DNA from: Candidatus Marinarcus aquaticus
GTDB taxonomy: Bacteria > Campylobacterota > Campylobacteria > Campylobacterales > Arcobacteraceae
NCBI RefSeq assembly: GCF_004116335.1
Contig: NZ_PDKN01000007.1
Coordinates: forward strand, 62,001 to 126,000
DNA length: 64,000 nucleotides
Direction of reading: 5' to 3'
Under the pieces are notes generated by a model, which searched no databases, was not told the DNA's origin, and saw only the letters and a program-made list of their open reading frames with translations. The position numbers and the translations under genes were made by a program. Positions 1 through 64,000 of this stretch are shown here, one piece after another. Every line of letters begins with the position of its first letter. Within the stretch, counting starts at the first letter, position 1.

Positions 1-199
1 CAACTTCGTTGAATTTCAGTGAGTTCATCAACGTATAGTCATTTTCATACACCACATCAGCCACTTTTTGGATGGGGCTAAAATCCCCAATTTCAAACAA
101 AAATATTGCATTTTCATTGGGTGCAATCTCTTTGTCCATCAACTCAAGCAAACGGTCATAAAAATTATCTTTTAATGGTCTTAAATCAAATCGTTTCAT
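1..199 (-). CDS. nuoE: NADH-quinone oxidoreductase NuoE-like subunit, partial (3' end beyond the window)
   Basis: The minus strand opens with ATG at 199-197 and reads without a stop to the window edge. It begins MKRFDLRPLKDNFYD and includes FLFEIGDFSPIQK and LMNSLKFNEV. This resembles the short NuoE-type protein that follows nuoD in Campylobacterota, not the 24-kDa [2Fe-2S] NuoE of E. coli. In that phylum NuoE and NuoF are thought to replace the NADH-oxidising module, with flavodoxin proposed as electron donor; that is family knowledge, not visible here. The start lies 12 bases after the nuoD stop, so it is co-transcribed with nuoABCD. About 66 codons are present and the C-terminus is missing. 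The call rests on position and remembered family resemblance. Confidence 0.72.
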   Translation of the reverse strand, partial: MKRFDLRPLKDNFYDRLLELMDKEIAPNENAIFLFEIGDFSPIQKVADVVYENDYTLMNSLKFNEV

Positions 200-211
200 T
201 TCTGTCTTTGC

Positions 212-1441
212 CTATCTGTCGATTTCACCAAAGACGATGTTCAAGTTACCAATGAGTGTAACAACATCCGCCAATTGATGTCCTGGTAGTAAATCTTCAA
301 GTAACCCTGTGTGCCAAAATGATGGTGCACGAAGCTTCATTTTGTATGCGTATGGAGAACCATCACTGACAATCATAAAACCTAACTCCCCTTTTGGAGA
401 CTCGGTTGCCACATAAACTTCCCCTTTAGGTGGTCGCATCCCTTGAGTTACAAGTACAAAGTGTTGCATTAAAGAGTAGTTTTGCGTCATGATGTCCTCT
501 TTAGGAGCGGAGATATACTCAGGTGCGTGTGCCATCAGTTGTGGTTCACTTGTCTTATACATAGAAATAAGCTGTCGTAAAATTTTTGATGACTCTCTCA
601 TCTCTTGCATGTAGCACTTATATCGTCCATATGCGTCACAGGTATTTGCGTATGGAATCTCAAAATCAAGCTCGGGATAGATTCCGTATGGCATCTCTTT
701 TCGTAAATCCCATTTGAAACCACTTCCTCGTAATGCCACGCCTGAACATCCCCACGATTTTGCCAACTCAGGCGTGATGATTCCTACATTTTCTAAACGC
801 ATTCGCCAAATTCTGTTCTCTGTTAAGAGACCTTCATACTTGTCAACCTCTTCAGATAAGATTTTTAAAAATTTCTCTAAGTCTTCACACCATGAAGCAG
901 GAAGATCTAAAGGCACGCCTCCAATTCTTACTGCACTGTGTGTGAGTCGCGCTCCACAATAGTCTTCCATTAAGTCCATGGCAAATTCACGCTCTCTAAA
1001 AGCATAAAGGAAAATCGACATTGCTCCCACATCCAATGCGTGTGTTGCCAACCAGAAAAGGTGAGAGATGATACGATTGAGCTCTAAAAGCATGGTTCGA
1101 ATGATTTCTGCTCGTCGTGGTGCTTCAATACCAAGCAGTTTTTCAACGGCCAATGCAAACCCGTAGTTGTTTGAAGTAGACGCAATATAGTCCATACGGT
1201 CTGTTGTAGGTAAGAACTCGTTGTACATCATATTCTCACCCATTTTCTCCATACCACGGTGCAGATAGCCTACCGAAGGTACGGCTTTTACAATCTCTTC
1301 ACCTTGAAGTTCAAGTATGAGTCGTAATTGACCGTGTGCGGATGGGTGTTGTGGTCCAAAGTTGACCACCATCGTGTTGTCTTCACGCTCGAAGTTTAAG
1401 TTCTCAAAAAATGGTTTTAATCTGTTAACTTTTTGTTGCAT
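212..1441 (-). CDS. nuoD: NADH-quinone oxidoreductase subunit D (49-kDa subunit)
   Basis: Peripheral-arm subunit of respiratory complex I. With NuoB it forms the quinone-binding pocket next to cluster N2. The 409 residues are the normal length for a separate NuoD, so there is no NuoCD fusion. Diagnostic motifs are [11 protein letters not shown] near residue 27, the [10 protein letters not shown] segment, and the C-terminal stretch with SPKGELGF and DGS, all shared with the large subunit of [NiFe] hydrogenases; NuoD lacks the nickel cysteines. It starts 1 base after the nuoC stop and is followed by the nuoE-like gene, so this is one operon reading leftward. No truncation or frameshift is seen. 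Confidence 0.96.
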
Positions 1442-1442
1442 A

Positions 1443-2267
1443 CTATCTTCTCTCTTTTAATTGAACCGATTTTTTTTCATCCAGCTCTTTGACAATGCGT
1501 GCACCAAAGAGTTTCACACCACCCTCTTCTTGGTACGCTAACGGCGTATGTTCTGGCTCTTTCCCATTGGTAATATCGACACCAAATGGTACTTCATGCC
1601 CCAATCGTGCAAATCGTTCTGTGTCGTATCGGTCAATGGCTGCACCATCTCGCTCTTCAGGTCCAATGATATCTCGGGCTTCTTTACCAAAAATTTTATC
1701 CACTTCGTACCATTGTGCGGCTTCATCCCCTTGAAGTGGGTATGTTTTTCTCAATGGGTGGTCGTACCAATCATCGGGCATTAAGATTCGTTTGAGTTTA
1801 TGGTGGTTAATCACTTTCACCCCATACATATCATACATCTCTCGTTCACTCCAGTTGGCCATTTTAAAAACACCCTCAACACTTTGAAGCTCTTGTTTCT
1901 CTTGGATAAATGTTTTCACTCGAAGTCGCTTATGTTTGCTCATTGAAAGCATTTCATAGAAGATTTCAAAGCCACCTTTTTGGGCGATAAAATCAATGGC
2001 CGAAAGCTCCATAAGCATATCAAACTCCAACTCTTCTTTAAGCAGAGTTAATACTTTGACGTTATCATCTGGTTTGATATAAAAAACCAAGTGTTCTTGC
2101 TCTAAAAAGGCTTCAATGACATCAAACTTTGCTTTGATAGTTTCAAGATCTTTTGCAAACAGGGTATCTTCACTCACATCATATCGAGGCGTATGGGGTA
2201 CCACATGAAATCTGTCTGTGTAGTACGATTTTCTCTGTACATCTTTTTTAGGACTATATGCTCTCAT
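1443..2267 (-). CDS. nuoC: NADH-quinone oxidoreductase subunit C (30-kDa subunit)
   Basis: Peripheral-arm subunit of complex I that packs against NuoD. The protein is 274 residues, longer than many NuoC proteins because of an N-terminal extension of about 60 residues before the conserved core. The core shows the 30-kDa signature: the segment [14 protein letters not shown] followed by [20 protein letters not shown]. The start codon overlaps the last base of nuoB, so translation is likely coupled. The C-terminal tail after the core (from about residue 190) is acidic and not recognised. Identification is firm from the signature and the gene order. Confidence 0.95.
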
Positions 2268-2776
2268 TACACCAACCTTTTTCGTTTCATGGCTTTACTT
2301 GCAGGCTCTCTTCGGATTTTCTTTTGCAGCATCATCAAGGCGTATTGAAGTGTCTCAGGCCGTGGTGCACACCCTGGAAGATAAATATCTACAGGAACGA
2401 CTCTATCTGCCCCTTGTACAGTTGCATAAGTGTTAAACATACCGCCTGTGTTGGCACAACTTCCCATAGAAATCACCCACTTTGGATCAGGCATTTGGTC
2501 ATAGAGTCTTCTCATGAACTCGGCGTGTTTTTTTGTCAGTGTTCCTGCAATCACGATACAGTCTGATTGTCTTGGTGAGGCTCTAAAAATTGTACCAAAT
2601 CGGTCAAAGTCATATCGTGAAGCACCCGTTGCCATCATCTCAATCGCGCAACAGGCCAACCCATATGTCATGGGCCAAACAGAGTTACTTCGTCCAAAAT
2701 TAATAAACTTATCAATCGAGGTTAAAACGATAGGAGCTCCCCCATCTTTTAAATAGTTTACTTTATGCTGTGCCAT
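2267..2776 (-). CDS. nuoB: NADH-quinone oxidoreductase subunit B (20-kDa, PSST subunit)
   Basis: Carries the terminal [4Fe-4S] cluster N2 of complex I, which passes electrons to the quinone. The adjacent cysteines are visible in [11 protein letters not shown], and further ligands lie in [10 protein letters not shown] and [11 protein letters not shown] chose the ATG at 2776 ([13 protein letters not shown]) rather than an in-frame start 7 codons upstream (2797), because the protein then begins at the usual NuoB N-terminus. The gene overlaps the 3' end of nuoA by 19 bases and abuts nuoC, consistent with a compact operon. Confidence 0.96.
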
Positions 2777-3147
2777 TCCAGCGCTCCTTTTTTCCATGCA
2801 TAGATGAATCCAATGGTCAATAAAAGAATAAACAGAATCATCTCAATAAATCCAAACCATCCCAATACTTTAAAGTCCACTGCCCACGGGAACATAAAGA
2901 TAATTTCAACATCAAACAAAATAAATAAAAGTGCCATTAAATAGAATTGTACTGAGACAGTGTTTGGCTGTTTTGTTACCTCTGGTCCACATTCATACAG
3001 TGTGGTTTTGAGCTTCTCTGTATCTAAACGTGCAAGTTTTCGACTGACCAATCGTGCCAATGCCACTGTGGCAATAAACGCACCAAAAGTCAATAAAAAC
3101 ATGAAAAATGCACCAAAATACGGATGAGCAAAGTCCATATGACTCAT
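2758..3147 (-). CDS. nuoA: NADH-quinone oxidoreductase subunit A
   Basis: Small membrane subunit of complex I with three predicted transmembrane helices: near residues 10-32, 70-90 and 95-115 of the shorter protein. The family segment YECGPEV, with its conserved cysteine in the first loop, is present. The start is set at 3147 ([12 protein letters not shown]) because AAGGAG lies 5-10 bases upstream on the minus strand. An in-frame start 14 codons upstream has no such site. It is the first gene of the leftward nuo operon, and its upstream region (3148-3380) holds the likely promoter. Confidence 0.94.
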
Positions 3148-3174
3148 AAGTGTCTCCTTGAATATAATTAAAAA

Positions 3175-3180
3175 ATTATA
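3175..3180 (-). promoter_or_regulatory. Likely -10 box of the nuo operon
   Basis: TATAAT on the minus strand, 28 bases upstream of the nuoA start. No clear -35 hexamer is seen, which is usual for sigma-70 promoters in this phylum. The remaining intergenic stretch (3181-3372) also holds the perfect palindrome TTACATGTAA at about 3249-3258, which could be an operator; this is inference only. Confidence 0.5.
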
Positions 3181-3372
3181 ATTACACATAGTAATAAATG
3201 CTATATATTAGCCAATAGAGGCTAAAATGCTACTAAATCGCGACTGGTTACATGTAATTATTACATCCACCCTCTTCAAAATGGATATGACTATTTCGTT
3301 TGCAGATACCTAATTAAAACGAAATATGTGTTAAGGATATATTAAAGCCGAAAAGGCTTATTTCAAACAAAA

Positions 3373-3392
3373 GGCCTCTTTTAAAAGAAGCC
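3373..3392 (-). terminator. Rho-independent terminator of the AAA+ ATPase transcription unit
   Basis: Read on the minus strand, a 20-base near-perfect palindrome (GGCTTC ... GAGGCC arms) overlaps the stop codon of the AAA+ gene and runs into TTTTGTTT. A second small GC hairpin (AAGCC ... GGCTT) follows at about 3350-3365. The fit to an intrinsic terminator is good. Confidence 0.6.
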
Positions 3393-5114
3393 CACTTTGC
3401 TCTCTTTATCAAATTGTGATTTCAACTCTTTTTCAATCTCTTCAATAAATGTTTGAGTTTTAAAAACGGGTTCATCTTCGACCGCCACTTTATAGGCGCT
3501 GTTTTTAATCACCATCTCAATTTGCCCTCCGGTTAAAGAGTATTGTGCCAAGCTTTTGACATCAAAGTTCTTTTCAAGCGGCAAATTTTCTGGCAATAGT
3601 TTATTCCATAACTCTAATCGTTGTTCTTCATTTGGTTTTACAAACTCAATTTTATAGTTAAATCTTCTTGAAAATGCTTTATCAATGTTTTCAAGCAAGT
3701 TTGTAGTTGCAATTAATATACCGTCAAAGCGTTCTATCTGTTCTAAAAAGATATTTTGCATCTGATTGTGCATCTTTTCACTGCCTGACATACCATCCGT
3801 TGAACGTGAACTTAAAAACTGATCGGCTTCATTTAGAAGTAAAATGGGCTCAGTTTTGGTCTTTTCACACAACTCTTTATACGTATCAAAGATGCCTCGT
3901 ACGTTCTTTTCGCTCTCTCCTACATACATGGAAAGAATTTTTGAACAGTCAAAACTCAATACTTGTTTTTTAAGTGATTTAGCCAATGCCAAAGAGGTCA
4001 ATGTTTTCCCTGTACCAGCAGCACCGTAAAAGATGATTCTGGCATCGATGCCTTTTTTCTTATCTTTAATTCCCCACGCTTTGAGTCGGTTGACAACATT
4101 TTTGTCAACTTGTTTCAATAATGCATCCAACGTCTCTCTTGTTTTTGGGTTTAAGACCACATCGTCCAAGCTTTTATTGGATGAAATAAGTTCAAACATA
4201 TCTTGCTCTTTAATCAACGCATCAAGTTTAATCTTATCTTGTCGGCTCTTCTTTTTTGTAGGGTGTGAAATCTTGTACAAAATATCATCAGGAATATAGA
4301 AGTTTCGATTAATCCCTCCAAAAGGGGTGAGCATCTCGTCATAATCGACCAATCCACTTGAAACGAGTTTTGAACTCTCTTCAAGCAGACTTCGGTGTTT
4401 GATTTTTTCATAATCATCACTTGAAATGAGTTCAATAAGCGTATTCATATCTCGAATAGACTCATCCCCACCTGCATACTCCTCTTTAAGCAGCGCTAAA
4501 AACAGCGTCTGCTCTTGTTCATTCAAATCGTGGTCTTTAAAAAACCCTTCGAGCATGATTTCAGTGGGTGTGACCTTCACACGCTCTTTGATACGGTTTT
4601 CAAGCATGGTCAACTTTGACTTTAGGCGGTTGATATTGGGACTGCTTGCATCAAAGTTGTGTTTAGAGATATTGAGTTTTTGTGCCAAATCGATTTTGAA
4701 AAACTGATCTTGCAAATACTCCAAGTGGTCGCTGTATTGTTTGACTTCAGGAAGTACAAACTCAGTCAAACCACCTTCTAGTAGTTTTAAAAACATACTG
4801 CTTAAAGTCACACTTGAATTCAGAAGCTCCAGTGTTGCGATTTCACTCATTTTAAGATGGTTAAAGTTGCTTTGAACAATCCATCCCAACTCTAAAAGCG
4901 ATTTAATCTGATTTAACTTATCAAGATGTTCATGTTTTTTCACATCATAAAACTCAGCTAATATGTCATACACCAACACAATGTCATTGCTTCCCACATA
5001 CTGTTTAAGCATGTATTGTAAAATACGTGCTTCCTCCACCGTACACTTCAATTGTGTATAGATATCGCTTTGTTCCATATCTTGAAGTTCTAAAAACTTG
5101 ATAATATCTTTCAT
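3381..5114 (-). CDS. AAA+ family ATPase (Cj0377-like)
   Basis: A 577-residue protein with a helical N-terminal region of about 330 residues and a C-terminal AAA+ module. Walker A is GAAGTGKT and Walker B is PILLLNEADQF, with Asn before the catalytic Glu where most AAA+ proteins have Asp. Sensor 1 is IATTN and the arginine-finger region is AFSRRFN. The layout resembles the Campylobacter Cj0377-type ATPase annotated as a CDC48-like subfamily, whose function is not established. The N-terminus contains several EQEQ/LLEE-type helices but no recognised domain. It starts 1 base before the stop of the upstream small membrane protein gene, so the two are probably co-transcribed. A terminator overlaps its stop codon. 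Confidence 0.75.
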   Translation of the reverse strand: MKDIIKFLELQDMEQSDIYTQLKCTVEEARILQYMLKQYVGSNDIVLVYDILAEFYDVKKHEHLDKLNQIKSLLELGWIVQSNFNHLKMSEIATLELLNSSVTLSSMFLKLLEGGLTEFVLPEVKQYSDHLEYLQDQFFKIDLAQKLNISKHNFDASSPNINRLKSKLTMLENRIKERVKVTPTEIMLEGFFKDHDLNEQEQTLFLALLKEEYAGGDESIRDMNTLIELISSDDYEKIKHRSLLEESSKLVSSGLVDYDEMLTPFGGINRNFYIPDDILYKISHPTKKKSRQDKIKLDALIKEQDMFELISSNKSLDDVVLNPKTRETLDALLKQVDKNVVNRLKAWGIKDKKKGIDARIIFYGAAGTGKTLTSLALAKSLKKQVLSFDCSKILSMYVGESEKNVRGIFDTYKELCEKTKTEPILLLNEADQFLSSRSTDGMSGSEKMHNQMQNIFLEQIERFDGILIATTNLLENIDKAFSRRFNYKIEFVKPNEEQRLELWNKLLPENLPLEKNFDVKSLAQYSLTGGQIEMVIKNSAYKVAVEDEPVFKTQTFIEEIEKELKSQFDKESKVGFF

Positions 5115-5471
5115 CTATTGTTTGTCCTGTAACGCTGTTTTATAGCGTTGTAAATTTTTTTCATTTTTGAACTTTACTTCAACGATGTTTTCATCGGTGT
5201 GAAGAAAAAGATTCTCTTTTTGTTGTTCTATATTGTTAATACGATTATATTGTACTACAGTTTGACTTTTTTCTATATCCAAACGAAAACTGTTGGGTAC
5301 AATATATAAACCATCGGGGCACAACCCTTTATACTCCCCTTTTGAGTAGATAACAGCTTGGCACTTTTTGGCTTTTAAATGGTTTTCTATTTGTTCTAAA
5401 TTGTTATTGTCGTGCCAGTTCAGTCCCAGCACCACAAGGGCAATCACACCCACTAACACTAAAAAAATCAT
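5115..5471 (-). CDS. Small membrane-anchored protein of unknown function
   Basis: A 118-residue protein with one N-terminal hydrophobic helix (residues 1-18) followed by a soluble, charged domain with two cysteines (near residues 38 and 50). I do not recognise the family. The stop codon directly abuts the start of the downstream AAA+ ATPase, suggesting a two-gene operon in which this protein could act as membrane anchor or partner. That role is inferred from adjacency only. Confidence 0.6.
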   Translation of the reverse strand: MIFLVLVGVIALVVLGLNWHDNNNLEQIENHLKAKKCQAVIYSKGEYKGLCPDGLYIVPNSFRLDIEKSQTVVQYNRINNIEQQKENLFLHTDENIVEVKFKNEKNLQRYKTALQDKQ

Positions 5472-5516
5472 ACGCTTCCTTTGAAATGTATATCAATGAT
5501 GATACACAAAAAACTC

Positions 5517-6434
5517 TTAAGCGTTTATGGTACCCAAAATAAAAGCAATGGAGAGAATGGAGACGAGAGTTTGCACGGTGATAATAGAGGACATCAGTTT
5601 TAAATCTCCTCCCAGTTGTCTTGCTAAGATATAACTTGAACTGGCCGTTGGCATGGATGCAAACAGCACCACCACAACTAAGGATTCATGCGTTAAACCA
5701 AAGAGCATGCCCACGGCAAAAATCACAATAGGGAAAACCGCCAGCTTTAAAATAGTGGCCACAAAGAGTTCATACTTGGCTGATTTAATATGTGTCAGTT
5801 CCAAACCAACACCCACGGAGAGAAGTCCTAAAGGCAGTGCCGCGGCACTTAAAATAGAGAGCATCTTTATAAAAAACAGAGGCAGGGGTACACTTAAAAA
5901 GTTAATCGCTCCACCAATGAAACACGCCACAATCAAAGGGTTCGTTGCGATGGATTTAATAAATTTGATGACATTTAAATCCTCTTTGTTCACATAGTAT
6001 GAAAACGCCCCGATGCATAAAAAATTGATAAACGGTATGGCAAACGCAATTAACACAGCCGCCGTGATTAACCCCGTGTCGCCTAACAAGGCGTCCACCA
6101 AGGCTAAAAAGACGTACGTATTAAAACGAATCGCACCTTGTATGACGGACGTAAAAGAGGCAGGGTTGACTTTTTTAAAAAAGCCTATGAATATCGTTAA
6201 AAGCAACATTGCAACCAGTGCAATAAGCCCTGTTAAAACCACATCAAAACTGTTGATTTCACTTAAGTTTGCCGTTGAGAGTTTATAAATCAAAAGAGAA
6301 GGAAATAGAATATAATAGGTAAATCTGTCGGCCATTGGCCAAAAATCTGATGAAGGAAATTTCAATCGCTTTAGGAAATATCCCATCGAAATCAATAAAA
6401 AAATGGGTATGAGTGTTGTTATTATATTTTGCAT
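5517..6434 (-). CDS. AEC (auxin efflux carrier) family transporter
   Basis: A 305-residue integral membrane protein with about ten hydrophobic segments arranged as two five-helix halves, typical of the bacterial AEC/PIN-like family. It starts MQNIITTLIPIFLLIS, and the second half carries the small-residue-rich segment ASMPTASSSYILA. Characterised bacterial members carry malate, malonate or other organic acids; the substrate here cannot be read from sequence. The gene stands alone. Its -10 box ends only six bases before the ATG and no Shine-Dalgarno sequence is visible, so the mRNA may be leaderless. Confidence 0.85.
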   Translation of the reverse strand: MQNIITTLIPIFLLISMGYFLKRLKFPSSDFWPMADRFTYYILFPSLLIYKLSTANLSEINSFDVVLTGLIALVAMLLLTIFIGFFKKVNPASFTSVIQGAIRFNTYVFLALVDALLGDTGLITAAVLIAFAIPFINFLCIGAFSYYVNKEDLNVIKFIKSIATNPLIVACFIGGAINFLSVPLPLFFIKMLSILSAAALPLGLLSVGVGLELTHIKSAKYELFVATILKLAVFPIVIFAVGMLFGLTHESLVVVVLFASMPTASSSYILARQLGGDLKLMSSIITVQTLVSILSIAFILGTINA

Positions 6435-6440
6435 TTGCGT

Positions 6441-6446
6441 ATTATA
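6441..6446 (-). promoter_or_regulatory. -10 box directly upstream of the AEC carrier gene
   Basis: TATAAT on the minus strand, separated from the ATG at 6434 by six bases. That places the expected transcription start on or next to the start codon. Confidence 0.5.
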
Positions 6447-6483
6447 TCACAGAAAGGTTAGAGCACAAGGAATACTAAATATT

Positions 6484-9400
6484 CTAATAGTCTTCACAAC
6501 TCAATTCAACCTGTTTTATCACTAAAGCTAAAGCTTCTACTGCATTGTCTGGTGGATATTTATATTTTTTAAGAAGTCTTTTTACTTCTCTTCTCATTCT
6601 AGCTCTTGTGTTCTCTTTGTATTGCCAATCTATTGTTTTAGAATTTTGTATTGTTTTTGTAAGTTCTATTGCTAACTCTTTTAAGACACTTTCATCCATA
6701 GCTTCTTTTACAGTATCAAACTTTGTCAGGGCATCATAAAATGATTTTTCTTCATCTGTTAGTCCCAGTTCATTCCCTTTTAGGAAATCTTCCATCATAT
6801 CTTTTGACATTTTTAAAAGTTCATCTATCACTTCTGCATTTGTAAGGGCTTTATTATTGTATTTGTTCATCACTTCATTCATCAAAAATGAGAATTTTTC
6901 ACTCTGAACTAAGTTTGTTTTTTCATACGCTTTTATTTTATTTGATAATAATCTTTTTAGAAGTTCTAAAGCTATATTTTTTCTTTTCATTGAAGATATC
7001 TCTTTTAGAAACTCTTCATTAAAAATATCCAACTCACTTTGTTTGATACCTAAAATATCATTAAGTTCTAAAATTGAATCTTTTTGAATAGAATCTTTTA
7101 CTAAAGTTAAAACTCTTTGATTTATCTCTTTTAGATTAAACTCTTTCCCTTCTAGTTTATTTAAAGCACTTTTTACTGCTTTAAAATAAGCAATCTCTAG
7201 TTTCATATCATCATCAAGCATTGAGTTACAAAGTGTTTGTGCTGCATTTAATTCACTTACTTTTTTATTAAACTCTTTTTTTATATTTTCTTCACCATAA
7301 CTTTCTATTAAAACGTGTTCTAGACCATCACCAATAAGAGTTAATCTATTTTTATCGCTTCCTGTTTTAAAACTACTATAATCAAAAGCTGAAAAAAGTT
7401 TTCTCAAGAAAGTTAAAGAATCTTCTAACTTATGGAAAGCTTCATCAAGGTTTAACTCAACTTTATCCTTATCTCTTCTTGTATATGTTTGTAATGCCTC
7501 TTTTAGTGAGCCCATAATTCCTATATAATCAACTACAAGTCCACCTACTTTGTCTTTAAAAACCCTATTTATTCTAGCTATAGCTTGCATTAGATTGTGT
7601 GATTTCATAGGTTTATCAATATACATTGTACTCATAGAAGGTACATCAAATCCAGTAAGCCACATATCCACAACAATTACTATTTTTAATTCATCATTTA
7701 TATCTTTGATTCTTTTTGCTAAATAAACCCTATCCTCTTTTGTGGTTTCATATTTTTTTAAAAGTTCATCATCACTTGCACTTGATGTCATAACAACTTT
7801 TATTTTTCCTTTATCCATATCATCACTATGCCAAGAAGGTCGAAGTTTAATAATTTGGTCATAAAGATTTACTGCTATTTTTCTATTCATACAAACTATC
7901 ATCGCTTTGTCTAAAAACTTTGGAGCAAGTATTAGTTCTCTGTCTTCATAGTGAGTTACTATATCCATAGCTAACATCTCTAGTCTATGGGCATCTCCTA
8001 CTATCTCTTCTAGCTTTGTGAATTTTCTTTTTGATTCATCAATAAGCTCTATAGGTGCGCCTTCATCTTCTAGTTTTTCATACTCTTCATCAATCTCATT
8101 TAAAACTTTTTCATCTAATTTTAGTTTTGCAATTCTACTTTCATAATATATCTTTACAGTTGAGCCATCTTCTACAGCTTGGGTCATATCATAAATATCA
8201 ACCTCATCCCCGAAAATCTCCCTTGTGGATTTATCACTATTTTCTATTGGAGTTCCTGTAAAACCTATAAAAGTTGCATTTGGTAAGGCGTCTCTAATAT
8301 GTTTGGCATATCCATAGCTTATTTTCCCTGTTTTTGTGTCAACCTTTGCTTCTAAGCCATATTGACTTCTGTGGGCTTCATCTGCAATAAGTATAATATC
8401 CCTTCTATCACTTAAACACTCTATTTGTACTTCATCATCTTTTAGAGCAAATTTTTGAATTGTGGTAAATATTATTCCTCCACTTTCTCTATTTAACTTA
8501 TCTCTTAAATCATCTTTATCTTCTATTTGTATTGGTGTTTGTCTTAAGATACTATTTGCTTTTGAAAAAGTAGTAAATAGTTGCATATCTAAATCATTTC
8601 TATCGGTTAATATTATTACCGTAGGATTTTTCAAAGCTTGTATGATAGAGCTTGTATAAAATACCATAGAGAGTGATTTTCCACTTCCTTGTGTATGCCA
8701 TACAAGACCTGCTTTTTTTGATTTCTCTAAGATTGAGCTTACCGTAGAATCCACTGCTTTTTTTACTGCAAAATATTGATGATAGGCACTTAATATCTTT
8801 GTGCTTTTTACCCCATCTTCTACAAAAACAATAAAGTTTTTTATAATATCTAAAAGTCTACTTTTTTCAAACATTCCTAAAAGTAAAGTTTCTATTTGAA
8901 TATGTGAATTTAATTTTACTCCATCTACACTTTTCCAAGCACTAAATCTCTCAAGATTTGAGCTTATGGTTCCAGCTTTGGCATTTACTCCATCACTTAT
9001 CACCATAAAAGCATTTGTATTAAATAGACTTGGAATCTTTTTTATATAAGTTTGCAATTGATTATAAGCTTTTTCACACCCTACTTTTTCATTTGATAAG
9101 GACTTTAACTCAAAAACAACCAGAGGCAAGCCATTTATAAAAACTATCAAATCAGGTCGTCTCTCATCAAACTCTACGATAGTAAACTGATTGACTATCA
9201 GAAATTCATTTTTTGAAATATCTTTAAAATCAAAAAGATATACCTTGTCCCCTTTGTCATTTCCATCTTTATCTTTATAGACAACATCCACACCTTCTAC
9301 TAAATACTTATGAAAGGTCTTATTATTTTCACTCATCATAGGTGAATTTGGGTGAATAACTTGTTTGAATACATCTTCTAAAATATCTTTTGCAATAGTA

Positions 9401-9582
9401 GGATTAATCCTTTTTAAGCTATCAAAGAATTTCTCTTTTAGAATAACTTCATGAAAATCATCTCTAGCACTCTCTACTGTTTCTGGAGCTATATCTATAC
9501 CACTTTTATACTCATAAGCTAAATCATTTTCAAAGATTTGTATTACTGCTTGTTCTAAATTGTTTTCGTAAAAGTTATTCAT
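6484..9582 (-). CDS. hsdR: Type I restriction enzyme, R (motor/nuclease) subunit
   Basis: ATP-dependent translocase and endonuclease of a type I restriction-modification system; with HsdM and HsdS it cuts unmodified DNA at a distance from the recognition site. The 1032 residues are full length. The order is N-terminal PD-(D/E)xK nuclease (RPDLIVF ... FELKS, about residues 140-160), then SF2 helicase domains with Walker A TQGSGKS (Lys302), the DEAH box at 401-404, motif III GFTGTP, and motif VI QAIARINR. A helical C-terminus follows. It is the last gene of the operon, starting one base inside the stop of a 50-codon gene (TAATG overlap). The usual MNNFYENNLEQAV beginning confirms this start. 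All genes from hsdM to here read the same way with overlaps or gaps up to 11 bases. Confidence 0.95.
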   Translation of the reverse strand: MNNFYENNLEQAVIQIFENDLAYEYKSGIDIAPETVESARDDFHEVILKEKFFDSLKRINPTIAKDILEDVFKQVIHPNSPMMSENNKTFHKYLVEGVDVVYKDKDGNDKGDKVYLFDFKDISKNEFLIVNQFTIVEFDERRPDLIVFINGLPLVVFELKSLSNEKVGCEKAYNQLQTYIKKIPSLFNTNAFMVISDGVNAKAGTISSNLERFSAWKSVDGVKLNSHIQIETLLLGMFEKSRLLDIIKNFIVFVEDGVKSTKILSAYHQYFAVKKAVDSTVSSILEKSKKAGLVWHTQGSGKSLSMVFYTSSIIQALKNPTVIILTDRNDLDMQLFTTFSKANSILRQTPIQIEDKDDLRDKLNRESGGIIFTTIQKFALKDDEVQIECLSDRRDIILIADEAHRSQYGLEAKVDTKTGKISYGYAKHIRDALPNATFIGFTGTPIENSDKSTREIFGDEVDIYDMTQAVEDGSTVKIYYESRIAKLKLDEKVLNEIDEEYEKLEDEGAPIELIDESKRKFTKLEEIVGDAHRLEMLAMDIVTHYEDRELILAPKFLDKAMIVCMNRKIAVNLYDQIIKLRPSWHSDDMDKGKIKVVMTSSASDDELLKKYETTKEDRVYLAKRIKDINDELKIVIVVDMWLTGFDVPSMSTMYIDKPMKSHNLMQAIARINRVFKDKVGGLVVDYIGIMGSLKEALQTYTRRDKDKVELNLDEAFHKLEDSLTFLRKLFSAFDYSSFKTGSDKNRLTLIGDGLEHVLIESYGEENIKKEFNKKVSELNAAQTLCNSMLDDDMKLEIAYFKAVKSALNKLEGKEFNLKEINQRVLTLVKDSIQKDSILELNDILGIKQSELDIFNEEFLKEISSMKRKNIALELLKRLLSNKIKAYEKTNLVQSEKFSFLMNEVMNKYNNKALTNAEVIDELLKMSKDMMEDFLKGNELGLTDEEKSFYDALTKFDTVKEAMDESVLKELAIELTKTIQNSKTIDWQYKENTRARMRREVKRLLKKYKYPPDNAVEALALVIKQVELSCEDY

Positions 9583-9734
9583 TAGGTTAAAACCCTTTCA
9601 ATTATAGTAAAGTCCGTACTTAAGTAATCTTTAATCCCATATAAGTAATAATTCTTATGCTCATTTACCAAAGATGTAAAAAGAGATGGGGTGCTCGCCT
9701 GCCCAAACTGGCGACCATTTTTTATTAAATCCAT
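9582..9734 (-). CDS. 50-residue protein wedged between a basic unknown gene and hsdR
   Basis: This short gene is easily missed. ATG at 9734-9732 begins 10 bases before the end of the upstream gene's stop codon, and its TAA shares one base with the hsdR ATG. The product begins MDLIKNGRQFGQASTP and ends TDFTIIERVLT. It is mostly polar with aromatic residues in the middle (KNYYLYGIKDYL). I do not recognise it. Tight overlap on both sides in the same direction is what translationally coupled genes look like, and there is no alternative explanation for the 140-base gap in an otherwise gapless operon. It is not an HsdR N-terminus, because HsdR has its own normal start in another frame. Confidence 0.62.
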   Translation of the reverse strand: MDLIKNGRQFGQASTPSLFTSLVNEHKNYYLYGIKDYLSTDFTIIERVLT

Positions 9735-10273
9735 GTTGACAATCCTAAATTCAAATCACCTGACTTTTCATATCTATCTTGATATGTCGATTTATTATAA
9801 TTATCATCAATATAAAAAGCTGTTACTAAAAAACTGCTGTTTATATTTAGTTTTTCTATAATTACAACATAATCATGCGATTTTGCCCAAATATACAAAC
9901 GAAGTTTTCCTCTATTTTGACCTTCTGTCTCTCTATAAAAAAAAGCAAATATATTTTCTTCAATTTTATTAAAATTTTGTATTAGATATTTTATCCATCT
10001 TATTCTTTTTGCACGATTTTTATCAAATTTTCTTATTTTTTTCTTTTGTTTAATTCTACCTCTTCTAACCCAAACTTCTTTTTCTCTTGTTATCACATGC
10101 CAAAATATCTTAGGTTTACTTCTTTTCATTGAATTCATATCTATATCAATATTATATTGATTATTTAAAACTGTTGTATTAATTATAAAATCATCTTCAA
10201 AGTATTTGTATAAAATTTCTAAATTTTCCCTAACTGTTTTAGTACTATCATATTGAACTATAAGACTTGTCAT
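9725..10273 (-). CDS. Basic protein of unknown function in the type I R-M operon (possible nuclease-like fold)
   Basis: A 182-residue, strongly basic protein; residues about 70-95 are dense in Arg and Lys (RRGRIKQKKKIRKF). I do not recognise a named family. The C-terminal half runs through KLRLYIWAKSHDYVVIIEKL and then FLVTAFYID. That ordering recalls the last strands of BECR/PBECR-type RNase toxin domains, but this is a weak resemblance. Its ATG overlaps the stop of the DUF3800 gene (ATGA), so the two are translated as a coupled pair, and its own end overlaps the 50-codon gene. A role in defence is inferred only from position. Confidence 0.6.
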   Translation of the reverse strand: MTSLIVQYDSTKTVRENLEILYKYFEDDFIINTTVLNNQYNIDIDMNSMKRSKPKIFWHVITREKEVWVRRGRIKQKKKIRKFDKNRAKRIRWIKYLIQNFNKIEENIFAFFYRETEGQNRGKLRLYIWAKSHDYVVIIEKLNINSSFLVTAFYIDDNYNKSTYQDRYEKSGDLNLGLSTWI

Positions 10274-10962
10274 CTACCGTATCCTGCTTGATGATGAAAG
10301 ATATTAAACTTTGACTCTTCTCTTGATGTATTCAGTAATAAACTTCGTCCATGTTTTTGTTCTATATGGTCATAAATTTTATTTTTAATCTCACTTCTAT
10401 GTTCTATATCTTCTCTTTTTTTGTATACAATTGCACCTATTAAAAAATCTGCTAACTGTAATAATACTGCTTCATGGGAACGAATCATTTGAAAATTTAG
10501 AATAATATTATGATGTTTTTTTGATACTAAATATTGTTCTAAGATCCTTAATTGTTCAGCTCCATTGGAGTCTTTATAGTCTGTATAAACATAATAATTA
10601 TTGTTTACTTCTAACATCGGTTCAAAAGCTAAATACATCAGTTTATAATAAAAATTATCATGACTACCATCATTATAAGTATTGTGGTCTAATACAGTTT
10701 TATCACTTGTAATCGCACGAAATCTCAAAAAATCGCTTTCAAAGAAATAATCTATTAGTGCTTTATAAAACTCTATCCCAGATGGACTAACTTTAGTCCA
10801 TTTTAGCTCATGAAAAGCATTATGTTTATATTTTAAGTATTTAATATATCTAGTGGCTTCTGTAAATTTCTCTTTTTTACAAAAGATTGCTCCTCCACCC
10901 ATAATATTTATACCATCATTCTCTAAGTGGCATGTTTCATCGAAAAATACTTTATATTCCAT
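10270..10962 (-). CDS. DUF3800 domain protein
   Basis: A 230-residue protein with the DUF3800 pattern: an N-terminal strand ending in an acidic pair (VFFDETCH), the HELKW segment near residue 53, a central YTDYKDSNGAEQL, and the late QLADFLIGAIVY helix. DUF3800 is considered to have an RNase H-like fold with acidic residues placed like a nuclease site; no activity is established. It is frequent in defence islands. The gene starts 11 bases after the FRG gene and overlaps the next gene by 4 bases. It may work with that downstream basic protein, given the coupled translation. Confidence 0.78.
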   Translation of the reverse strand: MEYKVFFDETCHLENDGINIMGGGAIFCKKEKFTEATRYIKYLKYKHNAFHELKWTKVSPSGIEFYKALIDYFFESDFLRFRAITSDKTVLDHNTYNDGSHDNFYYKLMYLAFEPMLEVNNNYYVYTDYKDSNGAEQLRILEQYLVSKKHHNIILNFQMIRSHEAVLLQLADFLIGAIVYKKREDIEHRSEIKNKIYDHIEQKHGRSLLLNTSREESKFNIFHHQAGYGR

Positions 10963-10973
10963 TTTTATACCTT

Positions 10974-12071
10974 TTATAAAACCAAATCATTTATATTTTT
11001 TGGTATTTCTAAACTATCAATAAAATTATCAAATTTATCCATATCTAAAACACCTATCTCTTCGTAACCTAACAATGAAAGTTTTTCTCTTACTTTTGTT
11101 CTTGATATATCATTGTTTACAATAAACTCATAAAGTGCTTTATTTTGAGGGAATCTTTTTTCTATATATTCTAAAACTTTTGTTTTATAATCTTTTTTCT
11201 CTTCTATCTCTACACTTACCTCTTCATAAGAAACTACTTTTTCTTTCTCACTTTCATTGTCTACATAGTTGTGTTTTAAGTATTTTGCTAAATGTTCTGG
11301 TTCAGGGAATAAGCTATATCTATTTATTCCTATTTGATCAAGTTCTTCAAGCAATTGTTTTTTATACTCTTTAGGAATGATAATTCTATTTTCATCCCTT
11401 TTTACATCAAATTTTATTTTTTTATCATAGCTGCTTTTATTTGAAAAAATAAAAAAATCTCCATCTTGTTTTATCACTCTGTTATTATTTTTATTACTTT
11501 TTACTAATGCAAACTCTTTGTTAAGTATTCTCTCTAACTCTTTTTTTGAAAGCTCTATGCCTAACTGCTCTTTTACAAAACTATAAAAACTATTTATTCC
11601 AAAATCATACTTTACTTTTGGAAGTAAAGAGATAATATCTACCTCTTTTTTATCATAATTTTCAAGTTCGCTAAAAATATATACCGCTCCGTCACTACAT
11701 TTTTTGCAATCTTTCTTATCAGTACACTCTTTTTCACATTTTTGATGAGTAATACAAGCAAAATATAAAGCCACTAAAGAGTTTTTTGTGATATCTAAAA
11801 GTCTAGTTGGTAAGCCTTGGTGTTGCATATATACAAGCTTATCTATGACTGAACTAAGTTTTGACATCTCATTATAAAGGTTTCTTTCCATTTCATGGTA
11901 AAGATTGTGTTCATTGAACAGATGGTCTCGAAATACACTTGGTACCAAATCCCAATTTGCATTACTTTGACCTCTAAAATAGTTGGTATATTGTTTCTCT
12001 GCGGGTAATTCCAAACTTTTTATTTGTTCTTTGACACTTTTCAAATAATCCTCTACATGTTTTATTGTCAT
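10974..12071 (-). CDS. FRG domain-containing protein
   Basis: A 365-residue protein whose N-terminal half is an FRG domain. It has YFRGQSNANWDLVPSVFR at about residues 27-44 (the FRG signature) and the partner motif QHQGLPTRLLDITKN near residues 103-117, followed by ALYFAC. An insertion with a cysteine cluster (CEKECTDKKDCKKCSD) follows and may bind a metal. The C-terminal half is helical and unrecognised. FRG-domain proteins are common passengers in type I restriction operons and other defence loci, with no settled activity. The gene lies one base after hsdS and upstream of the DUF3800 gene in the same operon. Confidence 0.85.
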   Translation of the reverse strand: MTIKHVEDYLKSVKEQIKSLELPAEKQYTNYFRGQSNANWDLVPSVFRDHLFNEHNLYHEMERNLYNEMSKLSSVIDKLVYMQHQGLPTRLLDITKNSLVALYFACITHQKCEKECTDKKDCKKCSDGAVYIFSELENYDKKEVDIISLLPKVKYDFGINSFYSFVKEQLGIELSKKELERILNKEFALVKSNKNNNRVIKQDGDFFIFSNKSSYDKKIKFDVKRDENRIIIPKEYKKQLLEELDQIGINRYSLFPEPEHLAKYLKHNYVDNESEKEKVVSYEEVSVEIEEKKDYKTKVLEYIEKRFPQNKALYEFIVNNDISRTKVREKLSLLGYEEIGVLDMDKFDNFIDSLEIPKNINDLVL

Positions 12072-12072
12072 C

Positions 12073-13299
12073 TTATACCCTTATCTCACCACTTATAAGT
12101 TTTGGTAAAAGAGAATCTCTTTGTTGTTTTAATATTTTATTTTGTTGTTGATTTTGTTGGATTTGTTCAAAAATTGGTTTTGATAAAGTATAATAATTAT
12201 CTAAAATTTCTTTTTTAGGAAATATTATTTTTAGCATATTTAAATCACTTATTGTTATTTGAGACTGTGCGGAACCAGAATCTAAATATCTTAACTTCTT
12301 TCTAGTTAAGACATAAAATAAGTAATATTTAATTTCTTCCTCATCTAATGGTAATACAATTGATAAGTTAGTTATCCATGATTTTTTAGGTGAAAACTTG
12401 ACATCCCCAGTTCCCCCAACACCTCTTGCTACAATAATTAATTCACTATTTTCATATAAATACTCTTTATGAAAACCTGAAATTTTGTAACCACTATAAA
12501 CAGGATAACCTTTAGAAACTAAATCTTTTTTATTAGGCATTTTCCCATATTTCATTGAGACAATTTTTTCGAGCTTTTTCACTTCCCAATCAATAGGTAT
12601 TTTCCCCAATTCGCTTGGTTTCATCTCTCCACCACTATCTTTATAGGGTTTGCCTTGATTATTTGGAAAATTGAAGTTTTCAAACCACTCTTTAAAAAGT
12701 GTACTTGCCATCTCTTCTAAGGTTTGATTTATTTGATTATTGGTTTCTATTTTATCATCAAAACCAGACAAAATATCTGCTATTCTTTTTTGTTCATTTA
12801 TATCTGATGGATATTTTATTTGAAAATTCATAATTCTATTTGGAGCTGTATGTCGGACTGTTGTTCCCGTTGCACTTCCTAATACATGACCTCTGTAATC
12901 ATTTGAACAAAAAATATAATATAAAAAAATTTTATGTAAATCATCATTAAGAAATTCTATTTTCCCTAATCTTTGATTATGTAGTAAAACTTTATTATCT
13001 AGGGTTGGAACTAATAATGGATATCCTAAAGTATCTCCCGCCTTACTCAAATCAGTCATTGTAACTAATAAATCATTTTGATTTAAAATATACTCTTCAG
13101 GAATATATCCATTTTTTGAATAATATTTAAATTTATCAGATTTAAATCCTCCTAATATTTTAAAATTTCCAGGAGTTAAAAGAATATATTTTGTCTCATT
13201 ATCTGAAAAGTCTTTCCCTTTAAAGGCATATCCATGTTTAATATCAATAAATAAACTAAGCTGTTTTTCTTTCCACCCTTGAGGTAATCCATTACTCAC
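12073..13299 (-). CDS. hsdS: Type I restriction-modification specificity subunit
   Basis: Determines the DNA sequence recognised by the HsdRMS complex. The 408 residues comprise two target-recognition domains (about 5-170 and 220-380), each followed by a helical spacer; the first spacer includes KRIADILSGFDDKIETNNQINQ and the last LKQQRDSLLPKLISGEI, both typical. The first TRD opens LPQGWKEKQLS and the second IPIDWEVKKLE, the usual repeat positions. The start is GTG at 13299, overlapping the stop of the upstream gene (GTGA). Both TRDs are intact, so the system should recognise a bipartite site; the site itself cannot be predicted by eye. Confidence 0.93.
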   Translation of the reverse strand: MSNGLPQGWKEKQLSLFIDIKHGYAFKGKDFSDNETKYILLTPGNFKILGGFKSDKFKYYSKNGYIPEEYILNQNDLLVTMTDLSKAGDTLGYPLLVPTLDNKVLLHNQRLGKIEFLNDDLHKIFLYYIFCSNDYRGHVLGSATGTTVRHTAPNRIMNFQIKYPSDINEQKRIADILSGFDDKIETNNQINQTLEEMASTLFKEWFENFNFPNNQGKPYKDSGGEMKPSELGKIPIDWEVKKLEKIVSMKYGKMPNKKDLVSKGYPVYSGYKISGFHKEYLYENSELIIVARGVGGTGDVKFSPKKSWITNLSIVLPLDEEEIKYYLFYVLTRKKLRYLDSGSAQSQITISDLNMLKIIFPKKEILDNYYTLSKPIFEQIQQNQQQNKILKQQRDSLLPKLISGEIRV

Positions 13300-14687
13300 T
13301 TTGCCACCTCATAATAAGTATTTCTACCACTTCCACATCTTATAATCACTTTCTTATCAAGCATTTGGCTTAGTATTTCCCTTACTCTTCTATCCTTTAG
13401 ATTTAAAAGCTTTTCTACCTCTTTTGGGGTAATAGTTTTATTTAAATATATTTGTTCTAGCACTGTTTTTTCTTGCTCAGTTAGTATTCCGGCGGTTTCC
13501 GGTGGTATTCCGGCGGTTTCCGGCGGTATTCGTTTGTAATCGTCCGTTTTTATATCTTTCGGACGATAAAACTCCACATCTACAAAGTCATTTTTTTCTT
13601 CTATCATTGGCTCTTTTAAATCACTTTCAAGACAAAGGTTTTTTATCCTTTTTATTCCACTTCCCCACTGTTCTATTAGTCCCAACTCTTTAAAAATATT
13701 TGCTAATACTTTGTTTCTAGTCTCACTTCGACCATTTTCTATATCCTCTTTTGTGATAGTATTTGGGAAGCTTCCAGGGCTTACAATATTTACAATATCA
13801 TCATAGACCCCTACTTTTATATCCCTTCCACTATTGGTATAGTCCCTATGAATAAAAGCATTTATCAAAGCTTCTCTTAGGGCTACAAGGGGTATCTCAT
13901 AGGTATCTGTTCTTTGGAGTGCTTTTATCTCACCTTTTAGATTTATATGATTTAGTATAAAGTTTTGTGTATTTTCAAGGTTTGAGAAAATATCTCTTTG
14001 GTACTCTTTTTTATCTATAAACATATCCATGGTGATACCTTTAAATTTTGCGCACTTTACACTAGTGTGAGAAAAGGTTCCAAGGATGATAAGCAAAGCA
14101 TTTGTAGCATAGGTTTTACTTGACTCTTTTTTGATAAGTTTTAGGTTCTCTAACTTTTTCTCATCTAAAGTTTTTCCTGCACTTTTAAAACTCTCATATA
14201 GTGGTGTTAAGTCTAAAGATTCAAATTCAATCTCATAATTTACCTCTTCATCAAAACCTATATTTCTTTTTTGTCTCTCTAGTTCAAGGATATTTTCATA
14301 CTCTGCTTTTCTATTACTTGCACCTACTCGTATGTAAGTTCCTTGATTTTTACCTTCACTTTTTAGATAATAGGGCAAAAGGTTTCCCCTAAAAACTTCT
14401 ACTACTAAAAGGAGTTTTTCTTCACAATTTACAGTATAGATTTCAGGAAGAATATTTGGAGTACAGTTATCATAGATAATAGAAGCTATTTTATCTTGAA
14501 CTTCAAAGATATTTTCCTCTTCTATTCCTACTATATTTCTATCATCATCTACTCCAATGATTAGTTTTCCTCCAGCTGTATTGGAAAAAGAGATTACTGT
14601 TTTAGCTATTTTTTTATTTTCTGGTAGTTCTTGCTTAAACTCTAAAGTCTTACTCTCTCCTAAAGTAATCTGCTCAATTAATGTCAT
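13296..14687 (-). CDS. AlbA/Schlafen-type DNA-binding domain and HATPase-like regulator
   Basis: A 463-residue protein with an N-terminal AlbA_2 (Schlafen-type) domain: ESKTLEFKQELP near residue 10 and FSNTAGGKLIIGVDDD near residue 33. The middle contains a GHKL-type ATPase-like region (ALREALINAFIHRDY, then EQWGSGIKRI), and the C-terminus is a winged helix. This architecture is annotated as an ATP-binding or transcriptional-regulator protein and is often found between hsdM and hsdS. A role in regulating the R-M system or sensing phage is inference. Just before the winged helix it carries a doubled IPPETAG heptapeptide encoded by a GC-rich 21-base tandem repeat that stands out from the AT-rich gene. 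It overlaps hsdM by 14 bases. Confidence 0.82.
   Translation of the reverse strand: MTLIEQITLGESKTLEFKQELPENKKIAKTVISFSNTAGGKLIIGVDDDRNIVGIEEENIFEVQDKIASIIYDNCTPNILPEIYTVNCEEKLLLVVEVFRGNLLPYYLKSEGKNQGTYIRVGASNRKAEYENILELERQKRNIGFDEEVNYEIEFESLDLTPLYESFKSAGKTLDEKKLENLKLIKKESSKTYATNALLIILGTFSHTSVKCAKFKGITMDMFIDKKEYQRDIFSNLENTQNFILNHINLKGEIKALQRTDTYEIPLVALREALINAFIHRDYTNSGRDIKVGVYDDIVNIVSPGSFPNTITKEDIENGRSETRNKVLANIFKELGLIEQWGSGIKRIKNLCLESDLKEPMIEEKNDFVDVEFYRPKDIKTDDYKRIPPETAGIPPETAGILTEQEKTVLEQIYLNKTITPKEVEKLLNLKDRRVREILSQMLDKKVIIRCGSGRNTYYEVAK
13485..13532 (-). repeat. 21-base tandem repeat, two full units plus a partial one, inside the AlbA/ATPase gene
   Basis: Two units at 13485-13505 and 13506-13526 differ by one base and are followed by six bases of a third. 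Each unit encodes IPPETAG in frame, so unit number can change without a frameshift. The unit is about 60 percent GC in a region that is near 30 percent. It sits in the linker before the C-terminal winged helix. Confidence 0.8.
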
Positions 14688-16188
14688 AGCCTAAGCCTTT
14701 TAGATTCTCTTTTATCTGTTTTTCTAAAATATTTGACTTCTCAAACTGCTCTTTTAGTTGAGTGGATAACTTTGTCATTTTCTCTTCAAAAGGTATACCA
14801 TCATCTTCTTCTTGAGCTATTCCTACATATCGCCCAGGAGTTAACACATAATCATGTTTTTGTATCTCTTCAAGGCGTGCACACTTGCAAAATCCTTTTA
14901 TATCTTTATAATTTCCCTCTTTGTTTTTATATGCATGATAAGTGCTAGCTATGGATTTAATTTCCTCTTCACTTAATTCACGGTGTTTTCTTGTAACCAT
15001 CTCCCCAAGATTTCTTGCATCTATAAAAAGTGTTTCACCACATCTATTTCTATAGTTTTCATGGGATTTATTTTGAGAAAGTATCCAAAGACATACAGGA
15101 ATACCTGTAGAGTAAAAAAGTTTATCAGGAAGTGCAACGATGGCATCTACTTTGTCATCTTCTATCATAGCCCGTCTTATATTGCCTTCATTTGAAGTAT
15201 TTGAGCTAAGACTTCCATTTGCAAGTACAACTGCACCTAGTCCTGCTCTAGTTCCAAGATGAGTTAGGATATGAGATAGCCAAGCATAGTTTGCATTTCC
15301 AACAGGAGGAATTCCCCATTGCCATCTATCATCATCTTTAAGTCTCTCTCCTCCCCAATCAGAGATATTAAAAGGGGGATTCGCCATAGCAAAATCTGCT
15401 TTAAGATTTTTGTGCAAATCGTTGTGAAAACTATCTGCATGGTGAGCACCAAGATTCCCATCAAGACCACGAATAGCCAAGTTCATTTTACACAATCTCC
15501 AAGTAGTAGGATTACTCTCTTGCCCATATATTGAGATATTATTTATATTTTGTGAATGCTCTTGAATAAATTTTCCAGACTGAATAAACATACCACCACT
15601 TCCACAAGCTGGGTCATACACTCTTCCTTTATATGGTTCTATCATCTCAACAATAGTTTTTACAACAGAAGTTGGAGTATAAAACTCACCCCCTGTAATA
15701 TCAGCAAAAGCATTTAAAAAGTATTCATATACTCTACCCATCAAATCTTTTTCATCATGATATTTTGCAGATACATTTGTAATCAAAGTAATAAGCTCTC
15801 CAAGTTTTGTTTTATCTAAATCTGGTTTTGCATATCTTTTGTCCATTACACCCTTTAAAGAGTTATTCTCTTTTTCTATTTGCAAAAGGGCATTGTCTAC
15901 TAATTTTCCTATTTCTGGTGAATTTGCATTATCTCTTAAAACTTGCCATCTTGATTCTTTTGGGACCCAAAAAATATTATCCATGATATATTCATCTTTA
16001 TCTTCCTCAAAACCATCACCTTCTTGTACAAGTTTTTCATAACGTTCATTAAATTTATCAGAGATATATTTTAAGAAAATAAGACCTAAAACAATGTGTT
16101 TATACTCTCCCGCATCCATATTGTTTCTAAGCTTATCAGCCATCTTAAAAAGTTCTTTTTCAAATCCTACATTTGCAGTAGTTGTCAT
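14674..16188 (-). CDS. hsdM: Type I restriction-modification methyltransferase subunit
   Basis: N6-adenine DNA methyltransferase of the type I complex; it protects host DNA using S-adenosylmethionine. The 504 residues are the usual length. An N-terminal helical domain (KLRNNMDAGEYKHIVLGLIFLKYISD) precedes the catalytic domain with motif I DPACGSGGMF and the catalytic NPPF tetrapeptide at 270-273. The C-terminal GYDIN overlaps the next gene. It is the first gene of the island operon, so the methylase is made first and the nuclease last, a sensible order for entry into a new host. The divergent HNH gene begins 83 bases away. Confidence 0.96.
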   Translation of the reverse strand: MTTTANVGFEKELFKMADKLRNNMDAGEYKHIVLGLIFLKYISDKFNERYEKLVQEGDGFEEDKDEYIMDNIFWVPKESRWQVLRDNANSPEIGKLVDNALLQIEKENNSLKGVMDKRYAKPDLDKTKLGELITLITNVSAKYHDEKDLMGRVYEYFLNAFADITGGEFYTPTSVVKTIVEMIEPYKGRVYDPACGSGGMFIQSGKFIQEHSQNINNISIYGQESNPTTWRLCKMNLAIRGLDGNLGAHHADSFHNDLHKNLKADFAMANPPFNISDWGGERLKDDDRWQWGIPPVGNANYAWLSHILTHLGTRAGLGAVVLANGSLSSNTSNEGNIRRAMIEDDKVDAIVALPDKLFYSTGIPVCLWILSQNKSHENYRNRCGETLFIDARNLGEMVTRKHRELSEEEIKSIASTYHAYKNKEGNYKDIKGFCKCARLEEIQKHDYVLTPGRYVGIAQEEDDGIPFEEKMTKLSTQLKEQFEKSNILEKQIKENLKGLGYDIN

Positions 16189-16259
16189 ATATTTTATTCC
16201 TAAGTTTTCATAAATAATTTTTACTAATGATTTTATCTAATATTCTATTAGGTATTTGT

Positions 16260-16265
16260 TATAAT
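16260..16265 (+). promoter_or_regulatory. -10 box directly upstream of the HNH nuclease gene
   Basis: TATAAT separated by six bases from the chosen ATG at 16272, with no ribosome binding site between. The spacing is identical to that before the AEC carrier gene, again suggesting a leaderless message. Confidence 0.5.
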
Positions 16266-16271
16266 GTTTAT

Positions 16272-16946
16272 ATGAAAACAAATACTTTATATAATGCCAT
16301 ACTAAAAAGTCTTGAAGAGTTAAATGAACCTTCTAGCTATAAAGATGTTTATAAGCATATAATACTAAATAACTACTATGGTTTTAAAGAGGCAAAAACT
16401 CCATCGAGAACAGTAAATGCACTACTTAGTAATCTTGCTACTAAGAAAATGTATTTAGATAAAAATGTTGGAAGAAAAAAAATAGAAGGTTTATATCATT
16501 ACTTTTTGAAAAATATCCCTCTTATAAAAAATATACATAAAGTAAAAGAAATAAAATCCATCTGGAAAGTAGAAAACTTACAGTTATTAGAAAATTCAAT
16601 TGAAATAATAGATAATGACTATTCAGTACAAGAAGGAAAATCAAAATACAGACGACATCTTGTAAGAGAAAGAGACTCAAAAATTATAAAACTTGCAAAA
16701 ATAAAATTTAAAAAAGAGATAGGAAAATTATATTGCGAAGTTTGTGGATTTGACTTTGAAAAAACCTATGGAAAAATTGGAACAGATTTTATAGAAGGGC
16801 ATCATAATATTGGCGTTTCAGAACTAAAAGAAGATCAAAAGACAAGGATAGAGGATATCTCCCTTGTTTGTTCAAACTGCCATAAAATGTTACATAGACG
16901 AAAACCTTGGTTAACGGTTAATGAGTTAAAAGCTATAATTAATTAA
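16272..16946 (+). CDS. HNH endonuclease with N-terminal HARE-type winged helix
   Basis: A 224-residue protein. Residues about 1-60 (MKTNTLYNAILKSLEEL ... TPSRTVNALLSNL) look like the HARE-HTH winged helix often joined to restriction or modification modules. The C-terminal HNH domain is complete: CEVCGFDF, then EGHHNIG, and a second zinc pair CSNCHKMLHRR. This is the McrA-like arrangement, which in characterised members cuts modified or foreign DNA. I chose the ATG at 16272 because an upstream in-frame start (16227) would place the -10 box inside the gene. It points away from hsdM and belongs to the same island by position and AT-rich composition. The target is unknown. Confidence 0.8.
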   Translation: MKTNTLYNAILKSLEELNEPSSYKDVYKHIILNNYYGFKEAKTPSRTVNALLSNLATKKMYLDKNVGRKKIEGLYHYFLKNIPLIKNIHKVKEIKSIWKVENLQLLENSIEIIDNDYSVQEGKSKYRRHLVRERDSKIIKLAKIKFKKEIGKLYCEVCGFDFEKTYGKIGTDFIEGHHNIGVSELKEDQKTRIEDISLVCSNCHKMLHRRKPWLTVNELKAIIN

Positions 16947-16993
16947 AAATATTAAAATTCCAAAGAAACAATGTTTATAAAATATATTTCAAA

Positions 16994-17136
16994 AGACTTA
17001 AAAGAATAGTCAGATTTTTAGATAGATTAAGGCAGAAAAGAAAAATATACGTAGGAGTTTACGTGAGGTAAATGACTATGTAAATTTTTCTTTTCAACGC
17101 AGAGATATGACGAAAGCTGTCTGTTATTTTAAGTCT
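16994..17136 (+). repeat. Hairpin element copy 1 (GGAGTTTAC/GTAAATGA family)
   Basis: An extended imperfect hairpin between the HNH gene and the convergent endonuclease IV gene. Outer arms AGACTTAAAA (16994-17003) and TTTTAAGTCT (17127-17136) pair perfectly and continue inward with G-T pairs. The apical part has GGAGTTTAC at 17054-17062, a 5-base loop, and GTAAATGA at 17068-17075, preceded and followed by about 19 nearly complementary bases. AACGCAG is at 17096-17102. The same apical motif and AACGNAG occur in two further copies before mnmG, with different flanking stem sequences that also pair. The right arm overlaps the nfo stop codon by two bases. Confidence 0.7.
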
Positions 17137-17977
17137 ACTTCACTAATTTATATAAATTAGCAATCTCCTCCGCCCAAATCTCCTCATCAATCGTTTCAAG
17201 TACCATCGGAATATCATCCATTCTATCATCATTCATAATAAACTCAAACGCATCCCAACCAATTTTCCCTTTTCCCAAAGAGTCATGTCGGTCAACTTTG
17301 CTTCCAAGCTCTGGTTTAGAGTCATTTAAGTGCATTCCCATAAGGTATTTTCGCCCTACAATGTTGTCAAACTCAGCCCATGTTTTATCATACGCTTCGC
17401 GTGTTCGTATGTCATACCCTGCTGTAAACATATGACAGGTGTCAATACAGACCCCCACTCTGCTTTTATCTTCTATTTTATCAATGATGTACGCCAAATG
17501 TTCAAACTTATACCCCAAGTTGCTTCCTTGACCCGCTGTGTTTTCAATGATCAATTTCACATCATTGGTCGCATCAATGGCTTGATTCATCGAAAGTGCG
17601 ATTCTATCCAAACACTGCTCTTCACTGATTTTACGCAAGTGACTTCCAGGGTGAAAGTTCAGTCGATCCAGTTTCAACGTCTCACATCGTTGCAGTTCGT
17701 GAATAAAACTCTCCAACGATTTTTGTCGTTTATCCTCTTCAGGGTGTCCTAAATTGATCAAATAACTGTCATGAGGTAAAATGTGTTTAGGTTGTATTTG
17801 ACTCTTTTCTAACTCTTCAAACCACTTATCAATGGTCTTTGTATCCAACTCTTTAGCCGCCCATTGTCGTTGATTTTTTGTAAAAAGGGCGAACGCTTTT
17901 GCGCCAATGGCCGTGGCATTAATCGGAGCATTAAAGACTCCTCCACTGGCACTGACATGTGCTCCAACATATTTCAT
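17135..17977 (-). CDS. nfo: Endonuclease IV (AP endonuclease)
   Basis: Cleaves DNA 5' to abasic sites in base-excision repair, using a trinuclear zinc centre. The 280 residues match the family length. Recognisable motifs are [10 protein letters not shown] at the start, [37 protein letters not shown] and MHLNDSK, which supply most of the zinc ligands, with VLETID near the end. The gene stands alone and is convergent with the HNH gene, with the copy 1 hairpin element in between. No defects were seen. Confidence 0.96.
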
Positions 17978-18106
17978 AAAATTTCCTTATTTTTAACGAA
18001 AAAAAATTATTTTGCTTATTTTATTTCTAATTTATGATAGTCAAAACGAACTTTAAAGCTAATATAGTATACAATAGAATATATCAAAAATGTTACAAGA
18101 GGGTTT

Positions 18107-20065
18107 ATGACCAACAGCAAAAAAACCACCTACAAAAAACTTATATTACGCAGTATTCTGATCACACTTGCAATCACTTTGGCGATTGCATTTATCTATG
18201 CACAAGTGATGAAGAAAGACGCCATTGAGAAACTCACGCGTATTGATGCCAAAAAAACGACCCAATTGGTGTTTGAAACGCTCTACTCTTCCATGTCAAA
18301 AGGGTGGACTAAACAGGACTTACAAAACATCATTCAAAGAGTCAATAATATTGATGAAAACATGCTTGTCAATGTCTACCGAAGCGATGTTGTATCCAAA
18401 CAATTTGGAGAAATATCACGAGATTTGGAAGCTCGAACCACCAATCCATACATTCAAAAAGCACTCAATAAAGAGGAGGTATTCAACCTCATTGATGACT
18501 CAAACATTGAGTACTACTATCCCGTCATTGCCAAAGAAGAGTGTTTAACCTGTCATACACAAGCGCAAGTTGGAAGTGTTTTAGGGGTGATTGATATTTC
18601 GTATCCCATCATTGATCTGAAAATTTCACTCTCCTCACTCATTAACTTTTTTGTAGGATTTGTCATCACCTTTTCAATCATTGTATTCATTGCACTGTTT
18701 GTAAAACTTGACCGATATTTGATCCGACCAATTAAAAACTTTGTCACCAACGTTAACCAAATTTCAACCAATAAAGACATCACTCAAAGACTCGTGGAAG
18801 AACACGATATTCAAGAGATTCACTCCATGCAAACCGTCTTTAACAATATGCTTGACTCTTTAGAGTTCCAATTTTACAACGATGAACTCACAGGACTTCC
18901 AAACCGAAAACGACTGCTTGAACTGATGAATTCAAAAACCAATGCCATTTTACTGATTTTAAACATTGATAAGTTCCAAGAACTCAATGACCTTTATGGA
19001 GAAGAGGTAGGTGATGATGTTTTAAAAAGTACTGCCGAAGTATTAGAAAGAAGCATACCAGCTGAAGCGGTGTTGTTTAAACTGCATGCGGATGAATATG
19101 CGATTTATTATCCCAAAGATATTGAATATGAAGAGATCAAAACCTTTGCCATGATGCTTAATACCACAATTGAAAACAATACCTATATTGCCAATCATTC
19201 AGAAGTCTTTATCAACGCCACCATCGGGGTGGCATACGGACACAACTACTTATTGAACAATGCCGATATTGCGATGAAACTGGCGAAAAAGAAAAAGAAA
19301 AAGTATCTTATTTATGAAGCAAGTATGAATATTGAGCATGAGTATGAACAAAACTTAAAATGGTCACAACGTATCAAAGATGCCATATACAATGACAAAA
19401 TTGAACCTCTGTTCCAACCCATCGTGGACACTCAAACACAAGAGGTGGTCAAATATGAAGCGCTTATGCGAATGGTGGATGACAATGGGGATTATATCTC
19501 ACCAATTCACTTTTTAGAGTTGGCCAAAAAGAATAAACTCTATCCTCAACTCACACGTATCATGTTGGATAAAACCTTCAGCAAGTTCAAACACTTGCCG
19601 TACCAAGTCTCTATTAATATCACCGTGCAAGATATTTTAAACGAAATGGTACACAAAACCATTTTAGATAAACTCTCTGAATACAAACTGGGGGATCGCG
19701 TGGTCTTTGAAATCATTGAGTCTGAAGGGATTGAAAACTTTGAAGAGGTACTTGAATTTATCAATGAAGTGAAAAACTACGGCGCAAAAATCTCGATTGA
19801 TGACTTTGGTACAGGATACTCAAACTTTGAATATCTCATGAAACTCAAAGTCGATTACATTAAAATTGATGCATCCATGATCAAAGATATTGATACCAAT
19901 CCAAAATCACAACTGGTGACTCAAACCATTTTAGAGTTTGCGAAAAAGATGAACATTGAAACCATTGCAGAGTATATCCACTCTCAAAATGTGTATAATG
20001 CGGTCAAAAAGATTGGTATTGACTACTCACAAGGATACTTCTTCGGTGAACCAAAAGAGCTTTAA
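18107..20065 (+). CDS. Membrane c-di-GMP phosphodiesterase with periplasmic heme-binding sensor
   Basis: A 652-residue signalling protein. A transmembrane helix (about 11-31) leads to a periplasmic sensor that carries CLTCH at residues 146-150, a covalent c-type heme site, as in DUF3365/Tll0287-type sensors. A second helix (about 180-205) leads to a HAMP-like linker, a GGDEF domain and an EAL domain. The GGDEF site reads HADEY (327-331), so it is unlikely to make c-di-GMP. The EAL domain keeps EALMR (451-455), IDDFGTGYSN, DYIKIDAS and IAEYIHSQ, so it is probably an active phosphodiesterase. Redox or ligand control through the heme is inference. It is a single gene preceded by an AAGAGGG ribosome binding site. 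Confidence 0.88.
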   Translation: MTNSKKTTYKKLILRSILITLAITLAIAFIYAQVMKKDAIEKLTRIDAKKTTQLVFETLYSSMSKGWTKQDLQNIIQRVNNIDENMLVNVYRSDVVSKQFGEISRDLEARTTNPYIQKALNKEEVFNLIDDSNIEYYYPVIAKEECLTCHTQAQVGSVLGVIDISYPIIDLKISLSSLINFFVGFVITFSIIVFIALFVKLDRYLIRPIKNFVTNVNQISTNKDITQRLVEEHDIQEIHSMQTVFNNMLDSLEFQFYNDELTGLPNRKRLLELMNSKTNAILLILNIDKFQELNDLYGEEVGDDVLKSTAEVLERSIPAEAVLFKLHADEYAIYYPKDIEYEEIKTFAMMLNTTIENNTYIANHSEVFINATIGVAYGHNYLLNNADIAMKLAKKKKKKYLIYEASMNIEHEYEQNLKWSQRIKDAIYNDKIEPLFQPIVDTQTQEVVKYEALMRMVDDNGDYISPIHFLELAKKNKLYPQLTRIMLDKTFSKFKHLPYQVSINITVQDILNEMVHKTILDKLSEYKLGDRVVFEIIESEGIENFEEVLEFINEVKNYGAKISIDDFGTGYSNFEYLMKLKVDYIKIDASMIKDIDTNPKSQLVTQTILEFAKKMNIETIAEYIHSQNVYNAVKKIGIDYSQGYFFGEPKEL

Positions 20066-20110
20066 AAAACTCTTTGGTACACTATCATAAAAATATTGTA
20101 AAGGCTTTTT

Positions 20111-20674
20111 ATGATTATTAACTACAACGAATTAGAATCTATACGACGATACAAACTCATGTCCAATACCGTTATTCCAAGACCCATTGCTTGGATAGTA
20201 ACGGAAGATGAAGGCATCATCAACGCAGCACCCTTTTCATACTTCACCCCACTTTCAAGTGACCCAGCTGTGATAATAGTTTCTATTGGGCAAAAAGAGG
20301 AAGGCATCCCTAAAGACTCTTTAGCAAACATCTTAAAACACAAAAAAGCAACCATCTGTTTTGCCAATGAAAAAAATGTGGAAGAGGTGAAACTGTGCGC
20401 CAATATGCTTGATAAAAATGAAAGTGAAGTAGAAACATATAACATAGAAACTAAAAGAGTGTTGGAGCAGTTTCCTCCGATGATTGCCTCTTCACAAACC
20501 GCACTGTTTTGTGAGTTTTATGACAAAATAGATTTGCCGGGGAAAACCACGCCCATCCTACTTGAAATCAAATCTCAATATGCCCAAGACGGTCTTTTTA
20601 ATGAACGCTTTGATGGTATGCCCGATAACATTGGGCGAAGCGGCATTGTTTTTAAAAAAATGGAAGATTTATAA
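20111..20674 (+). CDS. Flavin reductase family (FMN-binding split-barrel) protein
   Basis: A 187-residue protein similar to flavoredoxin and flavin reductase-like domains. It has RPIAWIVTEDEGIINAAPFSYF near the N-terminus, the usual FMN phosphate-binding region, and later SIGQKEEG. Members bind FMN and either reduce it or carry electrons; the partner is not indicated here. It starts 45 bases after the phosphodiesterase gene and converges on the chemoreceptor gene. Confidence 0.82.
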   Translation: MIINYNELESIRRYKLMSNTVIPRPIAWIVTEDEGIINAAPFSYFTPLSSDPAVIIVSIGQKEEGIPKDSLANILKHKKATICFANEKNVEEVKLCANMLDKNESEVETYNIETKRVLEQFPPMIASSQTALFCEFYDKIDLPGKTTPILLEIKSQYAQDGLFNERFDGMPDNIGRSGIVFKKMEDL

Positions 20675-20696
20675 GCGCACAATATTGTGAGAGAAT

Positions 20697-23087
20697 TTAA
20701 AAATTCTCCCACTCTTCACTCTCTTGTTCTGTTTCTATTTCACGCTTAGACTCAACTTTGGCTGTATTTTTAGGCACTTTTTTGGTTGTTTGCTCCATTG
20801 AAATACTCTGCCCTTGTATATTTTTACCTTCAAAATTATTTCTGTTGACATTTTTAACCACTTCAAGTGCAATGAGATTGGTCTCTTTGGCAATGTCATT
20901 TGTTTTATCCGCAATGGCCGCATTCTCTTGTGTGAATTTGTCCAATTGATTCATGGCATCAGCAATTTGTGTCATACCAATGGTTTGCTCTTTGGCGGCA
21001 TTGGAAACATCATCGATTAAAGTATTCGTGGTTTCAATTTTCTGTTCTAATTCACTGAATCCTTCAATCATTTTACCACTGATGACTTTCCCATTATCAG
21101 CACGAACCGTTGCGCTTTCAACCAACTCTTTAATCTCTTTGGCGGCTTCTGCACTTCGTGCTGCAAGGTTACGTACCTCTTGTGCAACTACAGCAAAGCC
21201 TTTTCCTGCTTCTCCTGCAGTTGCAGCTTCCACTGCGGCATTGAGTGATAAAATATTGGTTTGGAATGCGATTTGGTCAATGACCGAAATGGCTTCATTG
21301 ATATTTTGTACTGTTTCATTGATTTGTTCCATTGCTTTAACCGTATCGTTTGCCAAATTTTTACCTTCATTGGCCGATGTTTTTGTATGATTAGAAACCT
21401 TTAACATCTCTTGTGCTTTTTCACTTGTTTGTTGAATGTTTCCAGTGATTTCATCAATGGATGCGGCAGTCTCTTCCAGTGAAGCCGCTTGTTCGCTCGC
21501 ATTTTTACTCAATGTCCCCACACTGCTGCTTAATTCATCAGCACTTTTTTTCAATGAAAGCCCATCATTTTGACTGCTTTGCAACATATCGGTCATCATT
21601 TTATTCATTTTAATAAGCTCTTTACCTATCTTACCGCTCTTTTGAACATCGAGTCTGGCTGTGAAATCTCTTTGTGTATATTTTGCTAAGGTATCACTGA
21701 TTTCATTTAAATCCTTACCAATAAGAGTTTGTAAATTAAGTAACATATCGTTTAAAAGATTTTTTAATTCATTTAATGAATCATTTGTTGTGCTGGCATT
21801 AATATGCCCATCAAGGTATCCATCACTCACTTTGTTAACAATTGTTTTAACTTCATCAATGAGTTTATTGTCTTTTTCAATGGCTACTTTTATAATCTCT
21901 ACATTATTATTGATCTCTTTGGCCATTTTTCCAAACTCATCATTGGATACCATTGTGATCTGCTCTGTGTTATTAGATTCTTTATTTAAATATCTGAAAA
22001 ATGAAGCTAACCCTGTAGAAATGGCTTCGAGGTTATAATTGAGTTTTCGAACGATTAAGAAAATGATGATTGCGATAATGACCAAACACACAATTGAAGC
22101 TGTAATAGAAAAATTTCTGATAAAATTAGCATTGGCCAGATACTCTTTTTTGGGTGCATTAATCACAAACGTCCAATTGGTTCCTGTATCAATAATACTG
22201 AAGGGGTTAGAATAATACAATGATTCCAAACCATCTTCGTAAGAAATTTTCATAAACTGCGTATCTTTATTGGCTTTTGAGTTTTCAAGCAATTGTATAT
22301 AATCTGCATCATTATTCGCCACTTCAATCAATTTTTTCGTTCTTAACGTTTTATTGGGATGGCTGACGATAATACCATGACTGTCAATAATAAAAGCATA
22401 GGCATGTTCAAAAATATTAACAGAATCGATCATTTTATTAAGCGTATCTAAGCTGATATCAATACCACAGACTCCAAAATATTCTCCATTGTGATACAAT
22501 GGAATACCAATGGTTGCCATTAACACTTTTTGACCATCCACATCATACAAATAAGGCTCAGTAATATATGTTTTTCCCGCCTTTTTAGGGCCTCCAATCC
22601 AAGCATCCTCTTCATTGTAAGGTGCGCCTGCTTGAACTTTTATGCCCGTATTTGATTTAACAATATAGGGGTTAAATTGACCAAATTTATCATATCCATT
22701 TTGAGACTTTGAATCCATATTTGCACTAAAAAGAAGCTCTTTGTCTTTGATTTTAAACCAAAAACCTAAAATGTCGTCATTGTATTTTAATAAAGATTTG
22801 ATATACGCTATCGTCTCTTGCTCACTTAATTTTGTATCAGTATTAAGAGACTCTTCAAATTTAAATGCCATTGCTTTAGCTATCACAATGGTTTGGTTAA
22901 TCCTATTTTGTATCTCTGCTGAATATTTCCCTGAAGCTTCAGATATCAAACTCTGCACACCCTTTTGTGCGGTTTCATAAGAGAATTTAGTCACAAAAAA
23001 AATTGTTAAACTAAACGTTACAAATGTCGTTCCTAATATATAAACTAAAAGTTTATTTCCAAAACTTTTATATTTTGACTTGTCCAT
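20697..23087 (-). CDS. Methyl-accepting chemotaxis protein with dCache sensor
   Basis: A 796-residue transmembrane chemoreceptor. TM1 lies at about 11-30, then a periplasmic double-Cache domain (about 35-320, containing [13 protein letters not shown] and [10 protein letters not shown]). TM2 lies at about 327-350, followed by a HAMP region and a long cytoplasmic coiled coil. The highly conserved tip, with [20 protein letters not shown] and [20 protein letters not shown], binds CheW and CheA. The last residues are EEWENF, fitting the xWxxF tether that recruits the adaptation methyltransferase CheR. Cache receptors of this kind usually sense small carboxylates, amino acids or similar ligands. 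The 151-base upstream region shows nothing I can assign. Confidence 0.93.
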
Positions 23088-23238
23088 CTCACGCTCCTTT
23101 ATTCTTATACAATAATCATAACATAAATTGGTAGCATAAAGGTATCAAATAGGATTAAAAAATAAATCATATCGTTATTTTAAAAAAATCAGCAATGGCT
23201 TATTCTGCTCTTAATATAAGCAGAATAAACCCACCCTA

Positions 23239-24081
23239 TTACTCTACAATTTGGTGCAACTTACTGCATTGAGAAAGGTGTACGTCCCCTCCTGAAATAT
23301 CGTTGATGATGTCTTGATAAGAGTGGAAGTGTGCATTATATACATAAATAAAAACTTCATCTCCTTTTTTCAAAAAGTTGGTTTTCCCAAACTCGGTGTA
23401 TGCCGTCGCTCCTGCAGCGATAAGCAAACCTTTTTTACCTTCAATGTTTTGAATCAATGGACTTAACTCTTCAAGTGGTCCACAATCTTCTTGAGCATTG
23501 AATTTCTCTATCATCCATGTCTTTAACTGCTCAAAAAAGTATGAATAAGAGTTAACGGCACTGAGCGTCCCATAATCTTGTAAAATCCCATCTCGTCGTA
23601 CAAATGAAGCGATATGAAATTTGTCTAAAACACCTTTTTGTGTGAATTCATCAATCTTGATAAACTCAGATGAAATCCCTTTTGATGCTTTGCCCCAATT
23701 CTTTTTCGTACTCAACTTCTTATCATTTTGAATACGATTGGAACAATCATTAAACGCACTGAAGTATTGAGGAACAATGTCAAGCAACTTCCCCTCTTTA
23801 TATTTAAAATCACAAATCAAAGCAACTTCGGCTTCAACTTGAAGTTGTTCAATCTCATTGTGATTAATCGTGTTATTACAAATAGGAAATTCTCCTAAAA
23901 AACTGTTGTGATTTGGTATGTAAAACGGGAAAAGCCCTTTGGGTGCATCTTTCTCTTTTGTTTGAATTTGAGAAAAACCATCAGCCTCCCCTGCTTCACC
24001 TAAGTGATTTGCAAAGTTGCCAGCAACACCAAAACCTAAATAATCTTTTAAATCCTCTAATGAAAATGTATGTTTGTTCAT
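23239..24081 (-). CDS. DUF5718 family protein (fumarylacetoacetase-like fold)
   Basis: A 280-residue protein I associate with DUF5718, found mainly in Campylobacterota. It opens with DYLGFGVAGNFANHLGEAGE. Later segments such as VEAEVALICDF and AAGATAYTEFGK followed by LKKGDEVFIYVYN resemble the metal-binding core of the fumarylacetoacetate hydrolase superfamily. Function is not known. The downstream side (below 23239) faces the chemoreceptor promoter. Upstream lies a 31-codon gene on the same strand, possibly co-transcribed. Confidence 0.7.
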   Translation of the reverse strand: MNKHTFSLEDLKDYLGFGVAGNFANHLGEAGEADGFSQIQTKEKDAPKGLFPFYIPNHNSFLGEFPICNNTINHNEIEQLQVEAEVALICDFKYKEGKLLDIVPQYFSAFNDCSNRIQNDKKLSTKKNWGKASKGISSEFIKIDEFTQKGVLDKFHIASFVRRDGILQDYGTLSAVNSYSYFFEQLKTWMIEKFNAQEDCGPLEELSPLIQNIEGKKGLLIAAGATAYTEFGKTNFLKKGDEVFIYVYNAHFHSYQDIINDISGGDVHLSQCSKLHQIVE

Positions 24082-24200
24082 AATATTAACCTTGTGTTAT
24101 ATATTTAACAGAAGTTTTACAGTTGAGTTGTATTGACAGGATTTGTGTATAGTAGAAGTTGAGAAAAGAGTCTCTGTTAGTTTTTAAATTTTTTTAACTT

Positions 24201-24296
24201 TTAACAGCGCCTACTATACTCTGCCATTTTGACGACCTTGACAAGCCCAAGGGCGACGGCGAGATGTGTGACGACTGTTTGAATCAGTTGTTTCAT
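24201..24296 (-). CDS. 31-residue amphipathic small protein
   Basis: A tiny gene too short for usual callers. ATG at 24296-24294 is preceded by AAAGGAC at good spacing, and TAA is at 24203-24201. The product starts MKQLIQTVVTHLAVALG, continues with KVVKM and ends AEYSRRC. It is a single hydrophobic stretch with basic ends, like a small membrane or membrane-active peptide. Codons are noticeably GC-rich (GTC, CTC, GCC) against an AT-rich background, so the DNA looks selected or imported. It begins just after the terminator of the CoA-lyase operon and precedes the DUF5718 gene. The stretch 24100-24200 between it and that gene contains the inverted repeat CTGTTA ... TAACAG. No homologue is known to me. 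Confidence 0.5.
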   Translation of the reverse strand: MKQLIQTVVTHLAVALGLVKVVKMAEYSRRC

Positions 24297-24321
24297 TGTA
24301 TGTCCTTTCGAATAAAATAGA

Positions 24322-24341
24322 AAAAGAGGATAACCTCTTTT
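24322..24341 (-). terminator. Rho-independent terminator of the CoA-ester lyase operon
   Basis: Perfect 8-base inverted repeat AAAAGAGG (24322-24329) and CCTCTTTT (24334-24341) with a 4-base loop. On the minus strand it is followed by TTCTATTTTATT. It lies 47 bases after the last stop codon of the operon. Confidence 0.8.
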
Positions 24342-24387
24342 CCTAAAAGTTTTCTTTAAATTTTTTTCTTATCTTTTCAATCTAAGA

Positions 24388-25371
24388 TTATGAGAAGAAT
24401 CGCTTCTCAACCTCATCGTGAAGTTTGGTTCCAGAGTATTTTGCTCTTTGTACTAACTCCCAGAAGTATCGGTATGTGGCTCGATCATGCAACTCTCCAT
24501 CATACTGAATAGGTCCCCACTCAGCATCTTGAGCTGCGACTAAAATATTTTGTGCTGCTTCTAGTTCAGTGAAGTCTGGTTTCATTGCATCTACAATGGC
24601 TTGAACTTGTGTTGGGTAAATTGACCACATTCTCATAAATCCAAACTCGTTTCGTGCACGTTCTGCGTCTTTGTATGTTTGATAAGGGTTTTTCAAATCA
24701 AGCGTTACGTTATGACAAGGAATCACATGGTTTTGAATCGCTGCTTGGCACACTTTTGCTTTTGCTGCACCAATCAATCGGTGTTCAAACTGACCCGGGC
24801 TTCTCATGTTGATTGCGGGAATGGCTCCTTGGTATCCTGAAACAAAGTCCATCAAACCAAAGTCAAGAACTTGTAACCAAGGCAATGTTGCAATCTTCTC
24901 TACATCTTGAAGTGCTCCATGTGTCTCAATCAAGATATGAATAGGAATCTCTCTTGTAATCCCTGAATCTTTGGCTACTTTTTGAATATACTCAATTTGC
25001 GTTTTAACATCTTCATATGATGTTGTTTTTGGCAATGTAATGTACGCTAACTTTTCACCAGCTCCAGGAACTAAGATGTCCACATCTTGTCTCCAATCAG
25101 GGTGTGAGAAGTCATGGATTCGTGTTCCAGCCATACCATAAGGGTTCTCTTGGGAGTTCACCACTCGTACAATCATCTGTGCGTGTTCAACCTCTTTTCC
25201 TGTTTCAGCGCCATCTTCACAATCGCATGTGATATCAAATACAGGTCCCAGTTTTCGTTGCATCTCGAACCCTTTTTTAATCAACTTTTCACTTCCTGCA
25301 AAGTGCTCGCATGTTGGAATAATTGGTAAACTTTTACCTGCTTCAAATAGTGCTTCATTTGGATGTGTCAT
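24388..25371 (-). CDS. mcl: Malyl-CoA / beta-methylmalyl-CoA lyase-like enzyme
   Basis: A 327-residue CitE-family TIM-barrel lyase that reversibly cleaves or joins a 3-hydroxyacyl-CoA such as malyl-CoA or beta-methylmalyl-CoA (glyoxylate plus acetyl- or propionyl-CoA). Conserved features are PTCEHFAGSEKLI near the start, the DCEDGA acidic motif, the catalytic Glu in LIETHGAL and the metal-binding Asp in FGLMDFVSG. The family resemblance is to the mcl genes that sit beside a MaoC-type mesaconyl-CoA hydratase in several proteobacteria, as here. It is the last gene of the operon and is followed by a good terminator. The exact substrate is inferred from family and neighbours. Confidence 0.85.
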   Translation of the reverse strand: MTHPNEALFEAGKSLPIIPTCEHFAGSEKLIKKGFEMQRKLGPVFDITCDCEDGAETGKEVEHAQMIVRVVNSQENPYGMAGTRIHDFSHPDWRQDVDILVPGAGEKLAYITLPKTTSYEDVKTQIEYIQKVAKDSGITREIPIHILIETHGALQDVEKIATLPWLQVLDFGLMDFVSGYQGAIPAINMRSPGQFEHRLIGAAKAKVCQAAIQNHVIPCHNVTLDLKNPYQTYKDAERARNEFGFMRMWSIYPTQVQAIVDAMKPDFTELEAAQNILVAAQDAEWGPIQYDGELHDRATYRYFWELVQRAKYSGTKLHDEVEKRFFS

Positions 25372-25392
25372 TTTGTTTCCTTATATCATTTT

Positions 25393-26448
25393 TTATTTTT
25401 TTGTTGGTATGACTACCGTGTAGTCTAAATCCAATACAACATTTGGAAGATACTTACCATCTTCACCTTTTGCTGATTCAATTGCTTGTGGCGTTTCATT
25501 TTTCAATGCCACTGTTCTTAGTCGTAATAACCCAATGTCACTGCGACCTTCAAGTTCAATTTTTTCTAACACTTCACTGTAGGCATAAATTGTATCGCCT
25601 GCATACGTTGGATTACAATGACTTCCTGCATTGATTGCATAAATCCATTGCGCATTTTGTAACCCGTTAAATGAGATCGTTCGTGCCATAGAGATAACAT
25701 GACCTCCATACATCAAACGCTCACCCATAGGAGTACTTTTCATCATATGGTCATTGAAGTGTACCTTTGCATTGTTTTGGTACAATTTCGTGGCCAATGT
25801 GTGATCAGAATCATCCACCGTGATTCCCTCAATATGATTGAGCCGTTCACCCACTTCATAATCTTCAAAAAAGAAACTTCCTCCTGTGGCATTGGTATCA
25901 ATATTTTTTGCTACAGGAATATTCACCTCTTTGGCAATCGGTGTGGTGGGTGCAAATGTTGGAACCTCATTGATACCACTCATTTCCCCTTTGTTTCGTT
26001 TGTGTACCATCACCCAACGCTTTAGGTTCAGAACTTCCAAACCATTTTGGTTGTACCCAATTGAGTGCACATACACCACCCCACTTTTACCATTTGAGTT
26101 CTCTTTTAAGCCAATGATTTGAGTTTCTAGTCGAACCGTATCTCCAACAAATACTGGGTTAGGAAAAGATACTTCGGCATACCCTAAATTGGCAATGGCA
26201 TTTAACGAAATATCTTGTACCGATTTTCCAAATGTCAAGTGAAACATCAACAAGTCATCTAAAGGCTTTTTTTCATACCCAAACTCTTGTGCCAAAACAT
26301 CGCTTGAATGAAGCGCAAACCGGCTCCCTGTAAAAGCGATGTACAAAGAGACATCCCCATCTGTAATGGTACGTGGAAGTGGGTGAATGATTTTTTGACC
26401 GATTTTAAAATCTTCAAAATAGTTGCCTGTATTAATTTTACTGCTCAT
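25393..26448 (-). CDS. mch: Mesaconyl-CoA hydratase (beta-methylmalyl-CoA dehydratase)-like, double hot-dog MaoC family
   Basis: A 351-residue protein with two hot-dog domains. The N-terminal half (NYFEDFKIGQKIIH, then VQDISLNAIANLGYAEVSFPNPV) and the C-terminal half (FFEDYEVGERLNH, then ERLMYGGHVISMART) each resemble MaoC hydratases. Characterised relatives interconvert mesaconyl-C1-CoA and beta-methylmalyl-CoA. With the neighbouring lyase this would link mesaconyl-CoA to glyoxylate and propionyl-CoA. I placed the start at ATG 26448, since AAGGAG at 26455-26460 is ideally spaced; an in-frame GTG at 26454 is too close to it. The gene overlaps neither neighbour but is only 9 bases after the ligase fusion. 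Confidence 0.86.
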   Translation of the reverse strand: MSSKINTGNYFEDFKIGQKIIHPLPRTITDGDVSLYIAFTGSRFALHSSDVLAQEFGYEKKPLDDLLMFHLTFGKSVQDISLNAIANLGYAEVSFPNPVFVGDTVRLETQIIGLKENSNGKSGVVYVHSIGYNQNGLEVLNLKRWVMVHKRNKGEMSGINEVPTFAPTTPIAKEVNIPVAKNIDTNATGGSFFFEDYEVGERLNHIEGITVDDSDHTLATKLYQNNAKVHFNDHMMKSTPMGERLMYGGHVISMARTISFNGLQNAQWIYAINAGSHCNPTYAGDTIYAYSEVLEKIELEGRSDIGLLRLRTVALKNETPQAIESAKGEDGKYLPNVVLDLDYTVVIPTKK

Positions 26449-26457
26449 ACTCACTCC

Positions 26458-28977
26458 TTAAAACGCCGTTTGCCCGATTTCTCTGTATTTATCATAGAGT
26501 GTAATAACTCGTTGTGCCCATTGAATACGTCGTTCATCGACCAAATCACATCCAAACTGAATAATCTCTTTACCCTCTTTAAGACCACTTTCATACGCTT
26601 CAATCATATCTCGTGCCTCTTGCACTTCCGCTTTTTTAGGCGTGAAGATATCATTGATATACTCCAACTGTGTTGGGTGCATCGCTGCTTTTCCATCACA
26701 TCCTAAACTGAACGCATCTTTAGAGCTGGCTTCACAACTGAACTCATCGGCAATATCAAAATGAGGTCCATCAATCACAACTTTATTATACGCTCGTGCC
26801 GCCAGACTGATTTGCGTCATATAGTGGAAAATTGCTTTTGGGTTGTTTTTGATGTTGATTTGCATCTTCTGCGCTAACGCATTTGAACCAATCACCACAC
26901 AACGTAACTTTTCACTCTCAGCACAAATTGATTGTGCATTTAACACCCCTAAAGGGGACTCAATCATTATCATAAACTCCAACTCTGGATTAATCTCATT
27001 GATAATGGCTTCTGCTTTTTGCACATCTTGTGCACTCTCTATATTTGAAAACAGTACCGCATCGATATCCAACTCTTTGATTAACGCAATGTCTTCATTG
27101 AGTGCTTCAACATTATCAAGTTTATTCACACGTATGACTCTCTCACTGCTTCCAAATGAGCTGTTCTCATCGAACACTTTTTTAAGCAATGCTCGAGCAC
27201 CAATTTTTTGCTCTTCTAAAATAGCTTCGAGGTCAAAAATCACCGCATCAGCTAACACACCTCGTGATTTTTGCACGTTTCTTTCATTGTATGCTGGAAC
27301 AAACAGCATTGAACGTCGTGCTCGGTAATTCTCTGTGGGTAAAAGCTCATGCGTGTTGCTTGCATTTAGCGTTTTAATCAACTCTTTTCGAAGCACTTTT
27401 CCATTTTTTGTTTTTGGATACTCTTGCAGTACATGAATCTGCTTTGGTGCTTTGTATTTTGCAAGATGCTCTTGTCCATACTTTAAGATGTCCTCTTCAT
27501 CTGCTAAGCTTATTTCACCATCAGCCAATACTGCAATAGCAACAATCGTTTTGTTTGCATCCACATCCAACCCAAGTGCTACACAATCTGCCACTTTTGG
27601 GTGGGTTTTAATCACTCTTTCAATCTCATGTGGAGATACTCTATATCCAAAAGTATTGATGATGTCATCTTTTCGTCCTAAGAACCAAATATATCCATCT
27701 TCATCTCGTTTGGCGTAATCTCCTGTAAAGAAGTAGCCGTTTCGTTTCACTTTTGCGGTATCCTCTTCTAAGTTCCAATACTCCAAGAACAACCCTGGGT
27801 CATCCACACTGATACAAATCATTCCTTCCTCTTCCACACCCACCTCTTCAAGTGTTTCAGGGTTCAATAACTTCACGGTGTGTCCTGGTTGAACAAAACC
27901 TGCTGAACCCGGTCGAATAGGTCTGTATTTTGAGTGTGAAATATAATAAGAGAACTCACTCATTCCAATCGCTTCAAAAATATCTTGTTTGAATCGCTCT
28001 TGCCAAAGCCCTACCATCTCAGATGATAAGTGCTCCCCTGCACTCATGCAGTGTCTCAAACTTGGACAATCTTCGATTGTAAAATCGGTCTTTTGAAGGA
28101 TTTGCCGATAAATCGTTGGTACGCCTATAAAAATCGTACATTGGTGTTTTTTAATCAACTCCACCCATGTTTTTGCATCGTTTTGCCCTTCATACGCAAT
28201 GACCGTATGCCCTTTATACAAGGGGTCCATCAACGCTGAACCTAAAACATACGTCCAGTTGAATTTTCCTGAGTGCATGATTCTATCGTTCTCTTTAAAA
28301 TCAAACCAAAACTCACTTGCTGGCTCTCGTCCTACCAATGACCTGTGAGAGTGCAACACTCCTTTAGGAAACCCAGTTGTACCAGACGTATAAACCAAAT
28401 ACGCTGGCTCACCTGATTTTGAGTTGTAGTGGTTTGGTTTTGCACTGGCTTTATTTAACACCTCATCAAGAGCATAAATATGCATCCCTTTTGGTTGAGC
28501 CATCCCATCCACGCTATCAATACCTGCAATGATGATGTGCTTTAAATCATCCACATTTTGCAAATAGGGCAACAAGTTGTCATACATTGAAGCCGACAGT
28601 ACAATCGCTTTTGCTTGAGAATCCGTAGCTAAGTACTTCACTTCTGAACCACTTAACAGTGTTGAAGTAGGTACGGCTACAATTCCTGATTTAATCGCTC
28701 CAAAAAATGCCGTTGGGTATGCCAATGAGTTTTTCAGACAAATCAAAACTCGGTCACGTACATCCAACCCAATCGTTCCTAAAAAGTTTGAGAAACGGTC
28801 TGATTTGTCAGAGAGCTCTTTATAGGTGATTTCAGCTGTACCTAAATCACTGTCTTCAATAATCATCGCCGTTGCACTCTCTTTTGGCGTGTTCAAATGT
28901 GCTGACGTACACGCCACCCCGATATTTAAAAATTCAGGTACGTTTATCTCAAATTGTGGGTATTCGTTCAATTTCAT
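26458..28977 (-). CDS. Fusion protein: acyl-CoA ligase (ANL) joined to a CitE-like lyase domain
   Basis: An 839-residue two-domain protein. Residues 1 to about 540 form an adenylate-forming acyl-CoA ligase: phosphate-binding motif VYTSGTTGFPKG near 193-204, YFFTGDYAKRDEDGYIWFLGRKDD, and the catalytic lysine region TKNGKVLRKE. It is closest in feel to the benzoate/aminobenzoate-CoA ligase group. Residues about 552-839 are CitE/HpcH-like (RRSMLFVPAYNE, then CDGKAAMHPTQL). In that part the Glu of the metal site is kept (Glu673), but the Asp expected 27 residues later is Ala700, and DLED reads DLEA (Ala585). The ligase should activate an organic acid for the hydratase and lyase downstream. The CitE part may be catalytically dead or use another mechanism. 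Confidence 0.88.
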   Translation of the reverse strand: MKLNEYPQFEINVPEFLNIGVACTSAHLNTPKESATAMIIEDSDLGTAEITYKELSDKSDRFSNFLGTIGLDVRDRVLICLKNSLAYPTAFFGAIKSGIVAVPTSTLLSGSEVKYLATDSQAKAIVLSASMYDNLLPYLQNVDDLKHIIIAGIDSVDGMAQPKGMHIYALDEVLNKASAKPNHYNSKSGEPAYLVYTSGTTGFPKGVLHSHRSLVGREPASEFWFDFKENDRIMHSGKFNWTYVLGSALMDPLYKGHTVIAYEGQNDAKTWVELIKKHQCTIFIGVPTIYRQILQKTDFTIEDCPSLRHCMSAGEHLSSEMVGLWQERFKQDIFEAIGMSEFSYYISHSKYRPIRPGSAGFVQPGHTVKLLNPETLEEVGVEEEGMICISVDDPGLFLEYWNLEEDTAKVKRNGYFFTGDYAKRDEDGYIWFLGRKDDIINTFGYRVSPHEIERVIKTHPKVADCVALGLDVDANKTIVAIAVLADGEISLADEEDILKYGQEHLAKYKAPKQIHVLQEYPKTKNGKVLRKELIKTLNASNTHELLPTENYRARRSMLFVPAYNERNVQKSRGVLADAVIFDLEAILEEQKIGARALLKKVFDENSSFGSSERVIRVNKLDNVEALNEDIALIKELDIDAVLFSNIESAQDVQKAEAIINEINPELEFMIMIESPLGVLNAQSICAESEKLRCVVIGSNALAQKMQINIKNNPKAIFHYMTQISLAARAYNKVVIDGPHFDIADEFSCEASSKDAFSLGCDGKAAMHPTQLEYINDIFTPKKAEVQEARDMIEAYESGLKEGKEIIQFGCDLVDERRIQWAQRVITLYDKYREIGQTAF

Positions 28978-28992
28978 AGTATCCCTTCCTTT

Positions 28993-30126
28993 TTAAATAA
29001 GACCGTAAGGCCAGTTCTCTTTAAATGTATGCAGTGGCATTTTATTCAATACTGTTAATGCAAACTTCTGATCATCAGCACTTAAACTTCTCAATGCATA
29101 CGCTCTTAAGATGTTTTGTAAAGACTTACCAAACATTGGTGGGTCCAACATCTCCTCTTTATATCGAATCGCTCCACTTAAAAGAGCATCCGCGTCCATC
29201 GCTGCTTTTAAGATATCGATATCTCGTGCAATCTCTTTGGGTGAAGGAGTAAACGCCACTTTACAAATATTAATGTGGTTTGGCGTAATTACTTGCTTCC
29301 CTGTAAGCCCCATGGCTGTCTCTCGTTTTGCGTGAGAGTATACATGTCGTGAAGCATCATCGCCATGCAGATCCAACCAACGTCGAATATCTTTTTTCTC
29401 TTGACACGAATCGGGCAATGAATTGGGCGTTAACAATACTTCAACTCCTCCAATGACGCCTCGTCCTTTAACTCTGGCTTCCATGGTCAACATATTAAAG
29501 AATGTCTCCAATTCATCAATCCACCCTTGAGGTGTGATTTTATACGCCATCGCTTTTGAGAAGTCATGAATACCAAATACAACATGTTGTACGGTTGAGT
29601 GACTCATTAATTTATCGGCAATTTGTAACGATTTTGGGTGCTCAATAATAGGCTGAATCGTCAAATTACTTCCAATAGAAACCAACCATGATGAAAGGTC
29701 TCGAATCTCTGCATCACCATAGACTTCTCCCGCTTTTGCTAAAACAATCACATCGATATATTTGTGAATCTTTTTTAACATTTTTAAATCCTCTTCGTAC
29801 TCGTCCGTTCTAAAAGGGTTAATACGAATAGCGATTTGAAAATCACGTTCTGGAAATTTTGGTAACTCCTCAATCAAGAGTTTTCTTGACATCTCTTTCA
29901 TTCGACATCCATCTTCTAAGTCAAATAATAGTGTATGTGCTTTTGTTTTATAAGCGTGTTTTTGTAATCGAAACTTTGCTTGTTCTAAACTCTCATATGT
30001 ACCATCAAGTGGATTAAACTTGATGGGAGGATAATATATTTGGATTCCAGGCCAGTATCCACCAAGTACTGGTGTTAAATCATCTTTTTCAGTCAATTTC
30101 GACAAATCTGCGAATGATGAAGTCAT
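28993..30126 (-). CDS. HpcH/HpaI aldolase / citrate lyase-type CoA-ester lyase
   Basis: A 377-residue CitE-superfamily enzyme, longer than ordinary CitE (about 290). The acidic motif FDLEDGCRMKEMSR, the substrate Arg in IAIRINPF, the catalytic Glu in PIIEHPKS and the metal Asp in VFGIHDFSK are all intact, so it should be active, unlike the CitE domain of the next gene. It leads a four-gene leftward operon (this gene, ligase-CitE fusion, hydratase, malyl-CoA lyase). It is transcribed divergently from an IclR regulator across a 400-base spacer. The ribosome binding site AGAAAGG is well placed. Substrate unknown; a citramalyl-, malyl- or related hydroxyacyl-CoA is plausible. Confidence 0.82.
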   Translation of the reverse strand: MTSSFADLSKLTEKDDLTPVLGGYWPGIQIYYPPIKFNPLDGTYESLEQAKFRLQKHAYKTKAHTLLFDLEDGCRMKEMSRKLLIEELPKFPERDFQIAIRINPFRTDEYEEDLKMLKKIHKYIDVIVLAKAGEVYGDAEIRDLSSWLVSIGSNLTIQPIIEHPKSLQIADKLMSHSTVQHVVFGIHDFSKAMAYKITPQGWIDELETFFNMLTMEARVKGRGVIGGVEVLLTPNSLPDSCQEKKDIRRWLDLHGDDASRHVYSHAKRETAMGLTGKQVITPNHINICKVAFTPSPKEIARDIDILKAAMDADALLSGAIRYKEEMLDPPMFGKSLQNILRAYALRSLSADDQKFALTVLNKMPLHTFKENWPYGLI

Positions 30127-30526
30127 ACTTTTTACCTTTCTGTTTTATTTAAATTTTTCATTCATTTATCATGAAAAAATTTATGTTTATTCATGCACTC
30201 TATGTGAATGTGTAGTCGAATTAATCCATACAAAGTATAAGTTGAATCAGAAGTTTTAAAAGCAATTTTTTAATTTAAGATAAATTTTATAAAGCCTAGA
30301 GACTCGGAACTTAGGGCTATTAAAGAGGTGAGGATTTAAGAGTTTCACATAGTGAGAATATTGTTTTTGATATTCTTAGTATCTGAAAAAAATTTCTTCA
30401 TTTTTTTGATAAAAATTACACTTTTTTACTATATTGGTAGAAACTTTTGAAAAATTTCTGTAAAATTTTTATAAATATTGTTTAATATAAAGATGCTACT
30501 ATTAAAAAAAATTTTAAAGGCCACCT
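30127..30526. promoter_or_regulatory. Divergent control region between the CoA-lyase operon and the IclR regulator
   Basis: A 400-base AT-rich spacer without a supported gene. It holds the inverted repeat AGAATAT-N8-ATATTCT at 30355-30376, a plausible IclR-type operator. It also holds an imperfect hairpin near 30292-30320 (AGCCTA ... TAGGGCT). IclR regulators usually bind between themselves and the operon they control, so this is the expected operator position; the choice of site is inference. Confidence 0.45.
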
Positions 30527-31252
30527 TTGCAAAATCAAAACAAGTCATTGACCAAAGGCTTATCCATACTCAAAGAGATCATGCGCTCATCTAAACCTCT
30601 GACAGCCAACACCTTGTGTCAACGTTTGGATATTGATAAAAGCACAATGTCAAGACTGATTACCACACTCGTACACGAAGAGTTTATTGAGTATGTGGAG
30701 AACTCTAAAGAGATTGTTTTAAGTGACTTGATGCGTAATATTGTTTATAAAAAAGACCGTGATAGAATCATCGCACGCACACAAGGTTTACTCGATGAAA
30801 TTTTCTATCTCACACAAGAGTGTGCATACATTGGTGTTTTAGACAATCACTCGGTGTTGTATCTGAACCAAGTGGACAAATCAAAACGTGTTTTAAAAAC
30901 CAGAGACTCTGTGGGATTGCATGCCCCTTTACACACCAATGGGTTTGGTAAAATCTTGGTTGCATTTGGTGAAGTTGATATTGCTACCATTGCTTTAAAA
31001 AAATACACTCCTCACACCATTACCAATGAGCAAAAATTCACTGAAGAGATTGAATTGGTGCGTCAACGAGGGTATGCCATTGGGCATGAAGAGCATGAGT
31101 TTGGTCTGTGTTCATTGGCCGTACCTTACTTTGACAAACGAGGCGATTTTGTAGGAACAGTTGGGATTTCAGGTCTGTCAGTACGACTTCCTTTAGAGAC
31201 CCTACACGAGTATGGTCAAAAGATTTTTCAACTGGTGAACCCTACTCTTTAA
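30527..31252 (+). CDS. IclR family transcriptional regulator
   Basis: A 241-residue regulator with an N-terminal winged helix (TANTLCQRLDIDKSTMSRLITTLVHEEFIE, residues about 22-52) and the IclR effector domain. That domain includes HAPLHTNGFGKILVAF and RQRGYAIGHEEHEFGLCSLAVPYFD, the usual ligand-binding segment. The start is TTG at 30527, preceded by AAAGG. It is divergent from the CoA-lyase operon and most likely controls it in response to an operon intermediate such as glyoxylate or an organic acid; that is inference from position. It converges with a lipoprotein gene, overlapping its stop by 11 bases. Confidence 0.92.
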   Translation: MQNQNKSLTKGLSILKEIMRSSKPLTANTLCQRLDIDKSTMSRLITTLVHEEFIEYVENSKEIVLSDLMRNIVYKKDRDRIIARTQGLLDEIFYLTQECAYIGVLDNHSVLYLNQVDKSKRVLKTRDSVGLHAPLHTNGFGKILVAFGEVDIATIALKKYTPHTITNEQKFTEEIELVRQRGYAIGHEEHEFGLCSLAVPYFDKRGDFVGTVGISGLSVRLPLETLHEYGQKIFQLVNPTL

Positions 31253-31622
31253 TGACTTTAATCAGCACGCCGTTTTCACTGTCTTTAAAATAGATATCTT
31301 TATTATCTTGTGAGAAAAGTTTTTGGATAAAATCATCCTCATACGACGCGCTTAAATACTCTTTGTTAAACTGTTTGAGCGTTTGACACTCAAAGGTATC
31401 TCGACAGACTCGATCGTCATAGATTTTAAGATTTAACACCACATTCCCAGCAGAAAAAACTTGCACTTGTGTGTAGTTGGCATAGTGGTTGATAAACCCT
31501 TTATCATAAAACTTCATGGCAGGCGTTTTAATCAAAATCGTGGCACTGTTGGTATGAAGCGGTTGTTTTATGGCACAACCACTTAAAAATAAAATCAGGG
31601 TTAAAAAAAACAGCTTCTTTAT
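31242..31622 (-). CDS. Small lipoprotein with an apparent ATA start codon
   Basis: An ATG-based call gives a protein of 97 residues or fewer with no signal peptide. Extending the same frame upstream gives a textbook lipoprotein signal: (M)KKLFFLTLILFLSGCAIKQ, with two lysines, a hydrophobic core and lipobox LSGC. The only codon in the right place is ATA at 31622-31620, and AAAGGA lies six bases before it. No ATG, GTG or TTG occurs in frame near there. The mature part (about 110 residues) has two cysteines and is not recognised. It is divergent from queH across a very short shared region. Alternatives are a true non-AUG start (ATA, as rarely seen) or a point mutation or sequencing error of ATG. 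Confidence 0.6.
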   Translation of the reverse strand: MKKLFFLTLILFLSGCAIKQPLHTNSATILIKTPAMKFYDKGFINHYANYTQVQVFSAGNVVLNLKIYDDRVCRDTFECQTLKQFNKEYLSASYEDDFIQKLFSQDNKDIYFKDSENGVLIKVIKE

Positions 31623-31685
31623 ATGGATTCCTTTTGTTTTGGAATATTTTACTATAATAATACCAAATTAGATTTAGGAGTCTCT

Positions 31686-32771
31686 TTGCTTGTCCACATT
31701 TGTTGTTCCGTTGACAGCCACTACTTTTTAGAAAAAATCCAAGAAGAATACCCTGATGAAAAACTGGTCGGGTACTTCTATGACCCCAACATTCATCCTT
31801 ACAGTGAGTATGCACTTCGTTTTTTAGACGTACAATACTCATGTGACAGATTAGGTATTGAACTGCTTGAAGGACCTTACAATTTAGAAGCGTGGCTTAA
31901 AAGTGTGAAAGGCTTAGAGAACGAACCTGAAAAGGGGGATCGTTGTACGGTCTGTTTTGATGATAGACTCAGCAACAGTGTAGAAAAAGCCAAAGAACTG
32001 GGACATAATAAATTTACAACTACCCTTTTAATCTCTCCTAAAAAATCGCAAGATAAGCTTGATAAAATCGGCCATGAATTGGCAGAAAAACACAACATGG
32101 AGTTTATTTTTAAAGATTACAGAAGTGGTCAAGGAACCCAACTGCAAGGAGAAGTCGTTAAAAAGCATAGCTTGTATCGACAAAACTATTGCGGATGTAT
32201 CTTTGGATTGAGTGCACAAAGAGAGCAACAAGACAAACTCATGGATGAGATGTTTGTAAGTGTCAATGCTCAAATCACACCAGAGAGCATTGAAGAGCGA
32301 CTCGAACTCTACAGCAAACGAAATACCTATGCCAAAAATAACACCCCTTATAAAATCATCAAACAACGGTTTTTAAACTATCGACTGCTTCATGGATGGG
32401 TACAACAAAAAAAACAAACCATCCCTTCCTATATTCTGTGTTACTCAACGATTAATCGCAACAACACTGGTGGTCGAATTGAATATACCCATGAAGGCAT
32501 TAGCTATCTCAACCGTGATGAAGTCAAACTCTTGGATTTAAACACCTTTAATGCCCTTGCCCAAACCTCTTATGCAACGATTAAGGAACTCTATTTTCAT
32601 CCCTTATCTTTTAAACAAGAGCTTGAAATCAGACATCACATCACTCAAAACCCTTATGATTTAAGTGCCATAATTGTTTTAGAAGAGCTCAACACTGAGC
32701 GATATGACATCAAAATCAATGCCAAAACATACGATGACGTCAAAGAGGTCATCATCAAGGAAAATGAATGA
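31686..32771 (+). CDS. queH: Epoxyqueuosine reductase QueH, with C-terminal extension
   Basis: Last step of queuosine biosynthesis: reduces epoxyqueuosine in tRNA to queuosine. QueH is the non-B12 replacement of QueG. Conserved cysteines are all seen: the HICC motif at the N-terminus, CTVCFDDRL in the middle and YCGCIFG, which hold the Fe-S cluster and an adjacent metal. I chose TTG at 31686, because TAGGAG is six bases upstream and QueH proteins begin directly at the VHICC segment. An in-frame ATG at 31623 would overlap the divergent lipoprotein start. The C-terminal 170 residues exceed the minimal QueH domain. The stop overlaps lpxB by 4 bases. Confidence 0.87.
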   Translation: MLVHICCSVDSHYFLEKIQEEYPDEKLVGYFYDPNIHPYSEYALRFLDVQYSCDRLGIELLEGPYNLEAWLKSVKGLENEPEKGDRCTVCFDDRLSNSVEKAKELGHNKFTTTLLISPKKSQDKLDKIGHELAEKHNMEFIFKDYRSGQGTQLQGEVVKKHSLYRQNYCGCIFGLSAQREQQDKLMDEMFVSVNAQITPESIEERLELYSKRNTYAKNNTPYKIIKQRFLNYRLLHGWVQQKKQTIPSYILCYSTINRNNTGGRIEYTHEGISYLNRDEVKLLDLNTFNALAQTSYATIKELYFHPLSFKQELEIRHHITQNPYDLSAIIVLEELNTERYDIKINAKTYDDVKEVIIKENE

Positions 32772-33811
32772 AACTGTTAGTATGTGCCATGGAAAGTTCA
32801 GCCAATATTCACTTAAAAGAGCTGCTTAAATACCTGCCTAAAGATATTGAGCTTATTGGGATTTTTGATAAAAACTTAGGTACCCCTACGTATGACTTAA
32901 CCTCATTAGCAGTGATGGGATTCACGGATGCCATTAAAAAACTGCCATTTTTTTTAAAGCTCAACAAACAAATGGCTGAACTCGCAAAGAACGCAGACAA
33001 GATTTTACTTATGGATGCTTCTGGTTTTAACTTGCCCTTGGCTAAAAAAATCAAAGCCCAATACCCACAAAAAGAGATTATCTACTACATCTTACCACAA
33101 GCGTGGGCATGGAAGAAAAAACGTGTACAGAAACTCGAAACCTATTGCGATACGCTTTGTTCTATTTTACCGTTTGAACAAGAGATGTACTCTAAAAAAG
33201 AGAAAATACACTATGTAGGACATCCTTTATTGGATGAAATCACCACCTTTAAAGAGAAGCTTTCACACAGCAATAAAATTGTCTTTATGCCCGGAAGCCG
33301 AAAAACTGAGATTACAAATCTCATGCCCATTTACCGAAAAATCATTGCCAAACTTGAAAACAAAGAGCCCATTTTGGTTATTCCATCGCATTTTGATGCG
33401 CACTATATTAAAAAAACTTATGGTGATATTTCAAATTTTACCATTTCAAACAGTGCACACCAAAGTCTCATTGAAGCAGAGTTTGCATTTATTTGCAGTG
33501 GTACAGCCACGCTTGAAGCAGCACTTATTGGAACCCCATTTTGCTTGAACTATATTGCAAAAAAAGTGGACTATTATATAGGAAGAAAGTTTGTAAAACT
33601 GCCTTATATTGGCTTGGCAAACATCTTTTTTGATAAAATGGGTCTGCCACCATTGCATAAAGAGTTCTTACAAGAAGCCGTCACATTAGAAAACCTCATG
33701 CAAGAGTATCACGCCATTAATAAAGAGCAGTTTTTAGAAAATGCAAAACTGCTTCGAAGCTACTTGAAACATGGCAGTTCAAAAAGAGTGGCCGAACTGA
33801 TTGAAAAATAA
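32768..33811 (+). CDS. lpxB: Lipid-A-disaccharide synthase
   Basis: Glycosyltransferase of the inner membrane that condenses UDP-2,3-diacylglucosamine with lipid X in lipid A synthesis. The 347 residues match the shorter Campylobacterota form. Motifs include MESSANIHLKEL at the start, YYILPQAWAWKKKRV, YVGHPLLDE, FMPGSRKTEI and ICSGTATLEAALIGTPF. It is translationally coupled to queH and followed 56 bases later by fabZ and lpxA, so this is a lipid A gene neighbourhood. Confidence 0.95.
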   Translation: MKLLVCAMESSANIHLKELLKYLPKDIELIGIFDKNLGTPTYDLTSLAVMGFTDAIKKLPFFLKLNKQMAELAKNADKILLMDASGFNLPLAKKIKAQYPQKEIIYYILPQAWAWKKKRVQKLETYCDTLCSILPFEQEMYSKKEKIHYVGHPLLDEITTFKEKLSHSNKIVFMPGSRKTEITNLMPIYRKIIAKLENKEPILVIPSHFDAHYIKKTYGDISNFTISNSAHQSLIEAEFAFICSGTATLEAALIGTPFCLNYIAKKVDYYIGRKFVKLPYIGLANIFFDKMGLPPLHKEFLQEAVTLENLMQEYHAINKEQFLENAKLLRSYLKHGSSKRVAELIEK

Positions 33812-33867
33812 TTTTCTTTTAGCTAAAATATCCCAAATTTATAACTTATAAACAAATAGGACAATTA

Positions 33868-34311
33868 ATGTTAGATGTAACACAAATACAAGAGATTCTA
33901 CCCCATAGATACCCTTTCTTACTCGTTGATCGAATCACCGATATGGAAAAAGGGCAAAGCATTACTGGATTTAAAAATATTTCCATCAGCGAACCCGCAT
34001 TTATGGGACATTTTCCTGGTCACCCAATCTACCCAGGTGTGCTTATTTTAGAGGGTATGGCACAAGCAGGTGGTGTGTTAGCACTAAAAAGCAATGACTT
34101 AACCACTGAAGAGTTACAAAACAAAGTAATCTACTTCATGAGTATCGACAAAGCAAAGTTCAGAAGCCCTGTAAAACCAGGTGATAAACTTGTTTACAAA
34201 ATTGATATTTTAAAATTAAAAGGAACCCTTATTGTACTTGACGGTAAAGCGTATGTGGATGATAAACTTGTTGCTCAAGCTGAATTAAAAGCCATGGTTG
34301 TAGACAAGTAG
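33868..34311 (+). CDS. fabZ: 3-hydroxyacyl-[acyl-carrier-protein] dehydratase
   Basis: Dehydrates 3-hydroxyacyl-ACP in fatty-acid elongation and balances flux with LpxA, which uses the same substrate. The 147 residues form one hot-dog domain. The signature [13 protein letters not shown] and the active-site region [25 protein letters not shown], with the catalytic His and Glu, are present. It sits six bases before lpxA and is preceded by TAGGACA. Confidence 0.97.
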
Positions 34312-34317
34312 TCTTTT

Positions 34318-35100
34318 ATGAGCAATATTCATAAAACTGCCATCATTGAAGATGGTGCGATTATTGGCGATGATGTAACCATTGGTGCTTATAGCATCAT
34401 TGGTTCAAACGTAAAAATAGGCAATGGAACAAGCGTTGGTGCACATACGGTTATTGAAGGGAAAACAACCATTGGTGAACACAATCAAATCTTCTCGCAT
34501 GCAGCCATTGGAACCATTCCACAAGATCTGAAATTTGATGGAGAAGATGTGGAACTCATCATTGGAAACAACAACAAAATCCGAGAGTTCACTCTTTTTA
34601 ACCCAGGAACCAAAGGGGGAGGAAGCATCACTAAAATTGGTGATAATAACCTTTTTATGGGATACACACACGTTGCGCACGACGTAATTGTAGGAAACAA
34701 CTGTGTCTTTGCAAATGTTGCAACACTTGCAGGTCATGTTGAGATTGATGACTACGTGGTTGTGGGTGGTCTCACTCCTGTGCATCAGTTTTGCAAAATT
34801 GGAAGCCATGCTATGATTGGTGGGGGTTCAGTCTTAACACAAGATATTCCGCCATTTTGTTTAGCAGAAGGAAACCGTGCGAGTTTACGAGGTTTAAATC
34901 TCAATGGTTTAAGACGACGTTTCAGTGACCGTGCGGATATTGATGCAATTAGAAAAGCGTACAAAGCGATTTTTGAAAGTGGGCATCCTATTGGTGATGT
35001 TGCGCAAGAGATTATACAAAGCAGTGATAACGAACACGTTTTGGCATTTGCCAACTTTGTACTTAATACAAAACGAGGCATTCCTTTTACAAGGAAATAA
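34318..35100 (+). CDS. lpxA: UDP-N-acetylglucosamine acyltransferase
   Basis: First step of lipid A synthesis: transfers an R-3-hydroxyacyl chain from ACP to UDP-GlcNAc. The 260 residues are the usual size. The N-terminal two thirds is a left-handed beta helix of hexapeptide repeats (IGDDVTIGAYSIIGSNVKIG). The catalytic His lies in the MGYTHVAHD segment, and the helical C-terminus starts NLNGLRRRFS. It is cotranscribed with fabZ and precedes clpX by 23 bases. Confidence 0.97.
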   Translation: MSNIHKTAIIEDGAIIGDDVTIGAYSIIGSNVKIGNGTSVGAHTVIEGKTTIGEHNQIFSHAAIGTIPQDLKFDGEDVELIIGNNNKIREFTLFNPGTKGGGSITKIGDNNLFMGYTHVAHDVIVGNNCVFANVATLAGHVEIDDYVVVGGLTPVHQFCKIGSHAMIGGGSVLTQDIPPFCLAEGNRASLRGLNLNGLRRRFSDRADIDAIRKAYKAIFESGHPIGDVAQEIIQSSDNEHVLAFANFVLNTKRGIPFTRK

Positions 35101-35123
35101 TTCAAACTAAGAATAGGTAATAT

Positions 35124-36344
35124 ATGGAAAATTTAATATGTGATTTTTGTGGTGCAAAAGACAGCGAAGAGAACCCTATCATCTCGGGTGATAGAGCGTG
35201 CATCTGTCAAGCTTGTGTCACAGCAGCACACAATATTATGACAGGGGTTACACCAGCTGAAGATGATATAGAAGAAGAGACAGCACCTCAAAACGAAGAG
35301 AGAATACTCTTAAAACCAAGTGAACTCAAAGCACTTTTAGATGATTATGTCATTGGTCAAAACCGTGCTAAAAAAGTCTTAAGTGTGGCAGTATACAACC
35401 ACTACAAACGAATTTTTAAACAAACAAAAGATGAAGACGATACGGAGATTAACAAATCAAACGTATTGCTTATTGGACCAACAGGAAGCGGTAAAACACT
35501 TCTAGCTCAAACCATTGCTAAACATTTAGATGTGCCATTAGCCATTGCGGATGCAACCAGTTTAACAGAAGCTGGTTATGTGGGGGATGATGTTGAAAAT
35601 GTGGTGACACGACTGCTTCAAGCAGCCAATGGCGATGTTCAAAAAGCACAACAAGGAATTATTTTTATCGATGAGATTGATAAAGTGGCACGAATGAGTG
35701 AAAACCGTTCAATCACACGGGATGTTTCAGGTGAAGGTGTTCAACAAGCGATGCTTAAAATCATCGAAGGAAGTGTCGTAAACGTTCCACCAAAAGGGGG
35801 AAGAAAACATCCTGGACAAGACGCCATTCAAGTGGATACAACCAATATTCTTTTCATCTGCGGTGGAGCATTTGATGGATTAGAGAGCATCATTGAAAAA
35901 CGACAAGGAGGCAACGTCTTAGGATTTAACCAAGTGAAAAAAGGAAAATCTGACGATAAAAACACCATCACACTGGTTGAACCAGACGACTTGGTTAAAT
36001 ATGGTCTTATCCCTGAACTCATTGGACGGTTACATATGATTGCCACACTCAATGAAATCACTGAAGATGACATGGTGCACATCTTAAGTGAACCAAAAAA
36101 TGCCTTAGTAAAACAGTACCAAAAACTCTTTAAGATGGACGAAGTAACTCTGAAATTTGATAAAGAGTCACTTAAACAAATAGCCAAACAAGCCTTAGAG
36201 CGAAAAACAGGTGCTCGAGGACTTCGTTCAATTTTAGAAGACATTATGTTAGATATTATGTATGACTTACCCACCTTTAAAGGTAAAACTGTGACCATCA
36301 CTAAAGATGTGGTACTCAAATCCAAAGAACCAAAAGTAGTATAA
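35124..36344 (+). CDS. clpX: ATP-dependent Clp protease ATP-binding subunit ClpX
   Basis: AAA+ unfoldase that feeds substrates to ClpP. The 406 residues comprise an N-terminal zinc-binding domain (CDFCG ... CICQAC) and the AAA+ module with Walker A GPTGSGKT, Walker [11 protein letters not shown], the [18 protein letters not shown] segment, the sensor region [10 protein letters not shown], and the ClpP-docking LGFNQ tripeptide region. The order lpxA-clpX-mreB-mreC is typical of this phylum. Confidence 0.98.
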
Positions 36345-36358
36345 AAGAAAGGAAAAAT

Positions 36359-37390
36359 ATGTTTTTAGACAAAGTAATAGGACTTTTCTCAAATGATATG
36401 GCGATTGACTTAGGAACAGCCAACACAATCGTTTCTGTTAAAGGGAAAGGAATCATCATCAACGAGCCATCAGTTGTTGCTGTACAGCATGACCGATATG
36501 GTGTTGATAAGATTTTAGCAGTAGGACAAGAAGCCAAACAGATGATTGGTAAAACACCACTCAATATCCAAGCGGTACGTCCAATGAAAGATGGGGTTAT
36601 TGCGGACTTCGAAATGACAGAACGAATGATTCGATACTTTATTGAAAAAGCGCACTCACGAAAATCGTTTATTCGACCACGTATCATCATCTGTATTCCT
36701 CATGGAATTACTCAAGTGGAAAGAAAAGCGGTTAAAGAGTCTGCTTTAAGTGCAGGAGCACGAGAAGTATTCCTTGTAGAAGAGCCAATGGCCGCTGCCA
36801 TTGGTGCAGGAATTCCAGTATCAGACCCAGATGGTTATGTGGTTGTTGATATCGGTGGTGGTACCACTGAGATTGGTGTTACCTCTTTAGGTGGATTGGT
36901 TTTAAGTAAATCAATCAAAGTTGCAGGTGACCGATTTGATAAAGCCATCATTGATTATGTTCGACAAAACTACAACCTCTATATTGGTGAAAGAACAGCT
37001 GAAAATATTAAAATTGAGATTGGTACAGCGGTTAAATTAGAGACTGAACTTAAACTCAAAGTAAAAGGTCGAGACAATTCAGGACTTCTTTCAACCATTG
37101 AACTTGGAAGTGAAGGGGTACGAAGTGCGATTAAAGAACCTCTTAAAGAAATAGCTACTGCTGTAAGAAATGTCTTAGAGGACATGCCACCCGATTTAGC
37201 AGGTGACGTTGTAGATAACGGTGTTATCTTAACAGGAGGTGGAGCACTTATTCGAGGGCTTGATACTTATCTTGCTGACATTATTAAACTTCCTGTAAAC
37301 GTAGCAGATGAACCATTATTAGCAGTAGCATATGGTACAAGTAATGTTTTAAATGAAGAAGAGTTACTGAAACTGATCTCTAATGAATAA
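36359..37390 (+). CDS. mreB: Rod shape-determining protein MreB
   Basis: Bacterial actin that organises lateral wall synthesis. The 343 residues contain the actin-fold phosphate motifs MAIDLGTANT and VVVDIGGGTTEIGV, and the adenosine motif ILTGGGALIRGLD. The start carries the amphipathic FLDKVIGLFS segment that binds the membrane. It is preceded by AAAGAAAGGA and overlaps mreC by 8 bases. Confidence 0.98.
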   Translation: MFLDKVIGLFSNDMAIDLGTANTIVSVKGKGIIINEPSVVAVQHDRYGVDKILAVGQEAKQMIGKTPLNIQAVRPMKDGVIADFEMTERMIRYFIEKAHSRKSFIRPRIIICIPHGITQVERKAVKESALSAGAREVFLVEEPMAAAIGAGIPVSDPDGYVVVDIGGGTTEIGVTSLGGLVLSKSIKVAGDRFDKAIIDYVRQNYNLYIGERTAENIKIEIGTAVKLETELKLKVKGRDNSGLLSTIELGSEGVRSAIKEPLKEIATAVRNVLEDMPPDLAGDVVDNGVILTGGGALIRGLDTYLADIIKLPVNVADEPLLAVAYGTSNVLNEEELLKLISNE

Positions 37391-38192
37391 ACTCGTTTTT
37401 CTTTTTATACTTTTGATTGTAACAGTGGTCTATATCTTTAAAAAAGATAGACTGCTGTCTGACAACTACCCTATTATGAATGAACTCAAAGCAAAATATA
37501 TTCAAAAAGTAATCACCTTTGAAGAGATTGCTCAAACCTATTTTAAACAAACCCAAACGATCAAAGAGCTCAAAGCTCAAAATGAAGAGTTGGTCAAATT
37601 CCAATCTCTGTTTCAAAGTACCCAGACTCAATTGCAAAACCTTCAAGCTGCCATTGATTCTGTGCACAACATTGAAGAAGATGTCAAACTTGCCAAAGTG
37701 CTTTCTTATGTGGACATGAATGACTTTACCAAAGTATGGTTGGATTTGAAAAAAGAGGATAATAAGATTGAAGCTTTGATTGATGGCGAGTACAGTGCGG
37801 GAATTGTCATCAACAAGTCAGGTTATGCACAAGCACTTTTAAATGGAAATGAGAAGTGCAACTACTCGGTGTTTATTGGCGAAAACAAAGCGCCTGGTAT
37901 TACGCATGAACATAAAGAGAGCAAATACATCACGGTTAAATACATCCCTATTTGGATCGATATTAAAGTAGGCGATGAAGTGGTCACTTCAGGGATGGAT
38001 AATATTTTCTTTGAAGGATTAAAAGTAGGAAAAGTGGTTCACATAAAAAGAATGGCGGATATCCAAGAAGCAACTGTTCTACCTTATGCGCAAGTTCTTA
38101 AAAAAGAGTACTTCCATATCTACACCAAAGAGGAACCTCTGAAAGTCAAAACCCCTAAAATCAAAAAGCCTAACGTCAGTACCTTGCCATAA
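37383..38192 (+). CDS. mreC: Rod shape-determining protein MreC
   Basis: Membrane-anchored partner of MreB in the elongation complex. The 269 residues comprise an N-terminal transmembrane helix (about 1-19), a periplasmic coiled coil (about 40-85, EIAQTYFKQTQTIKELKAQ), and beta domains ending in a basic, proline-rich tail. Segments such as GAIVINKSG-like GIVINKSGYAQ and VGDEVVTSGMDNIFFEGLKVG are typical. Its 3' end overlaps that of the convergent ribE gene by 17 bases, so the two messages are complementary there. Confidence 0.93.
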   Translation: MNKLVFLFILLIVTVVYIFKKDRLLSDNYPIMNELKAKYIQKVITFEEIAQTYFKQTQTIKELKAQNEELVKFQSLFQSTQTQLQNLQAAIDSVHNIEEDVKLAKVLSYVDMNDFTKVWLDLKKEDNKIEALIDGEYSAGIVINKSGYAQALLNGNEKCNYSVFIGENKAPGITHEHKESKYITVKYIPIWIDIKVGDEVVTSGMDNIFFEGLKVGKVVHIKRMADIQEATVLPYAQVLKKEYFHIYTKEEPLKVKTPKIKKPNVSTLP

Positions 38193-38784
38193 TGGCATCC
38201 ACTTTGTCCCACGTCAAATCATCTTTGTTCTTAAACATATTATAAATATATCGTGCAAACATATCGGTCTCTAAATTGACCTTTGTTCCCACTTTATATC
38301 GTTTAAACAGTGTATTTGAAATGGTATGAGGTATGATGGTGAGTCTGAAACTGTTTTTCATCACATCATTGATGGTCAAAGAAACGCCATCAATCGTAAC
38401 AGAGCCTTTTGGAATGATATATTTTATAAATTCTTGTGGTAACTCTACGATGTAATCCGTTGAGTTTCCATTGTTGTTTATGGATTTAATCACACCCAAG
38501 CAATCCACATGACCTTGCACAATGTGCCCTTCGAAACGATCACCCATCATCATGGCGGGTTCAATGTGTACTTGACCTTTGTAGTTCTCCATGGCAAGAA
38601 TTTTTTGTGATTCAGGTGAAAGCTCTACCGTAAACGTATCATTGCTGACTCGAACAACGGTTAAACATGCCCCATTAACTGCAATAGAGTCTCCAATTTT
38701 AGGGTGGTGTTTGGCTTTAAGTGTTAAAAAATTGTTTTGAAAACTGAGCACCTCAGCCATCTCTCGAATCAGACCTGTAAACAA
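38176..38784 (-). CDS. ribE: Riboflavin synthase, alpha chain
   Basis: Converts two 6,7-dimethyl-8-ribityllumazine molecules into riboflavin. The 202 residues comprise two lumazine-binding barrels: FTGLIREMAEVLS with SIAVNGACLTV in the first half, and GHIVQGHVDCLG with GSVTIDGVSLTIN in the second. The start is TTG at 38784 (FTGLI follows directly). The gene converges on mreC, overlapping its 3' end. No FMN riboswitch is seen upstream. Confidence 0.94.
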   Translation of the reverse strand: MFTGLIREMAEVLSFQNNFLTLKAKHHPKIGDSIAVNGACLTVVRVSNDTFTVELSPESQKILAMENYKGQVHIEPAMMMGDRFEGHIVQGHVDCLGVIKSINNNGNSTDYIVELPQEFIKYIIPKGSVTIDGVSLTINDVMKNSFRLTIIPHTISNTLFKRYKVGTKVNLETDMFARYIYNMFKNKDDLTWDKVDAIMARY

Positions 38785-38846
38785 AAAAATCCTTTGTGAT
38801 TAAATGATTAATTTTTAATATAAAGTATACGCTAACTTCAATGTGA

Positions 38847-38852
38847 TATAAT
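38847..38852 (+). promoter_or_regulatory. -10 box reading into the long mnmG leader
   Basis: TATAAT in the context GTGATATAATACC, about 361 bases before the mnmG start. Transcription from here would give an unusually long leader containing a 13-codon open frame and three hairpins. No other good promoter is seen nearer mnmG. Confidence 0.5.
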
Positions 38853-38875
38853 ACCGAAAATTTATTAAGAGGTTA

Positions 38876-38917
38876 ATGACAAATTTTTTAGATAAGTGGA
38901 AGAAAACATTTATCTAA
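38876..38917 (+). CDS. 13-codon leader open frame with ribosome binding site, ending inside a hairpin
   Basis: AAGAGG at 38867-38872 precedes ATG at 38876. The frame reads MTNFLDKWKKTFI and stops at TAA within the right arm of the 15-bp hairpin at 38881-38924. A ribosome translating it would melt that hairpin, which is the layout of a leader peptide, although the peptide has no run of one amino acid. It could equally be the remnant of a lost gene. Low confidence. Confidence 0.3.
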   Translation: MTNFLDKWKKTFI

Positions 38918-38924
38918 AAAATTT
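38881..38924 (+). other. 15-bp perfect hairpin in the mnmG leader
   Basis: AAATTTTTTAGATAA (38881-38895) and its exact reverse complement (38910-38924) flank a 14-base loop. It is AT-rich and followed by TCCTAGACC, not by a T-run, so it is not a standard terminator. Confidence 0.6.
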
Positions 38925-38940
38925 CCTAGACCAAAAAAAT

Positions 38941-39061
38941 AAAAAGGGTAGAAACAAATATTTCAAGACTTGATTTTTTTTGATGAAGGAGTTTACTTCA
39001 AGTAAATGAGTTCATTTTAAAGAATTGTAAACGAAGAAATAATTGAATTATCCCCTTTTTT
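38941..39061 (+). repeat. Hairpin element copy 2 (GGAGTTTAC/GTAAATGA family), mnmG leader
   Basis: Outer arms AAAAAGGG and CCCCTTTTTT, then TATTTC with GAAATA, enclose the conserved part: TTGATTT on the left and AATTGTAAACGAAG on the right (AACGAAG at 39030-39036). The apex has GGAGTTTAC at 38988-38996, a 5-base loop, and GTAAATGA at 39002-39009. The intermediate stem (GATGAA with TTCATT) is different from the other copies but pairs. It has the same orientation as copy 3, 17 bases downstream. Confidence 0.72.
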
Positions 39062-39078
39062 ACACGAGATTAAAATCT

Positions 39079-39200
39079 GAAAAGCATATTGTGAATCAGT
39101 TCATGGCTTGATTTTAAGTAATATAAGGAGTTTACTACTACGTAAATGACTTATGTTGCTTAAAATTGTAAACGCAGTAATGGTTCATAAGAGGCTTTTC
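39079..39200 (+). repeat. Hairpin element copy 3 (GGAGTTTAC/GTAAATGA family), mnmG leader
   Basis: The most regular copy. Outer arms GAAAAGC (39079-39085) and GCTTTTC (39194-39200) continue inward through many paired bases, including G-T pairs. TTGATTTTAAG pairs with CTTAAAATTG. The apex has GGAGTTTAC at 39127-39135, a 6-base loop, and GTAAATGA at 39142-39149. AACGCAG is at 39171-39177. The upper stem is 23 pairs long with only the tandem G-A/A-G mismatch next to GTTTAC interrupting it. It ends five bases before the GGA of the mnmG ribosome binding site. Confidence 0.75.
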
Positions 39201-39210
39201 CAAAGGAAAA
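39196..39210 (+). promoter_or_regulatory. Possible ribosome-binding-site hairpin before mnmG
   Basis: TTTTCC (39196-39201) and GGAAAA (39205-39210) with a 3-base loop enclose the AAGGA ribosome binding site. The left arm is the same sequence that closes hairpin element copy 3, so the two pairings exclude each other. Translational control of mnmG is inference. Confidence 0.45.
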
Positions 39211-39213
39211 TTA

Positions 39214-41094
39214 ATGGAATATGACATTATCGTCGTCGGCGGAGGACATGCGGGAATAGAAGCCTCTCTGGCATCTGCACGTATGGGTAAAAAAACCCTT
39301 TTAATCACGATGCTCGTTGAGCAAATTGGAGCTGCGAGTTGTAACCCTGCTATTGGAGGATTGGCCAAAGGTCACTTGGTACGAGAACTCGATGCACTTG
39401 GTGGTGAAATGGGCCTTTGTACGGATTATGCTGGAATTCAATTTCGAGTATTAAATGCTTCAAAAGGGGCAGCCGTTCAAGGAAGTCGAGCACAAATCGA
39501 CATGGATGAGTATCGACACTATATGAGAAAAGTGTGCCATAACACCCCTAATCTTGAAGTCTATCAAGATGAAGTGAGTGCCCTTTTATACGATGAAAGC
39601 ACACAAAGTGTGTATGGGGTTAAAACCAAACTGGGTGAAGAGTTCAACTCTAACAAAGTGATTTTAACCACAGGTACCTTTATGAAAGGCTTAATTCATA
39701 TTGGTGAAAACACCTATGATGCAGGTCGAGCGTGGGAGCTTCCCTCTTCAACGTTATCAACACAGCTTAAAGAGTTGGGGTTAAATGTAGGACGCCTTAA
39801 AACAGGTACGCCTGCAAGAATTGATGCAAACAGCATTGACTTTTCAGTGATGGATGCGCATGGCGGAGATGAAATCCCTACGCCTTTCTCTTTTAGAACA
39901 GACAAAGCAAACTTCAGTCCAAAACAGTACCCATGTTATATTACGTACACCAACTTAAGTACGCACGATACCATTACCAGTAACTTTGATCGAGCCCCTC
40001 TTTTTACAGGTCAAATCAAAGGGAGTGGTCCACGATACTGCCCCAGTATTGAAGACAAAGTGAATCGATTCAGTGAAAGAGAGAGACATCAACTCTTTTT
40101 AGAACCACAAACAGCAATGTGCACCGAGTACTATATCAACGGCCTTTCAACTTCGCTTCCTATTGATGTACAAAAAGAAATGATTCACTCCATTGTAGGA
40201 TTGGAAAATGCCAAAATCATCCGATACGGATATGCCATTGAGTATGATTATGTGGATCCAACCGAACTCAAACACTCTATGGAGACTAAAAAAATCAACA
40301 ACTTGTACCATGCAGGGCAAATCAATGCAACCACAGGCTACGAAGAAGCAGCAGCGCAAGGATTAATGGCAGGGATCAATGCCTCTTTAGCTATTGATGG
40401 AAAAGAGCCTTTTGTTCTTCGAAGAGATGAAGCCTATATCGGGGTTTTAATTGATGACTTGGTTACAAAAGGAACCAATGAACCCTACAGAATGTTCACT
40501 TCTCGTGCAGAATATCGTCTATTATTAAGAGAAGAGAGTGCCGATATGCGACTTACTCCATATGGACATGAGTTGGGCTTAATTGATGAAGCAACTTTCA
40601 AACAAGTAGAGCATAAAACAAAAGTGATTGATGAAGCAATTGAATACTTAAAATCAGAGTGGTTCACCTCTAAAAAAGAGAACTTAGAACTGCTTGCAAG
40701 TTTGGGTGAAGATAAAATCAAAGATCGTGTACTTCTGCTTGACGTTGTGGGGAGAAACACCGTAACTGCTGAAAAGTTTGATGCGCTTGTTCCTCAATAC
40801 AAAGAGTTGGATGCCTATTTAAAAGAGCAAATCATCATTGAAGCAAAATATTACCGATATGTTGAGAAACAACGAAAACAAATCGATAAAATGAAAAAAA
40901 TGCTGAAAATGAAAATACCTGAAAACTTTGACTTTGGAAGTGTTCCAGGACTTTCAAATGAAGCCATTGAAAAACTTAAAAAGTTCAATCCACCCACCCT
41001 TTTTAACGCAAGTGAAATTTCAGGAATTACGCCTGCAGCGATTGATGTCATTCATCTGTACATTAATTTACGACAAAATAAAACACAACAATAG
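39214..41094 (+). CDS. mnmG: tRNA uridine 5-carboxymethylaminomethyl modification enzyme MnmG (GidA)
   Basis: FAD enzyme that with MnmE installs the carboxymethylaminomethyl group on U34 of several tRNAs. The 626 residues are full length. Features are the FAD-binding Rossmann motif [66 protein letters not shown] and the C-terminal helical domain with [15 protein letters not shown] sits seven bases before the ATG. The leader is unusual: about 360 bases with two copies of a conserved hairpin element, and one arm could cover the ribosome binding site. Confidence 0.97.
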
Positions 41095-41115
41095 TTTTAA
41101 CTTCGAGTAGTTTTG

Positions 41116-41811
41116 ATGTTTCATAAACGCGAATTCTTCAGTGCATTAAAAGTCTCTGTTCCAGTAATGATGGGTTACCTTGTACTGGGGTTTGCGTTTG
41201 GATTACTGGTTGTAAGTTTTGAATATGAGTGGTACATCGCCCTTTTAATGTCACTTTTTATCTATGCCGGAGCATTACAGTTTTTAGCGGTGACCTTTTT
41301 CAGTTCAAAACTGGGTTTACTGGATATTTTTATCACTTCGCTGTTTGTGAACATTCGTCAAGCTTTTTATGGTTTATCGGTTTTAAAAAAATTTAAAAAA
41401 TCCAACAAATTAAAACCCTATTTGATTTTTGGTCTGACCGATGAGACCTATGCACTTTTAACCACACTTAAAGAGGATGCTCAACTTAAAAAGCACTATT
41501 ACTACTTCTATTTAAGTGCCCTCAATCAGTTCTACTGGGTTTCTGGAACTCTTCTTGGAACACTTTTGGGTTCCTTTATTACTTTTAATACCAATGGTTT
41601 AGAGTTCTCTTTAACTGCCCTTTTTGTTGTACTTGCGATTGAACAATACAAAATCAAAAGGAGTTACACCCCTTTTCTCATTGGTGCCGTTGCATCTGTC
41701 TTGGCATTTATTGTTTTTCCTTTAGATAACATGTTAATCGTATCCATTGTATGCGCCCTTGTGGGTATGTTTTTATTAAAAAAGAGATTAATACAACATG
41801 ACACACACTGA
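41116..41811 (+). CDS. azlC: Branched-chain amino acid exporter, large subunit AzlC
   Basis: Membrane component of a two-subunit exporter of branched-chain amino acids or their analogues. About 231 residues with some six to seven hydrophobic segments; the family segment FAFGLLVVS and YAGALQFLAV are seen near the N-terminus, then FVNIRQAFYGLS. I start at ATG 41116; an in-frame TTG lies one codon upstream. It overlaps azlD by 14 bases, as is normal for the pair. Confidence 0.9.
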   Translation: MFHKREFFSALKVSVPVMMGYLVLGFAFGLLVVSFEYEWYIALLMSLFIYAGALQFLAVTFFSSKLGLLDIFITSLFVNIRQAFYGLSVLKKFKKSNKLKPYLIFGLTDETYALLTTLKEDAQLKKHYYYFYLSALNQFYWVSGTLLGTLLGSFITFNTNGLEFSLTALFVVLAIEQYKIKRSYTPFLIGAVASVLAFIVFPLDNMLIVSIVCALVGMFLLKKRLIQHDTH

Positions 41812-42118
41812 AATCTTTCTTGCTATTGCTGTGATGGCTGCTGCCAATTTACTCACACGCGTTTTACCGTTTATCTTTTTTGTTAAAAAAACACCACCTG
41901 AATGGATTGTGTTTATTGAAAAGAGTTTTCCCCCTATTATTATGACCATACTTATTTTTTATACTCTTTCTCATATTGAGTTTGAAAATGAACTCTATGG
42001 ATTTAAAGAGTTAAGCGCCATTCTCATTACGGCCTTTTTACATATCAAATTGAACAACTATCTTATATCCATTTGCGTGGGAACACTTTCATACATGGGC
42101 TTGGTACAATTTCTTTGA
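41798..42118 (+). CDS. azlD: Branched-chain amino acid exporter, small subunit AzlD
   Basis: A 106-residue protein with about three to four transmembrane helices, including NLLTRVLPFIFF, the AzlD signature region, and SFPPIIMTILIFYTL. It partners with AzlC for export. The gene is followed by a 443-base spacer before ccoG. Confidence 0.9.
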   Translation: MTHTEIFLAIAVMAAANLLTRVLPFIFFVKKTPPEWIVFIEKSFPPIIMTILIFYTLSHIEFENELYGFKELSAILITAFLHIKLNNYLISICVGTLSYMGLVQFL

Positions 42119-42454
42119 TTTGCATTAATTCTTAAAAAAAATTTCAAAAATGAACTTTTATTCACCTTTTATTTCAGTTCTATTTTAGATGAAGAGGAGT
42201 ATATTGAAACTTTGAAATCAACCTGTTCTAAAAGAGTCTATAGAATACAGATTTAAACGTCTGAATGATATGCAAAGTTCTGTTTATTGGGATATACATT
42301 GGGAAAATTGCTTTTTATTTTGAAACATACAAAAATGAGCATGATTTTTATAAGAAATTTCACAAACGAAAAATTAACAAATCTACTTTCTCATCTTTTA
42401 AAAGCAACAAAACCCATATTATAGGTATTTAGAACGATTTTAGTCTGTTTTATT

Positions 42455-42469
42455 ATAAGTTGAACTTAT
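42455..42469. promoter_or_regulatory. Perfect inverted repeat upstream of ccoG, possible operator
   Basis: ATAAGTT-G-AACTTAT, 93 bases before the ccoG start. Short symmetrical sites like this are typical of dimeric regulators; the regulator is unknown. Confidence 0.35.
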
Positions 42470-42525
42470 ATATATTTATGTTAATTATAAGCTTAGTTTA
42501 TTTATAATTCTGAAAATCAGAGCCT

Positions 42526-42544
42526 GCCAAACTATAAGTTTGGC
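42526..42544 (+). promoter_or_regulatory. Perfect hairpin immediately before the ccoG ribosome binding site
   Basis: GCCAAAC (42526-42532), loop TATAA, GTTTGGC (42538-42544). It ends six bases before AAGGA and 17 before the ATG. There is no T-run, so it is more likely an operator or mRNA-stability element than a terminator. Confidence 0.4.
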
Positions 42545-42561
42545 TTATATAAGGAAATTTT

Positions 42562-43947
42562 ATGGAGAATTCACAACCCGTAGAGACTAAACAGTCACCG
42601 TACAGAATCAAACGATATTATATGTACCTTGTGGTATCAATAATGTCATTGGTGATTCCTTTCATCCGAATTGATGGAAATCATATCTTCTTGCTTTCAT
42701 TTGATAAAAAGCAACTGCATCTGATGGGTGTTGCATTTGACATGCAAGAGCTTTATTTGATGCCATTTTTATTGATGTTGCTTTTTTTAGGAATCTTTGC
42801 TGTTACTGCTATTGGTGGTCGTGCATGGTGTGGTTGGGCCTGTCCTCAAACCATCTTTCGTGTGATTTACAGAGATTTAATTGAGAGTAAACTTTTAGGT
42901 TTACGTCGAATTAAAAATAAGCAAAAAGAGCCGGATTACTCAAAACCACAAAATGCTTCTAAAAAAATCATCGGTATTTTGATATGGTCAGTATTAGCAT
43001 TTATAGCTGCTGCAGATTTTATGTGGTATTTTGTTCCACCTGAAGACTTCTTTGCATATTTACAAGACCCAACAGAACACATGTTCTTAATCATCATTGT
43101 GGTTTCTATTGCAGGCTTCTTAATCTATGATGTGGTTCGATTAAAAGAGGATTTCTGTGTCTATATTTGCCCTTACTCAAGAGTACAATCGGTACTTTAT
43201 GATAATGACACCGTTCAAGCCATCTACTCAACTAAAAGAGGTGGTAATATTTACAATGAACACAAAGAGAAAGTCGTTTTCAAAACTGATGATCTGCAAG
43301 AAGGTAATGAGTGTACCACTTGTGAAGCCTGTGTTACGGTTTGCCCAACACACATCGATATTCGAAAAGGGTTACAACTTGAATGTATCAACTGTTTAGA
43401 GTGTGTGGATGCCTGTACAAAAGTCATGGGAAAATTAGGACGACCTTCGCTGGTTCAATGGTCAAGTACCAATGAAATTGTCAATGACACACCAACAAAA
43501 GTGGTACGAAAATCAACCATTATGTACACTGCAGCCTTAGTCATTATCTTAGGACTCTTGTTTATTATGGGTGGAGAAAAAGAGCACATGTTGTTAAACG
43601 TTAATAAAACAACACAACTTTATAAAATTAAAGAAGACAACAAAGTTTCAAATAACTTCTTGTTCTTGTTCCAAAACACCGATTCAAAAGAGCACAAGTA
43701 TGCGCTTGAAATAATTGACAATGATGACATCTATATTGAACGATTCAAACCATTTACACTCAGTCCTAAAAAGCTGGCAAAAAAAGTGGTTATTCTTTCA
43801 ACAGATACCATGCTTGTTAATGACAGCACAAAAGATACGCCAATTACTGTAACAGTAAGAGCCTATGCTATTGATGAACCAGAAAAAATTCAAGTATTTA
43901 GAAAAGCGGTATTCATCTATCCAAGAGCGGACAAACTCAATAAATAA
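42562..43947 (+). CDS. ccoG: Cytochrome c oxidase accessory protein CcoG
   Basis: Polyferredoxin-like membrane protein needed for copper delivery to cbb3-type oxidase. The 461 residues comprise several transmembrane helices in the N-terminal half (with RAWCGWACPQTIFR), two [4Fe-4S] motifs (CTTCEACVTVCPTHI and CINCLECVDACTKVMG), another helix near 320-338, and a periplasmic Ig-like C-terminal domain. In this phylum ccoG often lies near ccoNOPQ; here it stands alone with its own terminator, preceded by palindromic upstream DNA. Confidence 0.93.
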   Translation: MENSQPVETKQSPYRIKRYYMYLVVSIMSLVIPFIRIDGNHIFLLSFDKKQLHLMGVAFDMQELYLMPFLLMLLFLGIFAVTAIGGRAWCGWACPQTIFRVIYRDLIESKLLGLRRIKNKQKEPDYSKPQNASKKIIGILIWSVLAFIAAADFMWYFVPPEDFFAYLQDPTEHMFLIIIVVSIAGFLIYDVVRLKEDFCVYICPYSRVQSVLYDNDTVQAIYSTKRGGNIYNEHKEKVVFKTDDLQEGNECTTCEACVTVCPTHIDIRKGLQLECINCLECVDACTKVMGKLGRPSLVQWSSTNEIVNDTPTKVVRKSTIMYTAALVIILGLLFIMGGEKEHMLLNVNKTTQLYKIKEDNKVSNNFLFLFQNTDSKEHKYALEIIDNDDIYIERFKPFTLSPKKLAKKVVILSTDTMLVNDSTKDTPITVTVRAYAIDEPEKIQVFRKAVFIYPRADKLNK

Positions 43948-43952
43948 ACGAT

Positions 43953-43978
43953 AAAAAGAGAGCTTTGTCTCTCTTTTT
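43953..43978 (+). terminator. Rho-independent terminator after ccoG
   Basis: A perfect 10-base stem, AAAAAGAGAG and CTCTCTTTTT, with a 6-base loop, six bases after the ccoG stop. The right arm ends in a T-run. Confidence 0.85.
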
Positions 43979-44029
43979 ATACTTTTTTCACTTCGGTTTT
44001 AATTAACCCTTCCTTAACCAACTCTGCGT

Positions 44030-44035
44030 TATAAT
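44030..44035 (+). promoter_or_regulatory. -10 box of pyrG
   Basis: TATAAT in the context TGCGTTATAATCGCG, 41 bases before the ATG. The ribosome binding site CGGAG follows at a normal distance. Confidence 0.55.
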
Positions 44036-44076
44036 CGCGAAATAATTATTCATCATTCACAACGGAGTATCAATAA

Positions 44077-45687
44077 ATGACAAAATTTATATTTGTAACA
44101 GGTGGGGTATTAAGCTCATTAGGGAAAGGGATTACTTCAGCCTCTATTGCAACTATTTTAAAACAATCAGGTCAAAAAGTAAGTATGCTTAAAATTGACC
44201 CTTACTTAAATGTTGACCCAGGGACAATGAGCCCATTAGAACACGGAGAAGTTTTCGTTACTGCAGATGGTGCAGAGACAGACTTAGACTTAGGAAATTA
44301 TGAGAGATTTATTGATACAACTTTAAGTGCACAAAATAACTTTACAACAGGACAAGTCTATCAAAGCGTTATTAAAAGAGAGCGTGAAGGTGGATATTTA
44401 GGTAAAACCATTCAAGTTATTCCTCACGTTGTAGATGAGATCAAAGACCGAATTTTTGCAGCAGCAAAAGGGTACGAATTTTTAATCGTTGAATTGGGTG
44501 GTACGGTTGGAGATATCGAAGGATTACCATTTATGGAAGCCATTCGAGAGATTCGACACGAATTACCAAAAACCAATACGATGAATATTCATGTAACGTT
44601 AGTACCTTATATCAGTGCGGCAGGTGAACTTAAAACCAAACCAACACAACACTCTGTTCAAGAGTTAAGAAGAATTGGTATCACACCACATATGATTGTA
44701 TGTCGTACAGAAAAGCCTCTTCCAAAAGAGTTAAAAAAGAAATTGGCCATTTCGTGTGATATTGACAACAATGCCGTTATTGAAGCGGGGGATGCACAAT
44801 CCATTTATCAAGTACCAATGAACTTCTTAAAAGAGGGGATTTTAACGCCTATTTGTGAGCACTTTAACATTAATTTAAAACCCAACATGGAAAAATGGGA
44901 GACTTTAGTTAAACACATTATTTTACCTCAAGAAGAGGTTACTATTGCTTTTGTTGGAAAATATTTGGATCTTAAAGAGTCATATAAATCACTCACCGAA
45001 GCCCTGATTCACGCAGGAGCACACATCAATGCCAAAATAAATATTCACTGGTGCGACAGCGAAAGAATTGAAGATGCGGGTGCATATGAAGTGATTCAAA
45101 CATGCGATGCCGTCTTAGTTGCAGGTGGTTTTGGACACCGAGGTGTTGAAGGGAAACTCAAAGCCATCGAATATGCACGAACCAACAACATCCCATACTT
45201 AGGCATTTGTTTAGGTATGCAACTGGCCGTTATTGAGTACGCACGAAATGTATTGGGAATTGAAGATGCCAACTCTGTAGAGTTTGACCCCGAAGCCAAA
45301 AACCCACTGATATACTTAATTGATGAGTTCTTAGACCAAAGTGGAAACAAACAAGTACGAACACACGAATCACCAATGGGTGGTACAATGAGACTGGGTG
45401 AGTATCCATTTACTCCTAAAAAAGGTTCAAAACTTCAAAAAGCGTATGGAGATAAAGAGACCTATTATGAGAGACACCGACACAGATATGAAGCCAACCC
45501 TAAATATAAAGAGGCGTTAGAAAAAGCGGGTATGATTATCTCGGGTGAGTCTCATGGTCTGATTGAAGCAGTTGAACTTAAAGACCACAAATGGTTTGTA
45601 GGGGTACAATTCCACCCTGAGTTTACCTCTCACTTAGAGACACCAAATCCAATTATTTTAGAGTTTGTTAAACAAGCTGCAAAATAG
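44077..45687 (+). CDS. pyrG: CTP synthase
   Basis: Makes CTP from UTP, glutamine and ATP. The 536 residues comprise the N-terminal synthetase domain ([19 protein letters not shown] and [22 protein letters not shown]) and the C-terminal class I glutaminase domain with the nucleophile Cys in [12 protein letters not shown] and the His/Glu pair in VQFHPEFTS. The stop lies five bases before the recJ ATG, so the two genes are co-transcribed. Confidence 0.98.
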
Positions 45688-45692
45688 TTGTG

Positions 45693-47258
45693 ATGCAAAA
45701 AATAACCAAAGAGAAACTCTTTCAGATTTTAACTTCACGGCATAAGGGCAATCCTTATGCCAAACTATCACATCTTCCTCAACCTAACAGTTTTAAAGAT
45801 ATAGATAAAGCCACTCAACGGGTTGCTCAAGCCATTCGTAATGGTGAGAAAATCACCATTGTGGGTGATTATGATGTTGATGGTGTGATATCAACAACAA
45901 TTATGGTGGATTTTTTTCAGCAAATTCAATACCCCGTTGAGTATATCATCCCCAACCGTTTTGAACATGGTTATGGGCTTTCACCAAAAATCATTGAACT
46001 CATTGACGAAGGCTTGGTTATCACCGTAGATAATGGAATTTCAGCGGTACAAGCTTCGCAACTGCTTGAGAAAAAAGGGATTGATTTAATCATCACAGAC
46101 CACCACACGGTACCTGCAGAGTTACCAGTAGCCATTGCCATTATCAATCCCAAACAAGAGAGATGCCAGTTCCCTTTTAAGGAGATTTGTGGAGCACAAG
46201 TGGCGTGGTATTTTTGTGCTGCCATTAAAAATGAGTTAAACCTTTCTGTAAATATGACACAATTTTTAGAGCTCTTAGCCATTGCCATTATTGCAGACAT
46301 CATGCCCATGACTCAACTGAACTACACCATGGTCAAGCATGGACTTAAACACATTAAAACCTCTCAAAGACCCGCGCTTAAAGAGCTGAATAAAGTGATG
46401 CAAAAAGAGTCTTTCAGTTCGGATGATATAGGCTTTTTTATTGCCCCTAAACTCAACAGTGCAGGACGTATGGAAGATGCCTCAACGGCACTCTCATTTT
46501 TATTGTCCAAATCTTCGTATGAAGCCAATGAAGCACTGGAAGTTTTAAATGAACTTAACAACTATCGTAAATCTTTGCAAGAACAAATCTGTCAAAAAGC
46601 GATTAATGAGGTGGATGTTTCAGATAATGCGGTGGTTGTTTGGGGAGAAGATTGGCACGAAGGTGTGATTGGTATTGTGGCTTCACAACTCTCAAGCAAG
46701 TTTAAAAAACCCGCTTTTATCTTCTCTATTAATGGTGATTTGGCCAAAGGAAGTGCAAGGGCTAATGGAGATATCAACCTGCACTCTGTGATCACACAAG
46801 CACAAGATTTACTGCACGGCTTTGGTGGCCATAAAAATGCAGCAGGTCTTTCCCTGCATAAAGAGAACTTGCAACACTTTAAAGCAAGAATCAACGAACA
46901 ACTTCAAGAATGCCATGTATCACTTCATATTGAACCTGATACTTTAGGGGAGTTGGATCTGTCCAGTGTGGACTTAGAGTTTTTAAATATGATTGAAGAG
47001 TATGAACCCTATGGATTAGATAACCTGCGTCCAATCTTTAAAATCTCACAAGCACAAGTCATCAAATCAACACTCTTTGGAAAAGATAAAAACCACTTAA
47101 AACTGCAACTGAGTGCCGATGGTCATCTTTTTGAAGCAATTAAATTTAACACCTCAACCCTGATTTCCAAAGAGTTTATTGATATTATTGTATCACTGAA
47201 TAAAAATGATTTCAGAGGAAATGTGCAAACACAGTTTCTGGTTCAACAGATATTATAA
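45693..47258 (+). CDS. recJ: Single-stranded-DNA-specific exonuclease RecJ
   Basis: 5' to 3' single-strand exonuclease of recombination and repair, DHH superfamily. About 521 residues, shorter than E. coli RecJ but usual for this phylum. The metal motifs are IVGDYDVDGVIST, LVITVDNGIS, LIITDHHTVP and, in the DHHA1 part, AKGSARANGDINLH with LHGFGGHKNAAGLS. ATG at 45693 is preferred over an in-frame GTG at 45690. Its end overlaps that of the convergent FlgO-family gene by six bases. Confidence 0.94.
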   Translation: MQKITKEKLFQILTSRHKGNPYAKLSHLPQPNSFKDIDKATQRVAQAIRNGEKITIVGDYDVDGVISTTIMVDFFQQIQYPVEYIIPNRFEHGYGLSPKIIELIDEGLVITVDNGISAVQASQLLEKKGIDLIITDHHTVPAELPVAIAIINPKQERCQFPFKEICGAQVAWYFCAAIKNELNLSVNMTQFLELLAIAIIADIMPMTQLNYTMVKHGLKHIKTSQRPALKELNKVMQKESFSSDDIGFFIAPKLNSAGRMEDASTALSFLLSKSSYEANEALEVLNELNNYRKSLQEQICQKAINEVDVSDNAVVVWGEDWHEGVIGIVASQLSSKFKKPAFIFSINGDLAKGSARANGDINLHSVITQAQDLLHGFGGHKNAAGLSLHKENLQHFKARINEQLQECHVSLHIEPDTLGELDLSSVDLEFLNMIEEYEPYGLDNLRPIFKISQAQVIKSTLFGKDKNHLKLQLSADGHLFEAIKFNTSTLISKEFIDIIVSLNKNDFRGNVQTQFLVQQIL

Positions 47259-47834
47259 GACCATTGGTCGGTAGATATAGTTCTCTTTTGGAACATGTTC
47301 AAGTCGTTCAATTTCTGAATTCATCGGAGTTGAAGCACTTGATGAACCTAAAATATGCCCTGAATAAATATCAATCAATTTAACAAAAATCCGTAGCCGT
47401 TTATTGGTCACTGAATACGTACCCACCACTGCAAATCGCTCTTGATAGATATTTGAATCAATCTCACTGTGATCACGGCTTAATACATTAAACCCATGCT
47501 CACCTATTTCAAAGTTTTGACTCAGTTCCACTTCCCGTATGATAATGTTTTGATTTGATAAGACATTTTTCAATGTTTCAGAGAGTAAAAATCCAAGCTT
47601 GGATTTGTTTTGAAGTCGGTCAATGTTCACAAAATCTGAAACCAAAACCACTTCATCTTTTTCAATATTCATCTTAAGCTTTTTATAGGAGTCTTCCACT
47701 AAGGCATTGACCATTCTGTCAAAGTCATTGGAACCATCAATGTTCATATAAAAACATCCACTGAACAGCAGAGGCAAAAGCAATGAAGCCACGAAGAGCT
47801 TCATTCTTGAAAGTGGATTATGCTTAAATTTCAT
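47253..47834 (-). CDS. FlgO-family outer-membrane lipoprotein
   Basis: A 193-residue lipoprotein. The signal peptide ends in lipobox LLFSGC (Cys27), followed by a domain of FlgO type: MVNALVEDSYKKLK, VVLVSDFVNIDRLQNKSKLGFLLSETL and FAVVGTYSV. FlgO proteins are outer-membrane factors linked to flagellar motility or stability in Vibrio and related systems; the role here is inferred from the family. A second in-frame ATG (MKLFVASLL) ten codons in is an alternative start with a more typical signal peptide. It is paired with the next FlgO-like gene upstream, seven bases away. Confidence 0.7.
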   Translation of the reverse strand: MKFKHNPLSRMKLFVASLLLPLLFSGCFYMNIDGSNDFDRMVNALVEDSYKKLKMNIEKDEVVLVSDFVNIDRLQNKSKLGFLLSETLKNVLSNQNIIIREVELSQNFEIGEHGFNVLSRDHSEIDSNIYQERFAVVGTYSVTNKRLRIFVKLIDIYSGHILGSSSASTPMNSEIERLEHVPKENYIYRPMVL

Positions 47835-47841
47835 ATTTTAA

Positions 47842-48609
47842 TTAATCTTCTTTTACGATTTTGATGCTTCTTGGAGGCTTACAATCTTTAAAGATGACGC
47901 AATCATTTCTTAACCCATGAGCAAATGTTGATCGTGAAGTTGAAATGATTTGTCCGGTTGAGTTATCTAATACTCTTGCATTTAACATGATGTTTTTATA
48001 CTGTCTTGAGTAAGTACCCACAACCACATATGTGTTTTCTACACTGCTTTTTAATTTGTTTGTATCTCGAGTAATATAGTACTCACCTTGAGCATTCACA
48101 GAAACACCCATTTGACCTCTGAACTCAATCACATTGAATCCTCTGTTTGATAACTCATTGATTAAGCTTTCACTTACAATTCGTCCAAACTCAGATGTCT
48201 TCTTTAAGTTGTCTAACCGTACGAATGTTGTAATCAATACGGGTTTTCGTGTTTGCATTTTTTTGTTTTGCATCATTTGTGTTGCTAAACTTGCAATGGT
48301 TGACTCTAATGTCTCTTGTGTGGTTACAATTTTTTGAACATTTGCTGCAACTTCCAGTCGTTGTTTTGCTGCTTCGAGTTTGTGTTGCTCCGTTTGAGCA
48401 ATAGGATCACGTGTTGGATCTTGAACAGGTGCTGGTTGAATCACCTCTTCATGAAGTTCAATCTCTTGAACAGCGGCAGGCTCAGTTTGTGCCTTTTTAG
48501 GTTGATCCATCACTGGCATCTCTTTTGTTTGTAACTGTTGTGCACTTAAAGATAGAAGTAACCCGCTCGCCACTAAAGCCAAGCACGAGTTTTTAAGTAA
48601 TTTAAGCAT
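47842..48609 (-). CDS. FlgO-family secreted protein with long linker
   Basis: A 255-residue protein. An N-terminal signal peptide (about 1-24, SCLALVASGLLLSLSAQQ) is followed by a Gln/Glu/Pro-rich low-complexity linker (about 25-110), then a FlgO-type domain with ITTFVRLDNLKKTSEFGRIVSESLINEL and YVVVGTYSRQYKNIMLNARVLDN. It shares the domain with the downstream lipoprotein, and the two form an operon. It lacks a lipobox, so it may be periplasmic or associated with the outer membrane through its partner. Confidence 0.7.
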   Translation of the reverse strand: MLKLLKNSCLALVASGLLLSLSAQQLQTKEMPVMDQPKKAQTEPAAVQEIELHEEVIQPAPVQDPTRDPIAQTEQHKLEAAKQRLEVAANVQKIVTTQETLESTIASLATQMMQNKKMQTRKPVLITTFVRLDNLKKTSEFGRIVSESLINELSNRGFNVIEFRGQMGVSVNAQGEYYITRDTNKLKSSVENTYVVVGTYSRQYKNIMLNARVLDNSTGQIISTSRSTFAHGLRNDCVIFKDCKPPRSIKIVKED

Positions 48610-48655
48610 CTATTTTCCCCTTATACAAAATTACTAGATTTTATTTAATGTTTGC

Positions 48656-49690
48656 TTATAAACTCTTGAAAAGATTGCTCGCAATCTCCTTATAATGAGC
48701 TTTTTGCGCATCTGTACCCAAAGCGACCACCAGCTTTCCTTTGTCACAATATTCGCGTATTTCTATCTCTAATGGAATCTTTCCTAAAAAAGGAATCGCA
48801 TACTCATTGGCCAGTTTTTCACCTGCACCTGAACCAAAAATATCGTACTGTTTTTTTGTATCTGGAGCAATAAAATAACTCATGTTTTCAACCAAACCAC
48901 CAATAGGAACGTTGATATCTTTAAACATCATAATTGCCCTACTCACATCATCCAGTGCCACTTGTTGCGGAGTGGTTACAATCACAGCCGAAGTAATTGG
49001 TAACTCCTGAGCCATAGTCAATTGAACATCACCCGTACCTGGAGGCATATCAATCACTAAAAAATCCAACTCTCCCCATGCCACATCTTCTAAAAATTGA
49101 ATCAATGCAGAAATAGCAACCGAACTTCTCCACACCAATGGCGTATCGGCTCTTGGTGTGGTAAGCCCCACGGACATAATCTTCACCCCAAAGTTTTCAC
49201 TGGGAATGATTTTATTATGTTCATTCCACTGCATCTTCTCTTTTTCTACGCCAAAAAATCTGGGGATATTAGGACCATACACATCCGCATCTAAAATGCC
49301 TATTTTATACCCCTCTTGAGCTAAAGCCACTGCAATATTGGCACTGACGGTACTCTTACCCACGCCCCCTTTTCCTGAAGTAACTGCAATGATTTTTTTG
49401 GCATACGCTGCTCGATTATTGGGGCTTTGTGTCGAGCCATAATTCATGCTTTTTTTAGGTGCATTTTGTTTCTTTTTAATATCCAATTGTGCATACTTTT
49501 TTGTTAAAACTGTGTTCTCAATTTGTTCACTCACTAAAGCAAACATTTCGTCATCTAAAATAGACAGAACAATCTCTAAACTCTCTTGATGCTCTTTAAT
49601 AGAGTCAATGAGTTGAAGCTCCGTGATACTTTTGTTTAAACGTGGATAAATGACCGTAGAGAGTATCTCTTTAATCTCTGTTCTATTCAT
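48656..49690 (-). CDS. mrp: Mrp/ApbC family iron-sulfur cluster carrier ATPase
   Basis: P-loop ATPase that carries and transfers Fe-S clusters. The 344 residues comprise an N-terminal MIP18/DUF59 domain (about 1-70) and an ATPase domain with deviant Walker A TSGKGGVGKST, DADVYGPNIPRFFG, and FLVIDMPPGTGDVQLT. Most Mrp proteins carry a CxxC near the segment after NMSYF to hold the cluster at the dimer interface. Here it reads NMSYFIAPDTKKQYDIFG, with Ala and Thr in those positions. Cluster binding may thus differ or use other residues. The gene overlaps the upstream unknown gene by 8 bases. Confidence 0.93.
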   Translation of the reverse strand: MNRTEIKEILSTVIYPRLNKSITELQLIDSIKEHQESLEIVLSILDDEMFALVSEQIENTVLTKKYAQLDIKKKQNAPKKSMNYGSTQSPNNRAAYAKKIIAVTSGKGGVGKSTVSANIAVALAQEGYKIGILDADVYGPNIPRFFGVEKEKMQWNEHNKIIPSENFGVKIMSVGLTTPRADTPLVWRSSVAISALIQFLEDVAWGELDFLVIDMPPGTGDVQLTMAQELPITSAVIVTTPQQVALDDVSRAIMMFKDINVPIGGLVENMSYFIAPDTKKQYDIFGSGAGEKLANEYAIPFLGKIPLEIEIREYCDKGKLVVALGTDAQKAHYKEIASNLFKSL

Positions 49691-50051
49691 AAGGGTTGGC
49701 TCTTTTTTGTTGATGTAACAGTCGAATCATGGTATTGGCTTTGTGTATCCACACAGAAGCAATCTCTTGAATGCCTGCATAGTCTCTGTTAAGTGCATTG
49801 TATTGTTGAATTCTCTCTTGCAACAACATAATCAAACCATCCAAAAGCGATTCTAACTGACCCCTTTGCTCTGCTTCTAAAAAGAGATTTTTTAATATGA
49901 GTTCTCTGCTTTTACTGGGCAATTCTATGCCCAAATTCGCTGCTAAATCTATCATCTCTTGGGAAGTGATATAAACCCCTGAAAAAAAGAGCGTTAAAAG
50001 CTGATTAATAAGGTATTGATACTTGTTTACTTCTTGATTTTTTCTTTTCAT
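49683..50051 (-). CDS. Uncharacterised small protein upstream of mrp
   Basis: About 122 residues, helical, with basic ends; it begins MKRKNQEVNKYQYL and ends LHQQKRANPYE. I do not recognise the family. ATG at 50051 is chosen because AGGTGAG precedes it directly and the upstream gene stops just before; an in-frame ATG at 50096 would overlap that gene. It overlaps mrp by 8 bases, so a link with Fe-S delivery is possible but unsupported. Confidence 0.6.
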   Translation of the reverse strand: MKRKNQEVNKYQYLINQLLTLFFSGVYITSQEMIDLAANLGIELPSKSRELILKNLFLEAEQRGQLESLLDGLIMLLQERIQQYNALNRDYAGIQEIASVWIHKANTMIRLLHQQKRANPYE

Positions 50052-50055
50052 TGTC

Positions 50056-50610
50056 TCACCTATTTTTGAGTGCGGCTTTTTGAACATCGACCACACTGTC
50101 TTGAGTCAATTTCTCTAAAGTTGCTTTAGAGGTTGAAGGATTTTCTGCTACTCTTAATCTTACCATTTTATCACTGTCATCTGAGAGTGTATCTAAAAGT
50201 TTTTCTGAAGTATTAGGGTTACCAGAAAGTCCATCTCTAACAATCTTTTCATCACTAAAAAAATTGTCCAAAATCTCTGTGGGTGTGTGAGGATTGCACG
50301 CAACCAATGCTCGCACCAAATTCACTTTATCTTTTGATAACAACGTCAATACTTCCACACTGGTGTGAGGGTTTTTTGCAACTGCCCAACGAGCCTCCAT
50401 GGATTGAGAGTGTGCCAATTGTTCAAGAAGATAACTCATCTCTTCACTTTTCTCTTTCATGGGATCATACACTGAAGTTCGTAAAGAGAGATTCATAGCA
50501 ATCATCGATTCCACTTTGGCATTGCCCTTTGCCTCTTCAAAAATTGCCTTCACTCTTTTTATATCCAAAGCTTTATTCTCTAACTCTTCAAGCCACGTTG
50601 CTTCTTGCAT
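50056..50610 (-). CDS. LRV/HEAT-like repeat protein
   Basis: A 184-residue protein. From about residue 70 to the end there are four or five helical repeats of about 24 residues with the pattern VAKNPHTSVEVLTLLS, VACNPHTPTEILDNFF, LSGNPNTSEKLLDTLS, VAENPSTSKATLEKLT. This is the leucine-rich-variant (LRV) type of alpha-alpha repeat. LRV proteins were first described near nitrogen-fixation genes with an N-terminal Fe-S cluster; no such cysteine cluster is present here. It is probably a protein-binding scaffold and the first gene of the operon ending in mrp. Confidence 0.75.
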   Translation of the reverse strand: MQEATWLEELENKALDIKRVKAIFEEAKGNAKVESMIAMNLSLRTSVYDPMKEKSEEMSYLLEQLAHSQSMEARWAVAKNPHTSVEVLTLLSKDKVNLVRALVACNPHTPTEILDNFFSDEKIVRDGLSGNPNTSEKLLDTLSDDSDKMVRLRVAENPSTSKATLEKLTQDSVVDVQKAALKNR

Positions 50611-50734
50611 CTGTATTCCTCATAAAATTTCCAAAAATGTTAGCAGAAAAAAATTAAACTTGTATAAATTTATTTTTATAATTTTTTCTTATATATATTA
50701 TAAGAAGCCCTAAAGTTGGGAGTTTTTATAAAAA

Positions 50735-50767
50735 TTTTACACTATTTTTACACTACCAAGATATAAT
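50735..50767 (+). promoter_or_regulatory. Promoter with 11-bp-period direct repeat upstream of the molybdoenzyme operon
   Basis: TTTTACACTA occurs at 50735-50744 and again at 50746-50755, exactly 11 bases apart (one helical turn). TATAAT at 50762-50767 follows six bases later. The second repeat therefore sits where a -35 box would be. Such tandem sites are typical of OmpR/PhoB-type response regulators that activate promoters lacking a -35. No regulator gene is adjacent. The ribosome binding site TAGGAGA follows before the rhodanese gene. Confidence 0.6.
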
Positions 50768-50828
50768 AATTGCTTATATTAGTTCCATCCCAAGAATGAT
50801 ATAAATTCAAATAAATCTAGGAGAAACA

Positions 50829-51947
50829 ATGAAAAAAACACTTCAAATACTGTTTTTTTTACTGTTAACGACTTCAGCCTGTTTATTGGCCAATGACGTA
50901 TACGGGCCAAAAGGGTATACAAAAAGTATGAAAGCGCACTTAATAAGTGCACAAGAAGCCGTTAAGTTGTTAGGCAAAAAAAATATTGTCTTTGTCAGTG
51001 GGGATTCACACGATACGTATGAATCTATTGGACATATTGAAGGTTCTGTTGAGATGTATGCTCACCATCTTCACCATGCCGATATCACGGGTCATATGCA
51101 TTGTGCACCTCTGTTTATGTGTCCTAAAGAAGCCGAAGAGTATATCGGTTCTAAAGGTATCAGCAATGACACGTTAGTAATTGCTTACGATAACTTTCGA
51201 GGACCAAATGCAACGGGTGTTTGGGCATTCTTTAAAAGTTTTGGTCACGATAAAGTAAAAATCTTAAATGGAGGAATGGATGCCATAAAAGCCATCGACC
51301 CAAATCAGATTAAATATGACCAACTCAAAGATGAGCAAAGAGATGCTAAAAAAGCAGCCAAAGAGGCCAAAGAAGCAGGTAAAAAATCATCAGAAGCGAA
51401 GTATAAAAAACAAGCCAATGAACTTAAAAAGCAGATGAAAATCGTCAGTAAAAAAACCTACATTCAAAAAGGGAAAGAGCACGAAATCACTCCTGTAACT
51501 TATACAATTGATACGAAAAAAATCGATTGGGACTTAATTGCTTCAAAAGAGGATGTGCTCAAAGCCAGTCTTGATTTGGTTGAAAATGGTAAAAAATCAA
51601 AATATCGAATCATCGATACACGAGGTATGGCAGAGATTATTGGTGAAAGAAAAATGGACAACGTTGCACGAGGTGGGCATGTTCCAGGAGCTACTTTTTT
51701 AGAGTGGAACAACATCACTGATTTTGATAATAAACTCTCTTTTAGGGACCTTGAAACTCTACAAAAAACATTTGACCGATATGGCATTAAAAAAGACCAA
51801 ACCATTTATGCATATTGTCATGTAGGTGCTGGACGAAGTACTGAAGTCATTGTAGCACTTCGAATGTTGGGGTATAAAGATGTAAAAGTTTATACCGGCA
51901 GTTGGGATGAGTGGGGAAATGATATGAACCTACCAATTAACAGATAA
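50829..51947 (+). CDS. Secreted two-domain rhodanese (sulfurtransferase)
   Basis: A 372-residue exported protein. A signal peptide covers about residues 1-22, then two rhodanese domains. The first (about 40-160) lacks an active cysteine loop. The second (about 250-370) has the loop AYCHVGAGRS with the persulfide Cys330. Between them is a charged helical insertion of about 60 residues rich in Lys and Glu (KKAAKEAKEAGKK) not found in ordinary thiosulfate sulfurtransferases. It is the first gene of the molybdoenzyme operon, 12 bases before the Mo subunit. Roles could be sulfane-sulfur chemistry linked to the enzyme's substrate, or sulfuration or repair; both are inference. Confidence 0.85.
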   Translation: MKKTLQILFFLLLTTSACLLANDVYGPKGYTKSMKAHLISAQEAVKLLGKKNIVFVSGDSHDTYESIGHIEGSVEMYAHHLHHADITGHMHCAPLFMCPKEAEEYIGSKGISNDTLVIAYDNFRGPNATGVWAFFKSFGHDKVKILNGGMDAIKAIDPNQIKYDQLKDEQRDAKKAAKEAKEAGKKSSEAKYKKQANELKKQMKIVSKKTYIQKGKEHEITPVTYTIDTKKIDWDLIASKEDVLKASLDLVENGKKSKYRIIDTRGMAEIIGERKMDNVARGGHVPGATFLEWNNITDFDNKLSFRDLETLQKTFDRYGIKKDQTIYAYCHVGAGRSTEVIVALRMLGYKDVKVYTGSWDEWGNDMNLPINR

Positions 51948-51959
51948 GGAGAAGAGCAG

Positions 51960-54914
51960 ATGACGCAACCAATCAATAAAGAAGAGATTCTGCACGAAAG
52001 CGGAGAGAAAAGAAGAGATTTCCTTAAAATTTCAGGAGCTACTGCAGCAATGATTGCAGGTCAAAGCTTTTTGTTTGCAAAAACAGAACCAATGACCATA
52101 GAAAATGGAAAAGACAACTATCCAAACAGCTCCTATACAGAAAACATGTATCGAAATGAGTTTGGATTTACTTATGGGAAAAAAGAGGAGCATGGATTTG
52201 CTTACCACTGTGTCAACTGTCAAGGTAACTGTGCATGGGAAGTATGGAGTCATAATGGAGTGGTCACACGAGAAAATCAAAGTGCACGATACCCAAGTGT
52301 GAATGCAAAAATTCCTGATTTTAATCCACGTGGATGTAATAAAGGGGTTCAACACTCACAAATCATGTATGAAAAAGACAGAATTTTATACCCTATGGAG
52401 AGAGTAGGACAAAGAGGAAAAGGGACATGGAAACGTCTTTCTTGGGATGAAGCTGCAACAAAAGTGGCGCAAAAAATTTGGGACACCATGACCGATGAAG
52501 AAAAAGGGCCAGATAAACTTCTGGTTCAAGCAGGAACGGGTCTTTTAACAGAAGGTCGACGAGGGGCACCTCTTCGATTTTGTACTCAATTGGGAGCAAG
52601 CAGAATCTACCCTGCTTCATACTTAGGAGATATGTTTTCTGGTGCAGCTGTTGCTTATGGGGAAGGAAATGTGGGGTGTACGTATGATTTTCTTTATCAA
52701 GTAGACACCGCAGTATTTTGGGGCGCAAACCCTTCAGTTTCAAGAATTCCAGATGCCCACTTTGTATGGGAAGGAAAATACAACGGAGCTAAAGTGATTG
52801 TCATAACGCCAGAGTTTAATGCCAGTGCCAAAAGTGCGGACCTTTGGTTACCTATTAAACCCGGCACAGACAATATCCTTGCTATGGGGGTAATCAATGT
52901 CATATTAAACGAAAAGCTTTATAAACCAGAATTTTTAAAAGTCTATACGGATCTTCCATTCTTGGTTGATGTGGAGAGTAAAAAACTGCTGCGACTCTCA
53001 GATATCAAAGGGCATGATGAACATGAATTTATGTCCAAAGGGAAAGTGGATCATACAGCCGAAGAACAATTTTACTGTATGAATAAAAAAACAGGACAAA
53101 TTGCTTTAATGCCTGGATGTGAAGGAAGCGAACATAAAACACTTCGATTGGATGATTTTGATATTGAACCAGAACTTGAAGGGGAGTGGGAGATTGAAGT
53201 ACACGGACAAAAACGACGTGTAACCACTGCATTTGAGATGCTGAAGAAAAATGCCGAAACTTTTACGCCAGAGTATTGTGCCAAAGAGTGTTTTGTCAAC
53301 ATTTCACCGGATGTGATTGTGCAATTGGCAAAAGATATTGCCCTGCCTAAAGTAGTAGAAATCACTGCAGGTTTTAGTTTGAATAAATACTTCAACGGGC
53401 TTTTATCTGTTTGGAACATCTCATCAATTTGTGGATTAACAGGACGAATGGGACCATACGGAGGTTTAAACACTGAAGGGGAATGGAACTTAAGTGGTTT
53501 GGGTGAACTTTCAGGGTTTGCGGGGAAATACTCTCCAAGATTTGGTTCAGGATTTGTTGGCGAGTTTGTGATGGGCAATGGGCTTGAAACAGTGGATGAA
53601 TACTTCAGTGATGAAGACATCAAAAAAGCGCACCAATCAAACGGAAACAGCAGTGGAATTGATAAAAAAGAGTACCTTCAAATTGTTAAAGAGATGCTCG
53701 ATGATGGAGATATGAGCAAAGGTGAAACAGGAACAGGTCACCGACACTGGTCGCCTGAAGTGGCTATTTTAATTGCCGATTCACGATTTAGAAGAAACAA
53801 AGGAAGCAAATACCGAGAAGCGTTCTTAAAGAAAATGAAACACGTTACCGTGGTTGATTTTAAAATGAGTGAAGCTGCGGTGTGGGCAGATATTGTACTT
53901 CCTGCAAAATCACACTATGAGGTGTGGGATTTAAGAACCAGTCCAGGGTATCACCGATACACCAACTTAGCTCAACCTGTGGCAAATTTAAAGCCTGTGG
54001 GTGAAGCGATGGATGAGTGGTCAATGTTTACACTCATTGCTAAAAAACTTGAAGAAATTGCCAATAAACCTGAGAATATTGACAAAGCAAAAGTAGCTGA
54101 TGATAAACGATATGCACGTGATAGTTTCCATGACTTAACGATTTTCCATAAAGAGTTTACCAACACCGATGAAGAGAGTGAAGGAAACATGGAGCCTTAC
54201 TTAGGAACAGATAAGCAAGCTGTACAAGCGGCACTTGAAAAGTGTGACCAGTATCAACCGCATACGATTGAGAAGATGTACAAACAAGGTGGTTTCTTAC
54301 AAATCAATGAAAAAGGTGGGAAATCTTCAACGCTTTATTCAGACAAACCGTACAACACCATGGAACATCACCTCTATAAATTTGAGCGATTAGAAACCGT
54401 TTCAGGAAGACAACAGTTCTATGTGGATGCACCAATGTTCTTACGACTAGGAGCACAAACCAACACAGGACTTAAAGGGATTCGACCCGATTCAAAAGAG
54501 TATCCATTTACTTTGATGACACCACATGCCAGATGGTCAATTCACTCAAACTATAAAACCTCACGAACCCTTCAACGACTTCAAAGAGGAAAGCCTTATG
54601 TGGGAATCAACAAGAAAGTGGCAGAGATTAAAGGGATTAAAGATGGAGATGAAATCCGAGTCTATAACCAACTGGGAGAGTTCTTTGCAATGGCAAAAGT
54701 AACCTCTTCTGCACCAATGGATTCAATGGTCATGGAACACGGTTGGGAACCATACCAATACCGAGATATGAAAGGGCACAATGAGTGTGTACCAACGGCA
54801 TTGAACCTTTTAGAAATGACACATGGATGGGGACACCTAAACTTTGGTGGACTTTGGGACGGAAACCAGTATGCGTATGATGGTGCCGTTAACGTTGAAA
54901 AAGCAAATGCGTAA
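51960..54914 (+). CDS. Type II DMSO-reductase-family molybdoenzyme, catalytic alpha subunit
   Basis: A 984-residue Mo-bisMGD oxidoreductase exported by Tat (RRDFLK at 18-23 followed by a hydrophobic stretch). The FS0 cluster ligands are His83, Cys87, Cys91 and Cys126, the H-x3-C-x3-C arrangement of the NarG/type II group. Asp224 in YLGDMFSG is in the position of the molybdenum-ligand Asp of NarG. Relatives include dimethylsulfide dehydrogenase, ethylbenzene dehydrogenase, and selenate, chlorate and perchlorate reductases. These share the fold but differ in substrate, which cannot be told from this sequence. No chlorite dismutase gene is present, arguing against a (per)chlorate pathway at this locus. 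Beta and gamma subunits follow; a TorD-like chaperone lies 3.4 kb downstream. Confidence 0.9.
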   Translation: MTQPINKEEILHESGEKRRDFLKISGATAAMIAGQSFLFAKTEPMTIENGKDNYPNSSYTENMYRNEFGFTYGKKEEHGFAYHCVNCQGNCAWEVWSHNGVVTRENQSARYPSVNAKIPDFNPRGCNKGVQHSQIMYEKDRILYPMERVGQRGKGTWKRLSWDEAATKVAQKIWDTMTDEEKGPDKLLVQAGTGLLTEGRRGAPLRFCTQLGASRIYPASYLGDMFSGAAVAYGEGNVGCTYDFLYQVDTAVFWGANPSVSRIPDAHFVWEGKYNGAKVIVITPEFNASAKSADLWLPIKPGTDNILAMGVINVILNEKLYKPEFLKVYTDLPFLVDVESKKLLRLSDIKGHDEHEFMSKGKVDHTAEEQFYCMNKKTGQIALMPGCEGSEHKTLRLDDFDIEPELEGEWEIEVHGQKRRVTTAFEMLKKNAETFTPEYCAKECFVNISPDVIVQLAKDIALPKVVEITAGFSLNKYFNGLLSVWNISSICGLTGRMGPYGGLNTEGEWNLSGLGELSGFAGKYSPRFGSGFVGEFVMGNGLETVDEYFSDEDIKKAHQSNGNSSGIDKKEYLQIVKEMLDDGDMSKGETGTGHRHWSPEVAILIADSRFRRNKGSKYREAFLKKMKHVTVVDFKMSEAAVWADIVLPAKSHYEVWDLRTSPGYHRYTNLAQPVANLKPVGEAMDEWSMFTLIAKKLEEIANKPENIDKAKVADDKRYARDSFHDLTIFHKEFTNTDEESEGNMEPYLGTDKQAVQAALEKCDQYQPHTIEKMYKQGGFLQINEKGGKSSTLYSDKPYNTMEHHLYKFERLETVSGRQQFYVDAPMFLRLGAQTNTGLKGIRPDSKEYPFTLMTPHARWSIHSNYKTSRTLQRLQRGKPYVGINKKVAEIKGIKDGDEIRVYNQLGEFFAMAKVTSSAPMDSMVMEHGWEPYQYRDMKGHNECVPTALNLLEMTHGWGHLNFGGLWDGNQYAYDGAVNVEKANA

Positions 54915-54933
54915 GTAAGGAGGAGCTGTAAAG

Positions 54934-56019
54934 ATGTCACAAAGACAATTAGCCATGGTAATGGATTTAAACAAATGTATTGGTTGCCAAACATGTACAG
55001 TTGCTTGTAAAACGCAATGGACGAACCGAAACGGTCGAGAGTATATGTATTGGAACAACGTAGAGACCTATCCAGGGACAGGGTACCCTAAAAACTGGAT
55101 GGATTTAGGGGGTGGTTTTGATGCTGCTGGAGATATTCAAGAAGGTATTATTCCGAACATTGAAGCTGATTATGGAGTGCCTTGGGATTATAACTTTGAA
55201 GCAGTAGGTGCAGGAGAGCAACTTGTACCTAATATTGAGCCAACATGGGGACCAAACTGGGATGAAGACCAAGGAGATGGAGACTTTCCAAACGACAACT
55301 ACTTCTTCTATATTCCTAGAATTTGTAACCACTGTACCAACCCAGGGTGTTTAAGCTCATGTCCTAGAGATGCAATTTTTAAACGAGACCAAGATGGGGT
55401 AGTTTTAGTGGACTTAGACCGATGTCAAGGGTACCGATACTGTATTGCAGGGTGTCCTTATAAAAAAATATACTTCAACCCTAAAATTTCTAAAAGTGAA
55501 AAGTGTATTTTATGTTTTCCTAGAATTGAACAAGGGTTACCACCAGCATGTGCACAACAGTGTGTGGGGCGTATTCGATTTGTAGGCTTTTTGGATGATG
55601 AGCAGAGTCAAGTACACCAACTCGTACACAAGTATAAAGTGGCACTTCCATTGAATGCGCATAAGGGAACAGGACCCAATATCTATTATGTTCCACCAAC
55701 AGAGGCGCCACCAAAGTTTGATGCCAATGGAAATGTGATTGAGGGAAGTAACCGAATTCCTACTGAAGAGTTAGAGAAACTCTTTGGACAAGAGGTACAT
55801 GGTGCAATTAAAACACTTAAAAGTGAGATGCAAAAACGAAAAGAGACAGGAAAATCAGAACTGATGGATCTGCTTATTGCGTATCAACACTCTGAGATGT
55901 TCCGATTGGATAATGGCTACTATAAATCGTTAGAGAAAAACAAGCTTGCTCCAATTGATACGCGATATCTCAAAGGGAAAAACACGCATAAAATATCTCA
56001 CTTTAAGGCAGGGCACTAA
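54934..56019 (+). CDS. Type II molybdoenzyme iron-sulfur beta subunit
   Basis: A 361-residue electron-transfer subunit with four cluster motifs: CIGCQTCTVACK (Cys15, 18, 21, 25), CNHCTNPGCLSSCP, CQGYRYCIAGCPYKK, and CILCFPRIEQGLPPACAQQC. In the third motif Tyr replaces the second Cys (C-x2-Y-x2-C), the substitution that gives a [3Fe-4S] cluster in NarH and its type II relatives. There is no signal peptide, so it should be carried across the membrane with the Tat-exported alpha subunit. The gene starts 19 bases after alpha and ends one base before the gamma start. Confidence 0.92.
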   Translation: MSQRQLAMVMDLNKCIGCQTCTVACKTQWTNRNGREYMYWNNVETYPGTGYPKNWMDLGGGFDAAGDIQEGIIPNIEADYGVPWDYNFEAVGAGEQLVPNIEPTWGPNWDEDQGDGDFPNDNYFFYIPRICNHCTNPGCLSSCPRDAIFKRDQDGVVLVDLDRCQGYRYCIAGCPYKKIYFNPKISKSEKCILCFPRIEQGLPPACAQQCVGRIRFVGFLDDEQSQVHQLVHKYKVALPLNAHKGTGPNIYYVPPTEAPPKFDANGNVIEGSNRIPTEELEKLFGQEVHGAIKTLKSEMQKRKETGKSELMDLLIAYQHSEMFRLDNGYYKSLEKNKLAPIDTRYLKGKNTHKISHFKAGH

Positions 56020-56020
56020 A

Positions 56021-57268
56021 ATGAAAAAGTTACTTAACACCGTTTTATTAAGCAGTGCAATGGCTTTAAGTGCCTTTGCAAACAGTCCGGTAATCACAGT
56101 TCATAAAGTAAGCGACGATATCAGCAATGTGGATGTGAGTTCAGGTGATTGGAGAGGTGCAGATGAAACACTTGTAACACTCTACCCTCAAACCACGATT
56201 AAACTCAATGACAAAAAAGCCAATGCGCTAAACAAAGGCAACATGGCAAAAGAGATTTATGTCAAAGCCATCACCGATGGGAAACATATTGCGTTTAAAC
56301 TTCGATGGAGTGATGAGAGCAAATCAATTCAATCAGGCAATGCCATTAAAAACACCGAATTTCCAGATGGATTTGCAGTGCAATTCGCTGCACACTATGA
56401 TGACCCTAAAAAACTGCCATACATTGGAATGGGAAGTAAAGACCGTCCCGTTGTGGTTTACTTACAAAAAGCGGTGCAAAAACTTTTTGAACCCAATGGA
56501 AATGGCGATGTTGAAAAACAAGTCAACAGAAGCAATGCACATGCGTTTAACTCTGAAATCAACCATGATTTAGAGAAATTCGATATCGATGTGGAGCAGT
56601 TAGCCGTACGAGATTATCAAAAAGCGTTTGTGGCTGAAGGGTTTGGTTCAATGACAGAAATCAAAGACCACAGCACAAAATTCAATGCTCAAATGCAGTA
56701 CAACGACAGTTGGTTTGGTCAAAATGAGTGGGAAGGAGTAGTAGTACGAAGCTTGAATGATGAGTATGTGAAGTTTTATAACGACCCTTTCCCCGTTGCA
56801 TTTGCCGTTTGGGATGGAGCAAAAATGGGTCGAGATGGTCTGAAAACACTCTCCACTTGGATTATTGCTGAGTTTGAAGGTATAAAAGGAAGAGATTTAC
56901 TCAAAGAGGAGTTTGACCAACCATTAACCAATGCCAATTTAGACAATGGAAAAGCACTGCTTCAAGCAAACTGTGCTTCTTGCCACAACTATGCACAAAC
57001 CAATGAAGCAGCATCCCCTTTTATGGCACCAAACTTAAGCAATATTGGAGGGTACTCTACAACGCCTTATTTGATTGAGTCAATCACAGACCCAAATGCG
57101 GTCATCGTACCAGGGTATAACAGAAACTCTCACCCTAATTTTGCGTGGTATTATGATGATGGACAAGGTGGGAAAACCTCAGCAATGCCATCATTTGCTC
57201 ATTTAAGTGAACAAGAAGTAACCGACATTGTGGCCTATTTAAAAACTCTGAAAGTGGAGGTACAATAA
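56021..57268 (+). CDS. Gamma subunit: ethylbenzene-dehydrogenase-type heme b domain fused to cytochrome c
   Basis: A 415-residue exported protein. A signal peptide (about 1-20) is followed by an EB_dh/DdhC-like heme b domain, then a C-terminal cytochrome c domain with CASCH at 318-322 and a Met-containing segment near the end (TSAMPSFAHLSEQEV). The likely heme b ligands, by analogy with ethylbenzene dehydrogenase, are Met137 (IGMGSKDRPV) and Lys275 (DGLKTLSTW). Known gamma subunits of the family carry only heme b and pass electrons to a separate cytochrome c; here the acceptor is built in. ATG at 56021 is the true start, since an upstream in-frame ATG lies inside the beta gene. The downstream gene starts two bases later. 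Confidence 0.88.
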   Translation: MKKLLNTVLLSSAMALSAFANSPVITVHKVSDDISNVDVSSGDWRGADETLVTLYPQTTIKLNDKKANALNKGNMAKEIYVKAITDGKHIAFKLRWSDESKSIQSGNAIKNTEFPDGFAVQFAAHYDDPKKLPYIGMGSKDRPVVVYLQKAVQKLFEPNGNGDVEKQVNRSNAHAFNSEINHDLEKFDIDVEQLAVRDYQKAFVAEGFGSMTEIKDHSTKFNAQMQYNDSWFGQNEWEGVVVRSLNDEYVKFYNDPFPVAFAVWDGAKMGRDGLKTLSTWIIAEFEGIKGRDLLKEEFDQPLTNANLDNGKALLQANCASCHNYAQTNEAASPFMAPNLSNIGGYSTTPYLIESITDPNAVIVPGYNRNSHPNFAWYYDDGQGGKTSAMPSFAHLSEQEVTDIVAYLKTLKVEVQ

Positions 57269-57269
57269 G

Positions 57270-57680
57270 ATGTTTATGAAAAAAACCTTACTGCTTCTTG
57301 CAGGCGTATTACTTACTCTCTCTTTGGCTCAAGCAGCCCAAGAGAAAGAGGGATTTCTAACGACAAAATGGTGTGCAGATCGTGGATTGTTTGCAGATTG
57401 TCGAATGGAGACCATTTTTTGTGGTTATGAAGGGTGTTATAAAGATCAAAAAGAGTTCAACACCAATGTCAATGCCACTTTTGTTTTAAACGTACACAGT
57501 GAAGGGAAATACTATCTTGTTGAGTTCTCTGAAGGAATTGAACTGGGTGAAATATTGGAAAAAGCCATCAATAAAAATGAGGTGACGCTCATTGGAGAAA
57601 TTGAAGGCAATACCATCAAGGTTGAAGACTTTGAGGCACCACCCCCACCAAAAAAATCATTCTTTAAAGGGTGTTTATAA
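57270..57680 (+). CDS. Cys-rich periplasmic protein of the molybdoenzyme operon
   Basis: A 136-residue protein with a cleavable signal peptide (about 1-22, ending AQA), then KWCADRGLFADCRMETIFCGYEG with further cysteines close by and one at the C-terminus (FFKGCL). I do not recognise a family. It is preceded by GGAGG and is the last gene before a strong terminator. The paired cysteines suggest disulfides or metal binding. A link with the enzyme's maturation or with sulfur or metal chemistry is inferred from operon membership. Confidence 0.7.
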   Translation: MFMKKTLLLLAGVLLTLSLAQAAQEKEGFLTTKWCADRGLFADCRMETIFCGYEGCYKDQKEFNTNVNATFVLNVHSEGKYYLVEFSEGIELGEILEKAINKNEVTLIGEIEGNTIKVEDFEAPPPPKKSFFKGCL

Positions 57681-57681
57681 T

Positions 57682-57710
57682 CCAAAGGGACCCTTTGTCC
57701 CTTTGGTTTT
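57682..57710 (+). terminator. Strong rho-independent terminator after the molybdoenzyme operon
   Basis: A 10-base perfect stem (CCAAAGGGAC and GTCCCTTTGG), 5-base loop, then TTTTAT. It begins one base after the Cys-rich gene stop. It separates the structural operon from the DJ-1 and chaperone genes. Confidence 0.9.
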
Positions 57711-57758
57711 ATACCCAACTTACGCTACAATAATTCATCATATTTTTAAGGAGTCAAC

Positions 57759-58307
57759 ATGGCAAAACTGCTTATACCCTTGGCCAATGGGTTTGAAGAG
57801 ATTGAGGCCGTTACCATCATTGATGTTAATCGACGTGCAGGAAATGAAGTGATTGTCTGCTCCATTGAGTCAACATTGGAAGTATTGGGTGCCAATGGTA
57901 TCACCGTTAAAGCAGATACTTTTATTGATGCGCTTCAAACCAAAAGTTTTGATATGATTGTGCTTCCAGGTGGTGCAGCAGGTACACAAGCATTAAGTGA
58001 ACACTCTACCGTACAAGCCTTTTTAAAAGAATTTAAAAAGAACAATAAACTCATCGGTGCTATTTGTGCAGCCCCTTATGCGTTAGATACGGCGGGAGTA
58101 TTAAATGAGAATTATACGTGTTATCCAAGTTTTGAAAAACAAATTACTCAAACAGGATATGACCCAACACAATCTGTCGTCATAGACAAAGATGTCATCA
58201 CTTCACGAGGACCCGGCACGGCCTTAACTTTTTCACTTGAAATTGTGAAAAAACTCAATGGAGAAGAGACTTACAATCAACTTGTTGAAGGGATGTTAGT
58301 CAACTAA
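57759..58307 (+). CDS. DJ-1/PfpI family protein (YajL/ThiJ-like)
   Basis: A 182-residue flavodoxin-like protein of the DJ-1 family. The nucleophile elbow is AICAAPYALD with the reactive Cys, the acidic partner lies in LANGFEEIEAV, and VITSRGPGTALTFSLEIV is the family C-terminal signature. Members act as chaperones or as glyoxalase/deglycase-like enzymes; exact activity is debated. It has its own AAGGAG site and precedes the TorD-type chaperone gene by 8 bases. Confidence 0.92.
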   Translation: MAKLLIPLANGFEEIEAVTIIDVNRRAGNEVIVCSIESTLEVLGANGITVKADTFIDALQTKSFDMIVLPGGAAGTQALSEHSTVQAFLKEFKKNNKLIGAICAAPYALDTAGVLNENYTCYPSFEKQITQTGYDPTQSVVIDKDVITSRGPGTALTFSLEIVKKLNGEETYNQLVEGMLVN

Positions 58308-58315
58308 GGAACACA

Positions 58316-58876
58316 ATGGACAACCAACACCGAATTTACATCTATGCATTTTTATCTCGGATTTTTTCAGATGAACTCGATGAGAAATTTTTAAAAGAGT
58401 TACACCACAATAAAGAGATGCTCGAAATGATAGGAGTAAACTCTTTAGAGTGGTTTACACACACTTCAATGAATAAAATAGAAGATGAACTCAATGTGGA
58501 TTACAGTACGGTTTTTTTAATGAATGCCAAACCCATAGAGACGTCCGTTATTGATGCTAAAGATGAGATTCTTGTTGGACTTCAAAACCCGGTGATGCAA
58601 TTTTATTTTAATCACGACTATGAACTGAATTTAAGTGCATCTCACTTGCAAACACCGGATCATATCTCTATTGAATTTGCTTTTATGCAAAACCTCATTT
58701 CTAAAGATGAAAAACGCGTACAAAAAGAGTTTTTAGCGCAACACCTGCTTAAATGGGCGGTGCCCTATTTTATAGGTATTAAAAGCATGTGCAATACCCC
58801 ACTGTATAAAGATTTGTGTGATTTTGTGGTGGAGTTTTTAGCCAATGATTATGACTATTTAACACAAAAAATATAA
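58316..58876 (+). CDS. TorD/DmsD-type molybdoenzyme maturation chaperone
   Basis: A 186-residue all-helical protein of the TorD family, which binds the Tat signal of a molybdoenzyme and assists cofactor insertion. The hallmark region is TPDHISIEFAFMQNLIS followed by a helix with EFLAQHLLKWAVPYF. It presumably serves the Tat-exported alpha subunit encoded upstream, although a terminator and the DJ-1 gene lie in between, so it is in a separate transcription unit. The pairing is inference. Confidence 0.85.
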   Translation: MDNQHRIYIYAFLSRIFSDELDEKFLKELHHNKEMLEMIGVNSLEWFTHTSMNKIEDELNVDYSTVFLMNAKPIETSVIDAKDEILVGLQNPVMQFYFNHDYELNLSASHLQTPDHISIEFAFMQNLISKDEKRVQKEFLAQHLLKWAVPYFIGIKSMCNTPLYKDLCDFVVEFLANDYDYLTQKI

Positions 58877-58911
58877 CCCTCACACTTAATTTCACCCTTA
58901 CTTTATCTTGA

Positions 58912-58917
58912 TATAAT
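58912..58917 (+). promoter_or_regulatory. -10 box of dnaE
   Basis: TATAAT in the context CTTGATATAATATC, 23 bases before the dnaE ATG. Confidence 0.5.
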
Positions 58918-58940
58918 ATCTTCAAAAAAAAGAATATATT

Positions 58941-61900
58941 ATGTCAACGACACCGCAATTTACACACTTACATTTACATACGGAATATTCACTGCTTGAT
59001 GGTGCTAATAAAATTAAACTTTTAGCCAAACGGGTTAAAGAGTTGGGCATGGAAAGCGTTGCCATGACCGACCATGGAAACATGTTTGGAACCATTGATT
59101 TTTACAACACCATGAGAGCAGAAGGCATCAAACCTATCATTGGAATGGAGGCTTATATCCATAATTCTGATGAAATTGATGATAAAACCACCAAACAACG
59201 GTTTCACTTATGCTTATATGCTAAAAATGAAGTAGGGTATAAAAACCTGATGTTCCTTTCAAGCCAAGCTTATATGCACGGTTTTTACTACTATCCACGA
59301 ATTAATAAAAAGCTTTTAAGAGAGAACTCAGAAGGTCTGGTCTGTTCTGCAGCTTGTTTGCAAGGCGAAGTAAACTGGCATCTGAACACCAACAGTGAAC
59401 GAAACGTCAAGTTTGGTGCCAAAGGGTACGATAAAGCCAAAGAGATTGCATTGGAGTACAAAGAGATTTTTGGCGATGATTTCTACTTAGAGATCATGCG
59501 TCACGGAATTGCAGACCAATATTTTATCGATGATTTGATTCTGAAAATCTCACATGAAACAGGCATTAAAGTGGTTGCAACCAATGACACCCACTACTTA
59601 AAACAAAAAGATGCCGATGCGCATGAAGCCTTTATGTGTATTGCCATGAATAAACTCTACGATGACCCCAATCGTTTACGACACTCGGTGCATGAGTTTT
59701 ATCTTAAATCTCCTGAACAGATTGCTAAACTCTATGCCGATATTCCTCAAGCCATTGAAAACACGCAAGAGATAGCACAAAAGTGTAACTTAGAGATTAA
59801 ACTGGGGAACCCTACTCCACCGAACTTTAAATTTACACGAGAAAAATCAGCCGAACAAGGTTTAACCCTACCTGAACCAGAGTTGGAGTATTCACTTGAA
59901 AACGATAAAGTTCTGTTTATCCATGAGTGTTGGAAAGGGCTTGAAGAGCGTTTGAAAATTGTACCCCAAGAGAAACATCAAGAGTATAAAGATCGTCTGC
60001 AAGTTGAGATAGATATTATTAATAACATGAAATTCCCAGGCTACATGCTCATCGTTTGGGATTTCGTTATTGTGGCAAAACAGATGGGAATTCCTGTGGG
60101 TCCGGGACGGGGTTCAGCCGCAGGTAGTTTGGTTGCTTATAGCCTGTTTATTACCGATATTGACCCCATGCCATATGGACTTCTGTTTGAGCGGTTCTTG
60201 AATCCAGAGCGGGTAAGTATGCCCGATATCGATATGGACTTCTGCCAAAGCAGACGGGGTGAAATCATTGATTATGTAGTGAAACAGTATGGTCGAGCCA
60301 ACGTGGCACAAATCATCACCTTTGGTAAACTGCTTGCTAAAGGGGTGATACGAGACGTTGCAAGAGTTCTTGACATGCCATACGCCAAAGCCGATGCGAT
60401 GGCAAAACTCATACCTGATGAGTTGGGGATTAACTTAGCCAGTTCTTATGAAAAAGAGCCCAAAATCAAAGAACTGTGTGATTCAGACCCACAAGCAAAA
60501 AGAGTATGGGAGTTCGCGCTTGCACTTGAAGGTCTGAACAGAAATGCAGGGACACACGCAGCAGGTGTCGTTATTTCCAATGAACCTCTTTGGAATAAAA
60601 CACCTTTGTTTAAACCCTCAGGAATGGAAACCCTTGCAACTCAATACAACGGAAAGTATGTTGAAGACGTTGACCTTATTAAATTCGACTTCTTGGGTTT
60701 AAAAACCCTTACCGTTATTGAAGAAGCCAATAAACTGATTGAAAAGCGACACGGAAAACGGATTGACTTTATTAAAACCGATGTGAATGATAAAGGGGTT
60801 TATGAACTCATCCAAACAGGGCATACGATTGGTCTGTTCCAAATAGAGTCTGACGGTATGCAAGATTTGAACAAACGTTTGAAACCATCAAACTTTGAAG
60901 ACATCATTGCGGTCTTGGCTCTGTATCGACCAGGACCAATGGAGTCAGGGATGCTTGATGACTTTATTGACAGAAAGCACGGACGAAAAGAGATCAACTA
61001 CTTCTATGATGAGTTCGATGAGCCATTACGACCCATTCTAGAGCCAACCTATGGGGTTATTGTTTACCAAGAGCAAGTTATGCAAATTGTTCAAACCATT
61101 GGTGGATTTAGTCTGGGTGGTGCGGACTTGGTTCGACGAGCAATGGGTAAAAAGATTAAAGAGGAGATGGACCGTCTTAAAGGCGAATTTGCAGATGGTG
61201 GAGTTAAAAAAGGGTATCAACGAGCGCATTGTGAAGAGCTGTTTGACTTGATTGTAAAGTTTGCTGGGTACGGGTTTAATAAATCGCACTCTGCAGCATA
61301 TGCCTTAGTTACGTTCTACACTTCGTATTTAAAAAAATATTATCCGTCAGAGTTCATGGCGGCCTTGTTGACTTTGGAGAAAGACAACACCGATAAGGTT
61401 GTTAAATACATCGATGAAGTAAAACGATTGGGACTTGACTTGTTCCCACCTGATATCAATAAATCTGACTTGGTGTTTTCTGCTACTAAAATTGATGGCG
61501 AAGAGGTTGTTATGTTTGGTATGGGTGCCATTAAAGGTGTGGGTGATGTTGCGATTAAATCCATTCTTGCAGCTCGTAATGAAGGTGGCGTATTTACAGA
61601 TATGAGTGATTTTATCTCTCGTATTGATGGAAGTAAGGTCAATAAACGCGTCATTGAAGCTTTAACCAAATCAGGCGCATTTGACTCATTTGGTTACTCC
61701 AGACGTGCGTTATTGGAACAAATTGAACTCATCGGTGAAACCGTAGGAAAAGCAGCACAAGCAAGAAAAATGGCGACAGGATCACTCTTTGGTGAAAGCG
61801 ATGAGCTTACAAAAGTGGATATCACCTTAGAGCACATGGACGAATTCCCCTCAAAAGAGTTGCTCGAATTAGAGAAAGCCTCTTTGGGATTCTATGTATC

Positions 61901-62483
61901 CGGTCATCCATTGGATGAGTACCGAGACCAACTTGATAATATCAACTATACTTTAAGTTCACAACTTGAAGAGCTTGATGATGGAAGTGAAGCACTTTTC
62001 ATTGGAAAAATAGAGACCATCACGGAGCGTATCTCTAAAAAAGGGAACAAATTTGCCATTGTGAACATCATGGACTTACATGGCAATATTGAGTTGATGA
62101 TGTTTGAAGACAAACTCAAAGAACTCCGTGATGATTTTGATTTAGATGAACCCATTGCCTTTAAAGTGCGCATCAGTAAAGATGACCAATTTACGCGCAT
62201 CAGTTTAAGAAAAATTGAAACCATCAAAGAGGCTAAAAAAGAGAAACTCAAAACTAAAAAAGTGCAAAAAGAAGAGCCTGCATTAAACATTGCCGTAAAC
62301 TACACAAAAGATGATAAAATCATGTATGATCTTTTTGAAATCATTGCACACAACCAAGGTAAGCGCCAACTCTTTATGACCGTCAAATCAAAGCTGGGTG
62401 ATATAGAGATGGAGACAGGCTTTAAGGTTACCTCTAAAGTCGAAGAGTTACTTAAAAACATTGAAGGAGTCTACGTCATATGA
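58941..62483 (+). CDS. dnaE: DNA polymerase III alpha subunit
   Basis: Replicative polymerase. The 1180 residues comprise a PHP domain (FTHLHLHTEYSLLDGANKI, MTDHGNMFG), palm with VGPGRGSAAGSLVAY and the catalytic PDIDMDFC acidic pair, thumb and fingers including GTHAAGVVIS, and a C-terminal part with helix-hairpin-helix and OB-fold segments (ALFIGKIETITERISKKG). The length is normal. The stop overlaps the surE start by 4 bases. Confidence 0.98.
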   Translation: MSTTPQFTHLHLHTEYSLLDGANKIKLLAKRVKELGMESVAMTDHGNMFGTIDFYNTMRAEGIKPIIGMEAYIHNSDEIDDKTTKQRFHLCLYAKNEVGYKNLMFLSSQAYMHGFYYYPRINKKLLRENSEGLVCSAACLQGEVNWHLNTNSERNVKFGAKGYDKAKEIALEYKEIFGDDFYLEIMRHGIADQYFIDDLILKISHETGIKVVATNDTHYLKQKDADAHEAFMCIAMNKLYDDPNRLRHSVHEFYLKSPEQIAKLYADIPQAIENTQEIAQKCNLEIKLGNPTPPNFKFTREKSAEQGLTLPEPELEYSLENDKVLFIHECWKGLEERLKIVPQEKHQEYKDRLQVEIDIINNMKFPGYMLIVWDFVIVAKQMGIPVGPGRGSAAGSLVAYSLFITDIDPMPYGLLFERFLNPERVSMPDIDMDFCQSRRGEIIDYVVKQYGRANVAQIITFGKLLAKGVIRDVARVLDMPYAKADAMAKLIPDELGINLASSYEKEPKIKELCDSDPQAKRVWEFALALEGLNRNAGTHAAGVVISNEPLWNKTPLFKPSGMETLATQYNGKYVEDVDLIKFDFLGLKTLTVIEEANKLIEKRHGKRIDFIKTDVNDKGVYELIQTGHTIGLFQIESDGMQDLNKRLKPSNFEDIIAVLALYRPGPMESGMLDDFIDRKHGRKEINYFYDEFDEPLRPILEPTYGVIVYQEQVMQIVQTIGGFSLGGADLVRRAMGKKIKEEMDRLKGEFADGGVKKGYQRAHCEELFDLIVKFAGYGFNKSHSAAYALVTFYTSYLKKYYPSEFMAALLTLEKDNTDKVVKYIDEVKRLGLDLFPPDINKSDLVFSATKIDGEEVVMFGMGAIKGVGDVAIKSILAARNEGGVFTDMSDFISRIDGSKVNKRVIEALTKSGAFDSFGYSRRALLEQIELIGETVGKAAQARKMATGSLFGESDELTKVDITLEHMDEFPSKELLELEKASLGFYVSGHPLDEYRDQLDNINYTLSSQLEELDDGSEALFIGKIETITERISKKGNKFAIVNIMDLHGNIELMMFEDKLKELRDDFDLDEPIAFKVRISKDDQFTRISLRKIETIKEAKKEKLKTKKVQKEEPALNIAVNYTKDDKIMYDLFEIIAHNQGKRQLFMTVKSKLGDIEMETGFKVTSKVEELLKNIEGVYVI

Positions 62484-63265
62484 AGCACATCTTAATCACC
62501 AATGATGATGGTTATGAAGCAGTAGGTTTAAAAGCACTTATTGATGCACTCTCCCCTTTGGCTAAAATCACCGTAGTAGCTCCAGCAACAGAGAAATCTG
62601 CTTGCGGACACTCTTTAACCCTAACAAAACCCTTGCGCCTTTTAAATGTGGATGATGACTTTTATAAAGTTGATGATGGCACACCCACCGATTGTGTCTT
62701 TATTTCACTCAATACCCTCTTTAAAGATGGGAATAAACCCGATTTAGTGGTCAGTGGCATTAATATTGGTGCAAATATGGGTGAAGACATCACCTACAGT
62801 GGAACAGCCAGTGCCGCTATGGAAGCAGTGCTTCAAGGCGTACCTGCCATTGCTATTTCGCAAGTGTGCAAAGATAAATGCCATGAGATTAAAAATGGTT
62901 GGGATTTTGCTTTGGCTAAGAAGAGTATTCAACAAGTGGTGAAAAAAATCTTCACAAAAGAGTTCCCTTTAGATGAACGAAAGTTTTTAAATATTAATAT
63001 TCCACCCATTGATGTTGATGAGTGCAAAGGAATAAAAATATCTAAAGTGGGATACAGAGAGTATGGAAACGATACTCACCGTCATGTCAACCCTCGAGGA
63101 GAAGAGTACTACTGGATAGGACTGCACCCTTTGGTATGGAAACAAAGTGATGATTTAATGTGTGATTTTGAAAGCATTAAAGCAAACTATGTCTCTATTT
63201 CACCTATTCATCTTGATATGACCAGTCACGATGATATAGAAAAACTCAAACATTGGTTTAAATAA
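62480..63265 (+). CDS. surE: 5'/3'-nucleotidase SurE
   Basis: Metal-dependent nucleoside-monophosphate phosphatase. The 261 residues contain the active-site motifs ITNDDGYEAVGL at the N-terminus, VSGINIGANMGEDITYSGTASAA in the middle, and VNPRGEEYYW. It is translationally coupled to dnaE and followed 12 bases later by a small sigma-region-4-like gene. Confidence 0.96.
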   Translation: MKHILITNDDGYEAVGLKALIDALSPLAKITVVAPATEKSACGHSLTLTKPLRLLNVDDDFYKVDDGTPTDCVFISLNTLFKDGNKPDLVVSGINIGANMGEDITYSGTASAAMEAVLQGVPAIAISQVCKDKCHEIKNGWDFALAKKSIQQVVKKIFTKEFPLDERKFLNINIPPIDVDECKGIKISKVGYREYGNDTHRHVNPRGEEYYWIGLHPLVWKQSDDLMCDFESIKANYVSISPIHLDMTSHDDIEKLKHWFK

Positions 63266-63277
63266 AAAAGGATTCAT

Positions 63278-63538
63278 GTGGAATTTAAACAATCACTTCT
63301 ATTTAATATAGAAAAACTCGTAGGCACTCTTAAAGACGAAGAGGAACTCAAAGAGGTTCTCAAACGAAAATTTACAAAAAAAGAGTTTAAAGTATTTGTG
63401 GCAATGGAGGATGCGAAAGATGTAAGTGAAATTGCAAAAGAGATTCACACTGATAAAGAGCGTGTGCAAGAGTTATATAAAAATGCCGTACATAAACTCA
63501 ATCAAGAGAAAATCAAAAAAGAGCTAATTATTGATTGA
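63278..63538 (+). CDS. Small protein resembling sigma-factor region 4
   Basis: An 86-residue protein beginning at GTG 63278 with AAAAAGGA correctly placed; an overlapping ATG at 63276 is out of frame and soon stops. The C-terminal half (FTKKEFKVFVAMED ... VSEIAKEIHTDKERVQELYKNAVHKL) has the helix-turn-helix pattern of sigma-70 region 4, without any region 2. It could be a small DNA-binding or sigma-binding regulator. It is cotranscribed with surE and dnaE. Function unknown. Confidence 0.65.
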   Translation: MEFKQSLLFNIEKLVGTLKDEEELKEVLKRKFTKKEFKVFVAMEDAKDVSEIAKEIHTDKERVQELYKNAVHKLNQEKIKKELIID

Positions 63539-63540
63539 TG

Positions 63541-64000
63541 CTACATCTCATTGGATGTAGTATCACTCGCGTCATTGCTGGCAATCGCGAAGTCATTCTC
63601 TTGGAATCGCACTAAAATCATCCCAGCGAATTTATTTTTTTTATAAAACTCCACTCGATATAACTCCCCTTTTTTATCTACAGAGAAGTATTTTGGAATT
63701 TCACGTTTATGAATTTTAATATCGGCTTCATTCTTTTTATTTTTATTGGTATATCCAATCACGTTAACTCGATACCCATCTTTCCCATAGACAAAGATAT
63801 CTTCATGCGCGGTTACGATTTCACCAAATTTAACATTGACCTCTTTATCATCAATTTTAAACATGATTTCATCCTCTTGTTCATCAATATCCAAATAATC
63901 AGGTGAGAGTTTTGCTAATCGCACATTTCCATAATGAATTGAATAGTCATTTCCTGTTTTTAAAACCGTCATCAAAGGATTACTTGGTGTGAACTTTAAT
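63541..64000 (-). CDS. Uncharacterised protein, 5' end beyond the window
   Basis: An open frame reads from the stop at 63541 to the window edge. ATG at 63972 is available, but the frame stays open upstream (KFTPSNPLM precedes it), so the true start may lie outside. The visible part has charged beta-like segments (MFKIDDKEVNVKFGEIV, KYFSVDKKGELYRVEFY) and no recognised motif. It converges with the sigma-4-like gene, with 2 bases between the stops. A 7-base inverted repeat (CTACATC ... GATGTAG) spans its 3' end. Confidence 0.55.
   Translation of the reverse strand, partial: LKFTPSNPLMTVLKTGNDYSIHYGNVRLAKLSPDYLDIDEQEDEIMFKIDDKEVNVKFGEIVTAHEDIFVYGKDGYRVNVIGYTNKNKKNEADIKIHKREIPKYFSVDKKGELYRVEFYKKNKFAGMILVRFQENDFAIASNDASDTTSNEM

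Follow-up and report, generated by a model that had tools for sequence, protein, structure and literature searches.

A CitE-like domain fused to an acyl-CoA ligase in Campylobacterales lacks the metal-ligand aspartate and is a candidate conserved pseudo-lyase

In the malyl-CoA lyase (MCL) of R. sphaeroides, Mg2+ is bound by Glu141 and Asp168, which lie 27 residues apart; Glu44 and Asp45 hold the waters of the metal, and Arg76 and Asp299, the latter contributed by the lid of the neighbouring subunit, are catalytic (PMC3832036). The metal-binding Glu/Asp pair and the two second-shell acids of the LED motif are described as absolutely conserved across the superfamily, malate synthases included; Arg76 and Asp299 are conserved as well, save for a Glu in the thioesterase group, and the characterised members all need Mg or Mn (PMC3832036). 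The window analysed here, a stretch of 64,000 nucleotides from Candidatus Marinarcus aquaticus (contig NZ_PDKN01000007.1, positions 62,001 to 126,000), encodes an AMP-forming acyl-CoA ligase fused to a CitE-like barrel in which a first-pass annotation, made from the sequence letters, found the metal-ligand Asp to be missing. This raises the question of what a CitE barrel attached to a ligase does without its metal site.

Pfam places AMP-binding at residues 40-401 of the fusion, AMP-binding_C at 451-527 and HpcH_HpaI at 555-768, all above cut-off (Table 1). The ligase part has the domain and the lysine expected of the ANL superfamily; its SGTTG..PKG and NGK motifs are intact, and Lys527 of the NGK motif is kept in 69 of 69 fusions. 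Its closest solved relatives are 4-hydroxybutyrate- and benzoate-CoA ligases; as to the substrate, the 25 best NCBIfam matches listed include no equivalog above its cut-off. The barrel scored 100.9 bits against PF03328 (cut-off 25) and matched Mcl, CLYBL and RipC in a phmmer search of PDB sequences (E 3e-26). A Foldseek search ranked malyl-CoA lyases at the top, using a barrel model of modest quality (pLDDT 67, from a four-sequence alignment) that served for fold identity and rough strand positions only. A full-length AlphaFold model (pLDDT 35, two-sequence alignment) was not used.

Table 1. Coordinates, in the window, of the fusion gene, its parts and key residues, and the neighbouring genes
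Feature	Position	Strand	Basis or remark
Fusion gene, AMP-forming acyl-CoA ligase plus CitE-like barrel, 839 aa	26458..28977	-	start ATG at 28977, stop at 26458; full-length homologues in the family
Ligase part, residues 1-540	27358..28977	-	Pfam AMP-binding and AMP-binding_C
CitE/HpcH-like TIM barrel plus lid, residues 551-839	26461..27327	-	PF03328, PDB sequence matches, Foldseek
Glu673 codon, retained Mg-ligand Glu (Glu141 of MCL)	26959..26961	-	Glu/Asp in all fusions
Ala700 codon GCG, site of the missing Mg-ligand Asp (Asp168 of MCL)	26878..26880	-	0/77 fusions acidic
Glu584-Ala585 codons, LED motif minus its Asp (Asp45 of MCL)	27223..27228	-	alignment DLE-A versus DLEDA
Arg616 codon (Arg76 of MCL)	27130..27132	-	Arg 70, Lys 6 of 76
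Lid Asp814 codon (Asp299 of MCL)	26536..26538	-	kept 76/76
Clade-specific segment P738..C748 (PHFDIADEFSC), after strand 7	26734..26766	-	invariants in 43 fusions
CitE-like lyase, 377 aa, catalytic set intact	28993..30126	-	Pfam and residue check
MaoC-type hydratase, 353 aa (RipB/Ich- and mesaconyl-CoA-hydratase-like)	25393..26454	-	
Mcl-like lyase, 327 aa, catalytic set intact	24388..25371	-	Pfam and residue check
IclR-family regulator, divergent, probable operon regulator	30527..31252	+	profile matches; syntenic in many relatives

Alignment with solved CitE/Mcl enzymes by phmmer and MAFFT confirmed that the metal Glu is present as Glu673 and that the residue exactly 27 positions later, Ala700, falls on the metal-ligand Asp of Mcl and CLYBL. 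Position 673 is Glu in 69 and Asp in 7 of 76 fusions. The first-pass annotation had further read the acidic motif DLED as DLEA. The Asp is absent, as claimed, but the region is better seen as carrying a one-residue deletion (DLE-AILEEQK versus DLEDAVAPDDK); Glu584 is kept here and mostly kept in the other fusions, and no acid is inserted at the deletion in any of 69. Set against the CitE-like/malyl-CoA lyase family, the domain thus shows HpcH/HpaI homology, the metal Glu, the Arg and the lid Asp, and lacks the metal Asp and one of the two second-shell acids. From this residue set we infer that the fused barrel is no longer able to bind Mg. Without the Asp ligand, Mg-dependent cleavage is not expected in the CitE family, and the domain is probably unable to perform Mg-dependent Claisen/aldol cleavage.

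The absence of the Asp is a property of the whole fused clade. Among 77 distinct C-terminal domains (76 plus that of locus L101, which adds one Lys) from two Campylobacterales families, position 700 is Lys in 56, Asn in 9, Thr in 7, Ser in 2, Arg in 2 and Ala in 1. None has Asp or Glu (0/77), and the search for homologous fusions that keep the Asp, which would have made this a local change, found none. The matching site is Asp in all 30 stand-alone CitE-like proteins compared, which come from Campylobacterota and plasmids and include both paralogues in the window. Because 0/77 fusions stand against 30/30 stand-alone proteins, neither chance nor a local mutation accounts for the pattern. Local mutation or sequencing error is ruled out by the Asp loss in 77 distinct fusions, and so is an alignment slip hiding an acid at 699-701, as both flanking residues, Asn699 and Leu701, never vary and the Asp aligns without ambiguity. 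With regard to the replacing residue, the Lys found at position 700 in about 72% of the fusions lies beside the retained Glu/Asp, and a salt bridge may take the place of the metal.

Of 104 genomes from the window's family, 79 carry a full-length fusion (66 of 90 on a first look); a second family in this order has 6 positives among 44 genomes. The CitE part lies within an open frame of 840-881 aa in all positive genomes but G496, and these 79/104 and 6/44 positive genomes contain no unfused version of the domain, save a partial match in G496 (202-aa frame). A scan of genome contigs with exact peptide patterns, which reach close relatives only, returned a single locus. Beyond Campylobacterota, where the distribution was sampled non-exhaustively, plasmid searches turned up ligase-only matches, or the ligase and the lyase as two genes, and no fusion.

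The sampled fusions form one clade (support 100/100) on a long stem branch (1.32), and this clade groups (95/80) with stand-alone CitE-like proteins that carry a GxNDL motif, keep the metal Asp and have a lid Glu. A single loss of the Asp in the common ancestor of the fusions would explain these data. In the tree, copies from the second family lie nearer to the window's subclade than do the remaining copies from the window's own family, which suggests lateral transfer. The operon was seen in 6 of 44 genomes of the second family (L059-L062, L123-L128), and its neighbours were read in four.

Has the domain been left to decay? Of 11 close pairs, ten gave a dN/dS of 0.04-0.23 for the CitE domain, and one with almost no change gave zero; for the ligase the values were 0.04-0.13. 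No stop codon was reported in any fusion, and dN/dS far below 1 together with intact frames rules out a decaying pseudogene. The CitE domain does evolve faster than the ligase: in examples of distant relatives compared with the window, identity is 59-67% for the CitE domain and 78-82% for the ligase.

Conservation within the barrel is highest at the catalytic face, GK..HP.Q included: 30 of its 77 positions are invariant versus 43 of 206 elsewhere (Fisher p=0.003), with strand limits that are approximate, being taken from the pLDDT 67 model. Across 43 fusions, 77 positions are invariant. The seven nearest stand-alone relatives share 25 of these, among them GK, HP.Q and GxNxL; a further 27, including P738, E745, F746 and C748, occur in none of the seven. 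The ancestral pocket was thus partly retained and partly rebuilt. In the segment after strand 7, Glu745 and Cys748 are invariant in 76 of 76 fusions; H739, invariant in the 43, is Tyr in 6 of the larger sets (69 and 76), and P738 is Ala in L101. The GxNxL loop (GSN-Ala700 here) is kept in the fusions. In Rv2498c, backbone NH groups of the equivalent loop hold the substrate carboxylate (PMC6689899), and binding of a carboxylate and of CoA could therefore outlive the metal.

We also considered what the neighbouring genes supply. The claim that both adjacent lyases keep the Glu and the Asp was borne out in 34 of 34 copies, which possess the four other catalytic residues as well, six out of six in both proteins; lyase activity would therefore be supplied outside the fused domain. 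The order CitE (377 aa), fusion, MaoC hydratase, Mcl (327 aa) is kept in 33 of 33 loci examined; a divergent IclR gene and a DUF5718 gene are often present, and a class I fumarase in many loci. The IclR-family regulator is weakly BhcR-like (119 bits versus a cut-off of 350) and lies beside the operon in many relatives, being missing in others. The DUF5718 gene (window 23239-24081, minus strand) stays with the operon across most of the family and is possibly part of the pathway. A class I fumarase gene directly follows that of the 327-aa lyase at L040:13601-15091 and in at least ten other loci; in the window's genome the only fumarase lies outside the window, elsewhere in the genome. Class I fumarases can work as mesaconase (PMC4682846), and the downstream enzyme may serve the pathway in this way. 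In the window's genome, the one genome checked, no malate synthase was found, and the isocitrate-lyase family is represented by only one short, PrpB-sized protein.

On these grounds we lean, with modest confidence, towards the view that the fused barrel is a conserved pseudo-lyase, which would still bind CoA esters and link the ligase to the real lyases of the pathway. This proposal joins the observed clade-wide loss of the metal site, purifying selection, pocket conservation and operon partners to a mechanism whose substrate, binding, oligomeric state, and channelling or regulation would be as follows. The Mg2+ site would have been lost in the ancestor of all known fusions, through replacement of the Asp by a non-acid and deletion of the second-shell Asp, with the fold, the pocket face, the CoA-ester-binding motifs and the lid retained. 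The N-terminal ligase would join CoA to a C4/C5 dicarboxylate, most likely mesaconate or citramalate. Assembled through the lid-swapping trimer surface, the barrel would bind the ligase's thioester, or a CoA ester of the pathway, without turnover; the bound ester would then be passed to the hydratase and the two intact lyases, or ligase activity would be adjusted to the ester.

Two ideas of the first-pass annotation bear on this proposal and fared differently. That of a dead lyase still binding CoA esters finds qualified support, as judged from residue conservation: the Asp is missing in every fusion, and the pocket, GK..HP.Q included, is the most conserved part. That of a thioesterase-like variant has become weaker, since the known malyl-CoA thioesterase needs a divalent metal and has the Glu/Asp pair, and a lid Glu is said to mark its group (PMC3832036). 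The fused domain lacks that pair and has instead the lyase-type lid Asp in 76 of 76 fusions, and the stand-alone relatives that do have the lid Glu keep the metal Asp.

Some features count against a pseudo-lyase. The retention of the lid Asp (76/76) and of Arg616 (Arg or Lys) exceeds what a binding module needs, and the new invariants, such as Glu745 and Cys748, could signal a new activity. The barrel might accordingly have been retooled as a metal-independent enzyme that, for instance, hydrolyses the thioester made by the ligase, isomerises it or transfers its acyl group, using clade-specific residues such as Cys748 and Glu745. We regard this as unlikely, albeit worth serious attention, given that 27 of the 77 invariants are clade-specific, with several in the loop that follows strand 7, that Glu745 and Cys748 occur in 76 of 76 fusions and that Lys replaces the metal-ligand Asp in 55 of 76. 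To our knowledge, however, such an enzyme is without precedent in the CitE family; His739 is Tyr in six fusions and Pro738 is Ala in L101, position 700 itself varies freely, and so long a stem branch should bring some clade-specific residues even if no new chemistry arose. The more specific version, in which the barrel is a metal-free enzyme of a type new to the CitE/malate-synthase superfamily and acts on the CoA product of the ligase by means of Glu745, Cys748 and often Lys700, seems to us distinctly unlikely.

The remaining explanations give the barrel a structural or an ancestral role. Each active site of an MCL is completed by the lid of an adjacent subunit, which brings in the catalytic Asp (PMC3832036). 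In mixed trimers, the fused domain might likewise lend its invariant Asp814 to the active site of an intact operon lyase and dock the ligase there. All the partners are encoded together in one strongly conserved operon, yet we find this improbable: in 34 of 34 copies the two lyases already possess a lid Asp, their identity to the fused domain is only about 20%, which is far for mixed oligomers, and other parts of the domain are more conserved than the lid. CitE-like barrels are reported to be trimers or hexamers (PMC3832036), and a barrel that merely trimerises the ligase, its pocket being irrelevant, is conceivable; yet a pocket face that is better conserved than the remaining domain is the opposite of what a scaffold predicts, and we consider this very improbable. 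Also very improbable, finally, is a metal-dependent lyase with an altered site built from Glu673 and Glu584 or water. Glu673 and, mostly, Glu584 and Arg616 are retained, and the A. butzleri homologue AB1918 has been listed among possible malyl-CoA lyases (PMC2147049), but the second metal ligand is missing in 77 of 77 fusions, the second-shell Asp is deleted, and the frequent Lys at position 700 would repel a metal.

A CitE barrel has here outlived the loss of an "absolutely conserved" metal site, fused to a ligase and under selection. The fusions therefore offer a natural test of what such a barrel can do without metal, whether it holds CoA esters, passes them on or senses them. They also bear on the links among glyoxylate, propionyl-CoA, pyruvate and acetyl-CoA in these Campylobacterota.

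By sequence and fold searches, the best solved relatives of the fused domain are the malyl-CoA lyases of R. sphaeroides and M. extorquens (4L9Y, 5UGR). The domain has counterparts of their Arg76, Glu141 and lid Asp299; it differs in the replacement of Asp168, the deletion of Asp45 and the attached ligase. Human CLYBL is metal-dependent. Its barrel (5VXC) is homologous, but it stands alone, unfused, and keeps the Asp. The malyl-CoA thioesterase-like CitE-like proteins, for example the Ruegeria TM1040 CoA ester lyase encoded near MaoC and sdh, share the GxNxL motif and group with the fusions in the tree, whereas they have the metal Asp and a lid Glu where the fusions have no metal Asp and a lid Asp. 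A likeness to the itaconate enzymes RipC/Ccl and RipB/Ich is seen in NCBIfam for the CitE domain and the neighbouring hydratase, respectively, with scores far below the equivalog cut-offs (RipC 120/375 bits, RipB 124/340 bits); a ligase is found in the operon instead of a CoA transferase (RipA), none of which was seen there.

The closest known system is that of A. butzleri, and we found no report on this fusion beyond PMC2147049. As the available excerpts of that genome paper have it, the fusion AB1918 (cluster ab1917-ab1921) was put forward in 2007 as a possible malyl-CoA lyase/mesaconyl-CoA synthetase, one of three candidate malyl-CoA lyases, and the cluster was proposed to interconvert glyoxylate plus propionyl-CoA and pyruvate plus acetyl-CoA via mesaconyl-CoA and citramalate. 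The same excerpts give a ligase domain at 50-550, a CitE domain at 550-825 and the order CitE, fusion, hydratase, CitE, fumarase, which match those of the window, except that the fumarase is part of the A. butzleri cluster and here lies outside the window; the missing metal site is not mentioned in them. On the residues present, the two other A. butzleri candidates are compatible with a role as lyases, and our data argue against the fusion as a malyl-CoA lyase.
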